From: Halopelagius inordinatus
Lineage (GTDB): Archaea > Halobacteriota > Halobacteria > Halobacteriales > Haloferacaceae
Reading direction: 5' to 3'
Length of the DNA: 64,000 nucleotides
NCBI RefSeq assembly: GCF_900113245.1
Contig: NZ_FOOQ01000002.1
Coordinates: forward strand, 310,001-374,000
Under the pieces are notes generated by a model. It worked only from the letters and a program-made list of their open reading frames with translations, was not told where the DNA came from and did no database searches. Shown one piece after another: positions 1 to 64,000 of the stretch. A program made the position numbers and the translations under genes. Within the stretch, counting starts at the first letter, position 1; every line of letters begins with the position of its first letter.

Positions 1-99
1 GTAGTCGAGTCGACGGTCGCGTATCTTCGAGACACCTATCCGCCCACGACGAGCGCTGAACGCGACGAGAGCGCACCGGAGTCGGCCGGTTCGCGGTAG
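1..99 (+). CDS. 3' end of an unidentified protein (partial)
   Basis: The frame is open from the first base of the window to a TAG at 97-99 and gives 32 residues ending ...DESAPESAGSR. GC is high at third codon positions and the composition is acidic, as in the rest of the window, which supports a real C-terminus. Too little is visible to name a family. Confidence 0.45.
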   Translation, partial: VVESTVAYLRDTYPPTTSAERDESAPESAGSR

Positions 100-162
100 C
101 CTCTACTCGGGACCGTCACACGTCCGCACCCGAGACGTGACGAGCGAACGTAACGCTCTTGT

Positions 163-176
163 TTAGGTTGGCCTAA
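163..176. promoter_or_regulatory. Iron-box-like operator 1 (TTAGG-TTGG-CCTAA)
   Basis: Perfect 5-bp inverted arms TTAGG/CCTAA around TTGG lie 15 bp before the ATG at 192. The sequence resembles DtxR/IdeR-family iron boxes. In a leaderless haloarchaeal promoter this position would overlap the TATA/TFB region, so repression is likely. The same pattern recurs at 2389 and 9727. Confidence 0.7.
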
Positions 177-191
177 TCCACTCACTGACGG

Positions 192-743
192 ATGGAACTG
201 ACACGTCGCGACGTCGTCGCCGCACTCGCCGCGTCCGGTATCGGATCCGTCGCCGGGTGTTCGCAGTCATCGAACGGCGGGGGTGGCGGGGACGGCGAGG
301 ACCCGGCCGACGAGACGCCGATATCGAGTCACGACGTCGCCACACTCGTCGCAGTCGCCGACGTCGTCTACCCTTCCGACGCGGAGAACGTTCGAGAGTT
401 CGTCGAGAACTACTCGGGACGGCGCGTTCGGGCCGACGACGAGTACGCCCGCGGCGTCGCCGACGCAGTGAGAACGCTCGACGACTACGTCGGCAACTGG
501 CACGACGAGTCGTTCTCGGCGCTGTCGGCGGCGGACCGGTCTAACGCGCTCGACCGGATGTCCGTCGACGTGGCCGACCCCGACCCCGACGGTGTGCCGA
601 GAGAACGGGTCCGGTACTACCTCGTGAACGAACTCCTCTTTGCCTTCTACTCGACGCCGACGGGCGCGGGTCTCGCGGGGTTGGAGAACCCGCCGGGTCA
701 CCCCGGCGGGAGGCGGTCGTACAGGCGGGGGCCGGAGCGGTGA
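192..743 (+). CDS. Gluconate 2-dehydrogenase subunit 3-like Tat lipoprotein
   Basis: This 183-residue protein begins with a twin-arginine lipoprotein signal (MELTRRDVVAALAASG...GC, lipobox Cys near residue 23) and then a low-complexity G/E linker. The body resembles the gluconate 2-dehydrogenase subunit 3 family, the small exported partner of GMC-type dehydrogenases, including the ending in which GHPGG is followed by a YRRGP-like tail. Its stop overlaps the GTG of the GMC gene (GTGA), so the two are translationally coupled. The iron-box palindrome sits 15 bp upstream. The natural substrate is unknown; the family name does not prove gluconate. Confidence 0.8.
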   Translation: MELTRRDVVAALAASGIGSVAGCSQSSNGGGGGDGEDPADETPISSHDVATLVAVADVVYPSDAENVREFVENYSGRRVRADDEYARGVADAVRTLDDYVGNWHDESFSALSAADRSNALDRMSVDVADPDPDGVPRERVRYYLVNELLFAFYSTPTGAGLAGLENPPGHPGGRRSYRRGPER

Positions 744-2341
744 CCGCCCCCGAACCCGACCGGACGCCCTCCGAGCGAACGGACGTCTGCGTCGTCGGTG
801 CGGGACCGGCCGGAGCCATCGTCGCCGCGGAGGCGGCGCGGGCTGGCCACGACGTGGTCGTCATCGAAGCGGGGCCGCGGTTCGACCCCGAGGACCGCGT
901 CCGGCGGATGGAGCGTCACCTCCGCCCCGGCGACGGCGCGCCGGTGTGGGACGGCGACGCCGCCCGAGACGCCTACAGTTCATCCGGCGGGCGTCACTAC
1001 CCGCTGAACGCCGCCCGCGTGAAGGGCGTCGGCGGAACGACGCTCCACTGGCAGGGGATGGTGATGCGCCTGCACGAGCAGGATTTCGAACTCGACTCCG
1101 AACTCGGCGTCGCCGCCGATTGGCCCCTCTCGTACGCCGACTTGCGACCGTACTACGCCGACGCCGAGGCGGAACTCTCCGTCGCGGGCGCGTCGGACAA
1201 CCCCTTCGAACCGCCGCGGGAGAACCCCCATCCGCTCCCGGCGTTCCCGCCCTCGTACAGCGATTCGCTGTTCGCCGAGGCCTGCGAGTCGCTCGGAATC
1301 GCCACCCACTCCGTGCCGAACGCGCGCAACTCCGAACCGACGGACGAGGCCGGTGCGTGCGTCGGATACGGCACCTGCAAGCCGGTCTGTCCGTCGGGCG
1401 CGAAGTACGACGCGACGCGCCACATCGACGCCGCGGAGGCGAACGGCGCCCGCGTGATAGACCGCGTTCCCGTCCAGCGGTTCGAACACGACGACGGCGG
1501 CGAACGCGTCACCGCGGCGGTGTACGCGACGCCCGACGGCGACGAACACAGACAGGAGGCCCGCGAGTTCGTCCTCGCGGCGGGGGGCGTCGAGACGCCG
1601 CGCTTGCTCTTTCTCTCCGCGACCGAGACGTACCCCGACGGCCTCGCGAACTCCTCGGGACTGGTCGGTCGGTACTTCATGGACCACGTCTTCGCGGGCG
1701 TCGGCGGCCGCCTCGACGAACCGACCCGCCAGAAACACGTGGGCTTCAACACGACGGAGAGCCACCAGTTCTACGACCGGCCCGACGACTCGCGGTCGGC
1801 GATCAAGATGGAGTTTCTCAACTACGCCGGCCCCGCGCCGACGGACGTGGCGGCGGAGGCGGACGTCTTCGGCGACGAGTTGCTGGCGGAGATACGCGAC
1901 GCCTACGGGACGCACGTCGCGATGGGCGCACTGGTCGAACAGTATCCGCGCCGAGAGAACCGCGTCCGACTCGACCCCTCCCGGACCGACGACCACGGCA
2001 ACCCCGTCCCGGACGTGGTGTGGTCTCTCGACGACCGGACGCGGGCGACCATCCGGCGGGCCAACGAGATTCAGCGGTCGGTGCTCGACGAGATGGACGC
2101 CGAAATCACGTGGACGGTCGGCCCCGACTCGACGGGCCCCGCCTTCCACCAGATGGGCACCACGCGGATGGGGACCGACCCAGAAGAGAGCGTAGTCGAC
2201 CCGCAACTTCGGACGCACGACCTGTCGAATCTCACGGTCGCCGGGAGTTCCGTCTTCGTCACCGGGGGCGCGATGAACCCGACGCTCACCATCGCCGCAC
2301 TCGCACTGAAGGCCGCAGACCACGTCACGGAACGGTTGTGA
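740..2341 (+). CDS. GMC-family FAD oxidoreductase (dehydrogenase large subunit)
   Basis: This 533-residue flavoprotein has the FAD Rossmann motif GAGPAG at residues 20-25, the GMC signature region GVGGTTLHWQG near 95-105, and a Cys-containing stretch CVGYGTCKPVCPSG near 211-224 typical of gluconate/glucose-dehydrogenase-like GMC enzymes. The C-terminal active-site region FHQMGTTRMG is followed by GAMNPTLT. It should oxidise a sugar or alcohol and pass electrons to a quinone or cytochrome. It starts with GTG overlapping the stop of the subunit 3 gene and shares its iron box. It has no signal of its own and may be carried out by the Tat signal of its partner, which is an inference. Confidence 0.87.
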   Translation: MTAPEPDRTPSERTDVCVVGAGPAGAIVAAEAARAGHDVVVIEAGPRFDPEDRVRRMERHLRPGDGAPVWDGDAARDAYSSSGGRHYPLNAARVKGVGGTTLHWQGMVMRLHEQDFELDSELGVAADWPLSYADLRPYYADAEAELSVAGASDNPFEPPRENPHPLPAFPPSYSDSLFAEACESLGIATHSVPNARNSEPTDEAGACVGYGTCKPVCPSGAKYDATRHIDAAEANGARVIDRVPVQRFEHDDGGERVTAAVYATPDGDEHRQEAREFVLAAGGVETPRLLFLSATETYPDGLANSSGLVGRYFMDHVFAGVGGRLDEPTRQKHVGFNTTESHQFYDRPDDSRSAIKMEFLNYAGPAPTDVAAEADVFGDELLAEIRDAYGTHVAMGALVEQYPRRENRVRLDPSRTDDHGNPVPDVVWSLDDRTRATIRRANEIQRSVLDEMDAEITWTVGPDSTGPAFHQMGTTRMGTDPEESVVDPQLRTHDLSNLTVAGSSVFVTGGAMNPTLTIAALALKAADHVTERL

Positions 2342-2388
2342 ACCTCCCCGCCGCGAGTCGGTCGAGGCGGGGGCGACGGACCGTCAGT

Positions 2389-2404
2389 TTTAGGTATGCC
2401 TAAA
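2389..2404. promoter_or_regulatory. Iron-box-like operator 2 (TTTAGG-TATG-CCTAAA)
   Basis: Perfect 6-bp arms TTTAGG/CCTAAA around TATG lie 19 bp before the ATG at 2424. This is the best of the three palindromes and heads the iron ABC transporter operon, which supports the iron-regulator reading. Confidence 0.78.
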
Positions 2405-2423
2405 CCAACAGCTCGCGTAACGA

Positions 2424-3590
2424 ATGAGCGTCAAGCAGGACATCTGCGTCGTGGTGCCGACGATTCGAGAGTACGAGTGCATGCGCGAGTACGTCTCGAA
2501 CGCGAGAGACCACGGTTTCGACACGGACCGACTGTTCGTCGTCTTGGTGACCGAAGACTTCTGCGACACGGAGGGAATGCGCGCGATGCTCGACGAGGAG
2601 GGCGTCGAGGGCGCGGTGTTCGACGGGCGTGCGCGAGAGGAGTGGTTCGAGGCGCGCGGCCTCTCCGAGTACGCGCACCTGATTCCCGAGGCGAGTCACG
2701 CGCAGACGTCGTTCGGACTGCTCTACCTCTGGGCGAACGACCGCTTCGAGTACGGCGTCTTCATCGACGACGACACCCGACCCCACGCCGACGAAGACTA
2801 CTTCGGCACCCACATGGAGAACCTCCACCACGAGGGCGACGTCGAGACAGTTCGCTCCGACGAGTCGTGGGTCAACGTGCTCTATCAGAGCGACAGCGAC
2901 CTCTACCCCCGCGGCTACCCCTACGCCGCGATGGACGAGACAGTGGAGACGACGGAAGAATCCGTAGACTCTGTGGTCGCCTCTCAGGGCCTGTGGACGA
3001 ACGTGCCGGACTTAGACGCCGTCCGCATCCTGATGGACGGCGACCTGCAGGGACAGGCCCAGACTCGCACCGACGCCGACGACTTCGAACGCGACTTCGT
3101 CGCCGCCGAGGGCCAGTATCTCACCGTCTGTTCGATGAATCTCGCGTTCCGCCGGGAGGTCGTTCCGGCGTTCTACCAACTCCCGATGGACGACAACGGA
3201 TGGGACGTGGGTCGGTTCGACGATATCTGGTCCGGGCTGTTTCTCAAACGCGCCTGCGACGTGTTGGGCAAGCAGGTGTACAACGGCGGGCCCCTCTGTC
3301 ACCACGACAAAGCGCCTCGCTCGACGTTCGACGACTTGGCGAACGAGGTGGCGGGCCTCGAACTGAACGAACACGTCTGGGAAGTCGTAGACGACGCCGC
3401 GGCGGATGCGGACTCCTTCCGCGAGGCGTTCGCGGAGATGGCGGACGCACTCGCGGAGGGCGACTTCGCGGAGTGGAACAACGGCGAGTTCCTCAACTAC
3501 TGCGGGGAGTACATGCGCGATTGGCTCGACTGCCTCGCCGAACTGGACGCTCTCGCCGCGGAGGAACGGGCGGTGGTCGCCGATGACTGA
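2424..3590 (+). CDS. Alpha-1,4-glucan-protein synthase-like (RGP family)
   Basis: This 388-residue cytoplasmic protein matches the reversibly glycosylated polypeptide family: an N-terminal Rossmann-like start (ICVVVPTIREYECM), an Asp-rich nucleotide-sugar motif FIDDDTRPHADEDYFG near residue 112, and a late conserved GLFLKRACDVLGKQVYNGGP block. Plant members are self-glycosylating UDP-arabinopyranose mutases. The archaeal substrate is unknown. It is the first gene after the iron box, and its last 8 bp overlap the ATG of the substrate-binding protein, so it is firmly in the iron-transport operon. The start is chosen because it follows the operator by 19 bp. Confidence 0.82.
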   Translation: MSVKQDICVVVPTIREYECMREYVSNARDHGFDTDRLFVVLVTEDFCDTEGMRAMLDEEGVEGAVFDGRAREEWFEARGLSEYAHLIPEASHAQTSFGLLYLWANDRFEYGVFIDDDTRPHADEDYFGTHMENLHHEGDVETVRSDESWVNVLYQSDSDLYPRGYPYAAMDETVETTEESVDSVVASQGLWTNVPDLDAVRILMDGDLQGQAQTRTDADDFERDFVAAEGQYLTVCSMNLAFRREVVPAFYQLPMDDNGWDVGRFDDIWSGLFLKRACDVLGKQVYNGGPLCHHDKAPRSTFDDLANEVAGLELNEHVWEVVDDAAADADSFREAFAEMADALAEGDFAEWNNGEFLNYCGEYMRDWLDCLAELDALAAEERAVVADD

Positions 3591-4752
3591 CCGCGACGGG
3601 CGTTCGTTCGACCGTCGACGGTTCCTCGCGGGCGTCGGTGCCGCGGGGGCGGCCGGACTGGCCGGATGTAGCGGCCTCCCGTTCGGAGACAGTTCCCCCT
3701 CCGACGACGGCGAGAGCACCGAGAACGGGTCCGCCGCCTTCGACGAGTTCCGCGGGTCCGGCCCCCTCGTGGAGGGGCGGTCCGACCTCGGCGGGACGCG
3801 AATCGAGGACCTCCCGGAACTCTCCGGGGAGTTGGTCATCTACCTCGGCGGCGGCGAGGGCGGACTCTACCGCGACTTGCTCGACCGACTGCGGCAGATA
3901 TACCCCGACTTCGAACCGGTCGCGCGCGACTACGGCACCGCCGAAGGGGCAAACACCATCATCAGCGAATCGGAGGCGTCGCCCGCGGACGTGTTCTGGT
4001 CCGTCGACGCCGGGTCGCTCTCGGCCGTCGCCGGGGAGGGCCTGACCGCCCAACTCCCCTCTGAGGTCGTAGAGCCCGTCCCGTCGGAGTTCCACCCCGA
4101 CGACCAGTGGGTCGGCACGGCCGGACGCGCGCGGGCGGTTCCGTACAACACCGAGAAGTTGTCCGCAGACGACGTTCCGGACTCCGTGATGGACTTTCCC
4201 GACTCGGAGGCGGTGGCCAGTTCCATCGGCTGGGCCCCGACGTACGGCGCGTTCCAGGCGTTCGTCACCGCGATGCGCCTCATAGAGGGCGAAGACGCGA
4301 CGCGGCAGTGGCTTCGAGAGATGGTGGACGCCGGAGCCAGCCAGTACAACAACGAGTTCCTCGTCTCGAACGCCGTCGCCGACGGCGAACTCGATACCGG
4401 CTTTGCGAACCACTACTACGCGCTCCGCGTGCAGGCGTCTCGCCCCGACGCTCCGTTGGACCTCGCGTTCACGAGCGGTGACGCCGGCGCACTGATAAAC
4501 ACGGCGGGGGCGGCGGTGCTCTCCGCGAGCGACAACGGTGACCTCGCGAACAACTTCGTCCGTCACCTGCTGTCCTCGGAAGCACAGGAGTTCTTCGCGA
4601 CGCACACCTACGCGTACCCGATGGTTTCGGGCATCCCACCGGTCGGCGGTCTGCCGACCATCGACGAACTGAACCCGCCCGAGATCGACCTCTCGAAGCT
4701 CTCGGAGATACAACCGACGCTCGAACTGATGCGGGAGGTCGGCGTCCTCTGA
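3583..4752 (+). CDS. Ferric-iron type ABC transporter, substrate-binding lipoprotein
   Basis: This 389-residue protein has a Tat lipoprotein signal (RRRFLAGVGAAGAAGLAGC) and a type 2 periplasmic-binding fold of the AfuA/FbpA class. Visible family features are LVIYLGGGEGG after the linker, the hinge region with VPYNTEKL, and the NHYYALRV Tyr pair often used as Fe(III) ligands. The ATG at 3583 overlaps the previous gene by 8 bp and avoids a long non-native extension in the same frame. The stop overlaps the permease start by one base. Thiamine binders share the fold, but the upstream iron box favours iron. Confidence 0.88.
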   Translation: MTDRDGRSFDRRRFLAGVGAAGAAGLAGCSGLPFGDSSPSDDGESTENGSAAFDEFRGSGPLVEGRSDLGGTRIEDLPELSGELVIYLGGGEGGLYRDLLDRLRQIYPDFEPVARDYGTAEGANTIISESEASPADVFWSVDAGSLSAVAGEGLTAQLPSEVVEPVPSEFHPDDQWVGTAGRARAVPYNTEKLSADDVPDSVMDFPDSEAVASSIGWAPTYGAFQAFVTAMRLIEGEDATRQWLREMVDAGASQYNNEFLVSNAVADGELDTGFANHYYALRVQASRPDAPLDLAFTSGDAGALINTAGAAVLSASDNGDLANNFVRHLLSSEAQEFFATHTYAYPMVSGIPPVGGLPTIDELNPPEIDLSKLSEIQPTLELMREVGVL

Positions 4753-6419
4753 TGGCCGACGGAGGCGAAGACGGGGCGTCGCCCGCGAGTCGCATCCGCG
4801 GACTGCTCGGCATCCCCGAGGAGGGGAGCGACGAACCGGGCGTCGCCGTCTCTCTGCTGGCCGCCGCAGTCGCCGCCGCGGTGCTGTCGCCGCTTCTGTG
4901 GCTCCTGTTGAGCGCCTCCGCCGTCGAACCCGGCGTCGCCTTCGAACTTCTCACCTCCTCCACGGCGACGAGCGTCCTCTTCAACAGCCTCGTGTTGGTC
5001 GCCGTCGTCACCGGCGCGTCCGTCCTCCTCGGCGTTCCGCTCGCGGTTTTGACCGTCCAGACCGACCTTCCGTTTCGGCGTCTGTGGACCGTCCTCGTCG
5101 CGCTTCCGCTCGTCGTCCCGAGTTACATCGGGGCGTTCGCGTACGTCTCCGCGTTCGGGCCGAACGGCGCGCTGGCGGACCTCCTCGCGCCCGTCGGAAT
5201 CTCCATCCCGACGGTGTACGGGCTTCCGGGGACGGCGCTCGTCCTGACGCTCTTCGTCTACCCGTACGTCTTCTTGACGACCCGCGCGTCGCTTCTGTCG
5301 TTCGACGCCGCCCAACTGGAGGCCGCCCGGACGCTGAACCAGAGCTACGTCTCGGCGTTCCGACGGGTCATCCTCCCGCAGATTGCGCCCGGCGTAACAG
5401 CGGGCGCGTTGCTCGTCGCGCTCTACACGCTCTCTGACTTCGGGACGCCCGCGATTCTGCGGTTCGACACGTTCACGCGCGTCATCTACGTCGAGTTGAA
5501 CAGTTTCGGTATCGGTCGGTCGAACGCGACGCTCCTGTCTCTGGAACTGCTCGCGGTCACCGCCGTCGTACTCGCGCTCGAATCCCGCGTCGGCGGCGAC
5601 GAGACGTCCGGGTACGGGACGCCCGCCTCCTCGCGCGCGCTCGTCTCGCTGGGGCGGTACCGGTGGGCGGCGGCGGCGGTGCCCGCACTCGTGACCGTCT
5701 TCACGCTCGCGTTGCCCGTCGGCATCCTCGCGATGTGGCTCGTCCGTTCGGGGCCGGGCTACTCGGGCGGCGGTCTGGCGTTCCGCCCGGAGTTCGCGTT
5801 CAACTCCGCGTACGTCGCGGTACTGGCGGCGGCGGCGACGGTGGCGTTCGCGCTTCCGGTCGCCTACTACGCCGGTCGGTCGGACTCGCTTTTGGCGACG
5901 GTGGCCGAACGGGCGACGTATCTCGGGTACGCGATGCCGGGCGTCGTACTCGGACTGTCGCTCGTGTTCTTCAGCAGTCAGTGGCTCACGAACCACGTCG
6001 GCGCGGCGGCGGGACTCGTCTACCAGTCGCTTCCGCTTCTCGTCTTCGCCTACGTCGTCCGGTTTCTCCCGCAGGCCGTCGGGACGACTCGGTCGTCCGT
6101 CCTCGGCGTCGACCGGAAACTCGTCGGCGCGGCCCGAGTGCTCGGCGCGCCGCCGAAGCGGACGTTCCGCCGGGTGACGCTTCCGCTCATCGCTCCGGGC
6201 CTCCTCGCGGGCGCCGCGCTGGTGTTTCTCACGACGATGAAGGAGTTGGACACGACGCTCATCCTGCATCCGACAGGATTTACAACACTTGTGACGTACA
6301 TCTGGCGTGTTCAAGAGGCCGGATACTACGGCCGGGCGGCGCTCCCGGCTCTCGTACTGGTGGCCGTCTCCGGCCTGTCGATGATTCCCCTGTTGCGACA
6401 GGGGCGAAACGGTGAGTGA
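4752..6419 (+). CDS. Iron ABC transporter permease (fused double permease)
   Basis: This 555-residue integral membrane protein contains about 12 hydrophobic segments and two permease domains, as in FbpB/SfuB. Each half has an EAA-type loop that contacts the ATPase: EAARTLNQSYVSAFRRV near residue 195 and GAARVLGAPPKRTFRRV near residue 457, each followed by an LP.IAPG motif. It lies between the binding protein (1-bp overlap) and the ATPase (6-bp gap), completing a one-gene permease module. Confidence 0.9.
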   Translation: MADGGEDGASPASRIRGLLGIPEEGSDEPGVAVSLLAAAVAAAVLSPLLWLLLSASAVEPGVAFELLTSSTATSVLFNSLVLVAVVTGASVLLGVPLAVLTVQTDLPFRRLWTVLVALPLVVPSYIGAFAYVSAFGPNGALADLLAPVGISIPTVYGLPGTALVLTLFVYPYVFLTTRASLLSFDAAQLEAARTLNQSYVSAFRRVILPQIAPGVTAGALLVALYTLSDFGTPAILRFDTFTRVIYVELNSFGIGRSNATLLSLELLAVTAVVLALESRVGGDETSGYGTPASSRALVSLGRYRWAAAAVPALVTVFTLALPVGILAMWLVRSGPGYSGGGLAFRPEFAFNSAYVAVLAAAATVAFALPVAYYAGRSDSLLATVAERATYLGYAMPGVVLGLSLVFFSSQWLTNHVGAAAGLVYQSLPLLVFAYVVRFLPQAVGTTRSSVLGVDRKLVGAARVLGAPPKRTFRRVTLPLIAPGLLAGAALVFLTTMKELDTTLILHPTGFTTLVTYIWRVQEAGYYGRAALPALVLVAVSGLSMIPLLRQGRNGE

Positions 6420-6425
6420 CTACAG

Positions 6426-7577
6426 ATGAGAAACGAGACGCGGACCGACGAGACGACGAGGAAGGCTCGAACCAACGGCGTGAGCGCCGAAACGAGAGAT
6501 TCACCGGGGTCCGACGGGGACTCCGTGTTAGTTCTCTCGGACGTACAGAAGCGGTACGGCACCGAGACGGCCGTCTCGGGGGTCGACCTCACGGTCAGAG
6601 ACGGGGAACTGCTCACGTTGCTCGGCCCCTCCGGATGCGGCAAGACGACGACCCTGCGGATGATCGCGGGACTGACGGACCCCACGGCGGGCACCGTCAC
6701 CGTCGCGGGCGACTCCGTCGCGGGCGACGGTGCGTCTGTCCCGCCGGAGAAACGAGACGTGGGGATGGTGTTTCAGGAGTTCGCCCTGTTCCCGCATCTC
6801 ACCGTCGCCGAGAACGTCGCGTTCGGACTCGACGACCCGGACAGCGAGGCGGCCGCCGCCCGCGTCGCCGAACTGCTCGAACTGGTTGGTCTCGAAGCCT
6901 ACGGCGACCGGACGCCCGACGACCTGTCGGGCGGACAGCGTCAGCGGGTCGCACTCGCGCGCTCTCTCGCGCCGGAACCGGACGTGTTGCTCTTGGACGA
7001 ACCGTTCTCGAACCTCGACGTGCGCCTCCGCGTGAAGATGCGCGAGGAGGTCCGACGCATCCTCAAAGAGGCGGGGGTCACAGCCGTCTCCGTCACGCAC
7101 GACCAAGAGGAGGCGCTCTCTATCTCCGACCGCGTCGCCATCATGAACGACGGCCAAATCGAACAGATCGGACGCCCCGGCGAGGTGTTCGAACACCCCG
7201 AATCGCGGTTCGTCGCCTCGTTCCTCGGACAGGCGGGCTTTCTTCCCGCCCGCATCGGCGAGTCGTCGGTCGAAACGCCCATCGGGTCGTACGACCGCGG
7301 CCTGTTGAAGGGGGTCACGGAGGAGTACGTCGGCGCGACGGTGGACGTCCTCGTGCGACCGGACGACCTGCGCGCGACGCCGACGGCGGAGGCGAACGCC
7401 GACGGCCACGTCGTCCGCAGGCAGTACACCGGCCCGTCGTTCGTCTACCACGTCGAACTGTCCGACGGAAGCGTCGTTCGCTGTCTGCACAACCACGCCG
7501 AGGACTTCGAAATCGGAGAACCCGTCGCGGTAGCTCTCGTCGCGGACCACACCCTCGCGTGGTATCCCTCCCGATAG
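6426..7577 (+). CDS. Iron ABC transporter ATP-binding protein
   Basis: This 383-residue ATPase of the FbpC/PotA type shows Walker A GPSGCGKTT (about 68-76), Q-loop VFQEFALFPHL, signature LSGGQRQRVALAR, Walker B LLLDEPFSNLD and H-loop SVTHDQEEA. A C-terminal TOBE-like domain contains VRPDDLRA and VVRRQYTGPSF. The first 35 or so residues are a polar extension, so the true start could be downstream. The stop directly abuts the next ATG at 7578, which ties the glycosyltransferase into the operon. Confidence 0.92.
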   Translation: MRNETRTDETTRKARTNGVSAETRDSPGSDGDSVLVLSDVQKRYGTETAVSGVDLTVRDGELLTLLGPSGCGKTTTLRMIAGLTDPTAGTVTVAGDSVAGDGASVPPEKRDVGMVFQEFALFPHLTVAENVAFGLDDPDSEAAAARVAELLELVGLEAYGDRTPDDLSGGQRQRVALARSLAPEPDVLLLDEPFSNLDVRLRVKMREEVRRILKEAGVTAVSVTHDQEEALSISDRVAIMNDGQIEQIGRPGEVFEHPESRFVASFLGQAGFLPARIGESSVETPIGSYDRGLLKGVTEEYVGATVDVLVRPDDLRATPTAEANADGHVVRRQYTGPSFVYHVELSDGSVVRCLHNHAEDFEIGEPVAVALVADHTLAWYPSR

Positions 7578-9671
7578 ATGTCGCGACGACGCGGACTCCT
7601 CCAGTTCGACCGCTTCCCCCGAATCGACCGCGGGCGCGCCGCAACGTTCCTCCTGGCGGCCGTCGCCGCCGCCGTCTCTCTCGTCGTCGCCGCCCGTCTG
7701 TTTCCGTACCACTCGCTGAACCACGACGAGGGCGTCTACCTCCAACAGGCCGAACTCCTCCTCCGCGGGCGACTGTTCCTCCGACCGCCGGTCGAAGACG
7801 CGTTTCGCCCGTGGTTCTTCGTCGAGGGCGACGACGGACTGTACGCCAAGTACGCGCCCCTCCCCGCCGCCGTCTTCGCAGTCGGGAAACTCGCGGGCGG
7901 ATTTCCGCTGGCGCTGGCTGCCGTCTCGGCGGCCGTCGCCGGTCTGACGACGGCCCTCGGCCGAGAACTGTTCGACGCTCCGACGGGAGCCGTGGCCGGG
8001 TTGCTCCTCCTTGCGTCCCCGCTGTTTCTCGTCCACACGGGCGTCTACCTGCCGTACGCGACGACGACGGCGCTGAATCTCGCGTTCGCGCTCGCGTACC
8101 TCCGCGCCGAACGGCGGGGGAGTCTCCCGGCCGCAGTCGCCGCCGGAATCGCCGTCGGACTCGCGTTCTTCGCGCGCCCGTTCACGGCGGTGCTTTTCGC
8201 CGCGCCGTTCGTCGCCCACGCCTGTTGGACGCTCGTTCGGTCGGGGGCGTGGCGAACCGTCGTCGAGGGGACCGACGGCGAACGGCGCGCGCTCTTCACC
8301 CGCCGCGCCGCGACTGCGGCACTCGGACTCGCGGGCGTCGCTGTCGCGTTCGGGTACAACTGGGTCGTCACCGGCGACCCACTCGTCTTTCCGTATCAGG
8401 CGTTCGGCCCCGAGGACGGACCGGGGTTCGGCCACCGCGAACTGCTCGGCCACGAGGTGGACTACACGCTTTCGCTCGCGACGCGGGCCAACGCGGAGGT
8501 CCTCTTTCGGCTGTTCGAAAACTGGGTCGCCGCCGGTCCGGTCGGGACTGCGCTCGCCGCCCTCGGAACTGCCGAACTCCTCCGGAACCGCGACGGCGAA
8601 CACGCCGCGCGGCGCGCGTTGCTCGCGGCGCTTTTCGTCACGGTTCCGCTCGGCAATCTCGCCTTTTGGGGGAACTACAACGTCCTCGGTTCCCTCGCGT
8701 CGCAGACGGACGGCTTGCTCTACTTTCTCGGCCCGTACTACCACTTCGACCTGCTCGTTCCCACCGCCGTCTTCGGCGCTCGCGGCGCGTTTCTCGCGGG
8801 CGACCGGGTCCGACGGACGGTGCGCGAGCGACTTTCGCCCGTCCGCGCCCGTCGGGTGACGCTCGCGGTGATGGTGGTGAGCGCCGCCGCCCTCGGCGGT
8901 ATCGCGGCGACGACGGCGGACGGCCCCCTCGAACGGAACGACCGGGTGAGCGACGAACTCACCGCCGGATACGAACCGTTCGCCGAGGGCGGCGCGCCCG
9001 ACGACGCCCTCGTGTTCCTCCCGACGCCGTACGGTCCGTGGCTGAACCACCCGTTTCAGGCTCTCCGCAACGCGCCCGGATACGACGGGGAGACGGTGTA
9101 CGCCCTCGGCGATACCGACGAACTCGCCGTCGCGGGCGAGTTCCCAAACCGGACGATACACCGCTACGTCTATCGGGGGTCGTGGCCCCCCACCGACGAC
9201 GAACGCGTCGATGCCGAACTGGTGCGCGTCGAACGCGTCTCCGGCGACACCGTCGGACTCGACGCGACGTTCGGACTGCCGGCGGAGGCCGAACGCGCGA
9301 CGCTCCGCGTCTCGACGTCGCGCGGCGCGGCCTACTTCGTGGCAAACGGAACGCCCGAGAGTCTCCGGACGTCCGTGACCGCCGACGAACGAATCGAACT
9401 GTCGGGTCCGGATGTTCGGTCCACGGGGAACCGAACGGTGGCGTTCGGCGACTCCGACGAGGTGACGGTGGAGGTGTTCGTCTCCACCGGGCCCGCGTCG
9501 GGGTTCACCTACCGGGCGGTGTTCCCCGTCGAACGCGAGAACGGCACCGTGCGGACGCTTTCACCCACCCTCGAACGGTGCGTCGTCCCGACCCAGTGTG
9601 AACCGGTGGGCGTCGGAGAGTCGCCCGACGGGACGTTCGCGAACGCGACGCTGTCGAACGCGACGGCGTAG
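7578..9671 (+). CDS. Membrane glycosyltransferase, GT39/ArnT-like (GT-C)
   Basis: This 697-residue protein has many transmembrane segments and the GT-C loop acid motif NHDEGVYLQQAELL near residue 52, as in ArnT and protein O-mannosyltransferases, followed by a Phe-rich loop and repeated hydrophobic helices (LAAVSAAVAGLTTALGRELF...). The last 200 residues form a soluble domain outside the membrane. Such enzymes move a sugar from a polyprenyl-phosphate donor onto a lipid or protein at the outer face. It begins at the base after the ATPase stop, so it belongs to the iron-regulated operon. The acceptor is unknown. Confidence 0.78.
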   Translation: MSRRRGLLQFDRFPRIDRGRAATFLLAAVAAAVSLVVAARLFPYHSLNHDEGVYLQQAELLLRGRLFLRPPVEDAFRPWFFVEGDDGLYAKYAPLPAAVFAVGKLAGGFPLALAAVSAAVAGLTTALGRELFDAPTGAVAGLLLLASPLFLVHTGVYLPYATTTALNLAFALAYLRAERRGSLPAAVAAGIAVGLAFFARPFTAVLFAAPFVAHACWTLVRSGAWRTVVEGTDGERRALFTRRAATAALGLAGVAVAFGYNWVVTGDPLVFPYQAFGPEDGPGFGHRELLGHEVDYTLSLATRANAEVLFRLFENWVAAGPVGTALAALGTAELLRNRDGEHAARRALLAALFVTVPLGNLAFWGNYNVLGSLASQTDGLLYFLGPYYHFDLLVPTAVFGARGAFLAGDRVRRTVRERLSPVRARRVTLAVMVVSAAALGGIAATTADGPLERNDRVSDELTAGYEPFAEGGAPDDALVFLPTPYGPWLNHPFQALRNAPGYDGETVYALGDTDELAVAGEFPNRTIHRYVYRGSWPPTDDERVDAELVRVERVSGDTVGLDATFGLPAEAERATLRVSTSRGAAYFVANGTPESLRTSVTADERIELSGPDVRSTGNRTVAFGDSDEVTVEVFVSTGPASGFTYRAVFPVERENGTVRTLSPTLERCVVPTQCEPVGVGESPDGTFANATLSNATA

Positions 9672-9726
9672 TCGTCTGCGGACGGCGCGACCGGACGACG
9701 TGTCGGCCAGACGACCGCGCCCGGAA

Positions 9727-9746
9727 TTTTTCGGTAAGCCTAAAAA
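9727..9746. promoter_or_regulatory. Iron-box-like operator 3 (one mismatch)
   Basis: TTTTTCGG-TAAG-CCTAAAAA is an 8-bp inverted repeat with one mismatch (C for A in the left arm). It lies 22 bp before the ATG at 9769. It matches the core pattern of boxes 1 and 2 and suggests that the GT2 gene has its own iron-responsive promoter. Confidence 0.62.
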
Positions 9747-9768
9747 TGAGCGGTTCGAGTAGTCGGTA

Positions 9769-10467
9769 ATGACCGAGACGGGCGATTCGTACGGGTTAGA
9801 CGACGTGAGCGTCGTGATGGGGACGTACAACGAAGCCGAGGCTATCGACGCCGTCCTCGACGACATCGAGGCGGCGACGGACGGCCGGGCCGAAGTCGTG
9901 GTGGTCGACGGGTCCTCCGACGCGACGCCGGACATCGCTCGCGAACGCGGTGCGACCGTCATCGAACAACCGCCGCAGGGGTACGGTGTCGCCGTCCGGG
10001 AGGCGTTGCTGTCGGCGTCGAACCCCGTGCGCATCACGACGGACTGCGACGGCACGTACCCGATGGAGCGCATCCCCGACTTCCTGGCTCTCGTCAACGA
10101 GGGGTTCGACGTGGTGAGCGGTGACCGACTCTATCACGGTGCGGAGACGATGCCGACGATGAACCGCTACGGAAACCACGCGTTCGCCGCCCTCGCCAGC
10201 GCTCTGATGGGCGAACGCGTCCACGACGTGACCACCGGGATGCGGGCGTACCGGAGCGACCTGATAGAGACCGTCCGTTGGACGGAGAACACCGGCCTCT
10301 CGGCGGAACTGCTGCTTCGCCCGGTGATGCGGGGGTACCGCGTCCGCGAGGAACCCATCGCGTACGACGAACGACTCGGCGAGACCAAACTCGACCCGTT
10401 CTCCGGCGGCGCGGAGATAGCGGCGTCCATCGTGAACGTCTGTCTCGAAGAACGACGGCGGGCCTAA
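9769..10467 (+). CDS. GT2 glycosyltransferase, dolichyl-phosphate sugar synthase-like
   Basis: This 232-residue GT-A enzyme has the family 2 start VVMGTYNEAEAIDAVL, the nucleotide-binding VVVDGSSDATPDIA, the substrate region QGYGVAVREAL, a D-x-D equivalent TTDCDGTYPMERIP, and MTTGMRAYR-type late residues (VTTGMRAYRSDLI). Known relatives load mannose or glucose onto dolichyl phosphate, which is the donor type used by GT39-like membrane enzymes such as the upstream neighbour. It lacks the C-terminal membrane helices of some members. It is preceded by its own iron-box-like palindrome. Confidence 0.87.
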   Translation: MTETGDSYGLDDVSVVMGTYNEAEAIDAVLDDIEAATDGRAEVVVVDGSSDATPDIARERGATVIEQPPQGYGVAVREALLSASNPVRITTDCDGTYPMERIPDFLALVNEGFDVVSGDRLYHGAETMPTMNRYGNHAFAALASALMGERVHDVTTGMRAYRSDLIETVRWTENTGLSAELLLRPVMRGYRVREEPIAYDERLGETKLDPFSGGAEIAASIVNVCLEERRRA

Positions 10468-10634
10468 CTCCACCGTTCTGTCGGTTGCGGCCCGAGTCTC
10501 GTTCGGAACGTTACGTCGAGGGAGGCATCGCGGCCGAGAGTGCGCGATTCGGTATCGCGTCATAGGATATATTCACCCTCCGCGTACCGTTCGAATCAGT
10601 ATCTTCAACTTCGCGCACCGCGGAACGTGCGAGT

Positions 10635-10799
10635 ATGAGCCTCGAGATGGAGTACGACTGCCCCGACTGCGACAACAGCCAGTTCTGGCGGACGGCCTAC
10701 ATGGAGATTCACCTCGGGAAGAAGACGAAGTGGCGCTGCAGCGAGTGCGGGTTCGGGTTCATCCAAATCGGCGACGACATCACCACCGCAAAAGCGTAA
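10635..10799 (+). CDS. Small zinc-ribbon protein (54 aa)
   Basis: ATG at 10635 gives 54 residues with two CxxC knuckles, CPDC at residues 9-12 and CSEC near 37-40, separated by an aromatic linker (FWRTAYMEIHLGKKTKW). This is a classic beta-ribbon fold and looks like a conserved haloarchaeal uncharacterised family (DUF7838-like, from memory). The function is unknown; such proteins often bind nucleic acid or protein partners. It stands alone between the glycosyltransferase and the converging gcv operon. Confidence 0.75.
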   Translation: MSLEMEYDCPDCDNSQFWRTAYMEIHLGKKTKWRCSECGFGFIQIGDDITTAKA

Positions 10800-10817
10800 C
10801 CCGTCGAAAAGCGGTCT

Positions 10818-12245
10818 CTACTCTTCTCCGTCGTCGAGCGCGTGCCACGAGAGTCGCGGGTTCCGCGCGGCATCCGTCTGGTCGATGCGCTGCGCAGTCG
10901 TCCGCGACGGCGCGCCTTCGAGTTCCTCCTCGGAGTCGCCGAGCGACGCGTTGAACGCGTGCGCCAGGTCGTCGAGGGAGTCTCGGCTCTCGACTTCGGT
11001 CGGTTCGGTGAGCATCGCCTCGGGGACGAACTCGGGCCACTTCGTCGTCGGCGGGTGGACGCCGTAGTCGAGCATTCGTTTGGCCACGTCCGCGGCATCT
11101 CTGTCGCCCGCCGTCGCGGCGAACTCGTGGTGGAACGGGCTGTACGGCACCTCTAAGTCCACGTTCTCCGCGAGGTAGTTCGCGTTGAGGACGGCTTTCG
11201 CGCTCGCGTCCGCCAACCCCTCGTCGCCGAGGCGGGCGATGTAGGCGTACGCCTTCACGAGGACGAGCCAGTTACCGAGGTAGCCATGGACTTTGCCCAC
11301 CGACCGCTCTGGGTCGTACAGTTCGTAGGACCCGCCGCGTTCGCGAACGTGCGGTTTCGGCAGGAACTCCGCGAGTTCGGCGACGACGCCCACCGGTCCC
11401 GCGCCGGGTCCGCCGCCGCCGTGCGGCGTCGCGAACGTCTTGTGGACGTTGTAGTGCATGATGTCGAAGCCCATGTCGCCGGGGCGCCCCCGGCCCAACA
11501 GCGCGTTGAGGTTCGCGCCGTCGTAGTAGAGCAGTCCGCCCGCGTCGTGGACCATCTCCGCGATTTCGACGATGTCGCGCTCGAAGAGACCCACCGTGTT
11601 CGGGTTGGTGAGCATCAGCGCGGCGGTGTCCTCGGAGACTGCGGCGTCGAGCGCTTCGACGTCCACGCGGCCGTCGTCGTCCGACGGGAGTTCGACCACG
11701 TCGTACCCCGCCATCGCGGCGGACGCGAAGTTCGTGCCGTGCGCGGAGGCGGGGACGATGACCTCGCTTCTGTCGTCGCCGTTGGCCTCGTGGTACGCCT
11801 TCGCGACGAGGATGCCCGCGAACTCGCCCGCCGCGCCCGCGGGCGGTTGGAGCGTCACGGCGTCCATCCCGCCGATGCGGCCGAGGTAGTCCTGCAGGTC
11901 GTACAGCAGTTCGAGCGTCCCCTGCGAACTCCGGACCGAGCGGTCCGGGTGGACCGCCGCGTTCGGGTCGGCGGCGACGTCCTCGGTGAACGAGGGGTTG
12001 TACTTCATCGTACACGACCCGAGAGGGTACGGTCCCATCTCCACGCTCCAGTTCATCTGCGAGAGGCGCGTGTAGTGGCGGGCCAGTTCGGGTTCCGAGA
12101 GGTCGGGTAGTTCCACCGAGTCGCGCGTCAGGTCGTCCGGAAGCGGCGAGTCCCCCTCGCCGGTTTCGACGCGCGTCGAGTTCTTCTCCGAGAGGAGCGG
12201 TTCGTACAGATCCTCTCGGGAGTAGCGTGCTTGGTCGAAATCCAT
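10818..12245 (-). CDS. gcvPB: Glycine dehydrogenase (decarboxylating) subunit 2
   Basis: The 475-residue C-terminal half of the split P-protein decarboxylates glycine with PLP and passes the aminomethyl group to lipoyl-GcvH. The PLP-lysine region is seen in HYNVHKTFATPHGGGGPG, together with the start [18 protein letters not shown] and the GSCTMKYNP motif. The chosen ATG at 12245 shares one base with the stop of gcvPA (TGATG), the normal coupling for the two subunits. The open frame continues upstream but has no family similarity. It is the last gene of the gcvT-H-PA-PB operon. Confidence 0.95.
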   Translation of the reverse strand: MDFDQARYSREDLYEPLLSEKNSTRVETGEGDSPLPDDLTRDSVELPDLSEPELARHYTRLSQMNWSVEMGPYPLGSCTMKYNPSFTEDVAADPNAAVHPDRSVRSSQGTLELLYDLQDYLGRIGGMDAVTLQPPAGAAGEFAGILVAKAYHEANGDDRSEVIVPASAHGTNFASAAMAGYDVVELPSDDDGRVDVEALDAAVSEDTAALMLTNPNTVGLFERDIVEIAEMVHDAGGLLYYDGANLNALLGRGRPGDMGFDIMHYNVHKTFATPHGGGGPGAGPVGVVAELAEFLPKPHVRERGGSYELYDPERSVGKVHGYLGNWLVLVKAYAYIARLGDEGLADASAKAVLNANYLAENVDLEVPYSPFHHEFAATAGDRDAADVAKRMLDYGVHPPTTKWPEFVPEAMLTEPTEVESRDSLDDLAHAFNASLGDSEEELEGAPSRTTAQRIDQTDAARNPRLSWHALDDGEE

Positions 12246-13567
12246 CAGAGTACCTCCTCGAACGCCGAAACGAGGGCGTCCGTCTTCGCAGCGTTCAGGT
12301 CCGTAACGCAGACCTGCAGTCGGTGCTCGCCGACGACGTGGACGGCGAACCCCTCCGATTCGAGGTCCGACGCGATGGCCGTCGCGGGTTGGTCCACGTG
12401 AGCGACGAACTCGCGGAAGTGGTGTCGGTCGTGGACCGGCGCGCGGACGCCTTTCAGGCCGCTTAACTCCGCGGCCAGCGACTCGGCGTCGGTGACGCAC
12501 TGCTTTGCGAGGTCCACGAGGCCCGAGGGGCCGAGAGAGGCGACGTGCATCGCCGTCCGAAGCGCCACCCACGCCTGATTTGTACAGATGTTCGAGGTGG
12601 CTCGCTCCTTGCGGATGTGCTGTTCGCGCGTCTGGAGGGTGAGCGTGTACGCGCGCATGTCTGCGGCGTCTTCGCTCGCGCCGACGAGGCGGCCCGGCAC
12701 CTGACGGAGGAACTCCTCGCGAGTGGCGAACAGGCCGAGTCCCATGCCGTAACTCGTCGGCATGCCGAGTGCGTCCGCCTCGCCGACGACGACGTCCGCG
12801 CCGACTGCGGCGGGTTCTTCCAACAGTCCGAGAGCGACCACGTCCGTCCCGAGACAGAACAGCGCACCGTTCTCCTCGGCGATGTCGCCGATTTCCGAGA
12901 GGCGGGGTTCGATACTCCCGCGGACCGTCGGGTTCTCGGCGTAGACCATCGCCGCGTCTTCGCCGACCTGCGCCCGGAGGGCGTCGATATCGACGGTTCC
13001 GTCGTCCATCGCGTACGTCTCCACCGTGAGGTCAGTTCCGGCGACGTAGTTGTCGAGGACGCCGCGTTTGCCCTCGTGGAGAATCTCGGGGACGAGAACG
13101 CGGGTGCCGGAGACGCGCCGGACGCGCCCGGCGAGGCGCGCCGCCTCGGCGAGTGCGGTGGCGGCGTCGTACATCGAACAGTTCGCCACCGGCAGGCCCG
13201 TCAGTTCGACGAGCATCGACTGGTACTCGAAGAGCACCTGCAGGAACCCCTGCGTTATCTCCGGTTGGTACTGCGTGTAGGAGGTGAGAAACTCGGACCG
13301 CCGCGAGAGGTCGTCCACGAGAGCGGGGACGTAGTGTGAGTGGTGGTCGCGGCCGAGGAACTCCGTCAGGTCGTCGTTCTTGGCCAGCGTGCGCGACATC
13401 TCCCGTCGCGCCTCGCGTTCGCTTCGGGCTTCGATGCCGAACTCGCCGTCGAAGCGAACTCCTTCGGGGATGTCGAAGAGGTCCTCTTGGCTCTCGACGC
13501 CGACGGCTTCGAGCATCGCTTCGGTCTCTGCGTCCGTGTGCGGCGCGTAAGGGCTTCCCCGCGTCAT
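12245..13567 (-). CDS. gcvPA: Glycine dehydrogenase (decarboxylating) subunit 1
   Basis: This 440-residue N-terminal half of the P-protein starts [19 protein letters not shown] and has the family features [38 protein letters not shown], and [18 protein letters not shown]. It acts as a complex with GcvPB. The start at 13567 overlaps the gcvH stop by 4 bp (ATGA), which settles the choice over a longer open frame. Confidence 0.95.
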
Positions 13568-13941
13568 TCGGTCTGGTCGCGGTACTCCTCGGGGGAGAGC
13601 AAGCCGTCGAACGCCCCCTCCTCGGTCACCTCTATCTTCAGCATCCATCCGTCGCCGTACGGGTCGTCGTTGACGTACTCGGGGTGGTCGAACAGGTCCT
13701 CGTTTATCTCGACGACGGTGCCGGAGACGGGCGCGTACAGGTCTGAGACGGCCTTGATGCTCTCTACGACGCCGAACTCGTCGCCCTGTGAGACCTCGTC
13801 TCCCTCGTCGGGCAGTTCGACGTAGACGACGTCGCCCAGTTCGTCCTGCGCGAAGTCGGTGATACCGACCGTCGCGACGTCGTCTGTGGTTGCGTACTCG
13901 TGCGATTCCAGATACTTTCGGTCTTCGGGAACTTCGAACAT
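13564..13941 (-). CDS. gcvH: Glycine cleavage system H protein
   Basis: This 125-residue lipoyl carrier has the lipoylation motif [18 protein letters not shown], where Lys in ESIKAVSD is the attachment site, and the conserved EWATTD-like start ([18 protein letters not shown]). It shuttles the aminomethyl group from P to T protein. It lies between gcvT, whose stop abuts its ATG, and gcvPA, with a 4-bp overlap. No lipoamide dehydrogenase gene is in the window, so that subunit must come from elsewhere. Confidence 0.95.
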
Positions 13942-15033
13942 TTATCTATCCTCAAGGAAGGGTGGTGTGGTTATCTTCGCGCGCTTTTCCTCGCCGCGGA
14001 TGACGACGCCGACGTTCGACCCCGACGAGGCGTACCCGACCGGGACGTAACCGAGAGCGACCGCTTCGCCCAGTGTCGGACTCATCGTCCCGGACGTCAC
14101 GCGACCGATGACGTCGCCGTCTCGGTCGGTCACGTCGTATCCGTGGCGGGCGACGCCGCGGTCTAACAGACGCAGACCGACGAACTTCTCCGTTACGCCC
14201 TCCGCTTCGACGCGTTCGAGGGCGTCTCTACCGACGAACTCCGTGTCGAGTTTCACCGTGAACCCGACGCCCGCCTCGTAGGGGTTGTGCGGTTCCTCCG
14301 CGGGGTCGAAATCCTGCCCCGAGAGCAGAAACCCCATCTCGATGCGCAGGGTGTCGCGAGACCCGAGGCCGCAGGGTTGGCAGTCGAACGCCTCCCAGAC
14401 CGTCTCGGCGTCCTCGGACGGACAGAGAATCTCGAACCCCGGTTCGCCCGTGTAGCCGGTTCGAGCGACCCACGACCGGACGCCCGCCACGTCCGCGTAG
14501 GTGGCCTCGAACCGCGAGAGGTCCGAGAGCGGCCCCTCCGCCGCCGCCGTCACGAGACCCGGTGCGTCCGGGCCCTGAACGGCGAACATCGCCCACTCCT
14601 CTGTCACGTTTCGAACCGTCGCGTCGAGACCCCACTTCTCGCGGTGGTCTGTCCACCGGTCGTACATCTCCTCGTCGTGACCCGCGTTCGGGACGAAGAG
14701 AAACGTCGCCTCGTCGTCCGGGAGGCGGTAGACGACGGTGTCGTCGAGAATCGTGCCCTCGTCGTCCGTTATCATCGCGTACTGCGAATCACCCGGCGAG
14801 AGCGCCGTCACGTCGTTCGTCGTGAGTCGCTGCATCAACGTCGTCGCGTCGGGGCCGGACACCTCTATCTCCCCCATGTGGGAGACGTCGAAGATACCGG
14901 CCGACTCGCGGACCGACGCGTGTTCGTCTCTGATCGAATCGAACTCGACCGGCATGTCCCACCCGCCGAACTCCGTGAACTTCGCGTCTCGCGCGGCGTG
15001 AACGTCGTGCAACGGCGGTTTGCGAAGGGCCAT
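13942..15033 (-). CDS. gcvT: Aminomethyltransferase (glycine cleavage T protein)
   Basis: This 363-residue folate-dependent enzyme makes methylene-THF and ammonia from the aminomethyl group on GcvH. Motifs include the start [31 protein letters not shown], written here only as its key ends MALRKPP and GGWDMPV, then [16 protein letters not shown], the [10 protein letters not shown] loop and the late [13 protein letters not shown]. It is the first gene of the operon. A TATA-like TTTATA on the minus strand around 15107-15114 suggests a leader of about 50 nt. The frame is open further upstream, but the ATG at 15033 fits the family start. Confidence 0.95.
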
Positions 15034-15268
15034 GGTAGCAGGTTGGCACGCGGGAAGTAATGCTTTGGTATCTCGGAGATGGGGACTCGTCCCGTCGGAT
15101 ATTCGACTATAAATCACATCCTGCGATATGAAATCTGCTCGGAGCCAGGTGTGCAAGAGAGGCTCCGCTGAAATCAGTGGCAACTGATACAAACGGCGTA
15201 CTGAGCAGAAACGTCCAGCATTCTGCCGCCTATCGGTAAGCGATGACGTTCCTGTTCCGACCGCCAGT

Positions 15269-15367
15269 GTGAGTGAAAAACGGGCACGTATTCTCGGCGC
15301 TATCAGTATCGTCCTGTCCGTTCTCGCCGTGACCTATTTCGTTCTCTGGCTCGCCGGACTCGTCTGA
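15269..15367 (+). CDS. Possible small single-span membrane protein (32 aa)
   Basis: GTG at 15269 reads MSEKRARILGAISIVLSVLA... and ends LAGLV before TGA at 15365-15367. A basic, polar start followed by about 22 hydrophobic residues is the profile of a small membrane protein, and codon use is GC-rich at third positions. It lies in the 450-bp gap between divergent gcvT and convergent phoU. There is no family identification. The rest of this gap (15034-15268, 15368-15490) shows only the gcvT promoter region. Confidence 0.42.
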   Translation: MSEKRARILGAISIVLSVLAVTYFVLWLAGLV

Positions 15368-15490
15368 GCTATCTGACCGACTCGCGCTCTTTCGGCACGA
15401 ACTCGGAACCCTCTTGTCCGCGATTGTGTGGAACGGCCGTTTCGAGGCGAGAACGGCTGTCCCCCGCCGGTGCGTCGGGCCTCGCCGCTC

Positions 15491-16165
15491 TCAGTAGATG
15501 AGTTCCGTGTCGTTTTCGACCGCGTACAGCGTTCGCGCCGCGATGTTCACGGCGTGGTCGGCGACGCGCTCTAAATCACGGATCGTAAGCAGCACCCGAG
15601 AGACGTCGTCCAGTAGTTCCTCGACGGCCCACGCGTCGCCGAGCGCCTCCTCTTCGATCAGGTCGCGCGCGACTGCGTGGTTCGCTCGCTGGCAGAGCGC
15701 GTCGATTTCGTCGTCGCGCGCCGCAATCTCCCGACAGGCGTCGGCGTCTCCGTTCGCGTACGCTTCGAGGCTTCGCTCGACGAGTTCCGTCGCGTCCCGA
15801 CCGATCTCGTCGAGACCGACGTCCGGCGTGAACGTTCGGTCGGCCGCGAGTGCGTACTGAGCGAGATTCGTCGCCAGGTCACCGATGCGTTCGATGTCGG
15901 TGCTGATCTTGAACGACGCGGCGACGAACCGCAGGTCCGAGGCGACGGGTTGCTGGAGTGCGACCAGTTCGATACAGCGCCGTTCCAGTTCGAGGTACGT
16001 CTCGTTGACCGCGCTATCGCCGTCGATCACTTCCCGAGCGACCGCTTCGTCGCCGGTCGCCAGACTGTCTATCGCCATACCGAGGCGTTCGACGACCGTC
16101 TCGCCCATCGCGGTGACGTCCGCTCGGAGTTCCACCAACGACTGCTGGTAGGTTTCTCGCGTCAC
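15491..16165 (-). CDS. phoU: PhoU-family phosphate regulator
   Basis: About 224 residues form two PhoU three-helix repeats: TRETYQQSLVELRADV...ERLGMAIDSL and DEIGRDATELVERSLEAYANGD. Metal-binding E/D motifs occur in IERIGDLATNLAQYA and DLERVADHAVNIAART. PhoU relatives modulate Pst transport or the phosphate response. The GTG at 16165 overlaps the stop of an upstream small frame as GTGA; a second GTG at 16174 is possible. No pst genes lie next to it, so this is an orphan copy. Confidence 0.9.
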   Translation of the reverse strand: MTRETYQQSLVELRADVTAMGETVVERLGMAIDSLATGDEAVAREVIDGDSAVNETYLELERRCIELVALQQPVASDLRFVAASFKISTDIERIGDLATNLAQYALAADRTFTPDVGLDEIGRDATELVERSLEAYANGDADACREIAARDDEIDALCQRANHAVARDLIEEEALGDAWAVEELLDDVSRVLLTIRDLERVADHAVNIAARTLYAVENDTELIY

Positions 16166-16371
16166 GGCGACCACCCGAACGCGCCGGTGCTGTCTGCTCG
16201 GTGTTCCTCGCCGAGTGACTCCGGCCGAAAGGATGTGCGGGGCGCGCGCGCCTCGATTATCGCCGCCGTCGGCGCTTGCGGTTCGGTCGGGTTTCCCGCG
16301 CCGGTCGCGATACGGCCCGTTCGAGCGCCACCGTGCGCCTTTCCGTTCGTCTCTGACGTTGTCTGTGACAT
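16162..16371 (-). CDS. Small ORF coupled to phoU, possible remnant (69 aa)
   Basis: ATG at 16371 gives MSQTTSETNGKAHGGARTG... ending GAFGWSP, with its TGA overlapping the phoU GTG by 4 bp. The tight overlap favours real translation. The polar N-terminus followed by AAIIEAR recalls the leader and first strand of haloarchaeal PstB ATPases, after which similarity stops; this could be the stump of a deleted pstB. The evidence is weak and it may be a chance frame. Confidence 0.35.
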   Translation of the reverse strand: MSQTTSETNGKAHGGARTGRIATGAGNPTEPQAPTAAIIEARAPRTSFRPESLGEEHRADSTGAFGWSP

Positions 16372-16927
16372 GTTGCGTACTCCGTTAGTCTCTATCGTAG
16401 ACGACTGCCGCCGCAGGGGGGTCGGTACCGACGACTACGGCGATGACCGAGACGCGCGAGGGAGACACCGGCGAGACGACCGATTCCGGGCGGCGCGACT
16501 CCGCTGACTTCCGGACGGTCGGACGTACGGTGATTCGATTCTCGTGTCGGTGGTCCCGCGAAGACGACGGGGTCCGACGCGCCGCCTCGGTCACTGACTC
16601 TCTCGTCGGGCGGGCTCAGATATCCGTCGCGCGTCCTCGGGGGAGGCGATGTTCGCCGCGGTACGGTGTCGGACAGACGCTCTGCATCGCGTGGCACCGA
16701 CTGAATCCGGAGGCTCCCGCGGTAAGGCGGTTTATAATAGGGGTACGTACGTCTCAGAGGCGTCCGGAACGCTCTGAGAGAACTGACCGATATAGATACT
16801 GCTGCGTAATATATAGATATCACCCGTCAGGGCGCGACTGCGCGGCCGACGAGAACGAAGCGACTCCGAACGAGACCTAAATAGTTTGGACTCGTGTTGA
16901 TGCCCCTCCCTTGGTTACCCAGAATCG
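16372..16927. other. Intergenic region with AT-rich promoter-like patches
   Basis: No convincing gene is visible. Open frames on both strands here lack acidic composition and family resemblance. AT-rich patches occur at about 16731-16742 (ttataataggg) and 16805-16821 (taatatatagatatc), which could serve as archaeal TATA elements for divergent transcription of phoU and the gene at 16928. Confidence 0.5.
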
Positions 16928-17299
16928 ATGAGTACCGAATCCACGTCGGAGTCTCTCAGCGCCGTCGACCGCTCTGTGGACACTCTGTTCGACGCTCTGT
17001 CGGACGACCGCCGGAGATACGTACTCACGTACCTTCGCGAGAGCGAGAACGCGGTACGGCTGGACGCACTCGCGGAGGCAGTCGTCGCCTGGGAACGCGG
17101 ACGGACAGTCGAAACTCGGGCGCCCACCCCGGAGAACGTCGCTATCTCGCTTCACCACAGACATCTCCCGAAGTTAGAGCGCACCGGTCTCACCGAACGA
17201 ACCGCAGACGGCGTCTCTCTGACCGAACGCGGCGCATCCGCGGCGGAGTCGTTCTCTGCGGCGTCGGCCGAACGGCCGGACGGGGGCAACAGTGCATGA
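16928..17299 (+). CDS. Winged-helix DNA-binding protein (DUF7344-like)
   Basis: This 123-residue protein carries the typical haloarchaeal small winged-helix pattern: VDTLFDALSDDRRRYVLTYL, then a mixed linker, then ENVAISLHHRHLPKLERTGL as the recognition part with a wing TADGVSLTERG. Family naming is from memory. It probably regulates transcription and lies 57 bp upstream of a Bat-type regulator on the same strand. Confidence 0.78.
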   Translation: MSTESTSESLSAVDRSVDTLFDALSDDRRRYVLTYLRESENAVRLDALAEAVVAWERGRTVETRAPTPENVAISLHHRHLPKLERTGLTERTADGVSLTERGASAAESFSAASAERPDGGNSA

Positions 17300-17356
17300 G
17301 TCGCCCCCTCCCGTCGAGAACGCGCCGGAGACCGAAAGCCCCAGAATCCGAATCAG

Positions 17357-18007
17357 ATGACAATCGCCGAAGTCCACGTCTCGCACCCCGAATTCGCTCT
17401 CGGTCCCACGTTACGGGACGCGCCGGACGTGGACATTCGACGGGAGAGCCAGCCCGTTCCGGTCGGCGATACCGACACGCTTCTGTTGTTCTTCACCGCC
17501 GCGGGGAACTTAGAGGGGTTCGACGAGGTGTTGGCGGGCGACCCCACCGTGACGAACGTCCGCCTTCTCGCGGAACTCCCGGACAAGCGCGTCTACTGCG
17601 TCGAACTCGCGGACCACGCGAAACTCGTCACGTACAAACTGGCCGAGTTCGGAATCCACCTCTTCGAGATAACTCACGAGGACGACGGTTGGCTCCTCTA
17701 CACGCTCCTTCCGGACTTGGACGCTCTCGCGGCGTTTCGAGAGTACTGCGACGCCGAGGACATCTCCTTTCGCGTGAAGGCGATGTACCAAAACGACGAG
17801 GCGGCGACGCGGGGCGGGTTCGGACTGACGGACGGGCAGAGACAGGCGCTCGTGATGGCGTACGAACGGGGTTACTTCAGCGACCCCCGCGAGATAACGC
17901 TTCAGGAACTCGCCTCGGGGACGGGTATCTCCTCTACCGCCTTCGGTCGACGGCTTCGACGGGCCTCGGAGCGGTTGATAGAGCTGACGGTCATGGCAGA
18001 TAGCTGA
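17357..18007 (+). CDS. Bat-type HTH transcriptional regulator (HTH-10)
   Basis: This 216-residue protein begins with a haloarchaeal input domain of about 150 residues (MTIAEVHVSHPEFALGPTL) and ends with a Bat-type HTH: LTDGQRQALVMAYERGYFSDPREITLQELASGTGISSTAFGRRLRRA, of which the key parts are LTDGQRQAL, YFSDPR and GISSTAFGRRLRRA. This architecture is abundant in haloarchaea and related to the bacterioopsin activator. No sensor (PAS/GAF) is present. The targets are unknown. Confidence 0.87.
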   Translation: MTIAEVHVSHPEFALGPTLRDAPDVDIRRESQPVPVGDTDTLLLFFTAAGNLEGFDEVLAGDPTVTNVRLLAELPDKRVYCVELADHAKLVTYKLAEFGIHLFEITHEDDGWLLYTLLPDLDALAAFREYCDAEDISFRVKAMYQNDEAATRGGFGLTDGQRQALVMAYERGYFSDPREITLQELASGTGISSTAFGRRLRRASERLIELTVMADS

Positions 18008-18070
18008 GGGACCGCCGCGAGGCGACGTTCCCGGTCCGAAGAGCGACGGCTACGTATAAAAACGCAGATA

Positions 18071-18406
18071 ATGAACGCAACCGCTCAACGGCGTTCACTA
18101 CTTCCACAGTACATGGGCAACGGAGTGGCCGTCAACGAATCAAACGATCATGCGATGGTGGAGTTCGACCCGGGGGACCCTGAGTCGATCGTTGCCGGCA
18201 TCGTCGACGCGGTTTCGGCTGTCGCGGAGATAGACCCCGTAGAGATGGAACCGCTGTACCGGACTGTCGACCCGGACGCTCTCTCGGGGGTCCTCCGACC
18301 GCCGAACGCCGGTCGCCCGCGGCAGGGGGATATCAGAGTGTCCTTCGAGATGCTGGGCCTCGAAGTAACGGTGTGGAGTTACGGGCGCGTCCACGTGTCG
18401 GAGTGA
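18071..18406 (+). CDS. HalOD1 output-domain protein
   Basis: This 111-residue protein consists mainly of a HalOD1 domain: SIVAGIVDAVSAVAEIDP, then MEPLYRTVDPDALSGVL, a short insert and the closing strand VSFEMLGLEVTVWSYGRVHV. HalOD1 is an uncharacterised haloarchaeal signalling output domain, here stand-alone. A TATA-like tataaaaa at about 18055-18061 lies only about 14 bp before the first ATG, so the ATG at 18113 (97 aa) may be the real start. Confidence 0.82.
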   Translation: MNATAQRRSLLPQYMGNGVAVNESNDHAMVEFDPGDPESIVAGIVDAVSAVAEIDPVEMEPLYRTVDPDALSGVLRPPNAGRPRQGDIRVSFEMLGLEVTVWSYGRVHVSE

Positions 18407-18446
18407 ACGCGACCAGAGCAGACAGAAACGCACAGAGGCAATCGCA

Positions 18447-18596
18447 GTGAACAACGAGAACCAATCATCCGAACAGTTGGTGCGAGAAACGTACACCGAA
18501 TACAAAAGCGGCTCCGGAGTCATCGCGACGATAACCGACCCGGAGAACGACCGCGCGTGGATACAGTCGACGCATACCGTGTCCATCGAGCGATAA
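18447..18596 (+). CDS. Small conserved haloarchaeal protein (49 aa, DUF7331-like)
   Basis: GTG at 18447 gives 49 residues starting MNNENQSSEQLVRETY with a core GSGVIATITDPENDRAWIQS. The pattern of an acidic head and a strand pair with D-x-x-N-x-x-AWI resembles a small family often found beside HalOD1 proteins (family name from memory). It follows the HalOD1 gene by 40 bp in the same direction and is probably co-transcribed. The function is unknown. Confidence 0.62.
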   Translation: MNNENQSSEQLVRETYTEYKSGSGVIATITDPENDRAWIQSTHTVSIER

Positions 18597-18605
18597 CGAG
18601 AATCT

Positions 18606-18806
18606 ATGACGCGAGAACGCGGGGGGAACGTGACGACGACTGGAGAGTTCACGGACGAACTGCGGAGTCTCCTGTCCGAGGCCGTCGAGAACGGAATCGA
18701 CGTGGAGGGAGGGTGGCTGGTCCAGTCGCCGTCGGACGAGACGCCGGATTGGGACGTCGAGATTTGGCGGGTCGAACGCGGCGACGCGGAGGCGGACGAC
18801 CGCTGA
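18606..18806 (+). CDS. Hypothetical small acidic protein (66 aa)
   Basis: ATG at 18606 gives MTRERGGNVTTTGEFTDELRS...; a GTG at 18630 would give a shorter start. The visible part FTDELRSLLSEAVENGIDVEGGWLVQSP followed by WDVEIWRVE (broken here at QSP) suggests a helix-then-sheet fold of soluble character. It follows the 49-aa gene by 9 bp and closes a run of three small genes. Not recognised. Confidence 0.6.
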   Translation: MTRERGGNVTTTGEFTDELRSLLSEAVENGIDVEGGWLVQSPSDETPDWDVEIWRVERGDAEADDR

Positions 18807-18930
18807 CGCGGGGTCCGAACGCGACTCGAAGACCGACGCGGAGCGGCCCGAGATACGATGTAGTGATCTTTCGAGACAGACTCAAAGACGAACAGATGAA
18901 CCTTTATTCGCCCGTCAGAGACGGTGGGTC

Positions 18931-19590
18931 GTGGACCGGGGACTTCAGCGACGGCGAGAGGAGGCGGCGGGGAGGGGAATCGCCATCCTCGAACTGTTAG
19001 ACGAACTTCGCGTCATCGCACAGAACGGCATCGAGTACAGCGACGGCCCGCAGAACGCGTACGACCGACAGCGGTACGAACGCGTCCTCGAACTCGTGAC
19101 CGACTACTACGGGCGCGCCCTCGACGCCCCACCGACCGCCGTCCGCGAGTCGCTTCGCGGGGAGGTGGGGCACGTCTCGGCGAAGGTGGGTGCCGTCGGC
19201 GCCGTCTTCGACGACGAGGGGAACGTTCTGACGATGGAACGGGCGGAAAGCGGACAGTGGGCGCTTCCAGGGGGGTACGTCGACCCGAACGAGTCCGCAG
19301 AGGAAGCGGTCGTCCGCGAGATTCGAGAGGAGACGGGTCTCGACGTGGAACCGGTCGAACTCGTGGACGTCTACTCTCTGGCTCCGGGCGAGGAAGGTAA
19401 CCCCCACTCTATCGTCAACGTCGTCTATCGCTGTCGCGTCCGCGGGGGCGAACTCCGCCTCTCACACGAGGGTACGGACCTCACCCACCGGGACCCGAAG
19501 CGACTTCCCGCGGAGGCGTGGCACGAACAGAACCGACGGTACGCTCTCGACGCCGCGCCGTCGGCCGGTTCGGACGACCCGAGACGCTGA
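18931..19590 (+). CDS. NUDIX hydrolase with N-terminal helical domain
   Basis: This 219-residue protein has the complete NUDIX box GGYVDPNESAEEAVVREIRE followed by ETGL near residue 120, with catalytic REIREE glutamates in place. The N-terminal 60 residues (ILELLDELRVIAQNGIEYSD...RYERVLEL) match the helical domain found in ADP-ribose/nucleoside-diphosphate type NUDIX enzymes. A TATA-like cctttattcg at 18901-18910 lies about 25 bp before the GTG at 18931, consistent with a leaderless mRNA and this start. The substrate is not determinable. Confidence 0.87.
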   Translation: MDRGLQRRREEAAGRGIAILELLDELRVIAQNGIEYSDGPQNAYDRQRYERVLELVTDYYGRALDAPPTAVRESLRGEVGHVSAKVGAVGAVFDDEGNVLTMERAESGQWALPGGYVDPNESAEEAVVREIREETGLDVEPVELVDVYSLAPGEEGNPHSIVNVVYRCRVRGGELRLSHEGTDLTHRDPKRLPAEAWHEQNRRYALDAAPSAGSDDPRR

Positions 19591-19718
19591 CTCGCGGCCG
19601 GTAGCACTTTTCCGACGCCGCGAACCCGCGGCGGCCTTCACCGTCGAACATCGGTATCAAGAAGTGGTCGGATTTCGACAGGACGGGTAGTGCGGTTCTA
19701 CGCGAGAGAACGTAAACA

Positions 19719-21089
19719 ATGATAGACGAATACGACCTCGTTATCGTCGGCGGAGGAATTAGCGGAGCCTCGTTGCTCTACACTGTCTCGAAGTTCACCG
19801 ACGTAGAGCGAGTCGCGCTACTGGAGAAAGAGGACGAAATCGCGGCGATAAACTCGCACAACACGAACAACTCCCAAACGCTCCATTTCGGCGACATCGA
19901 GACCAACTACACCCTAGAGAAGGCAGAGGAGGTCAAAGAGGGCGCCGAGATGCTGGCGGGGTACTTAGAGAACGAAGACCCCGCCCGAGAGATGCACAGC
20001 AAGCGGAGCAAGATGGTGTTGGCCGTCGGCGACGACGAAGTCGAGAAACTCGAAGCGCGATACGACGACGAGGGGTTCGGCGACCTCTACCCGAAACTCC
20101 GGGCTCTCGGCCGGGACGAAATCGCGGAGCGAGAGCCGATGGTCGTCGAGGGACGGGACCCCGAAACCGAGATGCTCGCTCTCCAGACGCCGGACGGATA
20201 CGTCGTCGACTACGGCGAAACCGCGAAGTCGTTCGTCGAGAACGCGACGGAGGAAGACGGCGTCGACGTCTTCACCGGCGCGCAGGTTCGCGGCATCGAG
20301 GAGAACGGCGACGGGTTCACCGTCGAAACCGACGCGAGAGACTTCGAGGCGGACGTCACCGTCGTCGCAGCAGGGTCTCACAGCCTCCAGATAGCCAAGA
20401 AGATGGGGTACGGAGAGAACAAGTCGCTTCTCCCGGTCGCTGGCAGTTTCTTCCTCGCGGACGACAACCTCCTGAACGGGAAGGTGTACACCCTCCAGAT
20501 GAAGAAGTTGCCGTTCGCGGCGGTCCACGGCGACGCGGACGTCCACGACGGCAACGTCACTCGGTTCGGACCGACGGCGAAGGTCGTTCCGACGCTCGAA
20601 CGCGGCGAGTTGTCGACGGTCGGCGACTTCTTCGACGTGTTCGAGTTGAACAGCGACTCGTTCCTGAGTTACGCCAACATCCTCTCTGACCGCGTCCTGT
20701 TCCCCTACGTCCTCAAAAACCTCGTCTACGACCTTCCGGAGGTCGGACGGCGGGCGTTCCTGCCGAACGTGAAGAAGGTCGTTCCGACCGTCGAACTTGA
20801 CGATATCGAGCGAGCGAAAGGGTACGGTGGCGTGCGACCGCAGATAGTCGACACGGAGGCGAAATCCCTGGACATGGGCGAGGCCAAGATTACGGGCGAG
20901 AACATCATCTTCAACATCACGCCTTCGCCGGGCGCCTCCACGTGCATGAAGAACTCGCTGCGGGACACCAAGCAGTTGATGGAGTTTTTCGACCGCGAGT
21001 ACGAGTTCGACGAGGAGGGCTTCAGAGCCGAGACGATTCGTCAGTTCCCGAGAGAGGAACCCGCGGAACGGCCGGCACCGGCGAGGTAA
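19719..21089 (+). CDS. mqo: Malate:quinone oxidoreductase-type FAD enzyme
   Basis: This 456-residue flavoprotein starts MIDEYDLVIVGGGISGASLL (FAD motif GGGISG) and has the Mqo landmarks INSHNTNNSQTLHFGDIETN near residue 47 and SLLPVAGSFFLADD, plus GYGGVRPQIVD near 368. It should oxidise malate to oxaloacetate and reduce quinone at the membrane face, bypassing NAD-dependent malate dehydrogenase. 2-hydroxyglutarate oxidases are related, but the NNSQTLHFG block favours Mqo. It is transcribed alone. Confidence 0.85.
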   Translation: MIDEYDLVIVGGGISGASLLYTVSKFTDVERVALLEKEDEIAAINSHNTNNSQTLHFGDIETNYTLEKAEEVKEGAEMLAGYLENEDPAREMHSKRSKMVLAVGDDEVEKLEARYDDEGFGDLYPKLRALGRDEIAEREPMVVEGRDPETEMLALQTPDGYVVDYGETAKSFVENATEEDGVDVFTGAQVRGIEENGDGFTVETDARDFEADVTVVAAGSHSLQIAKKMGYGENKSLLPVAGSFFLADDNLLNGKVYTLQMKKLPFAAVHGDADVHDGNVTRFGPTAKVVPTLERGELSTVGDFFDVFELNSDSFLSYANILSDRVLFPYVLKNLVYDLPEVGRRAFLPNVKKVVPTVELDDIERAKGYGGVRPQIVDTEAKSLDMGEAKITGENIIFNITPSPGASTCMKNSLRDTKQLMEFFDREYEFDEEGFRAETIRQFPREEPAERPAPAR

Positions 21090-21196
21090 CCCTGTCACGC
21101 GCGGATTTCGAATACCGCTTCGACGCTCTCTGTTTCCCGACGGGTCGCGGAGAACCGCCACGTAGATTTATTACTCCACGGACAGAATTAGTAAGT

Positions 21197-21304
21197 ATGA
21201 TTGTAGTAAATTCGTCTACCGAGTCGGAGCGTGCCGACGCGGACGTTCGCCGGACGGCGACGTTCGCGGATATGGTCCGAGCGATGCGCCCCGGAACGTT
21301 CTAA
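21197..21304 (+). CDS. Small leaderless ORF (35 aa)
   Basis: ATG at 21197 gives MIVVNSSTESERADADVRRT... ending RAMRPGTF before TAA. A TATA-like tttatta at 21167-21173 is about 26 bp upstream, exactly where a leaderless haloarchaeal promoter needs it. The acidic middle and basic helix-like tail (ATFADMVRAMRP) look protein-like, but there is no family match. It lies just upstream of the EF-1 alpha gene. Confidence 0.45.
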   Translation: MIVVNSSTESERADADVRRTATFADMVRAMRPGTF

Positions 21305-21402
21305 CTATCGCGATATTCGGGGTGTAGAGGCTTCTCCCCGGGGAAGCGTTTTCCCTCGTGACGCCCTATCTACGACGAAGGCCACGCAGAGCCTCCTGTA
21401 CC

Positions 21403-22668
21403 ATGACCGACAAACCACACCAGAATCTCGCCATCATCGGACACGTCGACCACGGCAAATCCACGCTCGTCGGACGACTCCTGTTCGAGACGGGGAGCGT
21501 TCCCGAACACATCATCGAACAGCACCGCGACGAGGCGGAGGCGAAGGGCAAGTCGGGCTTCGAGTTCGCCTACGTGATGGACAACCTCGCAGAGGAGCGA
21601 GAACGCGGCGTCACCATCGACATCGCACACCAGCGGTTCGACACGGACAAGTACTACTTCACCATCGTCGACACGCCCGGTCACCGCGACTTCGTCAAGA
21701 ACATGATTACGGGCGCGTCGCAGGCCGACCACGCCGTCCTCGTCGTCGCCGCGGACGACGGCGTCGCGCCGCAGACCCGCGAACACGTCTTCCTCGCGCG
21801 GACGCTCGGTATCGAGACGCTCCTCATCGCGGTCAACAAGATGGACGTCGTCGACTACAGCGAAGCCACCTACGACGAGGTCAAAGAGGAAGTCAGAAAC
21901 CTGCTGAAGCAGGTTCGATTCGGCACCGACGACGCCAGTTTCATCCCCATCTCGGCGTTCGAAGGCGACAACATCGCCGAGAAATCCGAGAACATGCCGT
22001 GGTTCGAGGGGCCGACCGTCCTCGAATCGCTGAACAACCTCCCGGAACCGTCGCCGCCGACGGACGCACCGCTTCGCCTGCCGATTCAGGACGTCTACAC
22101 CATCTCCGGCATCGGGACGGTTCCGGTCGGACGCGTCGAGACGGGGATGCTCCGCACGGGCGACAACGTCTCGTTTCAACCCTCGGACGTCTCCGGCGAG
22201 GTGAAGACGGTGGAGATGCACCACGAGGAAGTCGCGGAGGCCGGCCCCGGCGACAACGTCGGGTTCAACGTCCGCGGCATCGGTAAGGACGACATCCGGC
22301 GCGGCGACGTCGCCGGTCCCGCCGACGACCCGCCGACGGTGGCCGAGACGTTCCAAGCCCAGATCGTCGTCATGCAACACCCCTCGGTCATCACCGCCGG
22401 GTACACGCCGGTCATCCACGCTCACACCGCACAGGTGGCCTGCACCTTCGAGTCCATCGACAAGAAACTCGACCCCTCTTCGGGCGAAGTCGCAGAGGAG
22501 AACCCCGACTTCATCAAGGCGGGCGACGCCGCGGTGGTGACGCTCCGACCGCAGAAACCCCTCGTGGTCGAACCCTCCTCGGAGATAGCGGAACTGGGCT
22601 CTTTCGCCATCCGCGACATGGGACAGACCATCGCGGCGGGGAAAGTCCTCTCCGTGAACGAACGGTAA
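21403..22668 (+). CDS. tef1a: Translation elongation factor EF-1 alpha
   Basis: This 421-residue GTPase, the full archaeal length, delivers aminoacyl-tRNA to the ribosome. It has G1 GHVDHGKST, the switch I region [14 protein letters not shown]3 DTPGHRDF, G4 NKMD and the domain 2/3 landmarks [16 protein letters not shown] and [12 protein letters not shown]. The ATG at 21403 matches the family start ([14 protein letters not shown]). In most haloarchaea the canonical gene precedes rpsJ (S10); here no ribosomal gene follows. G3 has DTPG where archaeal EF-1 alpha usually has DAPG/DCPG, so it may be a second copy. Confidence 0.93.
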
Positions 22669-22727
22669 ACCGCGACTCGAAGCCTCGACTCCGGGGACCA
22701 CGCCGGAGACGGTCGGTCTCCCGCGAC

Positions 22728-23009
22728 TCAGGCGTCCGGCACCGTCGCCGCCGACAGGGTCGTCCGCGTTCCCGGCAACACCTCGTTCGCGCGCCACGCG
22801 TTCCCGCGCCCTCCCACGCGAGAGATAGCTATCCGCACCTGCGACCCGGCCGGTAGGTCCGCCACGCGCGACCGGACCGACTCGTCGCCGTACTCTACGA
22901 CTTGGTACGTCGCGTGCGTCTCCCGCGCGCGGACCGTCATCGCACCGTGGTCGTTCATCTCTTGGATTATCGTGAACGGTTCGGCTCTCTTTCCGGGTGA
23001 ATCGACCAT
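22728..23009 (-). CDS. Conserved haloarchaeal hypothetical protein (93 aa)
   Basis: This 93-residue soluble protein has the centre EMNDHGAMTVRARETHATYQ, then VEYGDESVRSRVADLPAGSQVRI and an Arg-rich end, resembling a short beta-barrel or OB-like family of unknown function known in haloarchaea (DUF7999-like, from memory). It converges with the EF-1 alpha gene and shares the upstream region at 23010-23254 with the divergent NYN gene. Confidence 0.68.
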   Translation of the reverse strand: MVDSPGKRAEPFTIIQEMNDHGAMTVRARETHATYQVVEYGDESVRSRVADLPAGSQVRIAISRVGGRGNAWRANEVLPGTRTTLSAATVPDA

Positions 23010-23089
23010 CTCGTCCGCTAGCTTCGTCCACTACTTGTTAAGTGTGGTCAATAAGGCCATAATAGGTGTATGTTCATCTAGTATATTCC

Positions 23090-23143
23090 AGAACTATTGC
23101 ACGAAAACTGTGATTTTCGGACGGATTATCCGACATTAGTTCT
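23090..23143. repeat. Nested inverted repeats (three-way-junction shape)
   Basis: Outer arms AGAACTA (23090-23096) and TAGTTCT (23137-23143) enclose two hairpins: CGAAAA/TTTTCG (23102-23119, 6-nt loop) and CGGA/TCCG (23122-23132, 3-nt loop). All arms match perfectly. It lies in the AT-rich gap between divergent genes ending at 23009 and starting at 23255. It could be a cruciform, regulator site or RNA structure; the role is unknown. Confidence 0.45.
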
Positions 23144-23254
23144 ATTACACGGTCGCCTCGCAGACCGGGTCGTCGGGGGGCGGAGGCGCGACCCGCCCCG
23201 GACACGCCCCTCGCTGATCGTCGGGTTCATGCCGGTCGGGGAGGAATCGGCGAT

Positions 23255-23875
23255 ATGGACGGGTTCACAGCCTTTTTCGCCGACGACGACGCTGGCGGCG
23301 GCGGCGCGGCCGGCGAGTCGGACGACAGACCCCGCGTCGCCCTGTTCGTCGACGGTCCCAACGTGTTGCGCGACGAGTTCGACGTGGACCTAGACGACGT
23401 TCGGGAGGCGGCGGCGACGGTCGGACGCCCGGCGGCCAGACGCCTCTATCTGGACGAACACGCGACGCCCGGACTGATTCAGGCCGCCGAAGCCCGCGGT
23501 TTCGAAGTCGTCGTCACCAGCGGCGACGTCGACGTTCGCCTCGCGGTGGACCTGACGCGGTTCGCCGTGGAGGGGCGCGCCGACGTGGTCGCAATCGCGT
23601 CCCGCGACACGGACTTCAAGCCCGCCATCGAGACGGCGAACGCCTACGGACTGCGGACGCTCGCCATCTCGCCCGGCGAGTACGGTCGCTCGGACGCCCT
23701 CCGGAACGCGGCGTCCGACAGCATCACGCTCGGTGACGCCGAGCGAGACTCGTCGGCCCACCGGGCGCGGGCGGGTGACGACACGACGGACGCCGACGAC
23801 CCGGACCAAGACGACGGCCCGACCCTCGTCGGGTACGACGACGCGGAGGACGACGAGGAGAGCCAAGAGAGCTGA
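23255..23875 (+). CDS. NYN-domain protein (PIN-like nuclease fold)
   Basis: This 206-residue protein has an NYN/LabA-like core: VALFVDGPNVLRDEF (first acid, Asp), RRLYLDEHATPGLIQAAEARGFEVV, DVDVRLAVDLTRFAV, and the acidic pair in VVAIASRDTDFKPAIE. These acids match the metal-binding site of PIN-like ribonucleases. The last 55 residues form a disordered Asp/Glu tail. RNA cleavage is plausible but unproven. Confidence 0.84.
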   Translation: MDGFTAFFADDDAGGGGAAGESDDRPRVALFVDGPNVLRDEFDVDLDDVREAAATVGRPAARRLYLDEHATPGLIQAAEARGFEVVVTSGDVDVRLAVDLTRFAVEGRADVVAIASRDTDFKPAIETANAYGLRTLAISPGEYGRSDALRNAASDSITLGDAERDSSAHRARAGDDTTDADDPDQDDGPTLVGYDDAEDDEESQES

Positions 23876-23961
23876 AACGCCGGGAACGACGCGCGTTCGG
23901 CGGCGGCGCGGCGGCGACCGGAAGCGAGCACTCTTTTGTTTCGGCGGCCGACGACTCGCCC

Positions 23962-24810
23962 ATGGAAGACCTCGGGACGCCGGTTTTGGACAACCACCTG
24001 CACCTCGACCCGGCGCACGGCCGCGGCGTGGACGCAGTCCGCGACTTCCGCCGCCTCGGCGGAACCCACCTCCTCGTCGTGAACAAACCCTCGTGGCTCC
24101 TCGGCGTCGACGCCGAGAGGGGCGATGACTTCCGCGCCGTCTTCGACGAGACGCTCTCTGCGGTCGCCGACGCGGACGCGGAACTCCCCGGGCGCGCGTG
24201 GCCCGTCCTCGGCGTCCACCCCGGACTGGTCACCCGCCTCACCGACGACAAGGGGTTTTCGCCGGGCGACGCGCGCGACCTGATGCAGGCCGGGTTGGAC
24301 GCGGCCGCGGAGTACGTCCGCGAGGGCGAAGCGCTCGCGCTCAAATCCGGCCGCCCGCACTACGAGGTGTCCGACGCGGTGTGGGACGCCTCGAACGACG
24401 TGCTGAAACACGCGCTCTCTCTGGGCGCTGACCTCGACTGTCCCGTGCAACTACACACCGAAGCGACGGACGACCTGACCGAAATCGCGGAGTGGGCCGA
24501 AGAGCGGGGGCTTCCCGCCGAAAAGGTGGTCAAACACTACGCCGGGGGAACGCTCGCAGGACCGACGCCGAGCGTCATGAGCGAGAAAGACCGCCTGCAG
24601 AGGGCCGCCGCGGAGGGCGCGCCGTTCCTGATGGAGACGGATTTCGTGGACGACCCCGACCGGCCGGGCGCGGTGCTCGGCCCGAAGACCGTCCCGCGTC
24701 GCGTCCGGTGGTTACTGGAGGAGGGACTGGACGACGCCGTCGAGAACGCCCACGTCGAGACGCCGCGGCGCGTGTACGGGGTTGACACGCGGGACACACT
24801 CTCTCGGTGA
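23962..24810 (+). CDS. TatD-family metal-dependent hydrolase
   Basis: This 282-residue amidohydrolase-fold protein has the metal motif LDNHLHLDP at residues 9-17, VLGVHPGL, the second-shell Glu/Lys region, QLHTEA near 158, KHYAGG near 196 and the closing METDFVDDP carrying the catalytic Asp. TatD proteins act as DNases or unknown phosphoesterases. It is placed 86 bp downstream of the NYN gene, so co-transcription is possible. Confidence 0.83.
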   Translation: MEDLGTPVLDNHLHLDPAHGRGVDAVRDFRRLGGTHLLVVNKPSWLLGVDAERGDDFRAVFDETLSAVADADAELPGRAWPVLGVHPGLVTRLTDDKGFSPGDARDLMQAGLDAAAEYVREGEALALKSGRPHYEVSDAVWDASNDVLKHALSLGADLDCPVQLHTEATDDLTEIAEWAEERGLPAEKVVKHYAGGTLAGPTPSVMSEKDRLQRAAAEGAPFLMETDFVDDPDRPGAVLGPKTVPRRVRWLLEEGLDDAVENAHVETPRRVYGVDTRDTLSR

Positions 24811-24856
24811 GCGTGCATAGGAAAGGCCTTTGAGTCCCGACAGGGATGATGGATAC

Positions 24857-25456
24857 ATGACCGAGGCAGAGGAGACTTACTACACGAGAGACCGCTGGCA
24901 GAACTGGCTCGCCCGCGTCGAGGAAGAGGAACTCGACCCCGAGAACGAGGACTCTGCGCGGTTGCTCTTGAATCTCCAGGACGACGCGGCTATCGCCGTC
25001 GCGAAAATCGTCTCCGCCCACGAGGAAGAGACACTCGACGAGGAGACTGCGCTCGAAGAACTCGAACGCGTCCGCGACATCGTCCTCCAAGAACCCGACT
25101 TCGACATCGACGACGAGGAGGAACGGCAGGACAAACTGATGCTCATCGACGGCGTCCAGACCAGCCTCGTCTGCGTCTTCTACGCCGCAGAGGAGTACAT
25201 CGCCGCGGGCCCCGCCGAAGAGGCTCCGCTCTCTGAGTACATCGAAGCGGCCGCCGCGGCCGAACAAGAAGAGGACTTAGACGCCGCACTCGGCTACCTC
25301 GTGCAGGCCGGGACGCGCATCATAGAGGGCGACGAACTCGACATGGCCATCGTCGACGAGTTGGAGTACGGCCTCGTCTCCGAGTGGGTGAACGGACTCG
25401 ACAGCCTCCAGAGCGCGCTGAGCGACCCCGAAGTCGTCGAAGAAGACGACGAGTAG
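24857..25456 (+). CDS. DUF2150 family protein
   Basis: This 199-residue, highly acidic, helical protein has start MTEAEETYYTRDRWQNWL, middle LLLNLQDDAAIAVAKIVSA and end YGLVSEWVNGLDSLQSAL. It matches the archaeal DUF2150 family, conserved in haloarchaea and of unknown function. The ATG at 24857 is preferred over an in-frame earlier start at 24830 because the family begins there. A palindrome AAAGGCCTTT at 24822-24831 overlaps the likely promoter. Confidence 0.84.
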   Translation: MTEAEETYYTRDRWQNWLARVEEEELDPENEDSARLLLNLQDDAAIAVAKIVSAHEEETLDEETALEELERVRDIVLQEPDFDIDDEEERQDKLMLIDGVQTSLVCVFYAAEEYIAAGPAEEAPLSEYIEAAAAAEQEEDLDAALGYLVQAGTRIIEGDELDMAIVDELEYGLVSEWVNGLDSLQSALSDPEVVEEDDE

Positions 25457-25537
25457 CCGGAAAATCTCGCGGGCGTGACAGGTCTCCTCTGCGAAAGGGG
25501 CGGCACTCTTTTATCGGACTGTCACTCTATCCGACGT

Positions 25538-28102
25538 ATGCGATTCCGGGACGACGAGAGAGCGGTCACCGTTCAGATAGGTGCGGTGCTGCTGCTCGGA
25601 TTCGTCGTTATTTCGATGTCGATGTACCAGGCGACCGTCGTCCCGGACCAAAACGAGGAGATAGAGTTCCAACACAACCAGCAGGTCCACGACGAGTTCA
25701 CGTCGCTCCGCGGGGCGCTCGTCGAGAGCGCGTCGGGACCGACGACGCGCCCGGCAGAACTGACTCTCGGGACGCGCTATCCGAGTCGGACGTTCTTCGT
25801 CAATCCCGGCGTCGCCTCGGGGTCGTTACGGACACGAGAGTTGGGAACGTTCACGGTGTCGAACGTTGCGACGCGGGAAGACGAAACGGACGATTACGTC
25901 AGCGGGTCGCTCAAGTTCTCCACCGAATCGCTCGCTTACACTCCGAACTACAACCGCCGTCAGGAGGCCCCGACGACCGTCTACGAGAACACCGTCGCGT
26001 ACAACCGCTTCGACAGCGGCTACAACGGCACGCTCTCTGGTCAATCACTCGTCAACGGTCGAACTCTCTCGCCCGTCCTCTTGACGGGCAACTACTCCGA
26101 AAGCGGGGTCGGAACGGCCAGTGTCGATGTGCGCTCCGTGAGTCCGGCAGTCCGGACCGTCCCCGTCACGAGCAACGACTCGAATCGAAACGTGACGCTC
26201 ACGGTGCCGACGGAACTCACTGCGAGTAACTGGACGACCATCCTCGAAAGCGCCGAGCAGTTAGACGGTTCTGGAAACACCGCCAACGGAGCGTACGTCC
26301 ACGACGTTCGGCCCGGTCCCGGCGACAGCGTCGTCATCGAGATGGAGCGCGGACCGACCTACGACCTTCGAGTCGGCGCGGTCGGCGTCGGCAACGGTGT
26401 CGAACAACCGTCGGCGCACTACCTCACCCGCGTTGGCGGCGCGCCGTACAGCATCCAAAGCGACGCGACGGCCACGCTGACTTTCGAGGTCCGGGACCGA
26501 TACAACAACCCCCTCTCCGGCGAGTCGGTGAACCTCTCGGTCCAAAACGGGTCCGGCGACCTCGTGGCCCCGAACGGGACGGAGTCCGGAACTCTCTCGA
26601 ACGTTCGAACCGACGCCGACGGCCGCGTCACCGTCGAGTACGTCCCCGACGGGACTGAGACGGTCGAGATTCGCGCGAGTTTCGACAAGGAGCCCTCGGA
26701 CGGGTCGTACGACGGATCGAGTCGATCCGACGTGACGACGGCGTTCGAGGTGTACGCCGCAGGCTCCGGCGGCGGCGGTGACAGTTCGTCGCTCTACGAT
26801 CTCGAATGGCACGTCGACGAAATCGTCTCGCAGGACGGCGTCTCCGAGAGCGGCAGTAGCGACGTCGATATCGTCATCGACCAGTCGGTCGTCGGTAACA
26901 CGGTGGATATGACCGCTCGGGCCACGAGCGGGACCGACCGAATCGCCGGTGTCGGCGTCGATTACGCCTCGAACGACTCAGCAGTAGTGTCGTTCGACGG
27001 CGAGAACACCGAGGGGACGACCGAGAGTGACGGGCGTTCGACTGCGGCGATGAGCGTCCTCGGAGCCGACGACCGGGCGAAAGTGTACGCCTCCGCGGCC
27101 GAAGATAGCGACGTACTGACGGTCGAACTCGTTGGCGAACCGAGCGGCCTCTACTACCGGTACTACGAGGGCGATTTCGGTTCGGACGACCAACCGTCCG
27201 ATCTCGACCTCGACAACAGGACGCCGGAAAAGACCGGAAACGTCCCGCAGTTCTCGATCAGCCCGCGCGACCGCGGCGACGACATCGCCTTCGCCTTCAC
27301 CGGCTATATCGACGTGCCGTCGGACGGCCAGTACACGTTCTACACGAATTCCGACGACGGCAGTTGGCTCTATATCGACGGGGATCAGGTCGTCGATAAC
27401 GGGGGCGAACACGCCGTGCAAGAAGCGAGCGGGACGGTCACGCTCGACGGCGGCCGTCACAACATCACGGTGTACTTCTACGAGAACCGGGGCGAAGAGG
27501 TCCTGACCGTCTCGTGGCTCCCGCCAGGCGGGACGAAAGAGGAAGTCCCGTCGTCGGTGCTCAGTCCGCGCACCCCGAGCGCGGGCGATAGCGGTGGGGG
27601 CGATGGTAGTGGAAGCGGTGGAACGGCTGCTTCGAGCGTCTCGTACGTCTCCGACAGTGGACTCGCGAAAGCGAACGGTGGTCCGACCAGCGGCGCGCAG
27701 TTCAAGATTCGCAACGACGGGTCGGATTCGGTCACCGTCACCAACATCCAAATCGAGACCGGTGCGAGCCAAGCGCGGCAGATACGCGAGGACGCCGGTG
27801 GGGAATATCAGGACGGTCAACACGAAGTGTTCATTGACGCGTCCACCGACGGACTACTGGAGATGGACGGCGGCCCGCCGTACTACGGCGACACTGGTAC
27901 TCCATACCGCCTCGGCGACACTGAGTCGCTGACCCAAGACGCCATCTTGAACTCCGGGAGTCAGGCAACCATCTACATGTATCAGTTCCAAAACAACGGC
28001 GGAAGCCCGGTGGACATGACCAACAGCGAGGTGACGGTCACGCTCACGTACGCTGACGGGAGTTCGGAGACGATTACTTTCACCGCCACCGACCCGTACT
28101 AA
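25538..28102 (+). CDS. Large surface protein: pilin-like N-terminus, Big_1-like and PA14 domains
   Basis: This 854-residue protein starts RFRDDERAVTVQIGAVLLLG, one membrane anchor as in haloarchaeal pilin-like surface proteins; the rest should be outside the cell. Residues about 305-400 form an Ig-like Big_1 module (ATLTFEVRDRYNNPLSGESV ... VRTDADGRVTVEYVPDG). Residues about 530-665 form a PA14 domain: GLYYRYYEGDF, then YIDVPSDGQYTFYTNSDDGS, LYIDGDQVVDNGG and YFYENRGEEVLTVSWLPPGG. PA14 domains bind glycans. A Gly/Ser linker leads to a C-terminal beta domain. Many N-x-S/T sites occur. A single gene with its own TATA (tttatcgg, 25510-25517). Confidence 0.8.
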   Translation: MRFRDDERAVTVQIGAVLLLGFVVISMSMYQATVVPDQNEEIEFQHNQQVHDEFTSLRGALVESASGPTTRPAELTLGTRYPSRTFFVNPGVASGSLRTRELGTFTVSNVATREDETDDYVSGSLKFSTESLAYTPNYNRRQEAPTTVYENTVAYNRFDSGYNGTLSGQSLVNGRTLSPVLLTGNYSESGVGTASVDVRSVSPAVRTVPVTSNDSNRNVTLTVPTELTASNWTTILESAEQLDGSGNTANGAYVHDVRPGPGDSVVIEMERGPTYDLRVGAVGVGNGVEQPSAHYLTRVGGAPYSIQSDATATLTFEVRDRYNNPLSGESVNLSVQNGSGDLVAPNGTESGTLSNVRTDADGRVTVEYVPDGTETVEIRASFDKEPSDGSYDGSSRSDVTTAFEVYAAGSGGGGDSSSLYDLEWHVDEIVSQDGVSESGSSDVDIVIDQSVVGNTVDMTARATSGTDRIAGVGVDYASNDSAVVSFDGENTEGTTESDGRSTAAMSVLGADDRAKVYASAAEDSDVLTVELVGEPSGLYYRYYEGDFGSDDQPSDLDLDNRTPEKTGNVPQFSISPRDRGDDIAFAFTGYIDVPSDGQYTFYTNSDDGSWLYIDGDQVVDNGGEHAVQEASGTVTLDGGRHNITVYFYENRGEEVLTVSWLPPGGTKEEVPSSVLSPRTPSAGDSGGGDGSGSGGTAASSVSYVSDSGLAKANGGPTSGAQFKIRNDGSDSVTVTNIQIETGASQARQIREDAGGEYQDGQHEVFIDASTDGLLEMDGGPPYYGDTGTPYRLGDTESLTQDAILNSGSQATIYMYQFQNNGGSPVDMTNSEVTVTLTYADGSSETITFTATDPY

Positions 28103-28103
28103 C

Positions 28104-28117
28104 TTCGTTTGTTTTTC
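28104..28117 (+). terminator. T-rich tract after the PA14 gene
   Basis: The tract ttcgtttgttttt follows the TAA by one base. Archaeal RNA polymerase terminates at T-runs without need of a hairpin, so this is a likely terminator separating the PA14 gene from the HMG-CoA synthase gene. Confidence 0.4.
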
Positions 28118-28176
28118 GACGACTGACGTAACACCTCATCGACAAACCCATACGTGAGGAATCAGAAGGTCTCTGC

Positions 28177-29514
28177 ATGACTGCCGTCGGCATAGACGCC
28201 ATCGAGATTCGAACGGGGAAGCTCAAACTCGACTTGGCGGAGACGTTCGCGCCGCAGAAGGGAGAGGACCCCGAGAAGTACACGAAGGGAATCGGCTTGG
28301 AGCAGTCGTCGTTCCCGGACGTGTACGAGGACATCGTCACGATGGGGGCGAACGCGGCAAAGAGCCTGATGGACCGGAAAGGACTCGTCCCGGACGACAT
28401 CGGACGCATCGACGTGGCGACGGAGTCGGCGTTCGACAACTCCAAACCCGTCTCGACGTACATCGCGGGCTGTCTCGAACAGGTGTACGAGGGAGATTTC
28501 CACCACGCGAACAAGGGCGAACGGAAGTTCGCCTGCCTCGCGGGGACCCAGAGCATAGACGACGCGTACAACTGGATTCGCGCCGGTCGGAACCGCGGGC
28601 GGGCGGCACTCGTCGTCGCGACTGACACCGCTCTGTACGCGCGCGGTGACCCCGGCGAGGCGACGCAGGGCGCGGGCGCGGTGGCGATGCTCATCACCGA
28701 AGAACCGAGCGTCGTCGAACTCTCGACGGAACAGGGCTACGGGAGCGCGGACGAGACGGACTTCCTGAAGCCGAACCAGCAGTTCCCGAGCGTCGACGGG
28801 AAGCGGTCGGTGCAGGTGTATCTCGCGCGGATGCGCGAAGCGTTGGAGGACTACGAGTCAGTCGCGGGCGACACCCACCCCGACGACTTCGACTACATTC
28901 CGTTTCACACGCCGTTCCCCGGGATGGTCCGGAAGGCGGCGCTTCTCGGCTACCGCCACATGACCCGCGGAACGGACGTCGAAGACGCCTTAGAGTCCGA
29001 AATCGGTCGACAACCGCGCGAGGAGGCGTACGACTCGTGGGACGACTACGAGGAGGCCATCCGCGGTTACATGGACGAACTGAAAGAGACGGAACAGTAC
29101 CGCGAGTGGTACGAGCGAGTCATCGACCCGACCATCAACATCTCCAGTCAGATCGGAAACTGGTACACCGGGTCGGTCCACATCGCGCGCCTCTCGGCTC
29201 TGAAAACCGCCGCGGAAGAGGGAAAGGAGATGGCGGGCAAGCGGATGCTCGTCGGGTCGTACGGGTCCGGCGCGCAAGCGGAGATTCACGCCGAGACGGT
29301 CCGCGACGGGTGGCGAGAGGAGGTGACCGCACTCGACGTCGACGACCAGTTGGCGCGTCGCTACGACCTCTCGTACGACGAGTACGAACTGGTCCACGAC
29401 GTCCACAACCACGACAAAGAGGTCGACGTAGAGGAGTTCACCCACCCCGACGGCGAGTTCGTCTTCACGGGATGGGGCCGCATGAACGAACGCAAGTACG
29501 AGTACGTCGAGTAA
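28177..29514 (+). CDS. hmgB: Hydroxymethylglutaryl-CoA synthase
   Basis: This 445-residue enzyme condenses acetyl-CoA and acetoacetyl-CoA to HMG-CoA, the entry to the mevalonate route for archaeal isoprenoid lipids. The catalytic Cys sits in ERKFACLAGTQS near residue 118. Other landmarks are the start VGIDAIEI, the glutamate region VATESAFDNSKP, VATDTALYARG, and HTPFPGMVRKA with the active-site His. Length and order fit the family. It is a stand-alone gene with a 74-bp gap upstream. Confidence 0.95.
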   Translation: MTAVGIDAIEIRTGKLKLDLAETFAPQKGEDPEKYTKGIGLEQSSFPDVYEDIVTMGANAAKSLMDRKGLVPDDIGRIDVATESAFDNSKPVSTYIAGCLEQVYEGDFHHANKGERKFACLAGTQSIDDAYNWIRAGRNRGRAALVVATDTALYARGDPGEATQGAGAVAMLITEEPSVVELSTEQGYGSADETDFLKPNQQFPSVDGKRSVQVYLARMREALEDYESVAGDTHPDDFDYIPFHTPFPGMVRKAALLGYRHMTRGTDVEDALESEIGRQPREEAYDSWDDYEEAIRGYMDELKETEQYREWYERVIDPTINISSQIGNWYTGSVHIARLSALKTAAEEGKEMAGKRMLVGSYGSGAQAEIHAETVRDGWREEVTALDVDDQLARRYDLSYDEYELVHDVHNHDKEVDVEEFTHPDGEFVFTGWGRMNERKYEYVE

Positions 29515-29586
29515 CGGGCGTTCGAGAGCGCTCGGAAGACCCTCTCTCGGCCGCGGAGAGAAGGAACGGCAGTTCGACCGGTCTCG

Positions 29587-30345
29587 TTACGGGAGTTTCC
29601 GTAGGTCTTCGAGCGTGTCGTCCAAATCGCGGTTCGCGATGGCCAGAGAGAAGCCGTCGATGGTCGCAAGAGAGGGGGCGTGTTCCCACAGGTCCTCCTC
29701 GTCGAGTCCGTGGAGGACGACGGCGTGCGGCGTCGGGTTGACGACGCGTAGGGCCACGAGGGGTGACTCCCCGCGGGTGACGCCGGTGAAGATGAGCGCG
29801 CGACTCGTCGATTGGCCGTAGAGTCGGTAGAACTCCTCGGAGGAGAGGCGCGTGATGGCCTCGATACTGTTTATCACCGTGTGGCCGCTTATCTCGTCGT
29901 GGTCCCCGCGGACGAGTTCCGTCGCGTCCATCGTCTCGTAGAGGCGTTCGAGCGGCATCGACGTGGAGTACTCTCTGAGGTCTTGGACGATGTCGCTCTC
30001 GAACCCCGCGGAGATGACGCGCGCGTACCGCCGGATGCGTTCGCCGCCTCTCGACTCGTCGATGTCGAGGAGTGCCTCGACCATTCGCCTGACGACGCCG
30101 ATGCCCGGACTCTCGCGCCGACCGCTCTCGTAGTCCGAGATGACCGACGAGGAGACGTCGAGTTGCCCGGCCAAGGCCGTCTGTGAGACGTCGAAGTCGG
30201 TTCGCCACTTTCGAAGCGTCGCGCCGGGGTCGTCGCTCAACGTTATCTCGCCCGCGATGCGCCGGGCCAGTTCGTCGCGCGGAACCGTCGTCACGGTCCG
30301 CCGCCCCCTCGGGTCCGTTCGCGCCGTGCCATATCGGTCGAACAT
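29587..30345 (-). CDS. XRE-family transcriptional regulator
   Basis: This roughly 252-residue protein has an N-terminal XRE helix-turn-helix (VSQTALAGQLDVSSSVISDY ... ESGRRESPGIGVVRRMVEALL) and a 150-residue C-terminal domain (DGFSLAIANRDLDDTLEDL at the end) found in archaeal XRE regulators and likely ligand-binding. The ATG at 30345 is used here; a GTG at 30294 gives 235 aa and is equally plausible. It is divergent from the membrane hydrolase at 30452, so it may control it. Confidence 0.83.
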   Translation of the reverse strand: MFDRYGTARTDPRGRRTVTTVPRDELARRIAGEITLSDDPGATLRKWRTDFDVSQTALAGQLDVSSSVISDYESGRRESPGIGVVRRMVEALLDIDESRGGERIRRYARVISAGFESDIVQDLREYSTSMPLERLYETMDATELVRGDHDEISGHTVINSIEAITRLSSEEFYRLYGQSTSRALIFTGVTRGESPLVALRVVNPTPHAVVLHGLDEEDLWEHAPSLATIDGFSLAIANRDLDDTLEDLRKLP

Positions 30346-30451
30346 GGGTGCGATGGCCGCAAAAGGATACCGAAGGGAGGGTTCGACGAACGACGATGAC
30401 GGCCCCGCTCGGAGACGAACATTCAAGGCGGAACCCGAGCCACTGACTCTC

Positions 30452-31186
30452 ATGCCATCGACGCTGGTCCACGTCGCCGTCGGGGGGCTTCTCGGTGCGG
30501 GACGGCTCGGCGCGGGGTTCGATAAGCGCGCCGCCGCCGTCGTCGTCGTCGCTGCCGCGCTTCCGGACGTAGACACCTTCGCCGGGTTCGTCCTCCCGGG
30601 GGCGCACCGCGCGCTTTTGCACACCTTTCTCCTCCCTGCCGTCCTCGTCGCCCTCGTCGCCTACGACACGCGCGTTCGCTCCGTCTCGCGTCTTCGGACG
30701 CGGTTCGGGTCGCGCGGCGTCAGACTCGCGTGGGTCGGTATCGTCGCTCTCGTCGGCGGCGGTATCCTCCCCGACCTGTTCGCCAACGGCGTCAACGCGT
30801 TCTACCCGGTTCACGACGCGTTCTACACGGTCAACGGGAGGCTCTACCTGTCGAACCAACAGGGACTCGTCCAGACGTTCGTCGACGTCTCGCCCGCGGA
30901 ACCGGCACGGACGACGCGGAACTTCCACTACAGCACCGGCGCGGACCCCTCGCCCGGCGCCGAACCGGAGAACGTAGAGCGCATCTTCCCCGTGGCGATG
31001 TCGGGGATACAACTGATGTTGCTCGTTCTCTCGGCGTTCGTCGTCGGCGTGCGCCTCAGAGAGAACGGGCGTCGGGACAAGGTGACAGCGTCGAAGTCAG
31101 AATCGGAGTCGGACGCACGGTCCGGGAGGGAGACGGAGACGGACGCGGGCGCGACTCGCGCGACGACCGGTCGAGACTCCTCGTGA
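30452..31186 (+). CDS. Membrane-bound metal-dependent hydrolase (YdjM-like)
   Basis: This 244-residue protein starts MPSTLVHVAVGGLLGAG, with the family His in STLVHVAVG, the acidic pair ALPDVDTF, a His pair in GAHRALLHTFLLP, and hydrophobic spans near 55-75, 90-110 and 190-210. The final 30 residues are a charged tail. The family is annotated as YdjM-type inner-membrane hydrolases, with no known substrate. It has a 106-bp shared promoter region with the XRE gene. Confidence 0.8.
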   Translation: MPSTLVHVAVGGLLGAGRLGAGFDKRAAAVVVVAAALPDVDTFAGFVLPGAHRALLHTFLLPAVLVALVAYDTRVRSVSRLRTRFGSRGVRLAWVGIVALVGGGILPDLFANGVNAFYPVHDAFYTVNGRLYLSNQQGLVQTFVDVSPAEPARTTRNFHYSTGADPSPGAEPENVERIFPVAMSGIQLMLLVLSAFVVGVRLRENGRRDKVTASKSESESDARSGRETETDAGATRATTGRDSS

Positions 31187-31239
31187 AACGGTGACTGCGA
31201 CCGGTACGACCGGAGGCGGGGCGACTGCGCCTCGGACGC

Positions 31240-31935
31240 TCAGAGATGTCGCTGCCGTTCGTCGTCGCCCCACTCGGAGGCGAGCGATTCGGCGCTCGAT
31301 TTGATTTCGAGGAGTTTGCGCCGTTGCGCGAGGAAGTGAAGCGGGAACGCGACGAGGTGTGCGACGGGAGCGAGCAGTTTCGGCCCGTAACTCACGCGGA
31401 CTCTGACGACGAGTCGCGTCCGGCCCGACGCCGGTTCCGAGAGTCGGAAGGCCCAACTGGTCCGCCAGAACCACCGCGACGATTCGCCGGGTTCGGCCTC
31501 TCTGCGACCGAACGCGTCCGCCATCGACGCGAGGACGAGCGACCGCTGGGGGTCGAGAACGCTGACGACGAACCCGTCGTCGCCGCTCGGAAGCGCCGGA
31601 ACCGCGTCGCCGACGGTCGGGAGTCGGGCGTCGGGGAGGAGCGTCTCCGTCCCCTCGTCGTCGCCGCGGAGTTCGTCGCCCGACAACTCCGTCCGGTCCG
31701 TGCACATTCGAACGAGCCACGGCCACACCGCCTCTCGCGGTGCGTCCACCGTCACCGCGTGCGTTCGGACGAGATTCGCGTCCGGGACGACGTCGTCGCC
31801 CGGAAGCGAGTCGTCTCTCTCGTCTGCGGTTGCCAGCCATCGGCGGTGCCACGCGCGAAGCCACGATTGAACGGTGGCGGCTCCGAGAACGCCGAGGACG
31901 AACCGCCTGGCCCGTTTGTCGAACGGAAGTTCCAT
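31240..31935 (-). CDS. SRPBCC-fold (START-like) protein
   Basis: This 231-residue protein has an N-terminal hydrophobic patch (RRFVLGVLGAATVQSWL) and then the polyketide-cyclase-like pattern THAVTVDAPREAVWPWLVRM, a middle of GFVVSVLDPQRSLVLAS, and RLVVRVRVSYGPK. The fold holds hydrophobic ligands. The ATG at 31935 is chosen over an upstream extension that crosses the promoter of the divergent GNAT gene. The function is unknown. Confidence 0.7.
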   Translation of the reverse strand: MELPFDKRARRFVLGVLGAATVQSWLRAWHRRWLATADERDDSLPGDDVVPDANLVRTHAVTVDAPREAVWPWLVRMCTDRTELSGDELRGDDEGTETLLPDARLPTVGDAVPALPSGDDGFVVSVLDPQRSLVLASMADAFGRREAEPGESSRWFWRTSWAFRLSEPASGRTRLVVRVRVSYGPKLLAPVAHLVAFPLHFLAQRRKLLEIKSSAESLASEWGDDERQRHL

Positions 31936-32032
31936 GGTAGAGGTACAATCACACACTCCTATATTAATGTGGTAGGTGTTGACGCGCGATGCCGTCCGAG
32001 CGTTCATAGTGGACGCTTCGAATACTGCACAC

Positions 32033-32575
32033 ATGAGCGAGACACCAGACGCGACGATTCGACCGTACACGACGGACGACGCCGCCGGACTGTGGGACAG
32101 AAAGCGCGATTTCGAACTCGGAATCGGGTCGGAGACGGGTGGCGAGGGAAAACTACCGACGTACGAGGCGAAGTTGACCGCCGACTACCGCGCGCGGTGG
32201 CTTCACTGGGTCGAACAGTGCGTGGACGAGGACCCGAACAGCGTGACGGTCGCCGTCGTCGAGGGCGGCGACGCCGAGAGCACCGGAGACGGCACCGACG
32301 AGACGGAAGTCGTCGGCTACTCGTTCGTCCTCCCCGAATCGCTGTCGTTCGTCTGGGACGCCGCCGTCCTCAACGAAATTTTCGTCCTGCCGGGCTACCG
32401 GGGCACCGGCGTCGCGGACGACCTGATGGACGCCGCACTCGACTGCGCGAAGGCTCAGGACCTCCCGTTGGACCGGATGGTGCTCGACGTGGACCGCCAA
32501 AACGAGCGCGCTCAGGCGTTTTACGACCGATACGGCTTCGAACACTGGGGCGAGATGGTCGCCCGAGAACTGTGA
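32033..32575 (+). CDS. GNAT-family N-acetyltransferase
   Basis: This 180-residue protein has IRPYTTDDAAGLWDR at its start, an acceptor-side beta hairpin VGYSFVLPE, and the acetyl-CoA motif A VLNEIFVLPGYRGTGVADDL near 117-136, followed by LDVDRQNERAQAFYDRYGFE (motif B). All GNAT landmarks are present, so it is likely active. The substrate is unknown. It is divergent from the SRPBCC gene across about 100 bp. Confidence 0.87.
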   Translation: MSETPDATIRPYTTDDAAGLWDRKRDFELGIGSETGGEGKLPTYEAKLTADYRARWLHWVEQCVDEDPNSVTVAVVEGGDAESTGDGTDETEVVGYSFVLPESLSFVWDAAVLNEIFVLPGYRGTGVADDLMDAALDCAKAQDLPLDRMVLDVDRQNERAQAFYDRYGFEHWGEMVAREL

Positions 32576-32596
32576 GGGCGCGAGGGACGGAGAGAG

Positions 32597-32938
32597 TCAC
32601 GCGCCCCCGAGAGAGTCGAAGAACGTCCGTCCGTGGCGGACGACGCCCTCGAATCGGCCGCCCGCGGCGTCGATGTACTTTTCAACCGCTCTGCGGGACC
32701 GGTCGTTCTCCGCCGCAACCCCGACGGCGACGGGGCCGAGGTCCAACCGCTCGAACGCGAGGTGCATCAGTGCACGCGTCCGTTCGCCAGAGTACCCGCG
32801 GCCCCAGAACCGCTTGCGGAGCCAGATGCCGAGTTCGCCTCGGTCGCGGTCCCACTCGCACGTGAGACCGCACATCCCGGCGCGTTCGAGTCGCAGGCGA
32901 CTCGTCTCGACGGCGGCGGGAAAGAGCGAGTCATTCAC
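32597..32938 (-). pseudogene. Decayed RimJ/RimL-type acetyltransferase
   Basis: The frame from GTG at 32938 starts like a haloarchaeal RimJ/RimL enzyme (NDSLFPAAVETSRLRLERA), but after about 20 residues it jumps straight to the C-terminal half (CGLTCEWDRDRGELGIWLRK ... FWGRGYSGERTRALMHLAF). About 80 residues that carry the fold's centre are missing in frame, and the C-terminal strands after GGRFEGVVRH are also gone. The reading frame stays open across the junction. It is probably non-functional, or a minimal protein of 113 residues. Confidence 0.65.
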
Positions 32939-33060
32939 CGAGAGAGGCCGTCGGGGACCGGCGCGGTCCGTCAGGGACTCGGCTGAAATCACAGACCGAC
33001 GCACGGAACGCGCGCAAAAAAGCGTCGCTCGGGCGTACCGTCGAGTCGCACGGAGTCCGA

Positions 33061-33501
33061 CTACTCGCTCTGTCGTTCTCTCCGCCCAGTGAGTTCCTCG
33101 GGGACCAGCCGGTAGAGCTGAAACTCCAACTCTCGGGCCGGACGGTCGTATATCGTGACGAACGGGATGTTCACGCGTCGAATCGCTCGCGCGATAGTCG
33201 AGTCGAGACTCACCTCCGTCACCTCCTCCAGTCGTCCGCGTCCGACGACGGACGTCCATCCGTCGGGGGTGTCTCTGTCGACGACGAGCGACGCCGTCTC
33301 GGTGCGTTCGACGAAGTCGCGCTTCTCCGATTCCGGCGCGTACCCCAGTCTGACGTAGAGATGCGGGCCAGTGGGGTCGTAGCCGTAGGAGACGGGTATC
33401 GCGTACGACTCGTTTTCGTCCGCGAGAGCGAGAACGCCCGTTCCGCCGTCGCCGAGGAACTCGTCTACTTCGTCGCGGGCCAGAGATATCGAGTCGGTCA
33501 T
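33061..33501 (-). CDS. Pyridoxamine 5'-phosphate oxidase-like flavin-fold protein (copy 1)
   Basis: This 146-residue split-barrel protein has FLGDGGTGVLALADENESYA then IPVSYGYDPTGPHLYVRLGY and an end ARELEFQLYRLVPEELTGR. This is the haloarchaeal PPOX-like family that binds FMN or F420. It is a paralogue of the next gene at 33647-34102: both share GGTGVL, P-SYGYD, the VNIPFVTIYDRPARE-like block and the PEE end. The ATG at 33501 is preferred because the upstream extension lacks family sequence. Confidence 0.84.
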   Translation of the reverse strand: MTDSISLARDEVDEFLGDGGTGVLALADENESYAIPVSYGYDPTGPHLYVRLGYAPESEKRDFVERTETASLVVDRDTPDGWTSVVGRGRLEEVTEVSLDSTIARAIRRVNIPFVTIYDRPARELEFQLYRLVPEELTGRRERQSE

Positions 33502-33646
33502 ACCGAACACGTACGCCGCCGATTGTGATAAGATGTCGGCAGGATAACGTTCTGACCCCGGCGATATCGCCCTGCCGACGGTCACGGCGGCATCGTCGTG
33601 GGCGGTGCCGACGCGAACCGTCCCCGTTCGTTCCGTCCGCCGTCCG

Positions 33647-34102
33647 TCAGTCCTCTCTCACCGTCTCCGTCCGTCCGTCTATCTCCTCTGGGTCGAGTCG
33701 GAAGAACTCGAAGGTCAACTCCCGGGGATGCCTGTCGTAGACGTCGACGATGGGGATGTGGACGCGTCGGAGTTCGTCGAGCGTCTCCGGGTCCACGTTC
33801 TCGTCGTCGATTCGTTCGAGCGACCCCGCCGCGACGACGCTTTGCCATCCGTCGTCCGTATCCGCGTAGGTGACGAACGAGACGGGTCGCCCGTCTTCTA
33901 TCTGCTCTCGTTTCTCCCGTTCCTCGCCGACGAGGAGGCGGAAGAAGAAATGGCCGCTACCGGAGTCGTACCCGTACGACACCGGGAGAGAGTAGGGGGC
34001 CTCGTCTCGGTCCTCGCCGAAGGACAAGACGCCGGTGCCGCCCGACTGAAGGAACTCGGCTCTTTGTTCGTCGTCCATCACGACCGAACGGGTGTCTCCC
34101 AT
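33647..34102 (-). CDS. Pyridoxamine 5'-phosphate oxidase-like flavin-fold protein (copy 2)
   Basis: This 151-residue paralogue of the previous gene shares AEFLQSGGTGVLSFGEDRDE, LPVSYGYDSGSGHFFFRL, RRVHIPIVDVYDRHPRELTF and FFRLDPEEIDGR. The two are about 145 bp apart on the same strand and probably arose by tandem duplication. The cofactor is likely FMN or F420 by family; the activity is unknown. Confidence 0.84.
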   Translation of the reverse strand: MGDTRSVVMDDEQRAEFLQSGGTGVLSFGEDRDEAPYSLPVSYGYDSGSGHFFFRLLVGEEREKREQIEDGRPVSFVTYADTDDGWQSVVAAGSLERIDDENVDPETLDELRRVHIPIVDVYDRHPRELTFEFFRLDPEEIDGRTETVRED

Positions 34103-34241
34103 GCATAGGAGTACCCGCCGACGGGACAAATACTGATTGCCACATTAACTAAATCAGACACATCGTCTCCGGCATCACTTTCGGAGGCGTCGCGGTTCGG
34201 AGACGGCGCTTTTGCTCTCTCGGCGCACGCGTCTCTCGCCG

Positions 34242-35108
34242 TCACGCCGGGCGTCGAACCCCGACGCGTCCGGCGACGGCGGCGACGAGGTAGACGACTA
34301 TCGCGACGAGGACGATGGTACCCCCGGCGGCGACGCCGTACGCGTAGGAGAGCGTCGTCCCCGAAAGCGCGGCGACCTGTGCGGCGACGACGGCGAACCA
34401 GACGGCCTCTCTGAAACTCCGAGCGAGTTGCGTCGCCGCCGCCACCGGAACGACGAGCATCGCCGCGACGAGGATGACGCCCATCATCTGCATCGCGCCG
34501 ACGACGACGAGTGCGGTGAGAACGACGAGCAGGCGGTTCGTCCACTCGACGTCGATGCCCGCGACGCGCGCCGCCGACTCGTCGAACGTCACGTACAGCA
34601 GTTTTCGGTAGGTCAAGACGACGACGGCGACGACGAACGCGCTGAGTCCGACCAGTATCCGCACGCTGTCTCGCGTCAGCGTCGAGAGGCTCCCGAAGAG
34701 GTACTGGTTGACACTGACGGCGATGCCGCCGCTGGTGAGGCTTATCAACACCGTCCCGAGGGCGAACCCCCCGGCGAGAACGATGGTCATCGACACGTCG
34801 TTGTAGACGTCGGTGTGCTCGGAGAGGAGTTCGACGAGTAGCGCGGCGAAGACGGAGACGACGAGTGCGGTGAGATACGGCGAGACTGCACCCCCGAGGA
34901 GGTTCCCGAGGAAGAGACCGATTGCGACGCCCGCGAAGGCCGTGTGCGCGAGGGTGTCACCTATCATCGCCAGTTGGCGGTGGACGAGGAACGACCCGAC
35001 GAGAGGTGCGACGACTGCGATGCACGCCCCCGCGACGAACGCGCGCCGCATGAACGCGTAGCCGAGCATCTCCGTGACGAACTCGACGGTGAGGGGAGTC
35101 GGAGACAC
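34242..35108 (-). CDS. znuB: Zinc-type metal ABC transporter permease
   Basis: This 288-residue ABC-3 family permease has about 8-9 membrane segments, the early motif GSFLVHRQLAMIGDTLAHTA, the middle LLYVTFDESAARVAGIDVEW and VGAMQMMGVILVAAMLVVPV. It starts with GTG at 35108, 3 bp after the ATPase stop, and forms the third gene of the SBP-ATPase-permease operon. Zn versus Mn cannot be separated from the permease alone; the binding protein argues for zinc. Confidence 0.9.
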   Translation of the reverse strand: MSPTPLTVEFVTEMLGYAFMRRAFVAGACIAVVAPLVGSFLVHRQLAMIGDTLAHTAFAGVAIGLFLGNLLGGAVSPYLTALVVSVFAALLVELLSEHTDVYNDVSMTIVLAGGFALGTVLISLTSGGIAVSVNQYLFGSLSTLTRDSVRILVGLSAFVVAVVVLTYRKLLYVTFDESAARVAGIDVEWTNRLLVVLTALVVVGAMQMMGVILVAAMLVVPVAAATQLARSFREAVWFAVVAAQVAALSGTTLSYAYGVAAGGTIVLVAIVVYLVAAVAGRVGVRRPA

Positions 35109-35111
35109 GGT

Positions 35112-35849
35112 TCAGTGGGTGTGGTCGAGCAGTCGTTGGTTCGCGCCGTACGCCTCGCGGAGAGCGTCGCTCTCGGAGAACGAAAGCGAGTCCCCGTGGA
35201 AGAACAACCGCCGGTTCATGCAGGCGACTGTCGAGGCGAACGCCGTGACGACGCCGATGTCGTGTTCGACGAGCAGAACCGTCATCCCCGCGTCGTTCAG
35301 CGTCCCGAGGAGTTCGTAGAACTCCTCGCGGGACTCGGCGTCGATACCGACCGCCGGTTCGTCGAGTGCGAGCAGGTCCGTGTCTCCGGCCAGAGCGCGC
35401 GCGATGAAGACGCGCTGTCTCTGTCCCCCAGAGAGCGTCGAGAGGCGGCGGTTCACGAGGTGAGAGACGCCGACGGTCTCTAACGCCGCCTCGACGCGTT
35501 CTACGTCGTCCTCGCCGAACCGGCCGAGTCCGACGTGGGGGTACCGTCCCATCGAGACGACTTCCCGAACCGTGATGGGCATCCCGCTTTCCGTGCCCGT
35601 CGTCTCCTGTGCGACGTACCCGACGCGCGTCCCGTCGGAGAAGTCGTGCGCGGGTTCGCCGAACAGCGTGACCGTCCCACTGTCCGGGCGGAGCAGTCCC
35701 ACGATTAGCTTGAGAAGCGTCGTCTTCCCCGACCCGTTGGGGCCGACGAGCCCGAGAAACTCGCCCTCTTCGACGCTCAGAGAGACGTCCTCGACGGCGG
35801 GCGCCCCCTCGTATCCGTACGTGACGTTCGAGAGTTCGACGGCGGTCAT
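35112..35849 (-). CDS. znuC: Zinc-type metal ABC transporter ATP-binding protein
   Basis: This 245-residue ATPase has Walker A GPNGSGKTT near residue 36, signature LSGGQRQRV, Walker B LLALDEPAVGID and H-loop VLLVEHDIGVVTAF. The start at 35849 overlaps the binding-protein stop by 4 bp (ATGA). The open frame goes on upstream but without family sequence. It ends HTH, with several His in the last turn. Confidence 0.92.
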   Translation of the reverse strand: MTAVELSNVTYGYEGAPAVEDVSLSVEEGEFLGLVGPNGSGKTTLLKLIVGLLRPDSGTVTLFGEPAHDFSDGTRVGYVAQETTGTESGMPITVREVVSMGRYPHVGLGRFGEDDVERVEAALETVGVSHLVNRRLSTLSGGQRQRVFIARALAGDTDLLALDEPAVGIDAESREEFYELLGTLNDAGMTVLLVEHDIGVVTAFASTVACMNRRLFFHGDSLSFSESDALREAYGANQRLLDHTH

Positions 35850-36865
35850 TCCGCACCCAGCGCCTTCGCCAACGACGGCAGGTTCACGTTCTCCATCACG
35901 TCGACGTACCCCCAACCCTCCTCGGTCCACTCCTCGGTGAGACTCGGGACCGGAGTCAACGGGAGAACGCCCGTCGCGTCCGTCTCCTCGACGAGTTGGG
36001 TCGCCGCGCGGTCGGACTCGAACACCGGCGCGAGGACGTACTCGACGTCGTGTCGGTCGATGACTCCCTGCGCGCGAGTGATATCTTTCGGCGACGGCGT
36101 CGAGTCGGGTGCGAGACCGCTCAGCGCTTCGACGCGGAAGTCGTACCGCCGGCCGAGATACCGAAACGAGTTGTGACCGGCGACGAGGACGGCGTCTCTC
36201 GTCCGACCGTCGAGTCGCGTTTCGAACGTCTCGTCGAGGGTGGTGAGACGGTCTGCGAACGCGTCGGCGTTCTCCGCGTACGCCGACTCGTCGTCCGGGT
36301 CGACCGAAGCGAGTCCGTCGGCAATCGTTTCTACCGACTGTTTCGCTCGGTCGGGGTCGAGCCAGAAGTGCGGGTCCATCTCGGAGTGGCCGTCGCCGTC
36401 GGATTCGTGACCATCGCCGTCCGACTCGTGGTCGTCGCCGGATTCGGACTCGTGGTCGCGGTCGTCGGTCGCTTCGAGCAGGTCTACGTCCTCCCACGCT
36501 TCGATGACCGCGACGTCGGCTCCGTCTTCGCGAACGTTCCGTACCACGTTGTCCGCCCACGGTTGGAACCCCTCCCCCACGTAAACTAACGCGTCGGACC
36601 CGAGGACGTCGCGTTGAATCTCCGGGCCGGGCTCCCACCCGTGGCCGTGTTGTCCGAACGGGACGAGGTTCTCGACGGCCGCGGCCCCCTCTGCGACGCG
36701 CGTCGCAAAATCCGAGACGACGAAGAACGACGCCTGAGCCGTCTTCGATCCGTCGGACGAGGCGCCTCCCGACGTCGAATCGGTGGCCGCCGAACCGAGA
36801 CATCCAGTGACCGCCCCCATCGCAACTCCGGTGGCACCGAGGAACCGCCGTCGAGTCTGTCGCAT
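35846..36865 (-). CDS. znuA: Zinc-type metal ABC transporter substrate-binding lipoprotein
   Basis: This 339-residue cluster A-1 binding protein has a Tat lipobox signal (RQTRRRFLGATG...GC). It has metal-ligand His positions in FGQHGHGWEPGP and AGHNSFRYLGRRYDF and a flexible acidic His loop near residues 150-180 with repeated DGDGHESDGDGH, then MDPHFWLDP. Such His-rich loops are the mark of zinc-specific ZnuA. ATG at 36865 fits the signal; an upstream in-frame start would bury it. The upstream region (36866-36930) is AT-rich with ttaatataag but has no iron-box-like palindrome. Confidence 0.9.
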   Translation of the reverse strand: MRQTRRRFLGATGVAMGAVTGCLGSAATDSTSGGASSDGSKTAQASFFVVSDFATRVAEGAAAVENLVPFGQHGHGWEPGPEIQRDVLGSDALVYVGEGFQPWADNVVRNVREDGADVAVIEAWEDVDLLEATDDRDHESESGDDHESDGDGHESDGDGHSEMDPHFWLDPDRAKQSVETIADGLASVDPDDESAYAENADAFADRLTTLDETFETRLDGRTRDAVLVAGHNSFRYLGRRYDFRVEALSGLAPDSTPSPKDITRAQGVIDRHDVEYVLAPVFESDRAATQLVEETDATGVLPLTPVPSLTEEWTEEGWGYVDVMENVNLPSLAKALGAE

Positions 36866-37082
36866 CTTATTAACAATACCAAGTCGTGATTTAATATAAG
36901 TTGCTATTCGAGAGTGGTTACTTTGCAACAGCGCGGAAGCGAACGGAGGCGTTCTGGGGCGTGGCTACGGTCGCCCCGGATGACGATACTGGCGGGGGTT
37001 CGCTCCTCGATTCGACCTGAAGACGGTGGCCGATGAGTGGCGCTCCGCAACCACTAAACGCGCTTCGCGCTTTCCTTCGACA

Positions 37083-38543
37083 ATGAGCGACTGGACGGAG
37101 AAGTACCGCCCCTCGACGTTGGCGGAGGTGCGCGGGAACAACAAGGCCCGCGACGCGTTCGAGGAGTGGGCGAAGACGTGGGACGACCACCGGGAGGCCG
37201 TCGTCCTTCACGGCGCGCCGGGCGTCGGCAAGACGTCCGCGGCGCACGCACTCGCAAACGACATGGGATGGGAGTCCGTCGAACTGAACGCCTCGGACCA
37301 GCGCACGGCGGACGTCATCGAGCGATTCGCCGGTCGGGCCGCGATGAACACGACGCTTTCGGGGTCGACGTCCGGCGGGTCGAACGGCGGGGGCGGGGGC
37401 CGCCAACTCGTCATCTTAGACGAGGCGGACAACATCCACGGCAACTACGACCGGGGAGGCGCCGGGGCCATCACCCGCCTCGTCAAGAAGTCGAACCAGC
37501 CGATAGTCCTCATCGCAAACGAGTACTACGACATGGCAAACGGGTTACGCAACGCCACGCAGGACATCGAGTTCCGCGACGTCTCCTCGCGGTCTATCGT
37601 CCCCGTCCTCCGAGATATCCTCCGGAAGGAGGAAATCGAGTTCGACTCGGAGGCGTTGGACCACCTCGCGGAGGTGAACAAAGGGGACCTCCGTTCTGCG
37701 GTCAACGACCTGCAGGCCGCCGCCGACGGGAAGGAACGTCTGACCGTCGAGGACGTGGTGACGGGGTCCCGCGACAAGGCGGTCGGTCTCTTCGAGTTCC
37801 TCGATGCCGTCCTCAAAGAGGAGTCCGCCCGGGACGCCCTCCAGTCTGCGTACTCGGTGGACGAGACGCCCGACGACCTGGTGAAGTGGGTCGAAGACAA
37901 GGTGTCTCTCGTCTACGAGGCGGACGAACTCGCTCGCGCCTACGAGTTCCTCGCGAACGCCGACGTCTGGTTGGGGCGCGTCCGCGCGTCGCAGAACTAC
38001 TCGTACTGGCGGTACGCGACCGACAACCTCGCCGCGGGCGTCGCCGCCTCGCGGAACCGAACCCGCGGCGGGTGGACGCAGTACGGCGGCGCGCCCTACC
38101 GCTCTACCCGAAACAAGACCCGCGACGACGTCGTGCGGAAGATAGCCGAGTCGGGTGGGTTCAGCATGGCCACCGCGCGAAGCGACGTGCTGCCGTTCCT
38201 CTCGGCGATGACGCACCACTGCAAGCCCCGCGAGTTGACCGTCGCGATGGCCGCCCACTACGACTTCGACGAAACCGCCGTCTCCTACGTCACCGGAAGC
38301 GGCGAGACGACGAACAAGGTCCAGTCCATCGTCGAAGACGCACAGGACCTCCGCGAGGACGCCATCGCGGACCACGCGGGCGACGCGTTCGCGCCCGGGT
38401 CGCCCGCATCGACCGACGCTGACGGAGGCGAGGGCGACGAAGACGGGGGAGACGACGTGTTAGATAGAGAGATAGCCGAAGACGACGACGCGGAGGAGTC
38501 GGCGGACGAAGACGACGGGCAGTTCAGCCTCACGGATTTCTGA
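37083..38543 (+). CDS. rfcL: Replication factor C large subunit
   Basis: This 486-residue clamp-loader subunit opens the PCNA ring with RfcS. It has Walker A HGAPGVGKTSAAHAL, the sensor region LNASDQRTADVIE, Walker B LVILDEADN and the arginine-sensor neighbourhood of RfcL. The last residues QFSLTDF form a PCNA-interacting motif (Q-x-x-L-x-x-F) after an acidic linker. The ATG at 37083 starts WTEKYRPSTL, the family start. It is divergent from znuA. Confidence 0.95.
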   Translation: MSDWTEKYRPSTLAEVRGNNKARDAFEEWAKTWDDHREAVVLHGAPGVGKTSAAHALANDMGWESVELNASDQRTADVIERFAGRAAMNTTLSGSTSGGSNGGGGGRQLVILDEADNIHGNYDRGGAGAITRLVKKSNQPIVLIANEYYDMANGLRNATQDIEFRDVSSRSIVPVLRDILRKEEIEFDSEALDHLAEVNKGDLRSAVNDLQAAADGKERLTVEDVVTGSRDKAVGLFEFLDAVLKEESARDALQSAYSVDETPDDLVKWVEDKVSLVYEADELARAYEFLANADVWLGRVRASQNYSYWRYATDNLAAGVAASRNRTRGGWTQYGGAPYRSTRNKTRDDVVRKIAESGGFSMATARSDVLPFLSAMTHHCKPRELTVAMAAHYDFDETAVSYVTGSGETTNKVQSIVEDAQDLREDAIADHAGDAFAPGSPASTDADGGEGDEDGGDDVLDREIAEDDDAEESADEDDGQFSLTDF

Positions 38544-38646
38544 GCGGGCGCGTCTCTCTCGCCCGCGGCCGGACGTTCCGGCGGAGTCGTCGGCGTCGGT
38601 GTGGCACCGTTTCGAGGGCGACGAAAAATCGGGGGCCGGGGTTCGC

Positions 38647-38847
38647 TCACGCGAGGGCGCGAGGACGCGCGGTGAGGGTGGCGTCGCACGCGGGACACTC
38701 GAGCGTTTCGACGCCGTCGCGGGCGGTCCGTTCCCACTCGTCGGGCGGGGCCGCGCGGCCGCAGTCGGGGCAGAAGAGGACGGCTTTTCGGACGGTCGAT
38801 CGCTCGTTGTCTTCGGTTCTGTTCGGATTTCGTTCCAGTACGCTCAC
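38647..38847 (-). CDS. Small zinc-ribbon protein (66 aa)
   Basis: This 66-residue protein has CPDC near residue 26 and CPAC near 51, spaced by a DEWERTARDGVETLE linker: two zinc knuckles in a beta-ribbon. A comparable haloarchaeal family (DUF8106-like, from memory) has no known function. It sits at the end of the rfcL region on the opposite strand. Confidence 0.72.
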   Translation of the reverse strand: MSVLERNPNRTEDNERSTVRKAVLFCPDCGRAAPPDEWERTARDGVETLECPACDATLTARPRALA

Positions 38848-38952
38848 GAACGTAATTACGGGCTCAGGGCGGATAGAGGTGGCGTCTGCGTCGAAACGAA
38901 GATGAAGGTTAGGCGGCGAGACTGCGACCGAGGGACCGGAATCGAGAACGGG

Positions 38953-39687
38953 TTACAGGAGTTTCGAGAGGAACTGCTTACCGCGGTCGGTTTCCGGGTT
39001 CTCGAAGAACTGTTTCGGCTCGCCCGTCTCGACGATTCGGCCGTCGGCCATGAGGACGATTCGGTCGCCCACCTCGCGGGCGAAGCCCATCTCGTGGGTG
39101 ACGACCATCATCGTCATCCCCTCTTCGGCGAGTTGCCGCATGACGCCGAGCACTTCCCCGACGAGTTCGGGGTCCAGCGCGCTCGTCACCTCGTCGAAGA
39201 GCATCACTCGGGGGTCCATCGCGAGGGCGCGCGCGATGGCGACGCGTTGTTGCTGGCCGCCGGAGAGTTGGTTCGGGTAGGAGTTCGCTTGACCGTCGAG
39301 ACCCACGCGGTCTAAGAGCGATTCCGCGCGCTCTCGCGCTTCGGATTCGTTCATCCCTTTGACCTTCTCCGGGGCGAGCGTGACGTTCTCCAACGCCGTC
39401 TTGTGCGGGAACAGGTTGAACGACTGAAACACCATGCCGATGCGTTGGCGGAGGTAGTTGATGTTCGCCGTCGGGTCGGAGATAGACTGTCCGTCCAGCC
39501 GAATCTCGCCGTCTTGAATCTCTTCGAGACGGTTCGCACAGCGAAGCAGCGTCGATTTTCCGGAGCCCGACGGACCGACGACGACGCAGACTTCGCCGTC
39601 GTCTATGTCCAACGAGACGTCTTTGAGGACGTGCGTCTCGCCGAAGAACTTGTCCACCTCGTCGAACTCGAGGAGCGGTGCGCTCAT
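38953..39687 (-). CDS. Polar amino-acid ABC transporter ATP-binding protein
   Basis: This 244-residue GlnQ/HisP-type ATPase has Walker [33 protein letters not shown], signature [15 protein letters not shown], Walker [15 protein letters not shown] and [12 protein letters not shown]. The Glu after the Walker B Asp is present. It overlaps the permease gene by 4 bp and forms the last gene of the transport operon. Confidence 0.92.
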
Positions 39688-40520
39688 CTGCGGTCACCTC
39701 CCCAGTCGGAGCGGTTTTCGAGGTAGGACACGAGTCTGCCCATCGGAATCGTGATAGAGAGATACGCTATCGCGACAAGGACGAGGGGCGTCCACGGGTC
39801 GAACGTCGCGCTGTTTACGTCACGGAACTGCTGCATCAGTTCGGGGACGGCGATAACCGTCAGAAGCGAGGTGTCCTTCACGAGGATGACCTGGTCGTTC
39901 CCGACGGCGGCGAGGGCGTTCCGCCACGCCTGCGGGACGACGACTTCGCGCATCGCCTGAACGTAGCCCATCCCGAGCGAACGCGCCGCTTCCATCTGTC
40001 CGTCCGGGACGGCGTTGATGCCGCCGCGGACCGCCTCGCCGACGTAGGCGGCGTGGTTCAGCGTCAGAGCGATGACGGCCGTCGGGAGTCCCCAGTTCGA
40101 GATGGGGAACGTCCCCGGCCACAGCGTCGGGATACCGAAGTAGATGACGAATATCTGGAACAAAAGCGGCGTCCCGCGGAAGAACTGGACGTACGCCCCG
40201 GCGATTCCGTTCGTGATCTTGGTCTTCGAGACGCGCGCGAGTCCGACGAACACGCCCGACGACACCGAGAGGATGCTCGACGTGACGACGATTCCGAGCA
40301 CCAACACGTACGCGTCGATGAACTGCGGCAGAATCGTCGCTATCAGCGGAAATTCGACCTGCGTCGTGACGATATAGACGATGAGGAGAAGCACTCCGAG
40401 GGCGAACAGACTCGCTATCCCGGCCCCGATGTACTTCAACACCGTGTCGTCCAAGAACGGTGAATCGGCACCACCACCCCCGTCTGCGTCGGACGCAGTC
40501 CCCGAGTATGAATCAGCCAT
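39684..40520 (-). CDS. Polar amino-acid ABC transporter permease
   Basis: This 278-residue permease of the HisMQ/GlnP family has a polar N-terminus, spans from about residue 30, and the ATPase-contact EAA motif [20 protein letters not shown] near 170. [17 protein letters not shown] is diagnostic for amino-acid permeases of this class. It is 48 bp downstream of the binding-protein gene. A second permease gene is absent, so it probably acts as a homodimer. Confidence 0.91.
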
Positions 40521-40568
40521 TGTTGGTTCGAATCACGTCTGTCTGTGTTAAAAAGACGGGTCCGAAAG

Positions 40569-41483
40569 TTACCCTTCGAAGTACTCCGCGTAGATTTCCT
40601 CGTACGTCCCGTCCTCTCGGACGGCGGCGAGAGCCTCGTTGACCTGCTTTCGGAAGCCGTCGTCGTCCTGGCGGAACGCGATACCGTACTCCTCTACGGT
40701 GAGCGTGAGGTACGGCGGGGCGTCCTTGCCCGCGTCCTCCGCCGCGCCCTCGCCTTCGAGGAAAACGGCCTCACCCTCGCCGTTCCCGTTGACGAACTCG
40801 GCGTTGACCGTGTTGTCGTTGACGACGGCCGCGACCTGTCCGTTGATGAGCGCCTGGAACGCGCCCGAAATCTGGTCGTACTTCTTGAGCGTCAGGTCGC
40901 CGTCGAACTCCTCTTTGAGTCCCTCCGCGGCGGAGGCGCCGGTCGTCCCCTTCTGGACCCCGATGTTCTTGCCCTTGAGGTCCTCCTTCGAGGAGATGTC
41001 GCTTCCCGTCGGGATGATGACCGTCTGGTACGCCGTGAAGTAGGGCTCGGAGAAGTCCACTTTCTCCGCGCGGGTGTCGTTGATGGTCATCGCGGACATG
41101 ATGACGCGGAAGTTGTTGTTGTTCAGAGACGGGATGATAGAGTCGAAACTCGTCGGCTTGAACTCGTAGTCGATGCCGAGTTCGCCCTCGAAGACGGCCT
41201 TCGCGATGTCGACGTCGAACCCGGTCAGTTCGCCGGACGTCGTCTCGTACTCGAAGGGACGATAGGGGATGTCCGACCCGATGACGACCTTGTCGGGGAG
41301 TTCGTTCGACTCGCTCGAAGTCGTCTGCTCGCCTTCGGTCGTCTCGCTTTCCGTCGTCTCCTCGCCGGACGCCGTGGTCTCTTCGCCTTCACCCTCGCCG
41401 CTACCGCCGCCGCCGGTACAACCGGCCAGAAGCGTGCCAACGACGGCACCAGTGCCGGTCTTGATGTACGTACGTCTATCCAT
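40569..41483 (-). CDS. Polar amino-acid ABC transporter substrate-binding lipoprotein
   Basis: This 304-residue family 3 solute-binding protein starts MDRRTYIKTGTGAVVGTLLA and GC (Tat lipobox), followed by a 40-residue Glu/Thr linker. The body has IPYRPFEYETTSGELTGFDV, MSAMTINDTRAEKVDFSEPY and GKNIGVQKGTTGASAAEGL, which match the amino-acid-binding signature. Specificity is undetermined. The start at 41483 places the RR motif at the N-terminus. Confidence 0.91.
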   Translation of the reverse strand: MDRRTYIKTGTGAVVGTLLAGCTGGGGSGEGEGEETTASGEETTESETTEGEQTTSSESNELPDKVVIGSDIPYRPFEYETTSGELTGFDVDIAKAVFEGELGIDYEFKPTSFDSIIPSLNNNNFRVIMSAMTINDTRAEKVDFSEPYFTAYQTVIIPTGSDISSKEDLKGKNIGVQKGTTGASAAEGLKEEFDGDLTLKKYDQISGAFQALINGQVAAVVNDNTVNAEFVNGNGEGEAVFLEGEGAAEDAGKDAPPYLTLTVEEYGIAFRQDDDGFRKQVNEALAAVREDGTYEEIYAEYFEG

Positions 41484-41594
41484 GACAGTGTGGGGTAACG
41501 TATCGAGGTATAACATCCCTTCGGTTCGGGTGAATCGTCAGATATCCCGGATGACGGCTCGGCGGCGGTCGAAACGGGGGGTACCGGTCGTCTC

Positions 41595-42425
41595 TCAGTC
41601 GCTCCCGCCGGGGACGCCGCGGACCGACCCCGACCGCGCGCGTTCGTGCAGAATCCACACCGCGGCGGCGGTGAGGCCGAACGCGGTGGCCGTCCCCGCG
41701 AGCGACACGTACTCTAACCCGCCGCCGTACACCTGTCGCCCGAGGACGAGCAACGAGATAGTGAGGACGGCGGCGGAACCGGTCGCCGCGCGGAGACCCG
41801 ACCGGAACCCGCGTTCGGTGACCGACGCCGTCCAAACCGTGGCACAGAGGAGGGCGGCGTACGCCCCGAGACCGACCGCGTAGTACAGCGCTTGGACGTT
41901 CGGGCCGAACGGAACGAACGCGTGCGGCGTCGCGACCGTCATCGCGAGGAGGCCCGCCGCCGCGACGGCGAGGACGCGTTCCATTCGGTCGGGGTCTACC
42001 GTTTCGAACGTCCACGCGGCGGCGAGGGCGACGCCGGTGAAGATGGTCGAAGCGGTGACGAAGTGGGCCGTCAGAACCACCCACTGGTAGGTCGTCACGG
42101 TCAACGCGCCGAGGATGATCTGCGAGGGAAGCAGGATTGTCGAGGCGGCGAGGGCGACCCGAATCCGCCGTGCCGCGCCCTCGCGCCACGCCAGAATCGT
42201 CGTTCCGAGGACGAGGAATCCGGTCACCATCGCGACGAGGCGGTGGAACCACTCGATGAAACTGCTCCAGTTGGCCGGAAACAGGCCGAGGAAGCCGTCG
42301 CAGAAGGGCCACCGACCGGCGCAGGTGAGTCCGGCACCGGCGGCGGCGGTGTACACCCCCAGAACCATCAGCACGCCCGTGAGCACGAAGGAGGCGGCCA
42401 CGAGACGACGAAGACGGGTGTCCAT
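41595..42425 (-). CDS. ctaA: Heme A synthase (CtaA/COX15 family)
   Basis: This 276-residue membrane protein has eight expected spans and His ligands in EWFHRLVAMVTG (second span group), LTAHFVTAS, and a Cys pair region LTCAGRWPFCDGFLG in the first loop. It converts heme O to heme A for terminal oxidases. The length fits archaeal forms. It is transcribed alone, divergent from the M24 gene across 157 bp. Confidence 0.89.
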   Translation of the reverse strand: MDTRLRRLVAASFVLTGVLMVLGVYTAAAGAGLTCAGRWPFCDGFLGLFPANWSSFIEWFHRLVAMVTGFLVLGTTILAWREGAARRIRVALAASTILLPSQIILGALTVTTYQWVVLTAHFVTASTIFTGVALAAAWTFETVDPDRMERVLAVAAAGLLAMTVATPHAFVPFGPNVQALYYAVGLGAYAALLCATVWTASVTERGFRSGLRAATGSAAVLTISLLVLGRQVYGGGLEYVSLAGTATAFGLTAAAVWILHERARSGSVRGVPGGSD

Positions 42426-42582
42426 ACCGCCACCTCGGGGTCGAACGCACTTGAATCGCTCTACCTTTCGTCGGGTGCACTATCTCGGAGAGTTTCGCTC
42501 GCGTACGGGCGACATCCGGGCCGACGCCGCCGGACCCGCCGCACCGACACGTTTCAAGTCCCCGCGTCGAAACGCACAGACG

Positions 42583-43704
42583 ATGACCGACGACGAACGA
42601 GTCCGGACGCACCTCGCGGACCGACGCGAACGACTCGACGACTATCTCGACGGAGAGGGCATCGATTCCGTCTGGTTCGCCCGCCCGAACTCCTTTTCGT
42701 GGCTCACCGGCGGGAGCAACGCGGTGGACCGTCACGCGGATATCGGCGTCGCCGCCGCGGGGTACGACCGAGACGAGGGGTGGCGCGTCGTCACGGACAA
42801 CATCGAAGCCGACCGACTCCGCGAGGAGGAACTCCCCGCGGCGTTCGACGTGGCGGAGGCGGCGTGGTACGACGCCTCTCTCGCGGAGGCCGTCGCCGAC
42901 CGGACGGACGGGGACGCCGCGGCGGACTTCGACGTGCCCGGCTTTGACGGCGTCGACGCGACGGAACTCAGGCAACCGCTCTCGGAGACGGACGTAGAGC
43001 GCTACCGCGAACTCGGGGCTGACGTGGCGGCGGCCGTCGAACGCGTCGCCCGCGAGATAGAGTCCGGCGACACGGAACACGAAGTCGCCGCCGCACTCAG
43101 AATCGCACTCGCGACGCGGAACGTCGACGCGCCCGTCGTCCTCGTCGGCGGGGCCGAGAGGGCGCAGGCGTACCGCCACTACACGCCGACGTTCGCGGAA
43201 CTCGGCGACTACGCGCTCGTCTCCGTGACGGGAGAACGCGGCGGCCTGTACGCGAGTACCACCCGAACCGTGGCGTTCGACCCGCCCTCGTGGTTGAAGG
43301 ACCGCCACGAGGCGGCGATGCAGGTGGAGACGACGGCACTGGCGGCGACGCAGTCCGCGGCCCGGAACGGCGGCGACGCCGCCGACGTGTTCGACGACAT
43401 CGTCACCGCGTACGAGGACGCGGGCGAACCCGACGAGTGGCGCGAACACCACCAAGGCGGCGCGGCCGGGTTCGCCGGGCGCGAGTGGTTCGCCGCCCCC
43501 GACGAGGAACGGCCGGTCCACGCGCCGATGGCGTACGCCTACAACCCGACCGTCCGGGGCGCAAAGTCCGAAGACACCGTCCTCGTCACCGACGACGGCG
43601 CGGAGGTGCTGACCGAGACGGGCGAGTGGCCGACTCGCACCGTCGAAGCGCGGGGCGGCGAGTTCGCCGTCGAACGCCCCGAGATACTCGTCGCAGAGGA
43701 GTAA
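42583..43704 (+). CDS. M24-family peptidase-like protein lacking metal ligands
   Basis: This 373-residue pita-bread fold protein has the M24 layout with the N-terminal creatinase-like part (SVWFARPNSFSWLTGG) and catalytic half with HHQGGAAGF. The classic dimetal Asp pair (D-x-G and S-D-x-T-R-T) appears here as VSVTGERGGLYASTTRTVAF, so both acids are missing, and the two late Glu are not obvious either. The protein is probably not an active metallopeptidase. The start at 42583 is chosen from the promoter-near ATG that gives MTDDERVRTHLADRR. Confidence 0.8.
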   Translation: MTDDERVRTHLADRRERLDDYLDGEGIDSVWFARPNSFSWLTGGSNAVDRHADIGVAAAGYDRDEGWRVVTDNIEADRLREEELPAAFDVAEAAWYDASLAEAVADRTDGDAAADFDVPGFDGVDATELRQPLSETDVERYRELGADVAAAVERVAREIESGDTEHEVAAALRIALATRNVDAPVVLVGGAERAQAYRHYTPTFAELGDYALVSVTGERGGLYASTTRTVAFDPPSWLKDRHEAAMQVETTALAATQSAARNGGDAADVFDDIVTAYEDAGEPDEWREHHQGGAAGFAGREWFAAPDEERPVHAPMAYAYNPTVRGAKSEDTVLVTDDGAEVLTETGEWPTRTVEARGGEFAVERPEILVAEE

Positions 43705-43793
43705 CTCGGTCACGAGTCGTCTTTTCGTCGTCTGTCGAACTCGATTTCGACGGTACGGTACATTTTTGACGCCTCCCGCGGTGGGCATGAAAC

Positions 43794-46040
43794 ATGGGAC
43801 TAGACGACGACGCGCGGGAGTACCACCGCGAGGACCCGCCGGGTAAGATAGAGATTTCGACGACCAAACCGACGAACACCCAACGCGATCTGAGTCTGGC
43901 GTACTCGCCGGGCGTCGCCGCGCCGTGTCTCGACATCGACGAGGACCCGGAGAAAGCCTACGAGTACACCGCGAAGGGGAATCTCGTCGGCGTCGTCTCG
44001 AACGGGTCTGCGGTTCTCGGCCTCGGTGACATCGGCGCACAAGCGTCGAAGCCCGTCATGGAGGGGAAAGGCGTCCTGTTCAAGCGGTTCGCCGACATCG
44101 ACGTGTTCGACATCGAACTGGACCTCGAAGACACGGAGTCCATCGTCGCCGCCACCGCCGCGATGGAACCGACGTTCGGCGGCATCAACTTAGAGGACAT
44201 CAAGGCCCCCGAGTGCTTCGAGATAGAGGAACAACTCCGCGAACGGGTGTCGATTCCCGTCTTCCACGACGACCAACACGGAACGGCCATCATCTCGGGG
44301 GCGGCCCTCATCAACGCCGCCGACATCGTCGACAAGGACCTCGAAGACCTCGATATCGTCTTCTCGGGGGCCGGGGCGTCCGCAATCGCCAGCGCGCGGT
44401 TCTACGTCTCTCTCGGCGCGAAAAAGGAGAACATCGTGATGTGCGACTCCGACGGCGTCATCACGACGGACCGCGACGACGTGAACGAGTACAAGCGCGA
44501 GTTCGCGAACGACGTGGAAGCGGACACCCTCGCGGAGGCGATGGAGGGCGCGGACGTGTTCGTCGGCCTCTCGGTCGGCGGCATCGTCTCTCAGGAGATG
44601 GTGCGGTCGATGGCCGACGACCCCGTCATCTTCGCGATGGCGAACCCGGACCCCGAAATCGGCTACGAGGAGGCCAAAGAGGCCCGCGACGACACGGTCA
44701 TCATGGCTACCGGGCGCTCGGACTACCCGAATCAGGTGAACAACGTGCTCGGATTCCCCTTTATCTTCCGCGGCGCACTCGACGCGCGCGCGACTGAGAT
44801 AAACGAGGAGATGAAACGCGCCGCGGCGCACGCACTCGCGGACTTGGCAAAGCAGGACGTCCCCGACGCCGTCGTCAAGGCCTACGGCGACCAACCGCTT
44901 CAGTTCGGCCCCGACTACGTCATCCCGAAACCGCTCGACCCCCGGGTCCTGTTCAAGGTCGCTCCCGCCGTCGCACAGGCCGCGATGACGAGTGGGTCCG
45001 CGCGGACCGACCTCGACATGCAGGCGTACGAGGAACGCCTCGAAGCCCGCCTCGGAAAGTCCCGCGAGATGATGCGCGTCATCCTCAACAAGGCGAAATC
45101 GGACCCCAAACGCGTCGCCCTCGCGGAGGGGACAGACGAGAAGATGGTCCGGGCCGCGTACCAGATGCAGGACCAAGGTATCGCGGAACCCGTCCTCGTC
45201 GGCGACAGAGACAGCATCACCGCCATCGCCGCGGACCTCGGGTTGGACTTCGAACCCGAAGTCGTCGACCCGAAGAACGGCGACTGGGACCACTACGCCG
45301 ACCGCCTGTACGAACTCCGACAGCGGAAGGGCCTCACGAAAAACGAGGCACACGAGTGGATTCGCGGCGACACGAACTACTTCGCGAGCGTGATGGTAGA
45401 GGAGGGCGACGCCGACGCGATGCTGACCGGCCTCACCCACCACTACCCCTCGGCGCTTCGCCCGCCGTTGCAGGTCATCGGCACCGCCCCCGAGGCGAAC
45501 TACGCCGCCGGGGTGTACATGCTGACGTTCAAGAACCGCGTCATCTTCTGCGCCGACACGACGGTGAATCTGGACCCCGACGCCGAGACGTTGGCCGAGG
45601 TGACGAAACACACCGCCGAGTTGGCGCGCCGATTCAACGTCGAACCGCGCGCGGCGATGCTGTCGTACTCGAACTTCGGCAGCGTCACCAACGAGGGGAC
45701 GAAGAAACCGCGCGACGCGGTGGAACTGATGCACGACGACCCCGAGGTGGACTTCCAGGTGGACGGCGAGATGCAGGCCGACACCGCCGTCGTCGAGGAC
45801 ATCCTCGAAGGCACCTACGAGTTCTCGGACCTCGAAGACCCGGCGAACGTGCTCGTGTTCCCGAACCTCGAAGCGGGTAACATCGGCTACAAACTCCTCC
45901 AACGCCTCGGCGGCGCGGAGGCCATCGGCCCGATGCTCGTCGGCATGGACAAACCGGTCCACGTCCTCCAACGGGGCGACGAGGTAAAGGACATCGTCAA
46001 CCTCGGCGCGGTGGCCGTGGTGGACGCACAGAACGAGTAG
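43794..46040 (+). CDS. maeB: NADP-dependent malic enzyme with phosphotransacetylase-like domain
   Basis: The 748-residue two-domain protein has malic N-terminal and NAD(P) domains ([78 protein letters not shown]) to about residue 420, then a phosphotransacetylase-like domain ([50 protein letters not shown]). It decarboxylates malate to pyruvate; the C-terminal domain is regulatory in bacterial MaeB. The family is standard in haloarchaea. It starts 89 bp after the M24 gene. Confidence 0.94.
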
Positions 46041-46129
46041 AGAGGAGTCGCTCCGAGCTTTTCGGCCCGGATTCTCGCGGTGCGCGTCGCGCCGTGGGCG
46101 GCCGGGCGCATCCGAGTACGGCGGCCGAA

Positions 46130-46966
46130 CTACGGTTCGAGGTCGATTCGCGCGGTCTGACCCGTTTCGTTCCCCTTCCCTTTGCCCGCACCGTTCGAGA
46201 TGCCGATTTCGACGGTGTCGACGAACGCGTCGAACGAGGCCGGATAGCCGCTTCCCGTCTGGAGGGTGACGTACTTGATGACCTCCTGCCCGTAATCGAC
46301 GTCCGTGGACGGAGCGCCGGATTTTCGACTACTCCAGTCGATCGGCCCCGCCTGCAGTTCCTCGAGGGTCGGTTGTCCGCCGTAGAACCCGAAGCCGACC
46401 TTCGAGTCGTCGAAGAAGGTGAGTCGGTTGTCGCCGCTCTCGGTCGACCACCGTATCCACTCGCCGCCCGGCGCGTCGAGGTTCTGCGAGAAGTACGGTT
46501 CGGCGGTGAGTCGGTAGCCGTACCACGACGCTTGGTCGTCCGCGCCGTCGGGTTCGGTGTACATCTGCAGATACACGTTGTAGGGGACCGTTCCGCTGGT
46601 CTCGGCGTCCTTTTTCGTGTGGTACGAGACGTGAGTCAGGTCGTCGACCGTGACGTCTCCGGCGTTCACGAACAGGTCGTCGGGCGAGAGGTACAGTTGG
46701 AACTTGTCGCTGTCGCCGTCGCCCGTCGTGTCCGAGGGCACCTGCCACGACCCCGAGAGCGTGTTCGCCTCCTCGCGGGTCCCCGCGGCACCGCTCAGAT
46801 TCCCCGAGTAGTCGGGTTTCAGTACCGTTCGCTTGTTTTGTCCTCGCGCGGCGGCGGTCCCCGTCGCCGCCGTCCCCCAGAGGAGGAGGCCTCCGGCGGC
46901 CGCACTCGTTCGTAGCACACTGCGCCGCGACGTCGGTCGGTCGGTCGAATTGGGTTTCTGTGTCAT
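46130..46966 (-). CDS. Secreted protein of unknown function (Tat signal)
   Basis: This 278-residue protein has a Tat signal (SRRSVLRTSAAAGGLLLWG) and cleavage after an Ala-rich AAA. The mature part is rich in aromatic and acidic strands (WQVPSDTTGDGDSDKFQLYL; YNVYLQMYTEP; EWIRWSTESGDNRLTFF) and looks like a beta-sandwich. I do not recognise it. There is no obvious operon partner; the neighbouring malic enzyme gene converges. Confidence 0.72.
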   Translation of the reverse strand: MTQKPNSTDRPTSRRSVLRTSAAAGGLLLWGTAATGTAAARGQNKRTVLKPDYSGNLSGAAGTREEANTLSGSWQVPSDTTGDGDSDKFQLYLSPDDLFVNAGDVTVDDLTHVSYHTKKDAETSGTVPYNVYLQMYTEPDGADDQASWYGYRLTAEPYFSQNLDAPGGEWIRWSTESGDNRLTFFDDSKVGFGFYGGQPTLEELQAGPIDWSSRKSGAPSTDVDYGQEVIKYVTLQTGSGYPASFDAFVDTVEIGISNGAGKGKGNETGQTARIDLEP

Positions 46967-47213
46967 CGTCGTCCCTCCGTTGTCTGCGGTGATACTATCG
47001 CGTGCGATACATGATAAACGGATTTCATTTCATCTGGCAATAACTCCGAGAATAGATGTTTCGGGGGAGTGGCTCGCCCGGCCGCCTCACGCGGTGAGAT
47101 AACTCCCACGTGTGTGATAAGAGACGACGCGCAGAACACATCTCCGAATCGGGCGAGAGACGGCGTCCGATTCCGACTCGACGACGGCTACCCCATCTCC
47201 GTTCGCGCGGGGT

Positions 47214-47960
47214 CTACTCGTCGCCGTAGCGACCGACCGTCTCCGAGTCGACAAACTCCAACCACGCGACGCCGACGCCGAGTCCGGCGAGGAGGGGCGC
47301 GGCGTAGAGTGCGAACGCGGTGGGCGTCGGCGGGGCGTGCGTCGCAGAGAAGACGACGAGCGGAATCGCCGCGGACGTGCGGTGGCGGGCGGTGGTGAGA
47401 CGCGGGAGCAGTCCCGCCCGAACCGCGCCGACGGCGAGGGCGGGGAACGCGACTGCGACGCCGAGTGCGACGGGGAAGAAAAGCCCCAGTTCCGTCACCC
47501 AGTACGGGCCGACGGCGGCGTCGACGTCGAGGACGTGGTCTGCGAACATCTCGAACGTCGCCGGAAGGACGAGCGTTCGGCCGACTGCGACACCGAAGAG
47601 AAACCCGACGGCGGCGACTGCGAAGGGCCTCCGCGCGCGGCGGAACCGCACGCCGTCGTTCCGGCGGAGATGGGGCACGACGAAGAGTACCGCCGCGACG
47701 ACGCCCGCGAGAAGTCCGATTTCGACGGCGAGGCGGTTGTACTCGACCTGTTCCGTAAGCGGTGAGACGGCGACCGGTCCGAACGACGCCGGGAGAAGCG
47801 TCTGGAGGTCGAATCCGGTCGTGACGAACGCGGCGGTGACGGCGATAGTCGTCAGCGAGAAGACGGCGACCAGTCTCTGCCCGTTCGCGCGGACGACGGC
47901 ACCGAGCGTCGTGCGCCACGGGGCGGGGCCCGAGGACGCACGAGTGGCTTCAGACGACAC
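47214..47960 (-). CDS. Multi-pass membrane protein, unknown
   Basis: This 248-residue protein starts (GTG, 47960) VSSEATRASSGPAPWRT and has about seven hydrophobic spans (LVAVFSLTTIAVTAAFVTTG, IGLLAGVVAAVLFVVP, FAVAAVGFLFGVAVGR, VALGVAVAFPALAVGAV). It resembles an uncharacterised haloarchaeal membrane family. The longer upstream frame is Arg-rich and unlike haloarchaeal protein, so the GTG is preferred. It lies 44 bp downstream of the RNase H gene on the same strand. Confidence 0.66.
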   Translation of the reverse strand: MSSEATRASSGPAPWRTTLGAVVRANGQRLVAVFSLTTIAVTAAFVTTGFDLQTLLPASFGPVAVSPLTEQVEYNRLAVEIGLLAGVVAAVLFVVPHLRRNDGVRFRRARRPFAVAAVGFLFGVAVGRTLVLPATFEMFADHVLDVDAAVGPYWVTELGLFFPVALGVAVAFPALAVGAVRAGLLPRLTTARHRTSAAIPLVVFSATHAPPTPTAFALYAAPLLAGLGVGVAWLEFVDSETVGRYGDE

Positions 47961-48004
47961 GAGAGGCGAGTAGCAAAGGTCCGTTGTCAATCTTCTCTTT
48001 CGGC

Positions 48005-48643
48005 TCAGTCGCTGGCGTGACTCTCGAACCGCGACGGCGGGGGGTACTGGGGGTCGTCGGCGTCGGCGGTCTCTCCGGAGAGCGGTTCGGGGAGGACGCA
48101 CCGGTCCGTTCTGTAGTTGACGTGGGCGTACTCCCCGGGCGCGTTGGCGAGGGGGTGAGCGGGGTTATCGCGGCCGTCGATGCGGGCGGCGCGGAGTTCG
48201 CCGAACCCGGCGATGCGGGCCCGGATTCCCCGCCAGTGGTTGTCGCTTCCCCGCGGAATCGACTGCGAACGACCCGCCTGCCAGTCGGGACCGGCGGCGG
48301 CGAGCACTTCGGTGTTGACGTTGGCCGCGAGGTCGTCGTGGTCCACGAGGACGCCGACTCGGGTCTGCGGCGGCGTTCTCGCCGCGAGCACGTCGAGTCC
48401 GAGATGGAGCGCTCGGTACTCTGCGACGTTGTTGTCGGGCGCGGCGTCCGGAACCGCGATGCGCGCCACCCGCGTTCCGTCACGCGCCTCTATGACCGCG
48501 CCGAGTCCGCCGCCGTCCGGGCGATAGGACCCGTCGGTGGCGACGTAGAAGTGGCGATGGTGTGTGCGCGGCGGGTGCGCGATGTGCGGCGTCGGCGAGT
48601 CGTCGAACAGGTCGCGAAGTGTTGACCGGCCGTGAACGGCCAT
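48005..48643 (-). CDS. RNase H-like protein
   Basis: This 212-residue protein has the RNase HI core: VATDGSYRPDGGGLGAVIEA (first Asp), DNNVAEYRALHLGLDVL (Glu) and VGVLVDHDDLAANVN (second Asp), with a final Asp/His region further on. An N-terminal 40-residue extension is rich in His and Pro. It probably degrades the RNA of RNA-DNA hybrids, but this is inferred from the fold. It is divergent from the CBS gene across 90 bp. Confidence 0.82.
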   Translation of the reverse strand: MAVHGRSTLRDLFDDSPTPHIAHPPRTHHRHFYVATDGSYRPDGGGLGAVIEARDGTRVARIAVPDAAPDNNVAEYRALHLGLDVLAARTPPQTRVGVLVDHDDLAANVNTEVLAAAGPDWQAGRSQSIPRGSDNHWRGIRARIAGFGELRAARIDGRDNPAHPLANAPGEYAHVNYRTDRCVLPEPLSGETADADDPQYPPPSRFESHASD

Positions 48644-48733
48644 GCACCACCGTAACCGGTCAGGCGACTTAAGCGTAACCCGAAACCGCCCCCTAGCGGA
48701 ACACATACCTCGGGAACGCTCGATAGAGTACGT

Positions 48734-49279
48734 ATGCACGCGGTGGCACGTGATGTCATGACACCCGACGTAAAGACCGTCTCGCCGGACGACGACGTGA
48801 GCGAGGTTCTGGGTCGCCTCGCGCGAGCGAACTTCAACGGCTTCCCCGTCGTCGACGACGAGAACCGCGTCGTCGGCATCGTCACCCAACACGACCTGGT
48901 GGGTCTGTTCCAGACGAGAGACCGGACGCTCTGGATTCCCATCGGCTTCCCGCCGTTCATGGAGACGCTCACCTACGCCGTCGACGTCTCGTGGGACGAC
49001 TTGGACCTCGGAATCGACCTCCTGCGCAACGTCGACAAGCCGATACGCGAAGTGATGACCGAGGAGGTGGTCACCGTCTCGCCCGACACCGACATCGACG
49101 AGATGCTCGAACTTCTCACGGGCGAGACGCGCGACATCAATCGACTGCCGGTGGTGGACGAGGCGGGGCGACTCGTCGGCATCGTCGCGCGGCAGGACGT
49201 GTTGAGAACGCTCCGCGACGAACGGCGAGCGACCGACGACGGACGAGAGGCGGACGAGGGCGCGGGTGCGGGCGCGTGA
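48734..49279 (+). CDS. CBS-domain pair protein
   Basis: The 181-residue protein is essentially two CBS domains, VARDVMTPDVKTVSPDDDVS ... GFPVVDDENRVVGIVTQHDL and REVMTEEVVTVSPDTDIDEM ... RLPVVDEAGRLVGIVARQDV. CBS pairs bind adenosyl ligands such as AMP, ATP or SAM and regulate partners; no enzyme domain is attached. The last 25 residues are a charged tail. Confidence 0.88.
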   Translation: MHAVARDVMTPDVKTVSPDDDVSEVLGRLARANFNGFPVVDDENRVVGIVTQHDLVGLFQTRDRTLWIPIGFPPFMETLTYAVDVSWDDLDLGIDLLRNVDKPIREVMTEEVVTVSPDTDIDEMLELLTGETRDINRLPVVDEAGRLVGIVARQDVLRTLRDERRATDDGREADEGAGAGA

Positions 49280-49322
49280 TTCGAAGCGAAACTTTCAGGC
49301 TCCGACGCGACGCAGAGCCGGT

Positions 49323-50270
49323 GTGACACGGTACAGAAACGCCGTCCTGTTCTTCCTCTTGGCCGCGGCGTGGGGCGCGGCGTTCATGGCCATCAAAGCC
49401 GGACTCGAGTACATCCCGCCGGTCCTGTTCGCGGCGATTCGCTACGACATCGCGGGCGTCCTGATGCTCGGGTACGCCGCCTACGCCACGGACCATCCGC
49501 TCCCTCGCGGGCGAAACGAGTGGACAGTCGTCGTCGTGGGTTCGACGCTCCTCATCGCGGGCTACCACGCGCTTCTCTTCATCGGGGAGTTAGACCCCGC
49601 GGTCACGAGCGCCGCCGCCGCCGTCATCGTCAGTCTGAGTCCCCTTCTCACGACCGGGTTCGCGCGGGCGTTCCTCCCGGACGAACGCCTGACGCCCCTC
49701 GGCGTCGCGGGGATGGTGTTCGGACTCGTCGGCGTCGTCGTCCTGTCGAATCCCGACCCGAACAACCTCCTCGCGGGCGGCGCAGTCGCGAAGTTCCTCA
49801 TCTTCGCCGCGGCGGCCTGTTTCGCGCTCGGGTCGGTGCTGACGCGCCGCATCGACTCCGAGATGCCCATCGAGACGATGGAGGCGTGGTCGATGATAGG
49901 CGGCGCGCTCCTCATGCACGTCGTCAGCGTCGGTCTCGGCGAGTCGATGGGTGACGTGATTTGGTCGCTCGAAGCCGTCGCGGCGCTGGGATATCTCTCC
50001 ATCGTGGCCAGCGCGCTCGGATTTCTCGTCTATTTCGACCTGTTGGACCGCCTCGGTCCCATCGAAATCAACCTCGTCTCCTACGTCGCGCCCGTGTTCG
50101 CGGCGCTCGCGGGGTGGGCGTTCCTCGGCGAACTACCCACGGTCCACACGCTGGTCGGCTTTCTCGTCATCTTCTCGGGGTTCGCTCTCCTGAAGCGAGA
50201 CGCCATCCGCGCGGAACTGCCGCGCCTGCGACGCCGCCTCGACGGGTCGAACTCCCGAACGCGAGAGTAG
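49323..50270 (+). CDS. EamA/DMT-family transporter
   Basis: This 315-residue protein has ten hydrophobic spans in two EamA repeats, with a start VTRYRNAVLFFLLAAAWGAA and motif GYHALLFIGELDPAVTSAA, and the second repeat MIGGALLMHVVSVGLGE... SALGFLVYFDLLDRLGPIEI. The family exports or imports small metabolites; the substrate is unknown. The GTG at 49323 is the first family-like start, 44 bp after the CBS gene. Confidence 0.86.
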   Translation: MTRYRNAVLFFLLAAAWGAAFMAIKAGLEYIPPVLFAAIRYDIAGVLMLGYAAYATDHPLPRGRNEWTVVVVGSTLLIAGYHALLFIGELDPAVTSAAAAVIVSLSPLLTTGFARAFLPDERLTPLGVAGMVFGLVGVVVLSNPDPNNLLAGGAVAKFLIFAAAACFALGSVLTRRIDSEMPIETMEAWSMIGGALLMHVVSVGLGESMGDVIWSLEAVAALGYLSIVASALGFLVYFDLLDRLGPIEINLVSYVAPVFAALAGWAFLGELPTVHTLVGFLVIFSGFALLKRDAIRAELPRLRRRLDGSNSRTRE

Positions 50271-50281
50271 TCTCGCGGCGG

Positions 50282-50587
50282 TCAGTCGCCGGCGACGTCC
50301 GTCTCGTCGGTGTCGGCGCGCGTCGCCTCCGCCACCTCGCCGACCATCGACCACTCGCTGTCTTCTGCGCCCTTGCGGCCGAGGAGGACGGACTCGTTGT
50401 CTTCGCTCGTGACGAGGCGGTAGTCGGCCCCGTCGTCCGTCCGTTCGCCCTCGGCTTGGAACTCCCGTTGGAAGAACTGCGTGCTGTGCATGCGGTATAT
50501 CGCGGAGGTTCCGTCCGCGAGCGTCAATCGGACGGGCTTCGGCGAGACGTTGTGGATGCGCTTTGCAACCGGGTTGAGGTCGGCCAT
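50282..50587 (-). CDS. Conserved haloarchaeal hypothetical protein (101 aa)
   Basis: This 101-residue protein has MADLNPVAKRIHNVSPKPVR, then LADGTSAIYRMHSTQFF and DYRLVTSEDNESVLLGRK, a beta-rich pattern of a small haloarchaeal family whose function I do not know. It converges with the EamA gene and lies 30 bp downstream of the kinase-like gene, so it may be its operon partner. Confidence 0.7.
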   Translation of the reverse strand: MADLNPVAKRIHNVSPKPVRLTLADGTSAIYRMHSTQFFQREFQAEGERTDDGADYRLVTSEDNESVLLGRKGAEDSEWSMVGEVAEATRADTDETDVAGD

Positions 50588-50617
50588 GTCCTCGCGGAGA
50601 CGGCGGCGAGCAAAAAA

Positions 50618-51232
50618 CTACAGGTCGACGTCTTCGGTGCGGTACGCGCCCTCGTCGGCCTCGGGGTCGTACTCCGCTATCGCCGTGAGGGCGACGTCGA
50701 GAAGCGCCTCCGGACTCCACCGAGCGGTGTTGAGACAGATGTCGTAGAACGACTGGTCTGTGACGTCGATGCCGTAGTACGACTCGTACCGTCCGGCCTC
50801 GCTCACCTCTCGCACGCGCATCTCGGCTTCCATCTCCTCTCTATCGACCGTTCGGTCCACGCGGACTTCGTCGGGCGCGTCGAGCCAGATTCGCAGGTCC
50901 GCGCGGTTGCCCGCCAGCCATCCGGCGAGGCGGGATTCGAGGATGAACGCCTTGTTCGCCGCGCCCCACTTTTCGGCTATCGTCCGGAGGCGTCTATCGA
51001 GCGCTCGGTCTATCTCGTCGGACTCGTCGGCCTTCGCGATGAGTTGCGAGAGGCTCATATCCCGCTCTTCGGCCAGCGTCCGGAAGATGTCGCCGCCGGA
51101 GACCAGTCCGCAGTCGAGAGCCGTCGCGAGGCCTTCACACAGCGTCGTCGCACCGCATCCCGGCGGCCCCGAAACGGTGATGAAGAGATTGCTGTCGACC
51201 CGGCGGTCTGTCAGGGCGTCTGCCTCGGACAT
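50618..51232 (-). CDS. Cytidylate-kinase-like protein with altered P-loop
   Basis: This 204-residue protein parallels archaeal (d)CMP kinase: VSGGDIFRTLAEERDMSLSQ, DEIDRALDRRLRTIAEKW, ILESRLAGWLAGNRADLRIW, REVSEAGRYESYYGIDVTDQ and LNTARWSPE. However, its P-loop reads SGPPGCGATTL, with Ala where Walker A lysine belongs. It may be a divergent, catalytically weak paralogue of Cmk, which would lie elsewhere. The ATG at 51232 fits the family start. Confidence 0.8.
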   Translation of the reverse strand: MSEADALTDRRVDSNLFITVSGPPGCGATTLCEGLATALDCGLVSGGDIFRTLAEERDMSLSQLIAKADESDEIDRALDRRLRTIAEKWGAANKAFILESRLAGWLAGNRADLRIWLDAPDEVRVDRTVDREEMEAEMRVREVSEAGRYESYYGIDVTDQSFYDICLNTARWSPEALLDVALTAIAEYDPEADEGAYRTEDVDL

Positions 51233-51603
51233 GGATGTTCGACCACTATCTCCGGGGGACCAAAAATCCGCGGTAGACGCCGCAACCCCGTTCGGGATGC
51301 GGTCGGAGTCGGCTCTCCGTCTCCGAGTTCGATCCCCATCCGTGAGGGGCAGTAACAAGTTCGATTCGCAGATAGTATGGTTCGTTTACCAATATGAATG
51401 AAATAAATACAGTTTAGATGTAAAGACTATTAATCGTGAATACTGTCCCTGAGGGACCCATGAAACGTCTCGGCTCTTCTCCGCTCGTTTGGAAAATTAA
51501 CAGTTTCAATACTTTCACTGTGGAACGATTGTAAACGAGTGCTAACTCTCGGGCGGCTATATGTTCCTGACTCTCTTGTGATCGAACAGGTGTGTCCCAA
51601 CGT
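51233..51603. other. AT-rich intergenic region
   Basis: No gene is seen. The stretch 51380-51440 is unusually AT-rich for this window (aatgaaataaatacag, tattaatcg) and contains plausible TATA elements on both strands. A short hairpin GTCCC-TGA-GGGAC lies at 51445-51457. A GTG at 51592 extends the next gene by four codons. Confidence 0.5.
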
Positions 51604-51870
51604 ATGTCGAACTCTTCGGCCCCCGCTCGCGACGAAAGCGTCGGCCTCATCGAGAGAATCGTCGAAACGACCCCGTCTACTCTCCAGACCGGACTCGAAC
51701 TGCTCGGTGCGCCGATTCAGTTCTTCGCGTTCTGGCTCGCGGTGACGCTCCCGTTTCTCTACCTCCCGCTTCTCGTGCGCGGGTTACAAGGCGAACAGGT
51801 GACCGTCTTCGTGACGTTGCTCGGGTTGAATCTCGCGGCCCTCGTCGTCGGCCACGGCCACGGCCGCTGA
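51604..51870 (+). CDS. Small membrane protein (88 aa)
   Basis: This 88-residue protein has an amphipathic start (DESVGLIERIVETTPSTLQT) and two predicted membrane spans (FFAFWLAVTLPFLYLPLLV; VTVFVTLLGLNLAALVVG), ending in HGHGR. It looks like a conserved haloarchaeal small membrane protein of unknown function. GTG at 51592 is a possible earlier start. Confidence 0.68.
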   Translation: MSNSSAPARDESVGLIERIVETTPSTLQTGLELLGAPIQFFAFWLAVTLPFLYLPLLVRGLQGEQVTVFVTLLGLNLAALVVGHGHGR

Positions 51871-51910
51871 GAATCGCGGCGCTTTAGCCGCGGACGCTCT
51901 TTTTCGGACC

Positions 51911-52888
51911 ATGCCCCTCGATACGGTTTCTCTCGGGCGAACCGGAACGACAGTGTCCGAACTCGCCTTCGGAACGTGGCGGTTCGGCCGCGCGGACGAC
52001 GAGGGAACGATCGAAGTCGGCCGCGAACGCGCCCACGAACTGCTCGACGCCTACGCCGACGCCGGCGGCACCTTCATCGACACCGCCGACATGTACGGCG
52101 AGGGTCGAAGCGAGACGTACATCGGCGAGTGGTTGGCCGACAGAGACAGAGAGGAGTTCGTCGTCGCGTCGAAGATTTACTGGCCGACCCGCGAGGACCC
52201 GAACGGAAGCGGTCTGAACCGAAAGCACCTCCGTCACCAGATAGACCGCATCCTCGAACGCCTCGGAACCGACTACGTCGACGTGCTGTACACCCACCGG
52301 TGGGACGATGACACGCCCGTAGAGGAGTTCATGCGCACCCTCGATGGGTTCGTCCGCGACGGGAAGGTGAACTACCTCGGCGCGTCCACCTTCGAGCCGA
52401 ACGCCTGGAAGGTAGTGAAGGCGAACGAACTCGCGGACAGACGCGGGTACGAACCGTTCTCGCTGTCGCAACCGCGGTACAACGTCGTCAACCGAGAGAT
52501 AGAGGGGAACTACCTCGAGATGTGCGCCGACTACGACATCGGCGTCGTCCCGTGGTCCCCCCTCGCGGGCGGCTTTCTCACGGGGAAGTACACCCGCGGC
52601 GAGGACCCACCCGCCGACTCGCGCGCGGCCACGGACCAGCAGTTCGTCGATTCCTACCTCACCGAGGAGAACTTCGACGCCTTAGACGCCGTCGAAGCGG
52701 TCGCAGAAGAGGTGGGGGCGACGCCGGGACAGGTGAGTCTCGCGTGGTTGATGCACCACGGACAGGTGACCGCGCCCATCGTCGGCGCGCGCACGGTCGA
52801 GCAGTTGGACGAAAACCTCGCCGCGGCGGATATCTCGCTCACCGCGGACCAGTTCGACCGACTCACCGCCGCAAAGCGCGGCGTCTGA
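51911..52888 (+). CDS. Aldo/keto reductase
   Basis: This 325-residue TIM-barrel oxidoreductase has the catalytic tetrad visible: Asp and Tyr in FIDTADMYGEG, Lys in VVASKIYW and His in VLYTHRWDDD. The NADP(H) site region is VGARTVEQLDENL near the end. The physiological substrate is not deducible. It is a single gene. Confidence 0.9.
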   Translation: MPLDTVSLGRTGTTVSELAFGTWRFGRADDEGTIEVGRERAHELLDAYADAGGTFIDTADMYGEGRSETYIGEWLADRDREEFVVASKIYWPTREDPNGSGLNRKHLRHQIDRILERLGTDYVDVLYTHRWDDDTPVEEFMRTLDGFVRDGKVNYLGASTFEPNAWKVVKANELADRRGYEPFSLSQPRYNVVNREIEGNYLEMCADYDIGVVPWSPLAGGFLTGKYTRGEDPPADSRAATDQQFVDSYLTEENFDALDAVEAVAEEVGATPGQVSLAWLMHHGQVTAPIVGARTVEQLDENLAAADISLTADQFDRLTAAKRGV

Positions 52889-52939
52889 GCGTTCGGTGGA
52901 ACCGTCAGGTGTACCAGTCCCCGCGCCGTATCGACGTCC

Positions 52940-53524
52940 ATGAGCGAGGACGCAGACGCCACCGCGACGGACGCCCCCGAGAACTACGCCGAGACGCTCC
53001 GCGAGAAGCGCGCGGAGAAAGACGAGTTCTTCGGGTCCCACCCGCAGTCGCCCATCCCGCCGGAACTCCGCGACGAGTTCGACGGCCTGGACTACTTCGA
53101 ACCGGACCCGGCGTACCGCGTCTCCGCGACGGCGCGCGTCCACGAAGAACCGGAACCGATGCCGATGGAGACGACGGCCGGAAACGAGGTTCGGTATCTC
53201 CGCGTCGTCACCTTCGAGTTCTCCCTCCGCGGGGAGAGCCTGGAACTCCACGGCTACCGACAGGAGACCGGCGACGAAGAGGCGCTTTTCGTTCCGTTCC
53301 GCGACAAGACGACCGGACAACAGACCTACGAGAACGGGCGGTACATCGAACTGCACCCCGAGGGCGAACTCGACGACGGCGACGACGTCACGGTGGACTT
53401 CAACGTCGCCTACAACCCGTTTTGCGTCTACAGCGAGACGTTCGCCTGTCCGCTCCCGCCCGAGGAGAACTGGCTGGAAATCGCGATACCGGCGGGCGAG
53501 AGAACGTGGTCGCCCGAGAACTGA
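52940..53524 (+). CDS. DUF1684 family protein
   Basis: This 194-residue cytosolic protein has the family landmarks LREKRAEKDEFFGSHPQSPI, YFEPDPAYRV, FVPFRDKTTGQQTYENGRYI, and the closing DFNVAYNPFCVYSETFACPL then PPEENWLEI. The family is widespread in bacteria and haloarchaea without known activity. It follows the aldo/keto reductase gene by 51 bp. Confidence 0.88.
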   Translation: MSEDADATATDAPENYAETLREKRAEKDEFFGSHPQSPIPPELRDEFDGLDYFEPDPAYRVSATARVHEEPEPMPMETTAGNEVRYLRVVTFEFSLRGESLELHGYRQETGDEEALFVPFRDKTTGQQTYENGRYIELHPEGELDDGDDVTVDFNVAYNPFCVYSETFACPLPPEENWLEIAIPAGERTWSPEN

Positions 53525-53574
53525 GGGCGCGCTAAAGCGCAACACCCATATTCGACGCGTCTCAGGTGACAGGT

Positions 53575-53763
53575 ATGGGACTGTTCAGCAGCAAGAAGAG
53601 CATCGTCGGGGCCGTCCTGATGGTCGTCGGAACGCTCGCGTACCTCCCCGGTGTTCTCTCCGGCACGTCGGAACTCGCGACGTACGGCCTCGTTTTGGCC
53701 ACGGCACTCTTGACCATCGGGACGTACATCCTCGGAACCTCCGGGGACGGCCGCCCCGTCTGA
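53575..53763 (+). CDS. Small two-span membrane protein (62 aa)
   Basis: This 62-residue protein has MGLFSSKKSIVGAVLMVVGT, then YLPGVLSGTSELATYGLVLA and LLTIGTYILG, two hydrophobic spans with a charged start. No known family. It is the last gene before the surface island. Confidence 0.6.
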   Translation: MGLFSSKKSIVGAVLMVVGTLAYLPGVLSGTSELATYGLVLATALLTIGTYILGTSGDGRPV

Positions 53764-53865
53764 GTTCGGCGCACCTCGTCTTTCCGGACGGTCGGTTTTC
53801 GGTTATATTTGGGTCGAGAGCAGTCGCTACGTGGTTTTGCGGTCGAAGAAAAGATTGGTTCGCGT

Positions 53866-54360
53866 TCAGTTGTCCGGTGCCGTCCACTCGGACAGCGTCG
53901 CGGAGGTTTCCTCGTTCTCGGAAGTCCAAACGACGCGGAAGTCCTCGCCGTCGAGGTCTCCAGCGTTACCAGCGTACAGCGTACTACCTGCACTAACGGT
54001 GTCGTCAGCACCGTATGCGTCAGAGTCGACAAACGATCGAGACGTCGCCTTGTCAGAACCATTCCCAAGATCTGATTTATCGGTCGCAATGTCTACTTCA
54101 GCGCTTGACGTCAGGTTCAAGCGATCTGCAGCAATCGAATCACCAGTTTCGTGGGTGATGGTGACGTTGTCGTTGGTGTCCCCGTTTTCGAAGTCGAATC
54201 CGAAGGAAGCCTGCGGACTCGTCTGCGAGAGGTTCCCGCCGAGGTTGAGGACGAACGTACCGATGACCGCCGCGAGGATGACCGTGATGGCCACCATGAG
54301 GATGACACCGATAACCGGCGAAACGGCATTGTCGTCGGTAATTAGCTGTTTGAGTTTCAT
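53866..54360 (-). CDS. Type IV pilin (archaeal, class III signal) copy A
   Basis: This 164-residue protein has the archaeal pilin signal [20 protein letters not shown] and the hydrophobic core [20 protein letters not shown]; prepilin peptidase would cut before AVSPVIG. The acidic outer domain has N-glycosylation sequons (NLT). It is a paralogue of the neighbouring gene 54364-54783: identical spans [24 protein letters not shown]. The two are 3 bp apart, so one mRNA. Confidence 0.88.
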
Positions 54361-54363
54361 CGC

Positions 54364-54783
54364 TTAATTGTTAGGTGCAGTCGTTTTACTGAGCGTTGCA
54401 GACGACTCTCCGGTTTCTGACGACCAGACGACACGGATTGTCTCACCGTCCCAGTTGTCTACGTCCTTATATTTGGTAATCGAGGTTCCTGCACTAACAG
54501 TTCCAGTCCAGTTTCCACCACTTCCATCCCAGGTGACACCCGTAGTATTCAACTGGTCCCCAGGAATCGAGTCGCCCGTTTCGTGGGTGATCGTCGTGCC
54601 ATTCGTCGAGTCAAATTCGAACCCGAAACTCGCCTGCGGGCTCGTATCCGAGAGGTTTCCACCGAGGTTCAGTACGAATGTGCCGATAACGGCTGCCAGT
54701 ATGACCGTGATAGCCACCATCAGGATGACCCCGATGACAGGGCTAACGGCCGAATCGTCCGTGAATAGCTGTTTGAGCTTCAT
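54364..54783 (-). CDS. Type IV pilin (archaeal, class III signal) copy B
   Basis: This 139-residue pilin is nearly identical to the neighbouring copy in its first 60 residues ([20 protein letters not shown] ... [10 protein letters not shown]) but has a different, shorter outer domain ([20 protein letters not shown]), so the exposed part has diverged while the assembly part is fixed. A frame extension upstream of 54783 lacks pilin sequence. A TATA-like tttatat lies on the minus strand near 54909-54915. Confidence 0.88.
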
Positions 54784-55397
54784 GATTGGGTTGTCGAGCG
54801 ACACCCCAAGGCGACAGCGGACGGTTCGTGCCTTCCCCCGAGAGTCGACTTCGACTCCCGTCCCACCCCCTGTCGTGGCGTGTCCAATCGGTCTCTCACA
54901 CTACTCCGATATAAAGTTAAAGGAGAAATTAACCAAACCGTGATATAGTTGGTTTGCTATTAATACCACGTTTAAGTACCGTTTAAGAGGGGTACGCCGA
55001 CGCGTATCCGCACTCGACGGTAAAACAGCCGTTCTGTGCGATAACAGACACCACGCACGAACCGATTCGTCGGACGTACTTCGACGCGCGCGCAGTCGTG
55101 CAACACCGCCGGTGTGGAGGGTGCTCCGTCTCTGCACTCGATGCCGCGCGTGCGGTAAGAAGATAGTGATGGAGCTTCGACTTCGCGTTTACCGAGGGCG
55201 CGAAACCACCGTCGAACGTTTCGTGACGGCGCTTCGGACCGTTCGCCTCACCAGCCGTTCTTGCGGACGGTTTATCGGAGATGGCGTCTACACGGGCCAG
55301 ACCCGTCGTTCTCTAATGTCAAATTAGCAAAGACAACACGTTTATCACGGTTCTTATTCAGGACATTTGAATCATCGGGATTATGTTAGTACACAAA
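54784..55397. other. Intergenic region between pilins and S-layer gene
   Basis: About 610 bp without a convincing gene. It holds the pilin promoter region (AT-rich 54900-54990) and ends at the S-layer TATA box. An inverted repeat AACCAA/TTGGTT with a 12-nt loop lies at 54931-54954. A possible 51-codon frame (55170-55327) lacks haloarchaeal codon character. Confidence 0.5.
54969..54987. promoter_or_regulatory. Direct repeat CGTTTAAG x2, one helical turn apart
   Basis: CGTTTAAG occurs at 54969-54976 and 54980-54987, starts 11 bp apart, on the same face of the DNA. It lies some 55-75 bp upstream of the putative pilin TATA, a typical activator position in archaea. The regulator is unknown. Confidence 0.4.
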
Positions 55398-55398
55398 G

Positions 55399-55406
55399 TA
55401 TTTATC
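55399..55406 (+). promoter_or_regulatory. TATA box of S-layer gene 1
   Basis: tatttatc lies about 29 bp before the start of the conserved leader at 55431, as expected for an archaeal TATA element. The initiation site near 55428-55431 is inferred. Confidence 0.55.
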
Positions 55407-55430
55407 GCGCAGACGAGTGCAGTTCTGTTG

Positions 55431-55549
55431 TACCCCTGCCCATGGTGACATCCGCGAGTAACTCCCTCCGAGTCCGATAAGTCGGGCGCCGTGTGGGAAT
55501 CCAGGCTGGACGAAAGCAGGTGTTGCCGACAGAGAAAAACCCCCTAACT
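55431..55549 (+). promoter_or_regulatory. Conserved 5' leader of S-layer gene 1
   Basis: This roughly 119-nt leader is similar to the leader of the second S-layer gene (62276-62387, minus). Shared blocks, in order, are TACCCCT, GGTGACATC, CGAGTA, AGTCCGA, GTCGGGCG, CGAAAG and TGTTGCCGAC, then ATGACAAGCAA at the start codon. The promoters upstream do not align, so the conservation starts at about the transcription start. The leader also holds a 12-codon upstream frame (ATG 55442 to TAA 55480). Confidence 0.62.
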
Positions 55550-58423
55550 ATGACAAGCAAGAAAAAGCAGTTCCGCGCGATATTCCTCGCGGCGCTGATG
55601 GTGCTCTCCGTCTTTGCGGGCACCGTCGCGCTCTCGGGATCCGCAGCGGCTGTTAGTGGTGCTTCCGTCGATACGTTCTCCCCTACGGAGCTCGACGAAG
55701 ATACCACTAACACGCATAACGTGAACGTATCGTTCTCCGACTATAATAACGCCAGTACCGACGACAACATCACCGTCTCGATTCCTGACCTCGAGGGCCT
55801 CTCGCTCAGCGGAGAGAACCTCCGCGTCGAGAACTCCTCTGGCGGTGCCATCACTAACTCCACGACGCTCGTGGACACGAACGACGACGGAGACAACGAC
55901 GCGCTGAACGTCACCGTCTCTCCCACGGGCTCCGAGATGCCCGTCACCGGTGCTGAGACAATCTACCTGAACGGTACCTTCGACGTTGACACGCCGTCGG
56001 TTAACACGAACACCGACGCCACAGTCACGTTCGACATCGAGGACGACAGTGGTACTGGTGACGCAACGGCATCCGCGTCGCAGCCCGTCAGTATCACCAA
56101 CGCGGACGCCAGCGCAACTGGCGCACCGAGCCTCGTGTCGGCAACTCACTACGACACCAACGCTGACAGCGGCGTCCAGAGCACCGTCGTGGAAGTTGCA
56201 TTTAACGAAGAGATGCAGAACGTCGACGACATGTCGCTGTACGTCGACGACGAGGCTGTGGATCTCGGCGCGGGAGCGTTCTCGCAGCCGAGTGACGGCC
56301 GCGTCATCATCGACACCGGGAGCGACCTGAACACGGGCGACGTCACGCTCAACGTTCCCGATTCGGTTACCGATACCGACGATAACAGCGTCCGAAGCAA
56401 CAGTCTCGACGACGACAACAACGTCAGTGTCACCGTCGCGACTGTCTCGATCGACAGCGACACCGGTATGAGTAACCCGGTCAACACCTACCAAGGTGAG
56501 AACGTCGCAGTGCTCGGTTCCGGTCTCGACACGGACGTCGAAGTCGAAGGCGACGACTCGAACTACGCCTTCTCCGGTTCCACTGGCACGAACAGCCAAG
56601 TCTTCGTGTTCAACACGACGAACCGAGAGATCGACCAGTACAACTTCTCGATCGGTCAGGCGAGCCCGAACGCGGCAATCGACGTCCGTGACCTCGGCTT
56701 CAACATGACCATCGACGACCTCAACGTCACCGACGAGGACTCCATCGAGGGTGAGGTTACCGCCAACGCTGGTAACCGACCCATCGAACTGACTCTCGTC
56801 GACGACGACGATGACGACGTCGAGACGATCGGTGCCACCCTGGACGGCCAGGGTGAGTACGACTTCGAGTTCGACCTCGAAGAGCTCGACGTCGACACGG
56901 GCGAATACACGATCGAAGCGCGCGACAACAACTCCGGCGTCACCGACACCTCCTCGACGATCAACGTCGCGGAAGCCGGTGAAGGCACGGCTAACTTCGA
57001 GAGCAGCATCGTCACCGAAGCGCGCGGTGACGTTGTCGAGATGAACATCACGATGGAGAACACCGACACCGCGACGGTGACCATCGGTAGCGACGACGTC
57101 GGCTTCCTCGCCGACGCGACCGTCCAAGACGACGACGACGACGGTGTCGTCACGCTCCAGTTCAACACGTGGGAAGCGCAGGACGGCGCTGACGGCGACG
57201 CCTTCTCCGTCGAGAGCGACGACGACGAGCTCGAAAGCTCCAACATCGAGATCGGCGTCAACTCGCTCCTCGACGCGGGCGACTACGACCTGGAAGTCCG
57301 CTCCGGCACCAACGCCGACGACGACTCCCAGAACGTCGCGACGCTCGTCCTCGAAGAGCGCGAGACGCGCAGCCTCAACACGTGGACTGCCTCGCAGGGT
57401 GCCGACCTCGGCGACAAAGAAGAAGTCTACGAGGCGGCTCAGAACGGGAACCTGACGGTAACTCAGGACATCGCCTTCGGTGACCGCGTCGTTCAGCAGG
57501 TGAACGCATCCGGTCTCGCAGGCCCCCTCGAAGCGCAGGACAACGACGAGGTTGCCAGCCAGCTCTTCGCTGCTGACAACATCAACTACACGGTCGAACA
57601 GACCGAAGCAGGCACGAACCGCGATCCGTTCGCGCTCCGACTGAACGACAGTAACACGGACGTCATCGCAGACGCGGAGAACGACACGTACTTCGTCGTC
57701 TACGAACCGAGCGACGTCCAAGCGTACGTGGACGACAACGAGAACGGCGAGTTCGACGATGGTGAAGACATCGTCACTAACCGTCTCGACGACGAGGAAG
57801 CCCTCACGGGCAACTTCACGGTCCTCGAGGACGACGGTAACCTCGCAGACGAAGACCAGACGGTCGAGTCTGACTACGAGTTCAGCACGGCTGAACACGA
57901 CATGGACGAACCCGTCGAGGTGGCGGCCGCAGAGAACCAGACGATAGAGGGCACGACTACCGTCGCGCCCGGTACGGAACTCCAGATTCGTGTCCGCAGT
58001 GACGATGGCACGAGTCCGAGCTTCCTGAAGACGTCGACCGTCTACGTCACCGAGAACAGAACGTACGACGCGCAGTTCGACTTCAGCGAGCAGAACGTCA
58101 ACGACAGCTTCACGGTCACCGTCTCCGGTGGCCCGTCCGAGGCCGACTCTCTGGAAGCCGACGGTAGCGTCGTCGAAGGCGGCGAGAACCAGACCGAAAC
58201 CGGCACCGCTGGTACGGAGACCGAGACCACGGTGACCGAGACCACCACCGAGGGTGGCGAAACCACGACGGCCGCAACCACCGAGGGTGGCGAAACCACG
58301 ACGGCCGAGGCTGGAACTGACGGCACCGGCGAAGAAACGGGCACCGGTACGCCCGGCTTCGGCGTGGTCGTCGCACTCGTCGCACTCCTCGCTGCGGCAC
58401 TCCTCGCAGTCCGCCGCGACTAA
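55550..58423 (+). CDS. csg: S-layer glycoprotein 1 (PGF-CTERM)
   Basis: This 957-residue acidic protein has a signal MTSKKKQFRAIFLAALMVLS (cleavage near 34), many N-x-S/T sites, an N-terminal domain of about 150 residues that the second copy lacks, Ig-like repeats, a Thr/Glu-rich stalk near 880-932 (O-glycan type), and the PGF-CTERM end TPGFGVVVALVALLAAALLA then RRD, the target of archaeosortase A. It is the main cell-wall building block. The ATG at 55550 gives the signal; an earlier in-frame start at 55493 does not. A terminator follows. Confidence 0.93.
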   Translation: MTSKKKQFRAIFLAALMVLSVFAGTVALSGSAAAVSGASVDTFSPTELDEDTTNTHNVNVSFSDYNNASTDDNITVSIPDLEGLSLSGENLRVENSSGGAITNSTTLVDTNDDGDNDALNVTVSPTGSEMPVTGAETIYLNGTFDVDTPSVNTNTDATVTFDIEDDSGTGDATASASQPVSITNADASATGAPSLVSATHYDTNADSGVQSTVVEVAFNEEMQNVDDMSLYVDDEAVDLGAGAFSQPSDGRVIIDTGSDLNTGDVTLNVPDSVTDTDDNSVRSNSLDDDNNVSVTVATVSIDSDTGMSNPVNTYQGENVAVLGSGLDTDVEVEGDDSNYAFSGSTGTNSQVFVFNTTNREIDQYNFSIGQASPNAAIDVRDLGFNMTIDDLNVTDEDSIEGEVTANAGNRPIELTLVDDDDDDVETIGATLDGQGEYDFEFDLEELDVDTGEYTIEARDNNSGVTDTSSTINVAEAGEGTANFESSIVTEARGDVVEMNITMENTDTATVTIGSDDVGFLADATVQDDDDDGVVTLQFNTWEAQDGADGDAFSVESDDDELESSNIEIGVNSLLDAGDYDLEVRSGTNADDDSQNVATLVLEERETRSLNTWTASQGADLGDKEEVYEAAQNGNLTVTQDIAFGDRVVQQVNASGLAGPLEAQDNDEVASQLFAADNINYTVEQTEAGTNRDPFALRLNDSNTDVIADAENDTYFVVYEPSDVQAYVDDNENGEFDDGEDIVTNRLDDEEALTGNFTVLEDDGNLADEDQTVESDYEFSTAEHDMDEPVEVAAAENQTIEGTTTVAPGTELQIRVRSDDGTSPSFLKTSTVYVTENRTYDAQFDFSEQNVNDSFTVTVSGGPSEADSLEADGSVVEGGENQTETGTAGTETETTVTETTTEGGETTTAATTEGGETTTAEAGTDGTGEETGTGTPGFGVVVALVALLAAALLAVRRD
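57311..57361 (+). repeat. 51-bp block identical with S-layer gene 2
   Basis: These 51 bases are identical to the reverse complement of 60902-60952. The block encodes NADDDSQNVATLVLEER. Exact identity at synonymous sites over this length points to recent gene conversion or duplication. Confidence 0.75.
58016..58058 (+). repeat. 43-bp block identical with S-layer gene 2
   Basis: These 43 bases are identical to the reverse complement of 60256-60298. The block encodes PSFLKTSTVYVTEN in both proteins. Confidence 0.75.
58244..58309 (+). repeat. 33-bp tandem repeat in the S-layer stalk
   Basis: Two 33-bp units start at 58244 and 58277, with the first 30 positions identical. They encode the TTEGGETTTAA-type repeat in the Thr-rich stalk. 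Slippage could lengthen or shorten the stalk. Confidence 0.75.
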
Positions 58424-58436
58424 CGACAGCTAACCA

Positions 58437-58473
58437 CCGGAGTTCGCTCCGGCCCTTCGAATTTCTTTCTTTC
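58437..58473 (+). terminator. Hairpin plus T-rich tract after S-layer gene 1
   Basis: CCGGAG-TTCG-CTCCGG is a 6-bp stem with a stable TTCG loop at 58437-58452, followed by a T-rich tract (tttctttcttt, 58462-58472). It lies 14 bp after the stop and is a convincing terminator for a highly expressed gene. Confidence 0.7.
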
Positions 58474-59112
58474 GGCACTCGACCCGGTAGTGACGGCGGT
58501 TCTCTCTGAGTGGAGGACGGACACTCTCACACCGAACGCCGAATCGGCGACTCACCCGCGTCACCGGAGGGACCCGCCTGCGTCGCAGCGAACGCGTTGT
58601 AGACACTCGACGGAGGTACAGCGGAGAGAGACGACGCGCGACTCGGAACTCACGTCGTCGAAAGTTGACTCTCCGAACGAGGGAACGACGCTGTCCGTCG
58701 GCCCGCCCTCGGAGACGGCCGGTGTCGGTACCTCAGTGAAGCGGGTCACAGAGGTGGTGCTGACGACGCAGCCGGTATCCCGCGTCGTCCACCCGAGAGG
58801 CACTCAAAGAGAGAGTGTGCTCTGAGGAGAGTGTGGCCGACATCCACCTCGGGCGAGGATTCCGTGAGGAATAGTGGGGCTACGCGTTTCCTCTGACCCA
58901 TACGAAGTATCTGAAGCCACTGATGCTCCCTAGGTGACCGAAGACGGTGCTTTCCAGCGCGTACAGCCCTTCCAACGGCACGTCCTCGGATATACACCGG
59001 AACATCGACCCGTCTCTGGTGCGAACGAGACACGGATCATCTCGCCGACGTCATCGGACGTCCCTAAACGGGATTCGAGAACTCACGCACCTGCATCGGG
59101 GGCGTCCGACCC
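58474..59112. other. Region between S-layer gene 1 and the unknown gene
   Basis: No firm gene is seen. The minus-strand frame 58561-58803 (80 codons from GTG, ...SVVPSFGESTFDDVSSES...) has GC-rich third positions and Cys residues near its end, so it could be a small gene or a gene remnant. The rest shows no coherent frame. Confidence 0.4.
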
Positions 59113-59796
59113 TCAGGGGCTTCCGACGTCGTTTTGGCCCGAGGAGCGGGCACCACCACGATAGGCGATGTCGCTCTCTTTCCTGAGAGCGATAGAACGA
59201 TTCGTCGGCGTCACTCCGCACGCGAAACCGGGTGATTCGTCGAAGTACGCGAATATCCACTTGACGTCCCCCGCCGCCTCCTCGGGTAAGTCCGCCAACG
59301 TGCACATCGCAGGCAGACTCTCGTAGAGCTGTTCCGGTGAGATGCCCGTCAGTTTCGAGCTTCCCGACCCGCCGACGGAGTAGCGTCTGCTCGGGGCGTT
59401 CTCGTACTTCCCTTTGGCTAGTATCCAGCAGACGTTCTCCTGCGGGCGGTCTTCTCGGACGGTGTAGACGCCAGGTTCGATCCTCCGGCGGCCGAACGCG
59501 TGGAGAATCCAATCGTATATCGCTCGCGGTACGCTCTGTCGAACGCTGTTCGTCTTCGAGAAATCGATCTGCTCGAGCAGTGTTCGGTTCTTCTCTACGA
59601 AGAGCGTCGCGGCCGCCCTCTCGTCGCCCGCCAGATACGAGACGGAGACGAACCGTCCCCCCGAGTTCGAGCGCGTCGTATTCCCCGAACCGGTCACCGT
59701 GATACGCCGAATATCTCGTCGCTCTTCGAGCGAAAGGTCCGCCTTGTGAATCCCGGTTTCGGGGCCTCGCTTCAGCAGTTCGTACGATTCTGTCAT
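59113..59796 (-). CDS. Unknown protein between the two S-layer genes
   Basis: This 227-residue soluble protein starts MTESYELLKRGPETGIHKAD and has LSLEERRDIRRITVTGSGNT, VSYLAGDERAAATLFVEKNR, LLEQIDFSKTNSVRQSVPRA and three Cys in its C-terminal part. There is no signal peptide or membrane span. I do not recognise a family. It sits alone between converging S-layer genes, read on the same strand as copy 2. The codon pattern is normal for the window, so it is probably real. Confidence 0.7.
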   Translation of the reverse strand: MTESYELLKRGPETGIHKADLSLEERRDIRRITVTGSGNTTRSNSGGRFVSVSYLAGDERAAATLFVEKNRTLLEQIDFSKTNSVRQSVPRAIYDWILHAFGRRRIEPGVYTVREDRPQENVCWILAKGKYENAPSRRYSVGGSGSSKLTGISPEQLYESLPAMCTLADLPEEAAGDVKWIFAYFDESPGFACGVTPTNRSIALRKESDIAYRGGARSSGQNDVGSP

Positions 59797-59878
59797 GGGC
59801 GTCTGGTAACCGTCGTGTGGTACGATCGAAACACGGCTGCGTGATCGAGTACGGAAATAGGGGAACCGAAAGGCCGAG

Positions 59879-59895
59879 CGGAGGGAGACCCTCCG
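59879..59895 (-). terminator. Hairpin after S-layer gene 2
   Basis: CGGAGGG-AGA-CCCTCCG is a 7-bp stem with a 3-nt loop, 13 bp past the stop of copy 2 on the minus strand. Only short T-runs follow, so the terminator role is likely but less clear than for copy 1. Confidence 0.5.
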
Positions 59896-59908
59896 AAATC
59901 TCGGGTAG

Positions 59909-62275
59909 TTAGTCGCGGCGGACAGCGAGGAGCGCCGCGGCGAGAAGTGCCGTCAGAGCGACGACCACGCCGAATCCGGGCGTGCTCGTCTCAGTCGGCT
60001 CTTCGGTCGCGGGCTCTTCGGTGGCCGGGGCTTCGGTCGTTTCCGGAGCCTCGGTCGTGTCCGGCGCGTCCGTCGTGACGGGCTCGTCGGTGACCGTCGC
60101 CGTGCCGTCGTCGGTCACGGTTTCGGTCGTGCTGGAGCCTTCGGCGACGGTGCCGTCGACTTCCTCACGGGGTGCTGCACTGCTGCCCGTGACGCGGATG
60201 TTGTACTCGTCACCGGGGTTCTGCTCGCTGAAGTCGAACTCAGCGGAGAACGTGTTGTTCTCGGTGACGTAGACGGTCGACGTCTTCAGGAAGCTCGGGC
60301 TGGTGCCGTCGGCGCTGCGGACGCGGATCTGCAGTTCCGTACCCGGAGCGACGTTGGAGTCACCTTCGACGATCTGACCCGCAGCGTTCGAGACGTTGTA
60401 CGGGTCGTCGAGGCTGTGTTCGCCCTCGATGAGGTCGAAGTCGGTCGTCGTGCTCTCTTCGCTGTCAGAGAGGTTGCCGTCCGCCTCTTCGACGGTGAAG
60501 TTGGCCGTGATGCCGTCGTCAGCACCGAAGTCGACCGAGTTGCCACCGCGGAGTGCGGCGAGGTCGCTGTCGTCGGAGTCGAACACGATGAAGTACGTGT
60601 CGTTCTCAGAGTCGCCGACAACTGCCGCGTTGTCGCTCACGTTGAGCGAGTACGCTTCGCGGTTCGCCGGTGCGGTGGTCTGGTTGAACGTGAGGTTGAA
60701 CTCTTCGTTACCGAAGAACTGTTCGCGGGACTCGTAGATACCGCCGAGACCCGAGGCGGTGACCTGCGTGATGACGTAGTCACCGTGCGCGATGTCGCTG
60801 TCCTGCGTGAGGTTACCGCTCTCGAGCGCCTCGTTCACTTCGTCGAGGTCGCTGAGGTCGGTGTCGTCGGACGCGGTCCACATCTGGACCGACTCCGTGT
60901 TGCGCTCTTCGAGGACGAGCGTCGCGACGTTCTGGGAGTCGTCGTCGGCGTTCTGCGTGGCGCGGACTTCCAGGTCGTAGTCGCCCGCGTCGAGGAGCGT
61001 CGAGACCTGGTTGTTCGCGTCGATGTCGGACTTGACGATCGAGTCGTCGCTGTCGTCGACATCGAAGACGTCGGCCGTAGCGGACGTTCCGCCGGCGACG
61101 TTGATCGCTTCCCACGTGTTGAAGAGAATGACGACTTCGCCGTCGTCGTTCTCGTCTTCGACGGTCACGTTAGCGAGGAAGCCGACGTCCTCGCTGCCGA
61201 TGTTGACCGTCGCGTAGTCGCTGTTCGAGACGGTGACCGGAATCTCGACGACGTCACCGCGCGCTTCGGTGATGACGGAGCTTCCGAAGTTCGCATCCCC
61301 GTCCTGAGCGTCGTCGACGTTGACCGTCGACGATTCGACGCTCACACCGGAGTCGAGGTCGGTCACCTTGACCGTGTACTCGCCGGTGTCGTCGGAGGAG
61401 AACTCCGAGCTGTCGAACGTGAAGTCGTACTCACCCTGGCCGTCGAGGCTGGGGTTGGAGATGTTGACGAACTCGTCTTCGTCGCTGTCGAGGAGCTGGA
61501 TCGAGAGATCACGGTTGCCCGCGTTGGCGGACGCCGTGCCCTCGAGGGCGTCGTCGGTCGTGATGTTCTGGTCGTCGAGTTCGACGTTCAGACCCAGGTC
61601 GCGAACGGTGAGCGTCGCGTTCTGGCTCTGGTTGTTGTCGAAGACGAACTCGTAGTCTCCGAGGTCGCGGTTCTCCGTGTTGAACACGAACACCGTACTG
61701 TTGGTGCCGGTGGAACCACTGAAGGAGTACGTCGCGTCGTCGTCGGTGGCTTCGACGTCTATCGATTCGCTGAGGTTGTTAGCCTCGACGGCGACGTACG
61801 AGCCCTTGTAGGCGTTCTTCGTGTCGCCCTGGCCGAGCGTGACGGACGCGAAGACGACGCTCTTGTCGCCCGCGTTCGCGAGCGTGGCACCGTTTTCGGC
61901 GTCCTGAATGTTGCCGGAGAGATCGATTTCGATGTCCTCGGACTTGATCGCGGACGAAGTCTCGATGACGACGCGGCCGTCATCATCTTGGGAAATACCA
62001 TTCCAGACGTCAGCCGTGACGTTGTCACCATCGTCGAGGATGGTGAAGTTCGCCTGCGTCAGGCTGGAGGAGTTGATCTGTTCGTCGAACGGTACTTCGA
62101 TGACGGTGTCACCATTACTATCTTCGTAGTGAACCGCACCGCCCGCGTAGTTGGGGGCGGTTCCGTCGGGTGCAGCTGCGGACGCTCCCGTGAACGCGAC
62201 GGTGCCTGCAAAGACGGACAGGACCATCAGCGCCGCGAGGGCGACTGCGCGGATCTGCTTTTGTTTGCTTGTCAT
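59909..62275 (-). CDS. S-layer glycoprotein 2 (PGF-CTERM), inverted paralogue
   Basis: This 788-residue paralogue of the 55550-58423 gene has a nearly identical signal (MTSKQKQIRAVALAALMVLS), the same domain order from SATHY/GAVHYED on, shared GSTGTNS.VFVFNT, NAGNR, LDGQGEYDF, ITEARGDVVE, DVGFLA, LLDAGDYDLEVR and SFLKTSTVYVTEN, an Asp/Glu/Thr-Pro stalk and PGF-CTERM end TPGFGVVVALTALLAAALLA. It lacks the first extra domain of copy 1. Exact DNA blocks are shared with copy 1. The ATG at 62275 is fixed by the leader conservation. Confidence 0.92.
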   Translation of the reverse strand: MTSKQKQIRAVALAALMVLSVFAGTVAFTGASAAAPDGTAPNYAGGAVHYEDSNGDTVIEVPFDEQINSSSLTQANFTILDDGDNVTADVWNGISQDDDGRVVIETSSAIKSEDIEIDLSGNIQDAENGATLANAGDKSVVFASVTLGQGDTKNAYKGSYVAVEANNLSESIDVEATDDDATYSFSGSTGTNSTVFVFNTENRDLGDYEFVFDNNQSQNATLTVRDLGLNVELDDQNITTDDALEGTASANAGNRDLSIQLLDSDEDEFVNISNPSLDGQGEYDFTFDSSEFSSDDTGEYTVKVTDLDSGVSVESSTVNVDDAQDGDANFGSSVITEARGDVVEIPVTVSNSDYATVNIGSEDVGFLANVTVEDENDDGEVVILFNTWEAINVAGGTSATADVFDVDDSDDSIVKSDIDANNQVSTLLDAGDYDLEVRATQNADDDSQNVATLVLEERNTESVQMWTASDDTDLSDLDEVNEALESGNLTQDSDIAHGDYVITQVTASGLGGIYESREQFFGNEEFNLTFNQTTAPANREAYSLNVSDNAAVVGDSENDTYFIVFDSDDSDLAALRGGNSVDFGADDGITANFTVEEADGNLSDSEESTTTDFDLIEGEHSLDDPYNVSNAAGQIVEGDSNVAPGTELQIRVRSADGTSPSFLKTSTVYVTENNTFSAEFDFSEQNPGDEYNIRVTGSSAAPREEVDGTVAEGSSTTETVTDDGTATVTDEPVTTDAPDTTEAPETTEAPATEEPATEEPTETSTPGFGVVVALTALLAAALLAVRRD
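60256..60298 (-). repeat. 43-bp block identical with S-layer gene 1
   Basis: The inverted partner of 58016-58058. Together with the block at 60902 it defines inverted homology around the central segment. Confidence 0.75.
60902..60952 (-). repeat. 51-bp block identical with S-layer gene 1
   Basis: The inverted partner of 57311-57361, identical over 51 bases. Confidence 0.75.
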
Positions 62276-62387
62276 GTTGGGTAGGTCGCAAGTCGGCAAC
62301 AGCATCTTTCGGTCGCCCTAGGGTCTGAACGCCCGACGTTCGGACTTGGACGACGGTACTCGGTGATGTCACCTTTGGGTAGGGGTA
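62276..62387 (-). promoter_or_regulatory. Conserved 5' leader of S-layer gene 2
   Basis: This roughly 112-nt minus-strand leader matches the leader of copy 1 in ordered blocks (TACCCCT, GGTGACATC, CGAGTA, AGTCCGA, GTCGGGCG, CGAAAG, TGTTGCCGAC). A TATA-like catttaatg on the minus strand, around plus 62408-62416, lies about 25 bp upstream of its start. The upstream short frame seen in copy 1 has no stop here. Confidence 0.6.
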
Positions 62388-62502
62388 GCCGAACAGCGGC
62401 GACGGTACATTAAATGTTTTGTGTATCTCTGCCCAAATTGACAGTGAAAAGTAATGATGGGGTGAGCTCCTCTTATCGCCCCGATCCGCTGAGTTGAGAA
62501 GC

Positions 62503-62570
62503 TCTCGGGCCACTTCCGAGTGTGCGAGGCAGCACGAGGCGGGAAAACGCCTCGTAACAGCGGGGTGCCA
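62503..62570. ncRNA. Hairpin-rich stretch, possible structured RNA
   Basis: Consecutive stems are CTCGG/CCGAG with a 7-nt loop near 62504-62520, and the perfect 8-bp ACGAGGCG/CGCCTCGT with a 6-nt loop (62534-62555), then a weak GC stem. No terminator-like T-run follows. It lies in an otherwise AT-rich gap between divergent genes. No known RNA family is recognised; it may also be a DNA site. Confidence 0.25.
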
Positions 62571-62698
62571 TTCTAAACATTAGATTAGTCGCGTGCGGGC
62601 GTCTATCTATCCGGTCCTATCACCGGGACCAGTAATATTACGAATAAGTATAATAGGGCCGAAAAATTGTTCAATCAATTTACCATCCACTTAGAACA

Positions 62699-62708
62699 AG
62701 ATATATGC
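62699..62708 (+). promoter_or_regulatory. TATA box of the amidase gene
   Basis: gatatatgca is centred about 30 bp before the ATG at 62735, fitting a leaderless or near-leaderless haloarchaeal transcript. Confidence 0.5.
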
Positions 62709-62734
62709 ACGATTTGGCATCTATTTAGTCTCAA

Positions 62735-64000
62735 ATGTCAGATAGATGTAGAACGAGCGAGAGGAGTTCACAGTCGGGGTCTCTTCCGATCGACCGCCGG
62801 TCTCTGTTGAAAGGAATCGGTGCCGCGGGGCTGATTGGAGCGGGGACGGCGACCGCCAGCGCGGGCGATTCCGGAACCTCCGGGTCCGACGGCGGATTCA
62901 CCGCGGTCGAGGCGACCGCTTCGGACGTCCTCGACGCGATCGAGAGCGGGGAGGCGACGGCCGAATCGATCGTCGAGCAGTACCTAGAGCGGATCGAGGT
63001 CTACGACGAGGCGCTCGACGCGATTATCACCGTGAATCCCGACGCGGTCGAACGCGCCGAAGAGCTCGATGCGAAATACGAGGATTCGGGGGCCGTCGGT
63101 CCGCTACACGGCGTCCCGGTCGTCCTGAAGGACAACTACGATACCGGTGACATGCCGACGACCAACGGCTCGCTCTCGATGAAGGAGTCTCAGCCGCCGG
63201 ACGACGGGTTCCTCGTCCAACAGCTCCGTGAAGCGGGCGGCGTCGTCGTCGCCAAAGCCAACCTCGACGAGTTCGCCCGCGGGATAGAGGGCAGTAGCTC
63301 GTACGGGGGCCAGACGCGCAACGCCTACGCGCTCGGTCGCAATCCGAGCGGTTCCAGCGCCGGGACCGGAGCCTCGATCGCGGCGAGTCTCGGGGTGATC
63401 GGTACCGGCTCGGACACCTGCGGATCGATTCGCAACCCGTCGGCGTTCGGAAGCCTGGTCGGCATCCGACCGACGCTCGGGCTACTGAGCCGCGATGGTA
63501 TCGTCCCGTTGAACTTAGAGCGAGACACGGGTGGTCCGATGTGCCGGACGGTTCACGATGCGGCGCTCGCGTTGGACGTGATGGCTGGGTACGATCCGAA
63601 CGACCCGATCACGGCCCGCGGAGCGGACGAAATCCCGGCCGAAGACGACCAGACGCCCGAAGACAGCTACACCGAGTACCTCGACGAGGACGGACCCGAC
63701 GGGGTACGAGTCGGCGTTCTCCGCGATTTCTTCGGGCCCGAAGAGGAGATTCTCGAAGGAGACGAAGGAGACGAAGAAGACGAGTACGACCTGACCGTAG
63801 CGGAAGCCAAAGCGGAGGCGGTGCAGGTGACCGCCGTCATCGAGACCGCGCTCCACGATATGAGCTCCGAGGGAGCGGAGATCGTCGAGTTAGACACCGT
63901 TCCGAACCTCGACGAACTCCTCGAAGAGGCCGACTCGCCCGATCCGTTCAAACAGGATCTCAACGCCTACCTCGAAGACGTCGACAACGAGTACGACACG
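62735..64000 (+). CDS. Secreted amidase (amidase-signature family), 3' end beyond window
   Basis: ATG at 62735 is open to the last base (422 codons). A Tat signal (IDRRSLLKGIGAAGLIGAGT) is followed by a Gly/Ser linker. The amidase-signature triad is in view: Lys in PVVLKDNYD, cis-Ser in GRNPSGSSAGTGAS and the nucleophile Ser in SDTCGSIRNPSAF. These Ser-Ser-Lys hydrolases cleave amide bonds; the substrate is unknown. A Glu/Asp-rich insert (EGDEGDEEDEYD) follows the core. Codons such as GAT and CTA and GATC-rich stretches set it apart from the core genes. Confidence 0.9.
   Translation, partial: MSDRCRTSERSSQSGSLPIDRRSLLKGIGAAGLIGAGTATASAGDSGTSGSDGGFTAVEATASDVLDAIESGEATAESIVEQYLERIEVYDEALDAIITVNPDAVERAEELDAKYEDSGAVGPLHGVPVVLKDNYDTGDMPTTNGSLSMKESQPPDDGFLVQQLREAGGVVVAKANLDEFARGIEGSSSYGGQTRNAYALGRNPSGSSAGTGASIAASLGVIGTGSDTCGSIRNPSAFGSLVGIRPTLGLLSRDGIVPLNLERDTGGPMCRTVHDAALALDVMAGYDPNDPITARGADEIPAEDDQTPEDSYTEYLDEDGPDGVRVGVLRDFFGPEEEILEGDEGDEEDEYDLTVAEAKAEAVQVTAVIETALHDMSSEGAEIVELDTVPNLDELLEEADSPDPFKQDLNAYLEDVDNEYDT

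Follow-up and report, generated by a model that had tools for sequence, protein, structure and literature searches.

The messages of two S-layer glycoprotein genes of Halopelagius inordinatus begin with an untranslated leader that is predicted to fold into a conserved RNA shape and that has an invariant first dozen letters. The leader is found ahead of S-layer genes across the order Halobacteriales, and it matches no family in Rfam. A search of positions 54800-64000 of the window (the whole 64,000-nucleotide stretch analysed, from contig NZ_FOOQ01000002.1) against 4227 Rfam covariance models, at E up to 1, gave 0 matches. The structure of this RNA element, which is well supported by comparison, consists of an unpaired 5' end (GUACCCCUACCCAU) at the inferred transcription start, a stem P1 of about 12 bp, a GAGUA/GAAA internal loop resembling a bulged-G motif, a stem P2-P3 that is variable, and an A/C-rich spacer without Shine-Dalgarno. 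Its function is inferred. The features in the window are as follows.

55391..55405 (+): BRE/TATA region of S-layer gene A (ACACAAAGTATTTAT)
55430..55552 (+): leader RNA A with start codon, whole match to covariance model R2 (96.5 bits, E 1.6e-21)
55430..55443 (+): unpaired 5' tail GUACCCCUGCCCAU, of which the first base is the transcription start as inferred from TATA spacing, not measured
55444..55455 (+): P1 5' strand
55456..55460 (+): GAGUA half of the internal loop (bulged-G-like)
55463..55469 (+): P2 5' strand, with mismatches in this copy
55472..55487 (+): P3 hairpin GUCCGA-loop-UCGGGC
55512..55515 (+): GAAA half of the internal loop
55516..55527 (+): P1 3' strand
55528..55549 (+): unstructured spacer to AUG, no Shine-Dalgarno
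55550..58423 (+): S-layer glycoprotein gene A (957 aa; TIGR04207 signal peptide, PGF-CTERM)
62411..62421 (-): BRE/TATA region of S-layer gene B (CAAAACATTTA)
62273..62388 (-): leader RNA B with start codon, whole match to model R2 (83.9 bits, E 1.8e-18)
62374..62388 (-): unpaired 5' tail CUACCCCUACCCAAA
62362..62373 (-): P1 5' strand
62357..62361 (-): GAGUA half of the internal loop
62307..62310 (-): GAAA half of the internal loop
62295..62306 (-): P1 3' strand
62276..62294 (-): spacer to AUG
59909..62275 (-): S-layer glycoprotein gene B (788 aa; TIGR04207 signal peptide, PGF-CTERM)

The initial annotation had reported that the leaders 55431-55549 (+) and 62387-62276 (-) align over their whole length in seven ordered blocks, while the DNA before the TATA elements does not, and this observation is confirmed. 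The coordinates are right: the ATGs are located at 55550 (+) and 62275 (-), and the leaders are 119 and 112 nt long. Global alignment of the two leaders gave 83 identical of 110 aligned positions, with a score of 42 against 6.8 +/- 2.4 for 500 shuffles, none of which scored as high. The DNA upstream of the TATA region had a score of 8 against 4.8 +/- 2.2, with 47 of 500 shuffles as high, and is not significantly similar. The description as seven blocks is a fair one, but the blocks are really the conserved pieces of one folded RNA. What had been omitted is that the first 120 nt of the two coding regions, which encode the signal peptide, are even more alike (92 of 108, score 65.5). The conserved unit is thus the leader plus the signal-peptide region, after which similarity falls (score 17).

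The leader is not restricted to this gene pair. The same genome has two more copies, and a covariance model finds the leader in 166 of 293 Halobacteriales genomes, representing 45 of 87 genera. In a set of 38 genomes, all 28 model matches lie just upstream of TIGR04207 genes, on the coding strand. We also searched all genome contigs with the promoter plus the 5' tail alone, which gave 74 stretches, every one haloarchaeal. Of 75 testable downstream proteins, 74 carry the S-layer signal peptide TIGR04207; one of the 76 pattern sites was left out of this protein scan because its locus had too few codons. The BRE/TATA element precedes the leader in the 76 sites by construction of the search, with a spacing of mostly 25 nt to TACCCC (25 nt after ATTTA in 59 of 76). 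However, many TIGR04207 genes lack a match (39 of 93 sites at E <= 0.01 with model R1), and 127 of the 293 genomes of the order had none under strict filters, so the leader is not essential for every S-layer-like gene. Of 98 TIGR04207 places, 93 were examined, while 5 weak or truncated ones were not; counts of leaders by TIGR04207 score were tallied by hand. Outside the order, one weak match (E 0.0068) was found among 246 genomes of the phylum, which is at the chance level for about 200 genomes. The leader was found in no phage record, and in plasmids it gave 3 records, with matches mostly in the signal-peptide region. Two further hits on viral contigs are not S-layer genes and were rejected, although one of them (L237) scores 22.5 bits.

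The conservation of the stems was examined by several comparisons. Swapping P1 arms between leaders weakens pairing: the cognate arms have -15.2 kcal/mol against -13.0 kcal/mol in 56 leaders, and -15.2 against -12.6 in the 76 named leaders, with 0 of 20000 permutations in each case. RNAalifold on sequence-only alignments finds P1 in one set and P1, P2 and P3 in another. Compensatory changes were seen at 6 of 8 P1 pairs in 38 leaders and at 11 of 21 pairs in 18 leaders, with shuffle controls at 0-2 of 500. These leaders come from the 56 that had the tail by pattern among the 93 sites plus two non-S-layer loci; the 38 and the 18 were chosen by eye as the most alike, which favours good alignment. 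In 78 leaders aligned to the model, 25 of 25 pairs change on both sides in at least one leader, and the sequence-only alignments and the swap test agree with these fitted alignments. In contrast, an all-pairs covariation scan of a sequence-only alignment of the 76 named leaders ranked two P1 pairs sixth and seventh, behind pairs outside P1, in our reading because clades such as Haloarcula dominate that set; we therefore rely on the swap test and on the earlier, more even sets. The single-sequence folds of the two window leaders are no more stable than shuffles (z +1.25 and -0.63), so the structure rests on comparison. The consensus of the bulged-G (loop E/sarcin-ricin) module is AGUA opposite GAA, flanked by base pairs. 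AGUA plus GAA is found in register in 63 of 78 and in 39 of 50 leaders, with covarying pairs next to the loop on both sides, although the pair on the P2 side (41-228) fails in 34 of 68; the non-canonical 3D geometry was not probed. The start region is more open than in shuffles, with a mean unpaired fraction of 0.70 against 0.46. There is no SD-like motif in the last 20 nt of 76 of 76 leaders, and the last 15 nt are 82% A+C.

The interpretation offered in the initial annotation, that a fast-diverging gene pair keeping its 5' UTR implies a function such as mRNA stability, translation control or a small-RNA binding site, is partly supported. A function at the RNA level is strongly supported, since the leader is conserved across the order, starts abruptly where transcription should start, and has stems kept by compensatory changes. 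Two outcomes had been named in advance as fatal to the idea, and neither was seen as far as they could be examined: the blocks are present in the S-layer genes of other species, and TATA geometry places the start at the first base of the first block rather than inside or downstream of the blocks. The TATA spacing and the abrupt onset of conservation fit transcription of the leader as part of the mRNA, but in the absence of transcript data they do not settle it. A literature search for a mapped csg start found no passage giving one, and the main text of the Haloferax dRNA-seq paper does not mention S-layer or csg. Which of the three proposed functions applies is not decided by these data, and small-RNA binding has no positive support.

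Our preferred explanation, held with moderate confidence, is that the leader is a cis-acting structured RNA, a new RNA family of haloarchaeal S-layer mRNAs, that most likely acts on stability or translation. Comparison itself demonstrates the invariant tail of 12-14 nt, the P1 stem kept by compensatory changes, the internal loop flanked by covarying pairs, the P2-P3 stem of variable size, the A/C-rich spacer without Shine-Dalgarno and the strict association with TIGR04207 S-layer genes, whereas the start of transcription at the first base of the tail, the bulged-G nature of the loop and the mechanism are inferences. In this view, the element would fold as a closed domain that leaves the start codon open, and would present the tail and the internal loop to a trans-acting partner, which is unknown and could be an RNA-binding protein or the small ribosomal subunit. 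This would keep the mRNA stable and efficiently initiated, supporting the very high S-layer output. A role in openness alone would not need an invariant tail and loop. No reporter, binding or half-life data were available to us, but the S-layer gene is the most expressed non-clustered protein gene of Haloquadratum (PMC5496347), and in Methanococcus and Sulfolobus, S-layer 5' UTRs raise protein yield (PMC11627041). Most haloarchaeal mRNAs are leaderless, 72% in Haloferax volcanii (PMC11627041), and a folded, gene-specific leader kept across the order in front of the dominant wall protein is therefore an exception with a purpose. If confirmed, it would give archaea a widespread cis-regulatory RNA outside the known families, a handle on how S-layer output is set, and a rational explanation of, and improvement to, csg-based expression vectors. 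The genetically tractable hosts Haloferax and Haloarcula carry it, so that it is directly testable.

Other explanations were considered. It is possible, though unlikely, that the leader is a feedback or signal-responsive switch, in which a protein (S-layer precursor, ribosomal or other RNA-binding protein) or a small ligand binds the internal loop and represses translation or adjusts it to envelope demand. A conserved internal loop inside a covarying stem is typical of recognition sites, a single dedicated target gene fits autoregulation, and the bacterial SLH motif upstream of S-layer-homology genes was proposed as a riboswitch candidate (PMC6429828). However, an expression platform of the terminator or SD-masking type is lacking: neither leader contains a terminator-like site, and there is no Shine-Dalgarno to mask (0 of 76). 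Moreover, no alternative conserved pairing was seen, and the apical part varies widely in length (leaders of 78-154 nt); ligand binding was not assayed. Less likely still is a function at the DNA level, with the tail acting as an initiator or initially transcribed element of a very strong promoter and the rest of the leader as a secondary feature. The tail does begin exactly at the expected start, at a fixed distance from a strongly conserved BRE/TATA, and it never varies enough to test pairing. But this reading cannot explain the compensatory changes in P1-P3, the combination of promoter and tail was found in the whole genome collection only at S-layer genes and not at other strong promoters, and the 5 exact copies of the tail elsewhere in the own genome are not placed behind a TATA box.

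Base-pairing of the tail in trans, with a small RNA or with rRNA, is doubtful. CCCCUAC is complementary to GUAGGGG in 16S helix 45, the own genome's 16S carries GUAGGGG near its 3' end, and the commonest tail variants (CCCCUGC, CCCCUAU) would keep G-U pairing. Nevertheless, a random 7-mer occurs in a 1.5-kb rRNA about 9% of the time, and helix 45 is itself paired. No complementary small-RNA candidate was found in the own genome: matches to the tail within one mismatch are fewer than for the control pattern (22/16 against 28/26), and 20 of those loci hold no Rfam RNA other than tRNAs. The tail was also compared with the 3' ends of both genes, giving -10.9 and -11.3 kcal/mol; these values were not compared with shuffles and the idea was dropped. 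Sharing by recent paralogue gene conversion, or retention only as a recombination cassette for swapping S-layer genes, is very unlikely. The leader and the signal-peptide region are conserved together, S-layer genes occur in tandem or as several copies, and in Haloquadratum they sit in exchanged islands (PMC3119063). However, leader A is 90% identical to one leader of a congener and leader B 88% to the other, while A and B are only 68% identical, so the copies diverged before the genus split and were not homogenised; compensatory changes are not expected under this reading. Attenuation by a leader peptide was rejected because no upstream reading frame is conserved: 28 of 76 leaders lack the AUG, and in the other 48 the frame varies from 21 to 54 codons (17 share 30 codons). 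A more speculative possibility, which we consider tentative, is that the leader is the dock for a dedicated haloarchaeal RNA-binding factor that couples S-layer synthesis to the envelope. Such a factor would read the invariant 5' end plus the bulged-G-like loop, and would either adjust S-layer translation to wall demand or carry the mRNA, paired with its unusually conserved signal peptide, to the site of S-layer insertion. This would be a gene-specific post-transcriptional control system of the archaeal cell wall, kept across an entire order.

Related leaders have been described. The Methanosarcina slmA1 S-layer mRNA (2012, PMC3361143) has a long (154-159 nt, mapped) and conserved 5' UTR with predicted secondary structure and a role stated as unknown; it was reported for three Methanosarcina species, with >91% identity between two, and we found no covariation described there. 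The named Methanosarcina leaders were not aligned to our model, and whether the 246 phylum genomes searched with model R2 include Methanosarcina is not shown. The SLH motif (2019, PMC6429828) is likewise a structured RNA upstream of S-layer-related genes found by comparative genomics. It is bacterial (Synergistaceae, Clostridia, Negativicutes), a different taxonomic range, and lies upstream of SLH-domain proteins; its sequences and consensus were not compared with the leader. Ribosomal-protein leaders of bacteria and archaea (PMC7247131) are structured cis-regulatory leaders, including one with a bulged-G module and some in Halobacteria. They precede ribosomal protein genes and some imitate rRNA, while the leader described here precedes S-layer genes only, and this identity was rejected. 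The csg promoter of Haloarcula japonica is used in expression vectors (PMC11614938), where promoter use is described without mention of a leader structure; H. japonica carries this promoter and leader.

The two leaders lie where the initial annotation placed them, and each ends at the ATG of an S-layer glycoprotein gene.

55431-55549, + strand, leader A
62387-62276, - strand, leader B

The two proteins, of 957 and 788 amino acids, match the haloarchaeal surface-glycoprotein signal peptide TIGR04207, PGF-CTERM, and the S-layer family NF041335. The scores for NF041335, 646 and 632 bits, are below its cut-off of 1100, and the proteins are thus S-layer-type paralogues rather than certified orthologues. 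The leaders agree at 83 of 110 aligned positions, with 0 of 500 shuffles as good, while the DNA before the TATA regions is not significantly alike, with 47 of 500 shuffles as good. The first 120 nt of the coding regions are even more alike (92 of 108), after which similarity drops. The observation of the initial annotation, a conserved untranslated leader shared by both genes with no such similarity before the TATA elements, therefore holds, and the leader is much more widespread than could be seen from the two genes alone.

The genome holds four TIGR04207 genes that score over the family cut-off, and all four have the leader. These are the two genes in the window, one on contig C1 at 808039 and one on contig C10 at 17419. 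Leader A is 90% identical to one leader of a congener and leader B is 88% identical to the other, while A and B share 68%. The copies are thus older than the genus split and have not been homogenised by gene conversion.

Absence of the leader from the S-layer genes of other species had been named in advance as a result that would count against it, and the leader was found there. TIGR04207 occurs in 54 of 60 relatives. We examined 93 such sites, of which 54 match the first covariance model, R1, at E <= 0.01. The presence of the leader tracks the quality of the signal peptide, with 47 of 60 sites that have TIGR04207 at E <= 1e-10 against 7 of 33 weaker ones (counted by hand; Fisher p 1.5e-7). 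The broader model, R2, matches 166 of 293 genomes of the order, in 45 of 87 genera, under strict filters. In 246 genomes sampled from the phylum, 32 match, of which 31 are in the order and one, outside it, has E 0.0068, which is about the chance expectation. In 38 relatives searched with laxer filters, all 28 matches lie directly upstream of TIGR04207 genes. A search independent of structure and protein, which used the promoter element plus TACCCCTACCC in all 84,980 species, gave 74 stretches, all haloarchaeal, from 25 named genera plus unnamed MAGs, including Haloferax and Haloarcula. The downstream proteins carry TIGR04207 in 74 of 75. R2 matches 73 of those 76 sites and adds five leaders of neighbouring S-layer genes, while the three sites missed are in Natronomonas (two) and Halolamina (one). 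The two Natronomonas leaders, at loci L184 and L193, are about 170-180 nt long and nearly identical to each other, with the tail but no R2 match, and have a third, longer body. A divergent group, at loci L038, L056, L063, L064 and L070, keeps the promoter and tail but has a different body, often with (G)GACUGUC or CUGUCAC near the 3' end and with weak or no model match, and is perhaps a second leader architecture. In several genomes, S-layer genes with the leader stand in tandem pairs or triples, each copy with its own leader (loci L135, L151, L155, L156, L157, L160 and L183, and contig C1 of genome G279 at 343336-350273). Moreover, a 40.5-kb contig filed as viral (IMGVR_UViG_3300026962_000013, locus L232, 2262-4732) carries an S-layer-type gene with this leader (33.7 bits), in which P1, the stem described below, is intact and the internal loop motif is missing. 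The gene lies beside an integrase, an HNH-repeat protein and a TFB gene, and the contig is apparently a mobile element that carries a host-type S-layer gene.

Sequence-only alignment of 38 leaders already yields a stem, P1, between nucleotides ~15-23 and the segment just before the AUG spacer. In that alignment 92.4% of cells pair, compared with 83.0% in shuffles, 6 of 8 pairs show changes on both sides, and sliding the partner by 1-3 columns lowers both pairing and covariation. In a more uniform set of 18 leaders, stems P1, P2 and P3 appear together, with 21 pairs, 11 of which have changes on both sides. An alignment-free test agrees: on average, each 5' arm pairs better with its own 3' arm than with those of other leaders (0 of 20000 permutations in each of two sets). 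In model-fitted alignments of 50 and 78 leaders, 20 of 21 and 21 of 21 pairs, respectively, show double changes, although these alignments lean towards the model by construction. Single leaders do not fold better than shuffles, so the evidence is comparative. P1 extends to about 12 pairs, up to an internal loop GAGUA/GAAA, with AGUA and GAA in register in 63 of 78 and 39 of 50 leaders. The pairs that flank the loop covary, with C-G, U-A and U-G on the P1 side, where 69 of 78 are paired, and C-G and U-A on the P2 side, where, however, 34 of 68 are unpaired. This loop matches the bulged-G (loop E, sarcin-ricin) consensus. The 5' tail GUACCCCUACCCA is nearly invariant in the TIGR04207-anchored leaders that have it, and the G before the searched TACCCC is 92% conserved in the named set although it was not part of the pattern.

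The initial annotation had also made its reading depend on where transcription starts. The distance from ATTTA to TACCCC is 25 nt in 59 of 76 sites and 23-28 nt in all. Conservation is low between TATA and the tail and jumps at the G of GUACCCC. No mapped start was found in the papers searched. Archaeal transcription starts about 25 nt downstream of TATA, and the G of GUACCCC is where it should start.

The spacer before the AUG is A/C-rich, with 82% A+C over the last 15 nt, and has no SD-like motif in 76 of 76. It is predicted to be more open than in shuffled leaders (0.70 against 0.46 unpaired), although whole-sequence shuffles also spread the local composition. The RNA can thus be described as a closed domain with a free 5' end and a free initiation region. 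There is no expression platform of the known riboswitch types. The invariant parts, the tail and GAGUA/GAAA, ask for a partner. We therefore favour, with moderate confidence, a stability/translation element that acts through a bound factor, and feedback control is the next possibility. A DNA-level role for the tail cannot be excluded because the tail does not vary. Pairing of CCCCUAC with GUAGGGG of helix 45 of the 16S rRNA is possible but of the order of chance. The interpretation in the initial annotation, that the kept 5' UTR implies a function such as mRNA stability, translation control or a binding site for a small RNA, is partly supported. The comparisons show an RNA rather than merely a shared sequence, whereas the transcription start and the way in which the element works are inferred, and the mechanism is open.

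A search of Rfam returned no match, and the leader is a new RNA family among the structured mRNA leaders, a kind of element that is already known. Methanosarcina slmA1 has a long conserved leader of unknown role (PMC3361143), which is a parallel rather than a shown homologue. The bacterial SLH motif is a structured RNA that precedes S-layer-homology genes (PMC6429828). A literature search, which covered open-licence papers only, listed none that we could recognise as describing this haloarchaeal leader, and a start site or a remark on the leader may already be in print in the classic csg papers (Lechner and Sumper 1987; Sumper et al. 1990; Wakai et al. 1997). Further features were seen at the 3' ends of the two convergent S-layer genes of the window and between them.

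58424-58470, + strand, and 59860-59908, - strand, segments that follow the stop codons of the two S-layer genes
59113-59796, - strand, a 227-amino-acid reading frame between the two genes

Both S-layer genes end in GACTAAC, and a G+C-rich inverted repeat, of the GGAG..CTCC type, follows the stop codon within about 40 nt. These repeats are possible shared 3' UTR hairpins. The 227-amino-acid reading frame has no Pfam or NCBIfam match.

Follow-up and report, generated by a model that had tools for sequence, protein, structure and literature searches.

Near its end, the DNA analysed here (the window, 64,000 nucleotides of Halopelagius inordinatus, contig NZ_FOOQ01000002.1, positions 310,001 to 374,000 of assembly GCF_900113245.1) carries two convergent S-layer glycoprotein genes which share exact stretches of DNA in inverted orientation. 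Haloarchaeal tailed viruses use the S-layer as their receptor, and the loss of one S-layer gene is survived by strains that have two. Is the pair a device that re-sorts two surface proteins by inversion, or do the shared stretches record exchange of another kind? Our analysis favours the second answer: the locus probably belongs to a multigene family of S-layer genes that is dispersed and recombining, with ectopic gene conversion.

Two types of S-layer gene side by side

According to profile searches, copy 1 (55550-58423, plus strand, 957 aa; TIGR04207, NF045517 and TIGR04126 of NCBIfam) and copy 2 (59909-62275, minus strand, 788 aa) each possess the haloarchaeal S-layer signal peptide (halo_sig_pep), the BGTF surface domain and the PGF-CTERM anchor, all with scores above the curated cut-offs. 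The two inverted, converging S-layer genes of the preliminary description are therefore confirmed. The NF041335 equivalog, with a cut-off of at least 1100 bits, was matched over nearly the whole length of both copies at only 646 and 632 bits, indicating that they are homologous to the ArtA-dependent S-layer glycoproteins of NF041335 and lie outside the equivalog group. No match was obtained to PF00395 (bacterial SLH), which is not applicable here, in a PDB sequence search with copy 1, or in an Rfam search of 54.9-62.7 kb.

The two copies can be aligned with each other from about residue 193 of copy 1 onward, as far as the C-terminus, at 51% aa and 65% nt identity, in good agreement with the shared order previously placed at about residue 190. 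The preceding region of copy 1 (about residues 36-192; approximately 55655-56125, plus strand) has no counterpart in copy 2 when aligned in 40-codon windows, and it is hypervariable, with 30-38% aa identity to the congener orthologue (g1c1) as against 61-95% in later windows. It was first seen as an extra domain of copy 1 alone, which is correct with respect to copy 2 but not to the two remaining paralogues or the two genes of the congener; these have N-terminal extensions of their own, different in sequence, and copy 2 is the short one.

The Halopelagius inordinatus genome contains four S-layer genes and the congener (G001) two. Copy 3 is carried by contig C10, which is 27.4 kb long, and copy 4 is found on contig C1, close to artA-dph5. 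The canonical haloarchaeal S-layer loci are S-layer-artA-dph5 and akr-pilin-pilin-S-layer, and the latter is marked in the window by two type IV pilin genes (53866-54783, minus strand; Pilin_N / pilin N-terminal domain); the same order is found in Halogeometricum limi (L056). By synteny with the congener (G001:C1 700852-703680), copy 1 is a core gene of the pilin-locus type, and it is 71% identical to the congener pilin-side gene. Copy 2, of a type designated B, shows 59-62% identity with copies 3 and 4 and the congener artA-side gene, and 51% with copy 1. These values indicate that copies 1 and 2 represent two paralogue types placed side by side, and not a recent inverted duplication.

Some features of the two loci were noted in passing. 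The adjacent pilin genes contain 173-bp stretches that are 79% identical. The artA gene of this genome (G000 C1, about 804.7-816 kb, compared with G001 C2, about 872-882 kb) lacks the usual upstream S-layer gene; copy 4 lies beyond dph5, next to a tyrosine recombinase (L032:9398-10513).

The segment carrying copy 2 and its companion gene

We propose that the pilin locus has copy 1 as its resident S-layer gene, and that copy 2 would be a second-type paralogue placed beside it, inverted, together with a companion gene. The latter, referred to here as gene X (59113-59796, minus strand), lies between the two copies and encodes a cytosolic-looking protein of 227 aa with no library family above cut-off. 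Copy 2 and X are part of a 6.1-kb segment (58506-64000, on to about 64595) that the congener lacks at this locus, where the blastn alignment stops at C2:368506 and resumes at C2:374595. The segment was either gained here or lost in the congener. It also includes a Tat-signal amidase-like gene, running from 62735 to about 64498. A tRNA att-site was considered for the segment and rejected, as the window contains no tRNA and the segment ends show no attachment site and no direct repeat longer than 10 bp.

Gene X was found in 10 of the 148 genomes searched within the family. When 392 genomes of the order were searched with a profile, about 22 strong matches were returned plus weak ones, the latter mostly confined to the C-terminal half of X and located in DUF7528-like proteins. 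The C-terminal part of X (about residues 137-210) is weakly similar to the haloarchaeal DUF7528 (PF24372), which was matched by two of the ten members of the X alignment (A2; best E 0.0015), the X of the window not being one of them; the extra N-terminal domain and the strict S-layer-gene neighbourhood are features of X itself. A single-sequence fold prediction was uninformative (pLDDT 33). When the surroundings of the strong profile matches were inspected, 26 of the 27 haloarchaeal copies, two of them broken, had an S-layer gene no more than 1.5 kb away, and 12 lay between two such genes. In the exception (L126) the distance is 2.5 kb, and a further X fragment (L139) has no S-layer neighbour. 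X is thus a new, undescribed companion gene; it represents a small protein family that lacks annotation and has an S-layer gene as its only constant neighbour, be it on chromosomes, on a plasmid-like contig or beside provirus genes. Since the order and orientation of X and the S-layer genes vary, they do not form a simple operon.

The companionship has a history in genus g46, in which X is kept in four of 32 genomes. Most of the tandem S-layer pairs without X have X remnants between the genes, near full-length but frame-broken in L148 and L149; these decayed remnants indicate that X is ancestral in g46 and being lost. For this genus, a recent insertion of X between S-layer genes was accordingly rejected as a candidate. 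Across the tandem spacers L148-L159, X is intact in three, frame-broken in two and reduced to short remnants in most others.

Copy 2 and X might have arrived together as a plasmid- or provirus-borne mobile cassette, with X belonging to the element and the host S-layer locus serving as its landing site. Contig C10, which is plasmid- or virus-like (L043, L031, L044), carries a full S-layer gene (copy 3) and X together with a P4-type primase-helicase, ParA, a tape-measure protein and a TnpB-like ORF, the primase-helicase sharing 50% identity, over half of its length, with the one on the Haloquadratum plasmid NC_008213. In genome G073 (L087:5690-16502), X and an S-layer gene adjoin provirus tail and tape-measure genes (phrog_1533, E 8e-103); integrases occur near L085 and L092; and the congener pilin locus, lacking copy 2, has neither X nor an X remnant. 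However, X or its remnants are located between tandem S-layer genes in almost all g46 species with such a pair, looking ancestral and decaying, and the ends of the 6.1-kb segment bear none of the repeats or attachment sites sought above. Searches with the type-B S-layer alignment found nothing in phage records and IMG/VR and only distant homologues in plasmid records, and X was absent from phage, plasmid and IMG/VR collections. We regard arrival by such a cassette as possible rather than probable; because it concerns the origin of copy 2, it is compatible with later gene conversion. G073 has a second S-layer gene with X elsewhere (L088), 88% identical at the aa level.

As to the role of X, that it regulates S-layer expression is a guess; more broadly, we suggest tentatively that X may act inside the cell on how the adjacent S-layer genes are expressed or which of them is chosen. 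A bolder and rather improbable reading is that X would define an ancient S-layer-X-S-layer locus and control coat-gene use or pair recombination, while plasmids and proviruses would carry an S-layer and X module that gives the host a new surface and keeps out competing viruses. If coat choice or exchange is under the control of X, a single gene deletion makes the surface variation of haloarchaea testable.

Probable gene conversion between the two copies

Whatever the origin of copy 2, its later exchange with copy 1 is supported by the DNA that they share. The 51-bp and 43-bp blocks described earlier as identical, synonymous positions included, were recovered, and exact inverted blocks of 38 and 24 bp were found in addition. 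The 38-bp and 51-bp blocks (57264-57301 and 57311-57361 in copy 1; 60962-60999 and 60902-60952 in copy 2) fall in a candidate conversion tract at 57149-57361 on the plus strand of copy 1 and 60902-61135 on the minus strand of copy 2, and an independent repeat search reported a 104-nt inverted pair (91%) at 57264-57367 / 60896-60999. The 43-bp block, which codes PSFLKTSTVYVTEN, is located at 58016-58058 (plus strand) and, by the alignment, at 60256-60298 (minus strand).

Within the candidate tract, over alignment codons 569-650, 44 of 44 consecutive shared degenerate residues of the two copies use the same codon, compared with a mean of 73% (p<1/3000 against permuted codons; permutation tests ignore local differences in codon usage and constraint). 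A GENECONV-like run test on polymorphic sites agrees (p<1/2000). Only over codons 600-640 is copy 2 nearer at the DNA level to copy 1 (74%) than the copy-1 orthologue is (69%). The preliminary description had allowed that the blocks might be explained by general conservation of the family, and the synonymous run speaks against this. Without any exchange, the blocks could still be conserved protein motifs under strong codon bias, and it is true that every pair has a high synonymous identity (0.64-0.76) and that strictly silent codons, taken over all six genes, give no significant run between copies 1 and 2. However, a run of the 44/44 kind is absent between copy 1 and any other gene, and the residues NADDDSQNVATLVLEER are common to copies 1 and 2 only; codon bias, already disfavoured, is therefore an improbable explanation. 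The shared blocks appear to exceed family conservation and to bear the signature of gene conversion. A second conversion, at the 43-bp patch of copy 2, is probable, because copy 2 reads STVYVTEN there, like the copy-1 type, where its own type has ASVDVTEN, ATTDVTEN or ATVHVTEN. Both the tract of about 210 bp and the 43-bp patch would have resulted from non-reciprocal ectopic gene conversion. Exact blocks as such are not special to this pair, because copy 2 shares longer ones with the unlinked copy 4 (60 and 59 bp) and one of 53 bp with copy 3.

The inverted orientation, the exact blocks and the evidence of past exchange led to the earlier proposal of an invertible surface switch, in which recombination between the copies would flip the centre and swap the N- and C-terminal halves of the proteins. 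Local recombination between the two genes is upheld by the synonymous run; the half-swapping inversion is not. The central 58.4-59.9 kb, which was supposed to invert, is merely the space between the C-terminal ends and holds gene X; the segment inverted would depend on the crossover, being 57.3-61.0 kb at the 51-bp block and 58.0-60.3 kb at the 43-bp block. The congener has a collinear arrangement over this region. The present arrangement appears to be parental, since copy 1 tracks its orthologue, the only S-layer gene of the congener at this locus, over the whole aligned length, and copy 2 is type B at both ends and throughout, except in the codon range of the conversion tract. No chimeric copies were found in the one available congener, and no site-specific recombinase is evident among the ORFs listed at 50-64 kb around the S-layer genes, the ORFs at 59113-59796 and 62735-64498 being gene X and the amidase-like gene. 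Near-identical inverted repeats are also lacking, the arms being 74-91% identical with a longest exact run of 51 bp. The locus thus resembles the known phase-variable invertible surface loci in having inverted repeats around a surface-protein segment, but shows neither a recombinase nor long perfect repeats. With two parental genes and no recombinase or long identity, with other X-linked pairs mostly in direct orientation, which cannot invert, and with equally long blocks exchanged by unlinked copies, where local inversion is impossible, an inversion switch is very unlikely.

Exchange among haloarchaeal S-layer genes

Gene conversion of this kind is apparently not restricted to the window. In Halogeometricum limi, the unlinked S-layer genes of the artA and pilin loci share exact blocks of 138-139 bp with significant silent runs (p=0.001). 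Among linked pairs, conversion-like patches of 531, 168 and 174 bp were found in L136, L129 and L060, respectively, and no significant run was found in L127, L137 and L086. The L136 pair (L136:6783-13110) consists of tandem genes with X between them, which are identical over 531 bp at the 3' end and 51-59% alike in their first thirds. In a tree of 81 S-layer genes (FastTree; built from recombining sequences, so that its topology is an average), genes from different loci group by genome or genus and not by locus; in Halogeometricum limi the artA-locus gene is grouped with the pilin-locus gene, and the same holds for the genus of the window. Tracts of excess synonymous identity and clustering by genome or genus over locus are the features of a recombining (concerted) multigene family. 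The data indicate that S-layer genes form such a family across haloarchaea, with C-terminal patches exchanged and the N-terminal part diverging, and the same conversion process may homogenise the paralogues while their N-terminal parts drift apart.

Several S-layer genes might be retained because viruses use S-layers as receptors and having alternative coats would protect the cell. Viruses are also a plausible driver of the N-terminal divergence, since published escape mutations of HFTV1 and HRTV-DL1 sit at residues 237-246 and 209-210, respectively, of the S-layer proteins of their hosts (PMC9973310, PMC10544981). The receptor S-layer gene of H. gibbonsii adjoins pilA3/pilA4 (PMC9973310), and in Halorubrum lacusprofundi escape mutations can strike either Hlac_2976 or Hlac_0412 (PMC10544981). 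Like these species, Halopelagius inordinatus has several divergent S-layer genes per genome, and copy 1 is also pilin-adjacent; it differs in that four copies are present, of which two are convergent neighbours separated by X and bearing probable conversion tracts. Haloquadratum walsbyi is comparable in another respect. The S-layer gene of its cell-wall genomic island 1 has been diversified through homologous recombination, with one event spanning about 250 bp within the gene (PMC4535781), and one strain has an N-terminal extension that another lacks, the two aligning from residue 193 onward (PMC3119063). A recombination-diversified S-layer gene with a variable N-terminal extension is common to both cases; there, however, the exchange is between strains, and here it would be between paralogues of one genome.

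Upstream leader sequences

The GTACCCCTGCCC element is located at 55430-55441 (plus strand; 55428-55441 in a slightly wider delimitation), about 110 nt upstream of the copy-1 start, as part of a conserved S-layer leader, and the TACCCCTACC element is found at 62381-62390 (minus strand) upstream of copy 2. A leader of about 120 nt starting at TACCCCTACC is common to all six genes of the genus, the pilin-side type having one mismatch, and it follows that each copy appears to carry its own promoter and leader. The leader is widespread in haloarchaeal S-layer genes, and TACCCCTACC was present upstream of most of the S-layer genes fetched; the element and leader probably correspond to the 5' end of the S-layer mRNA. 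TACCCCTACC was rejected as an S-layer-only signal, with eight matches in the genome against one in the control. A slightly longer form of the element occurs at five other places in the genome.
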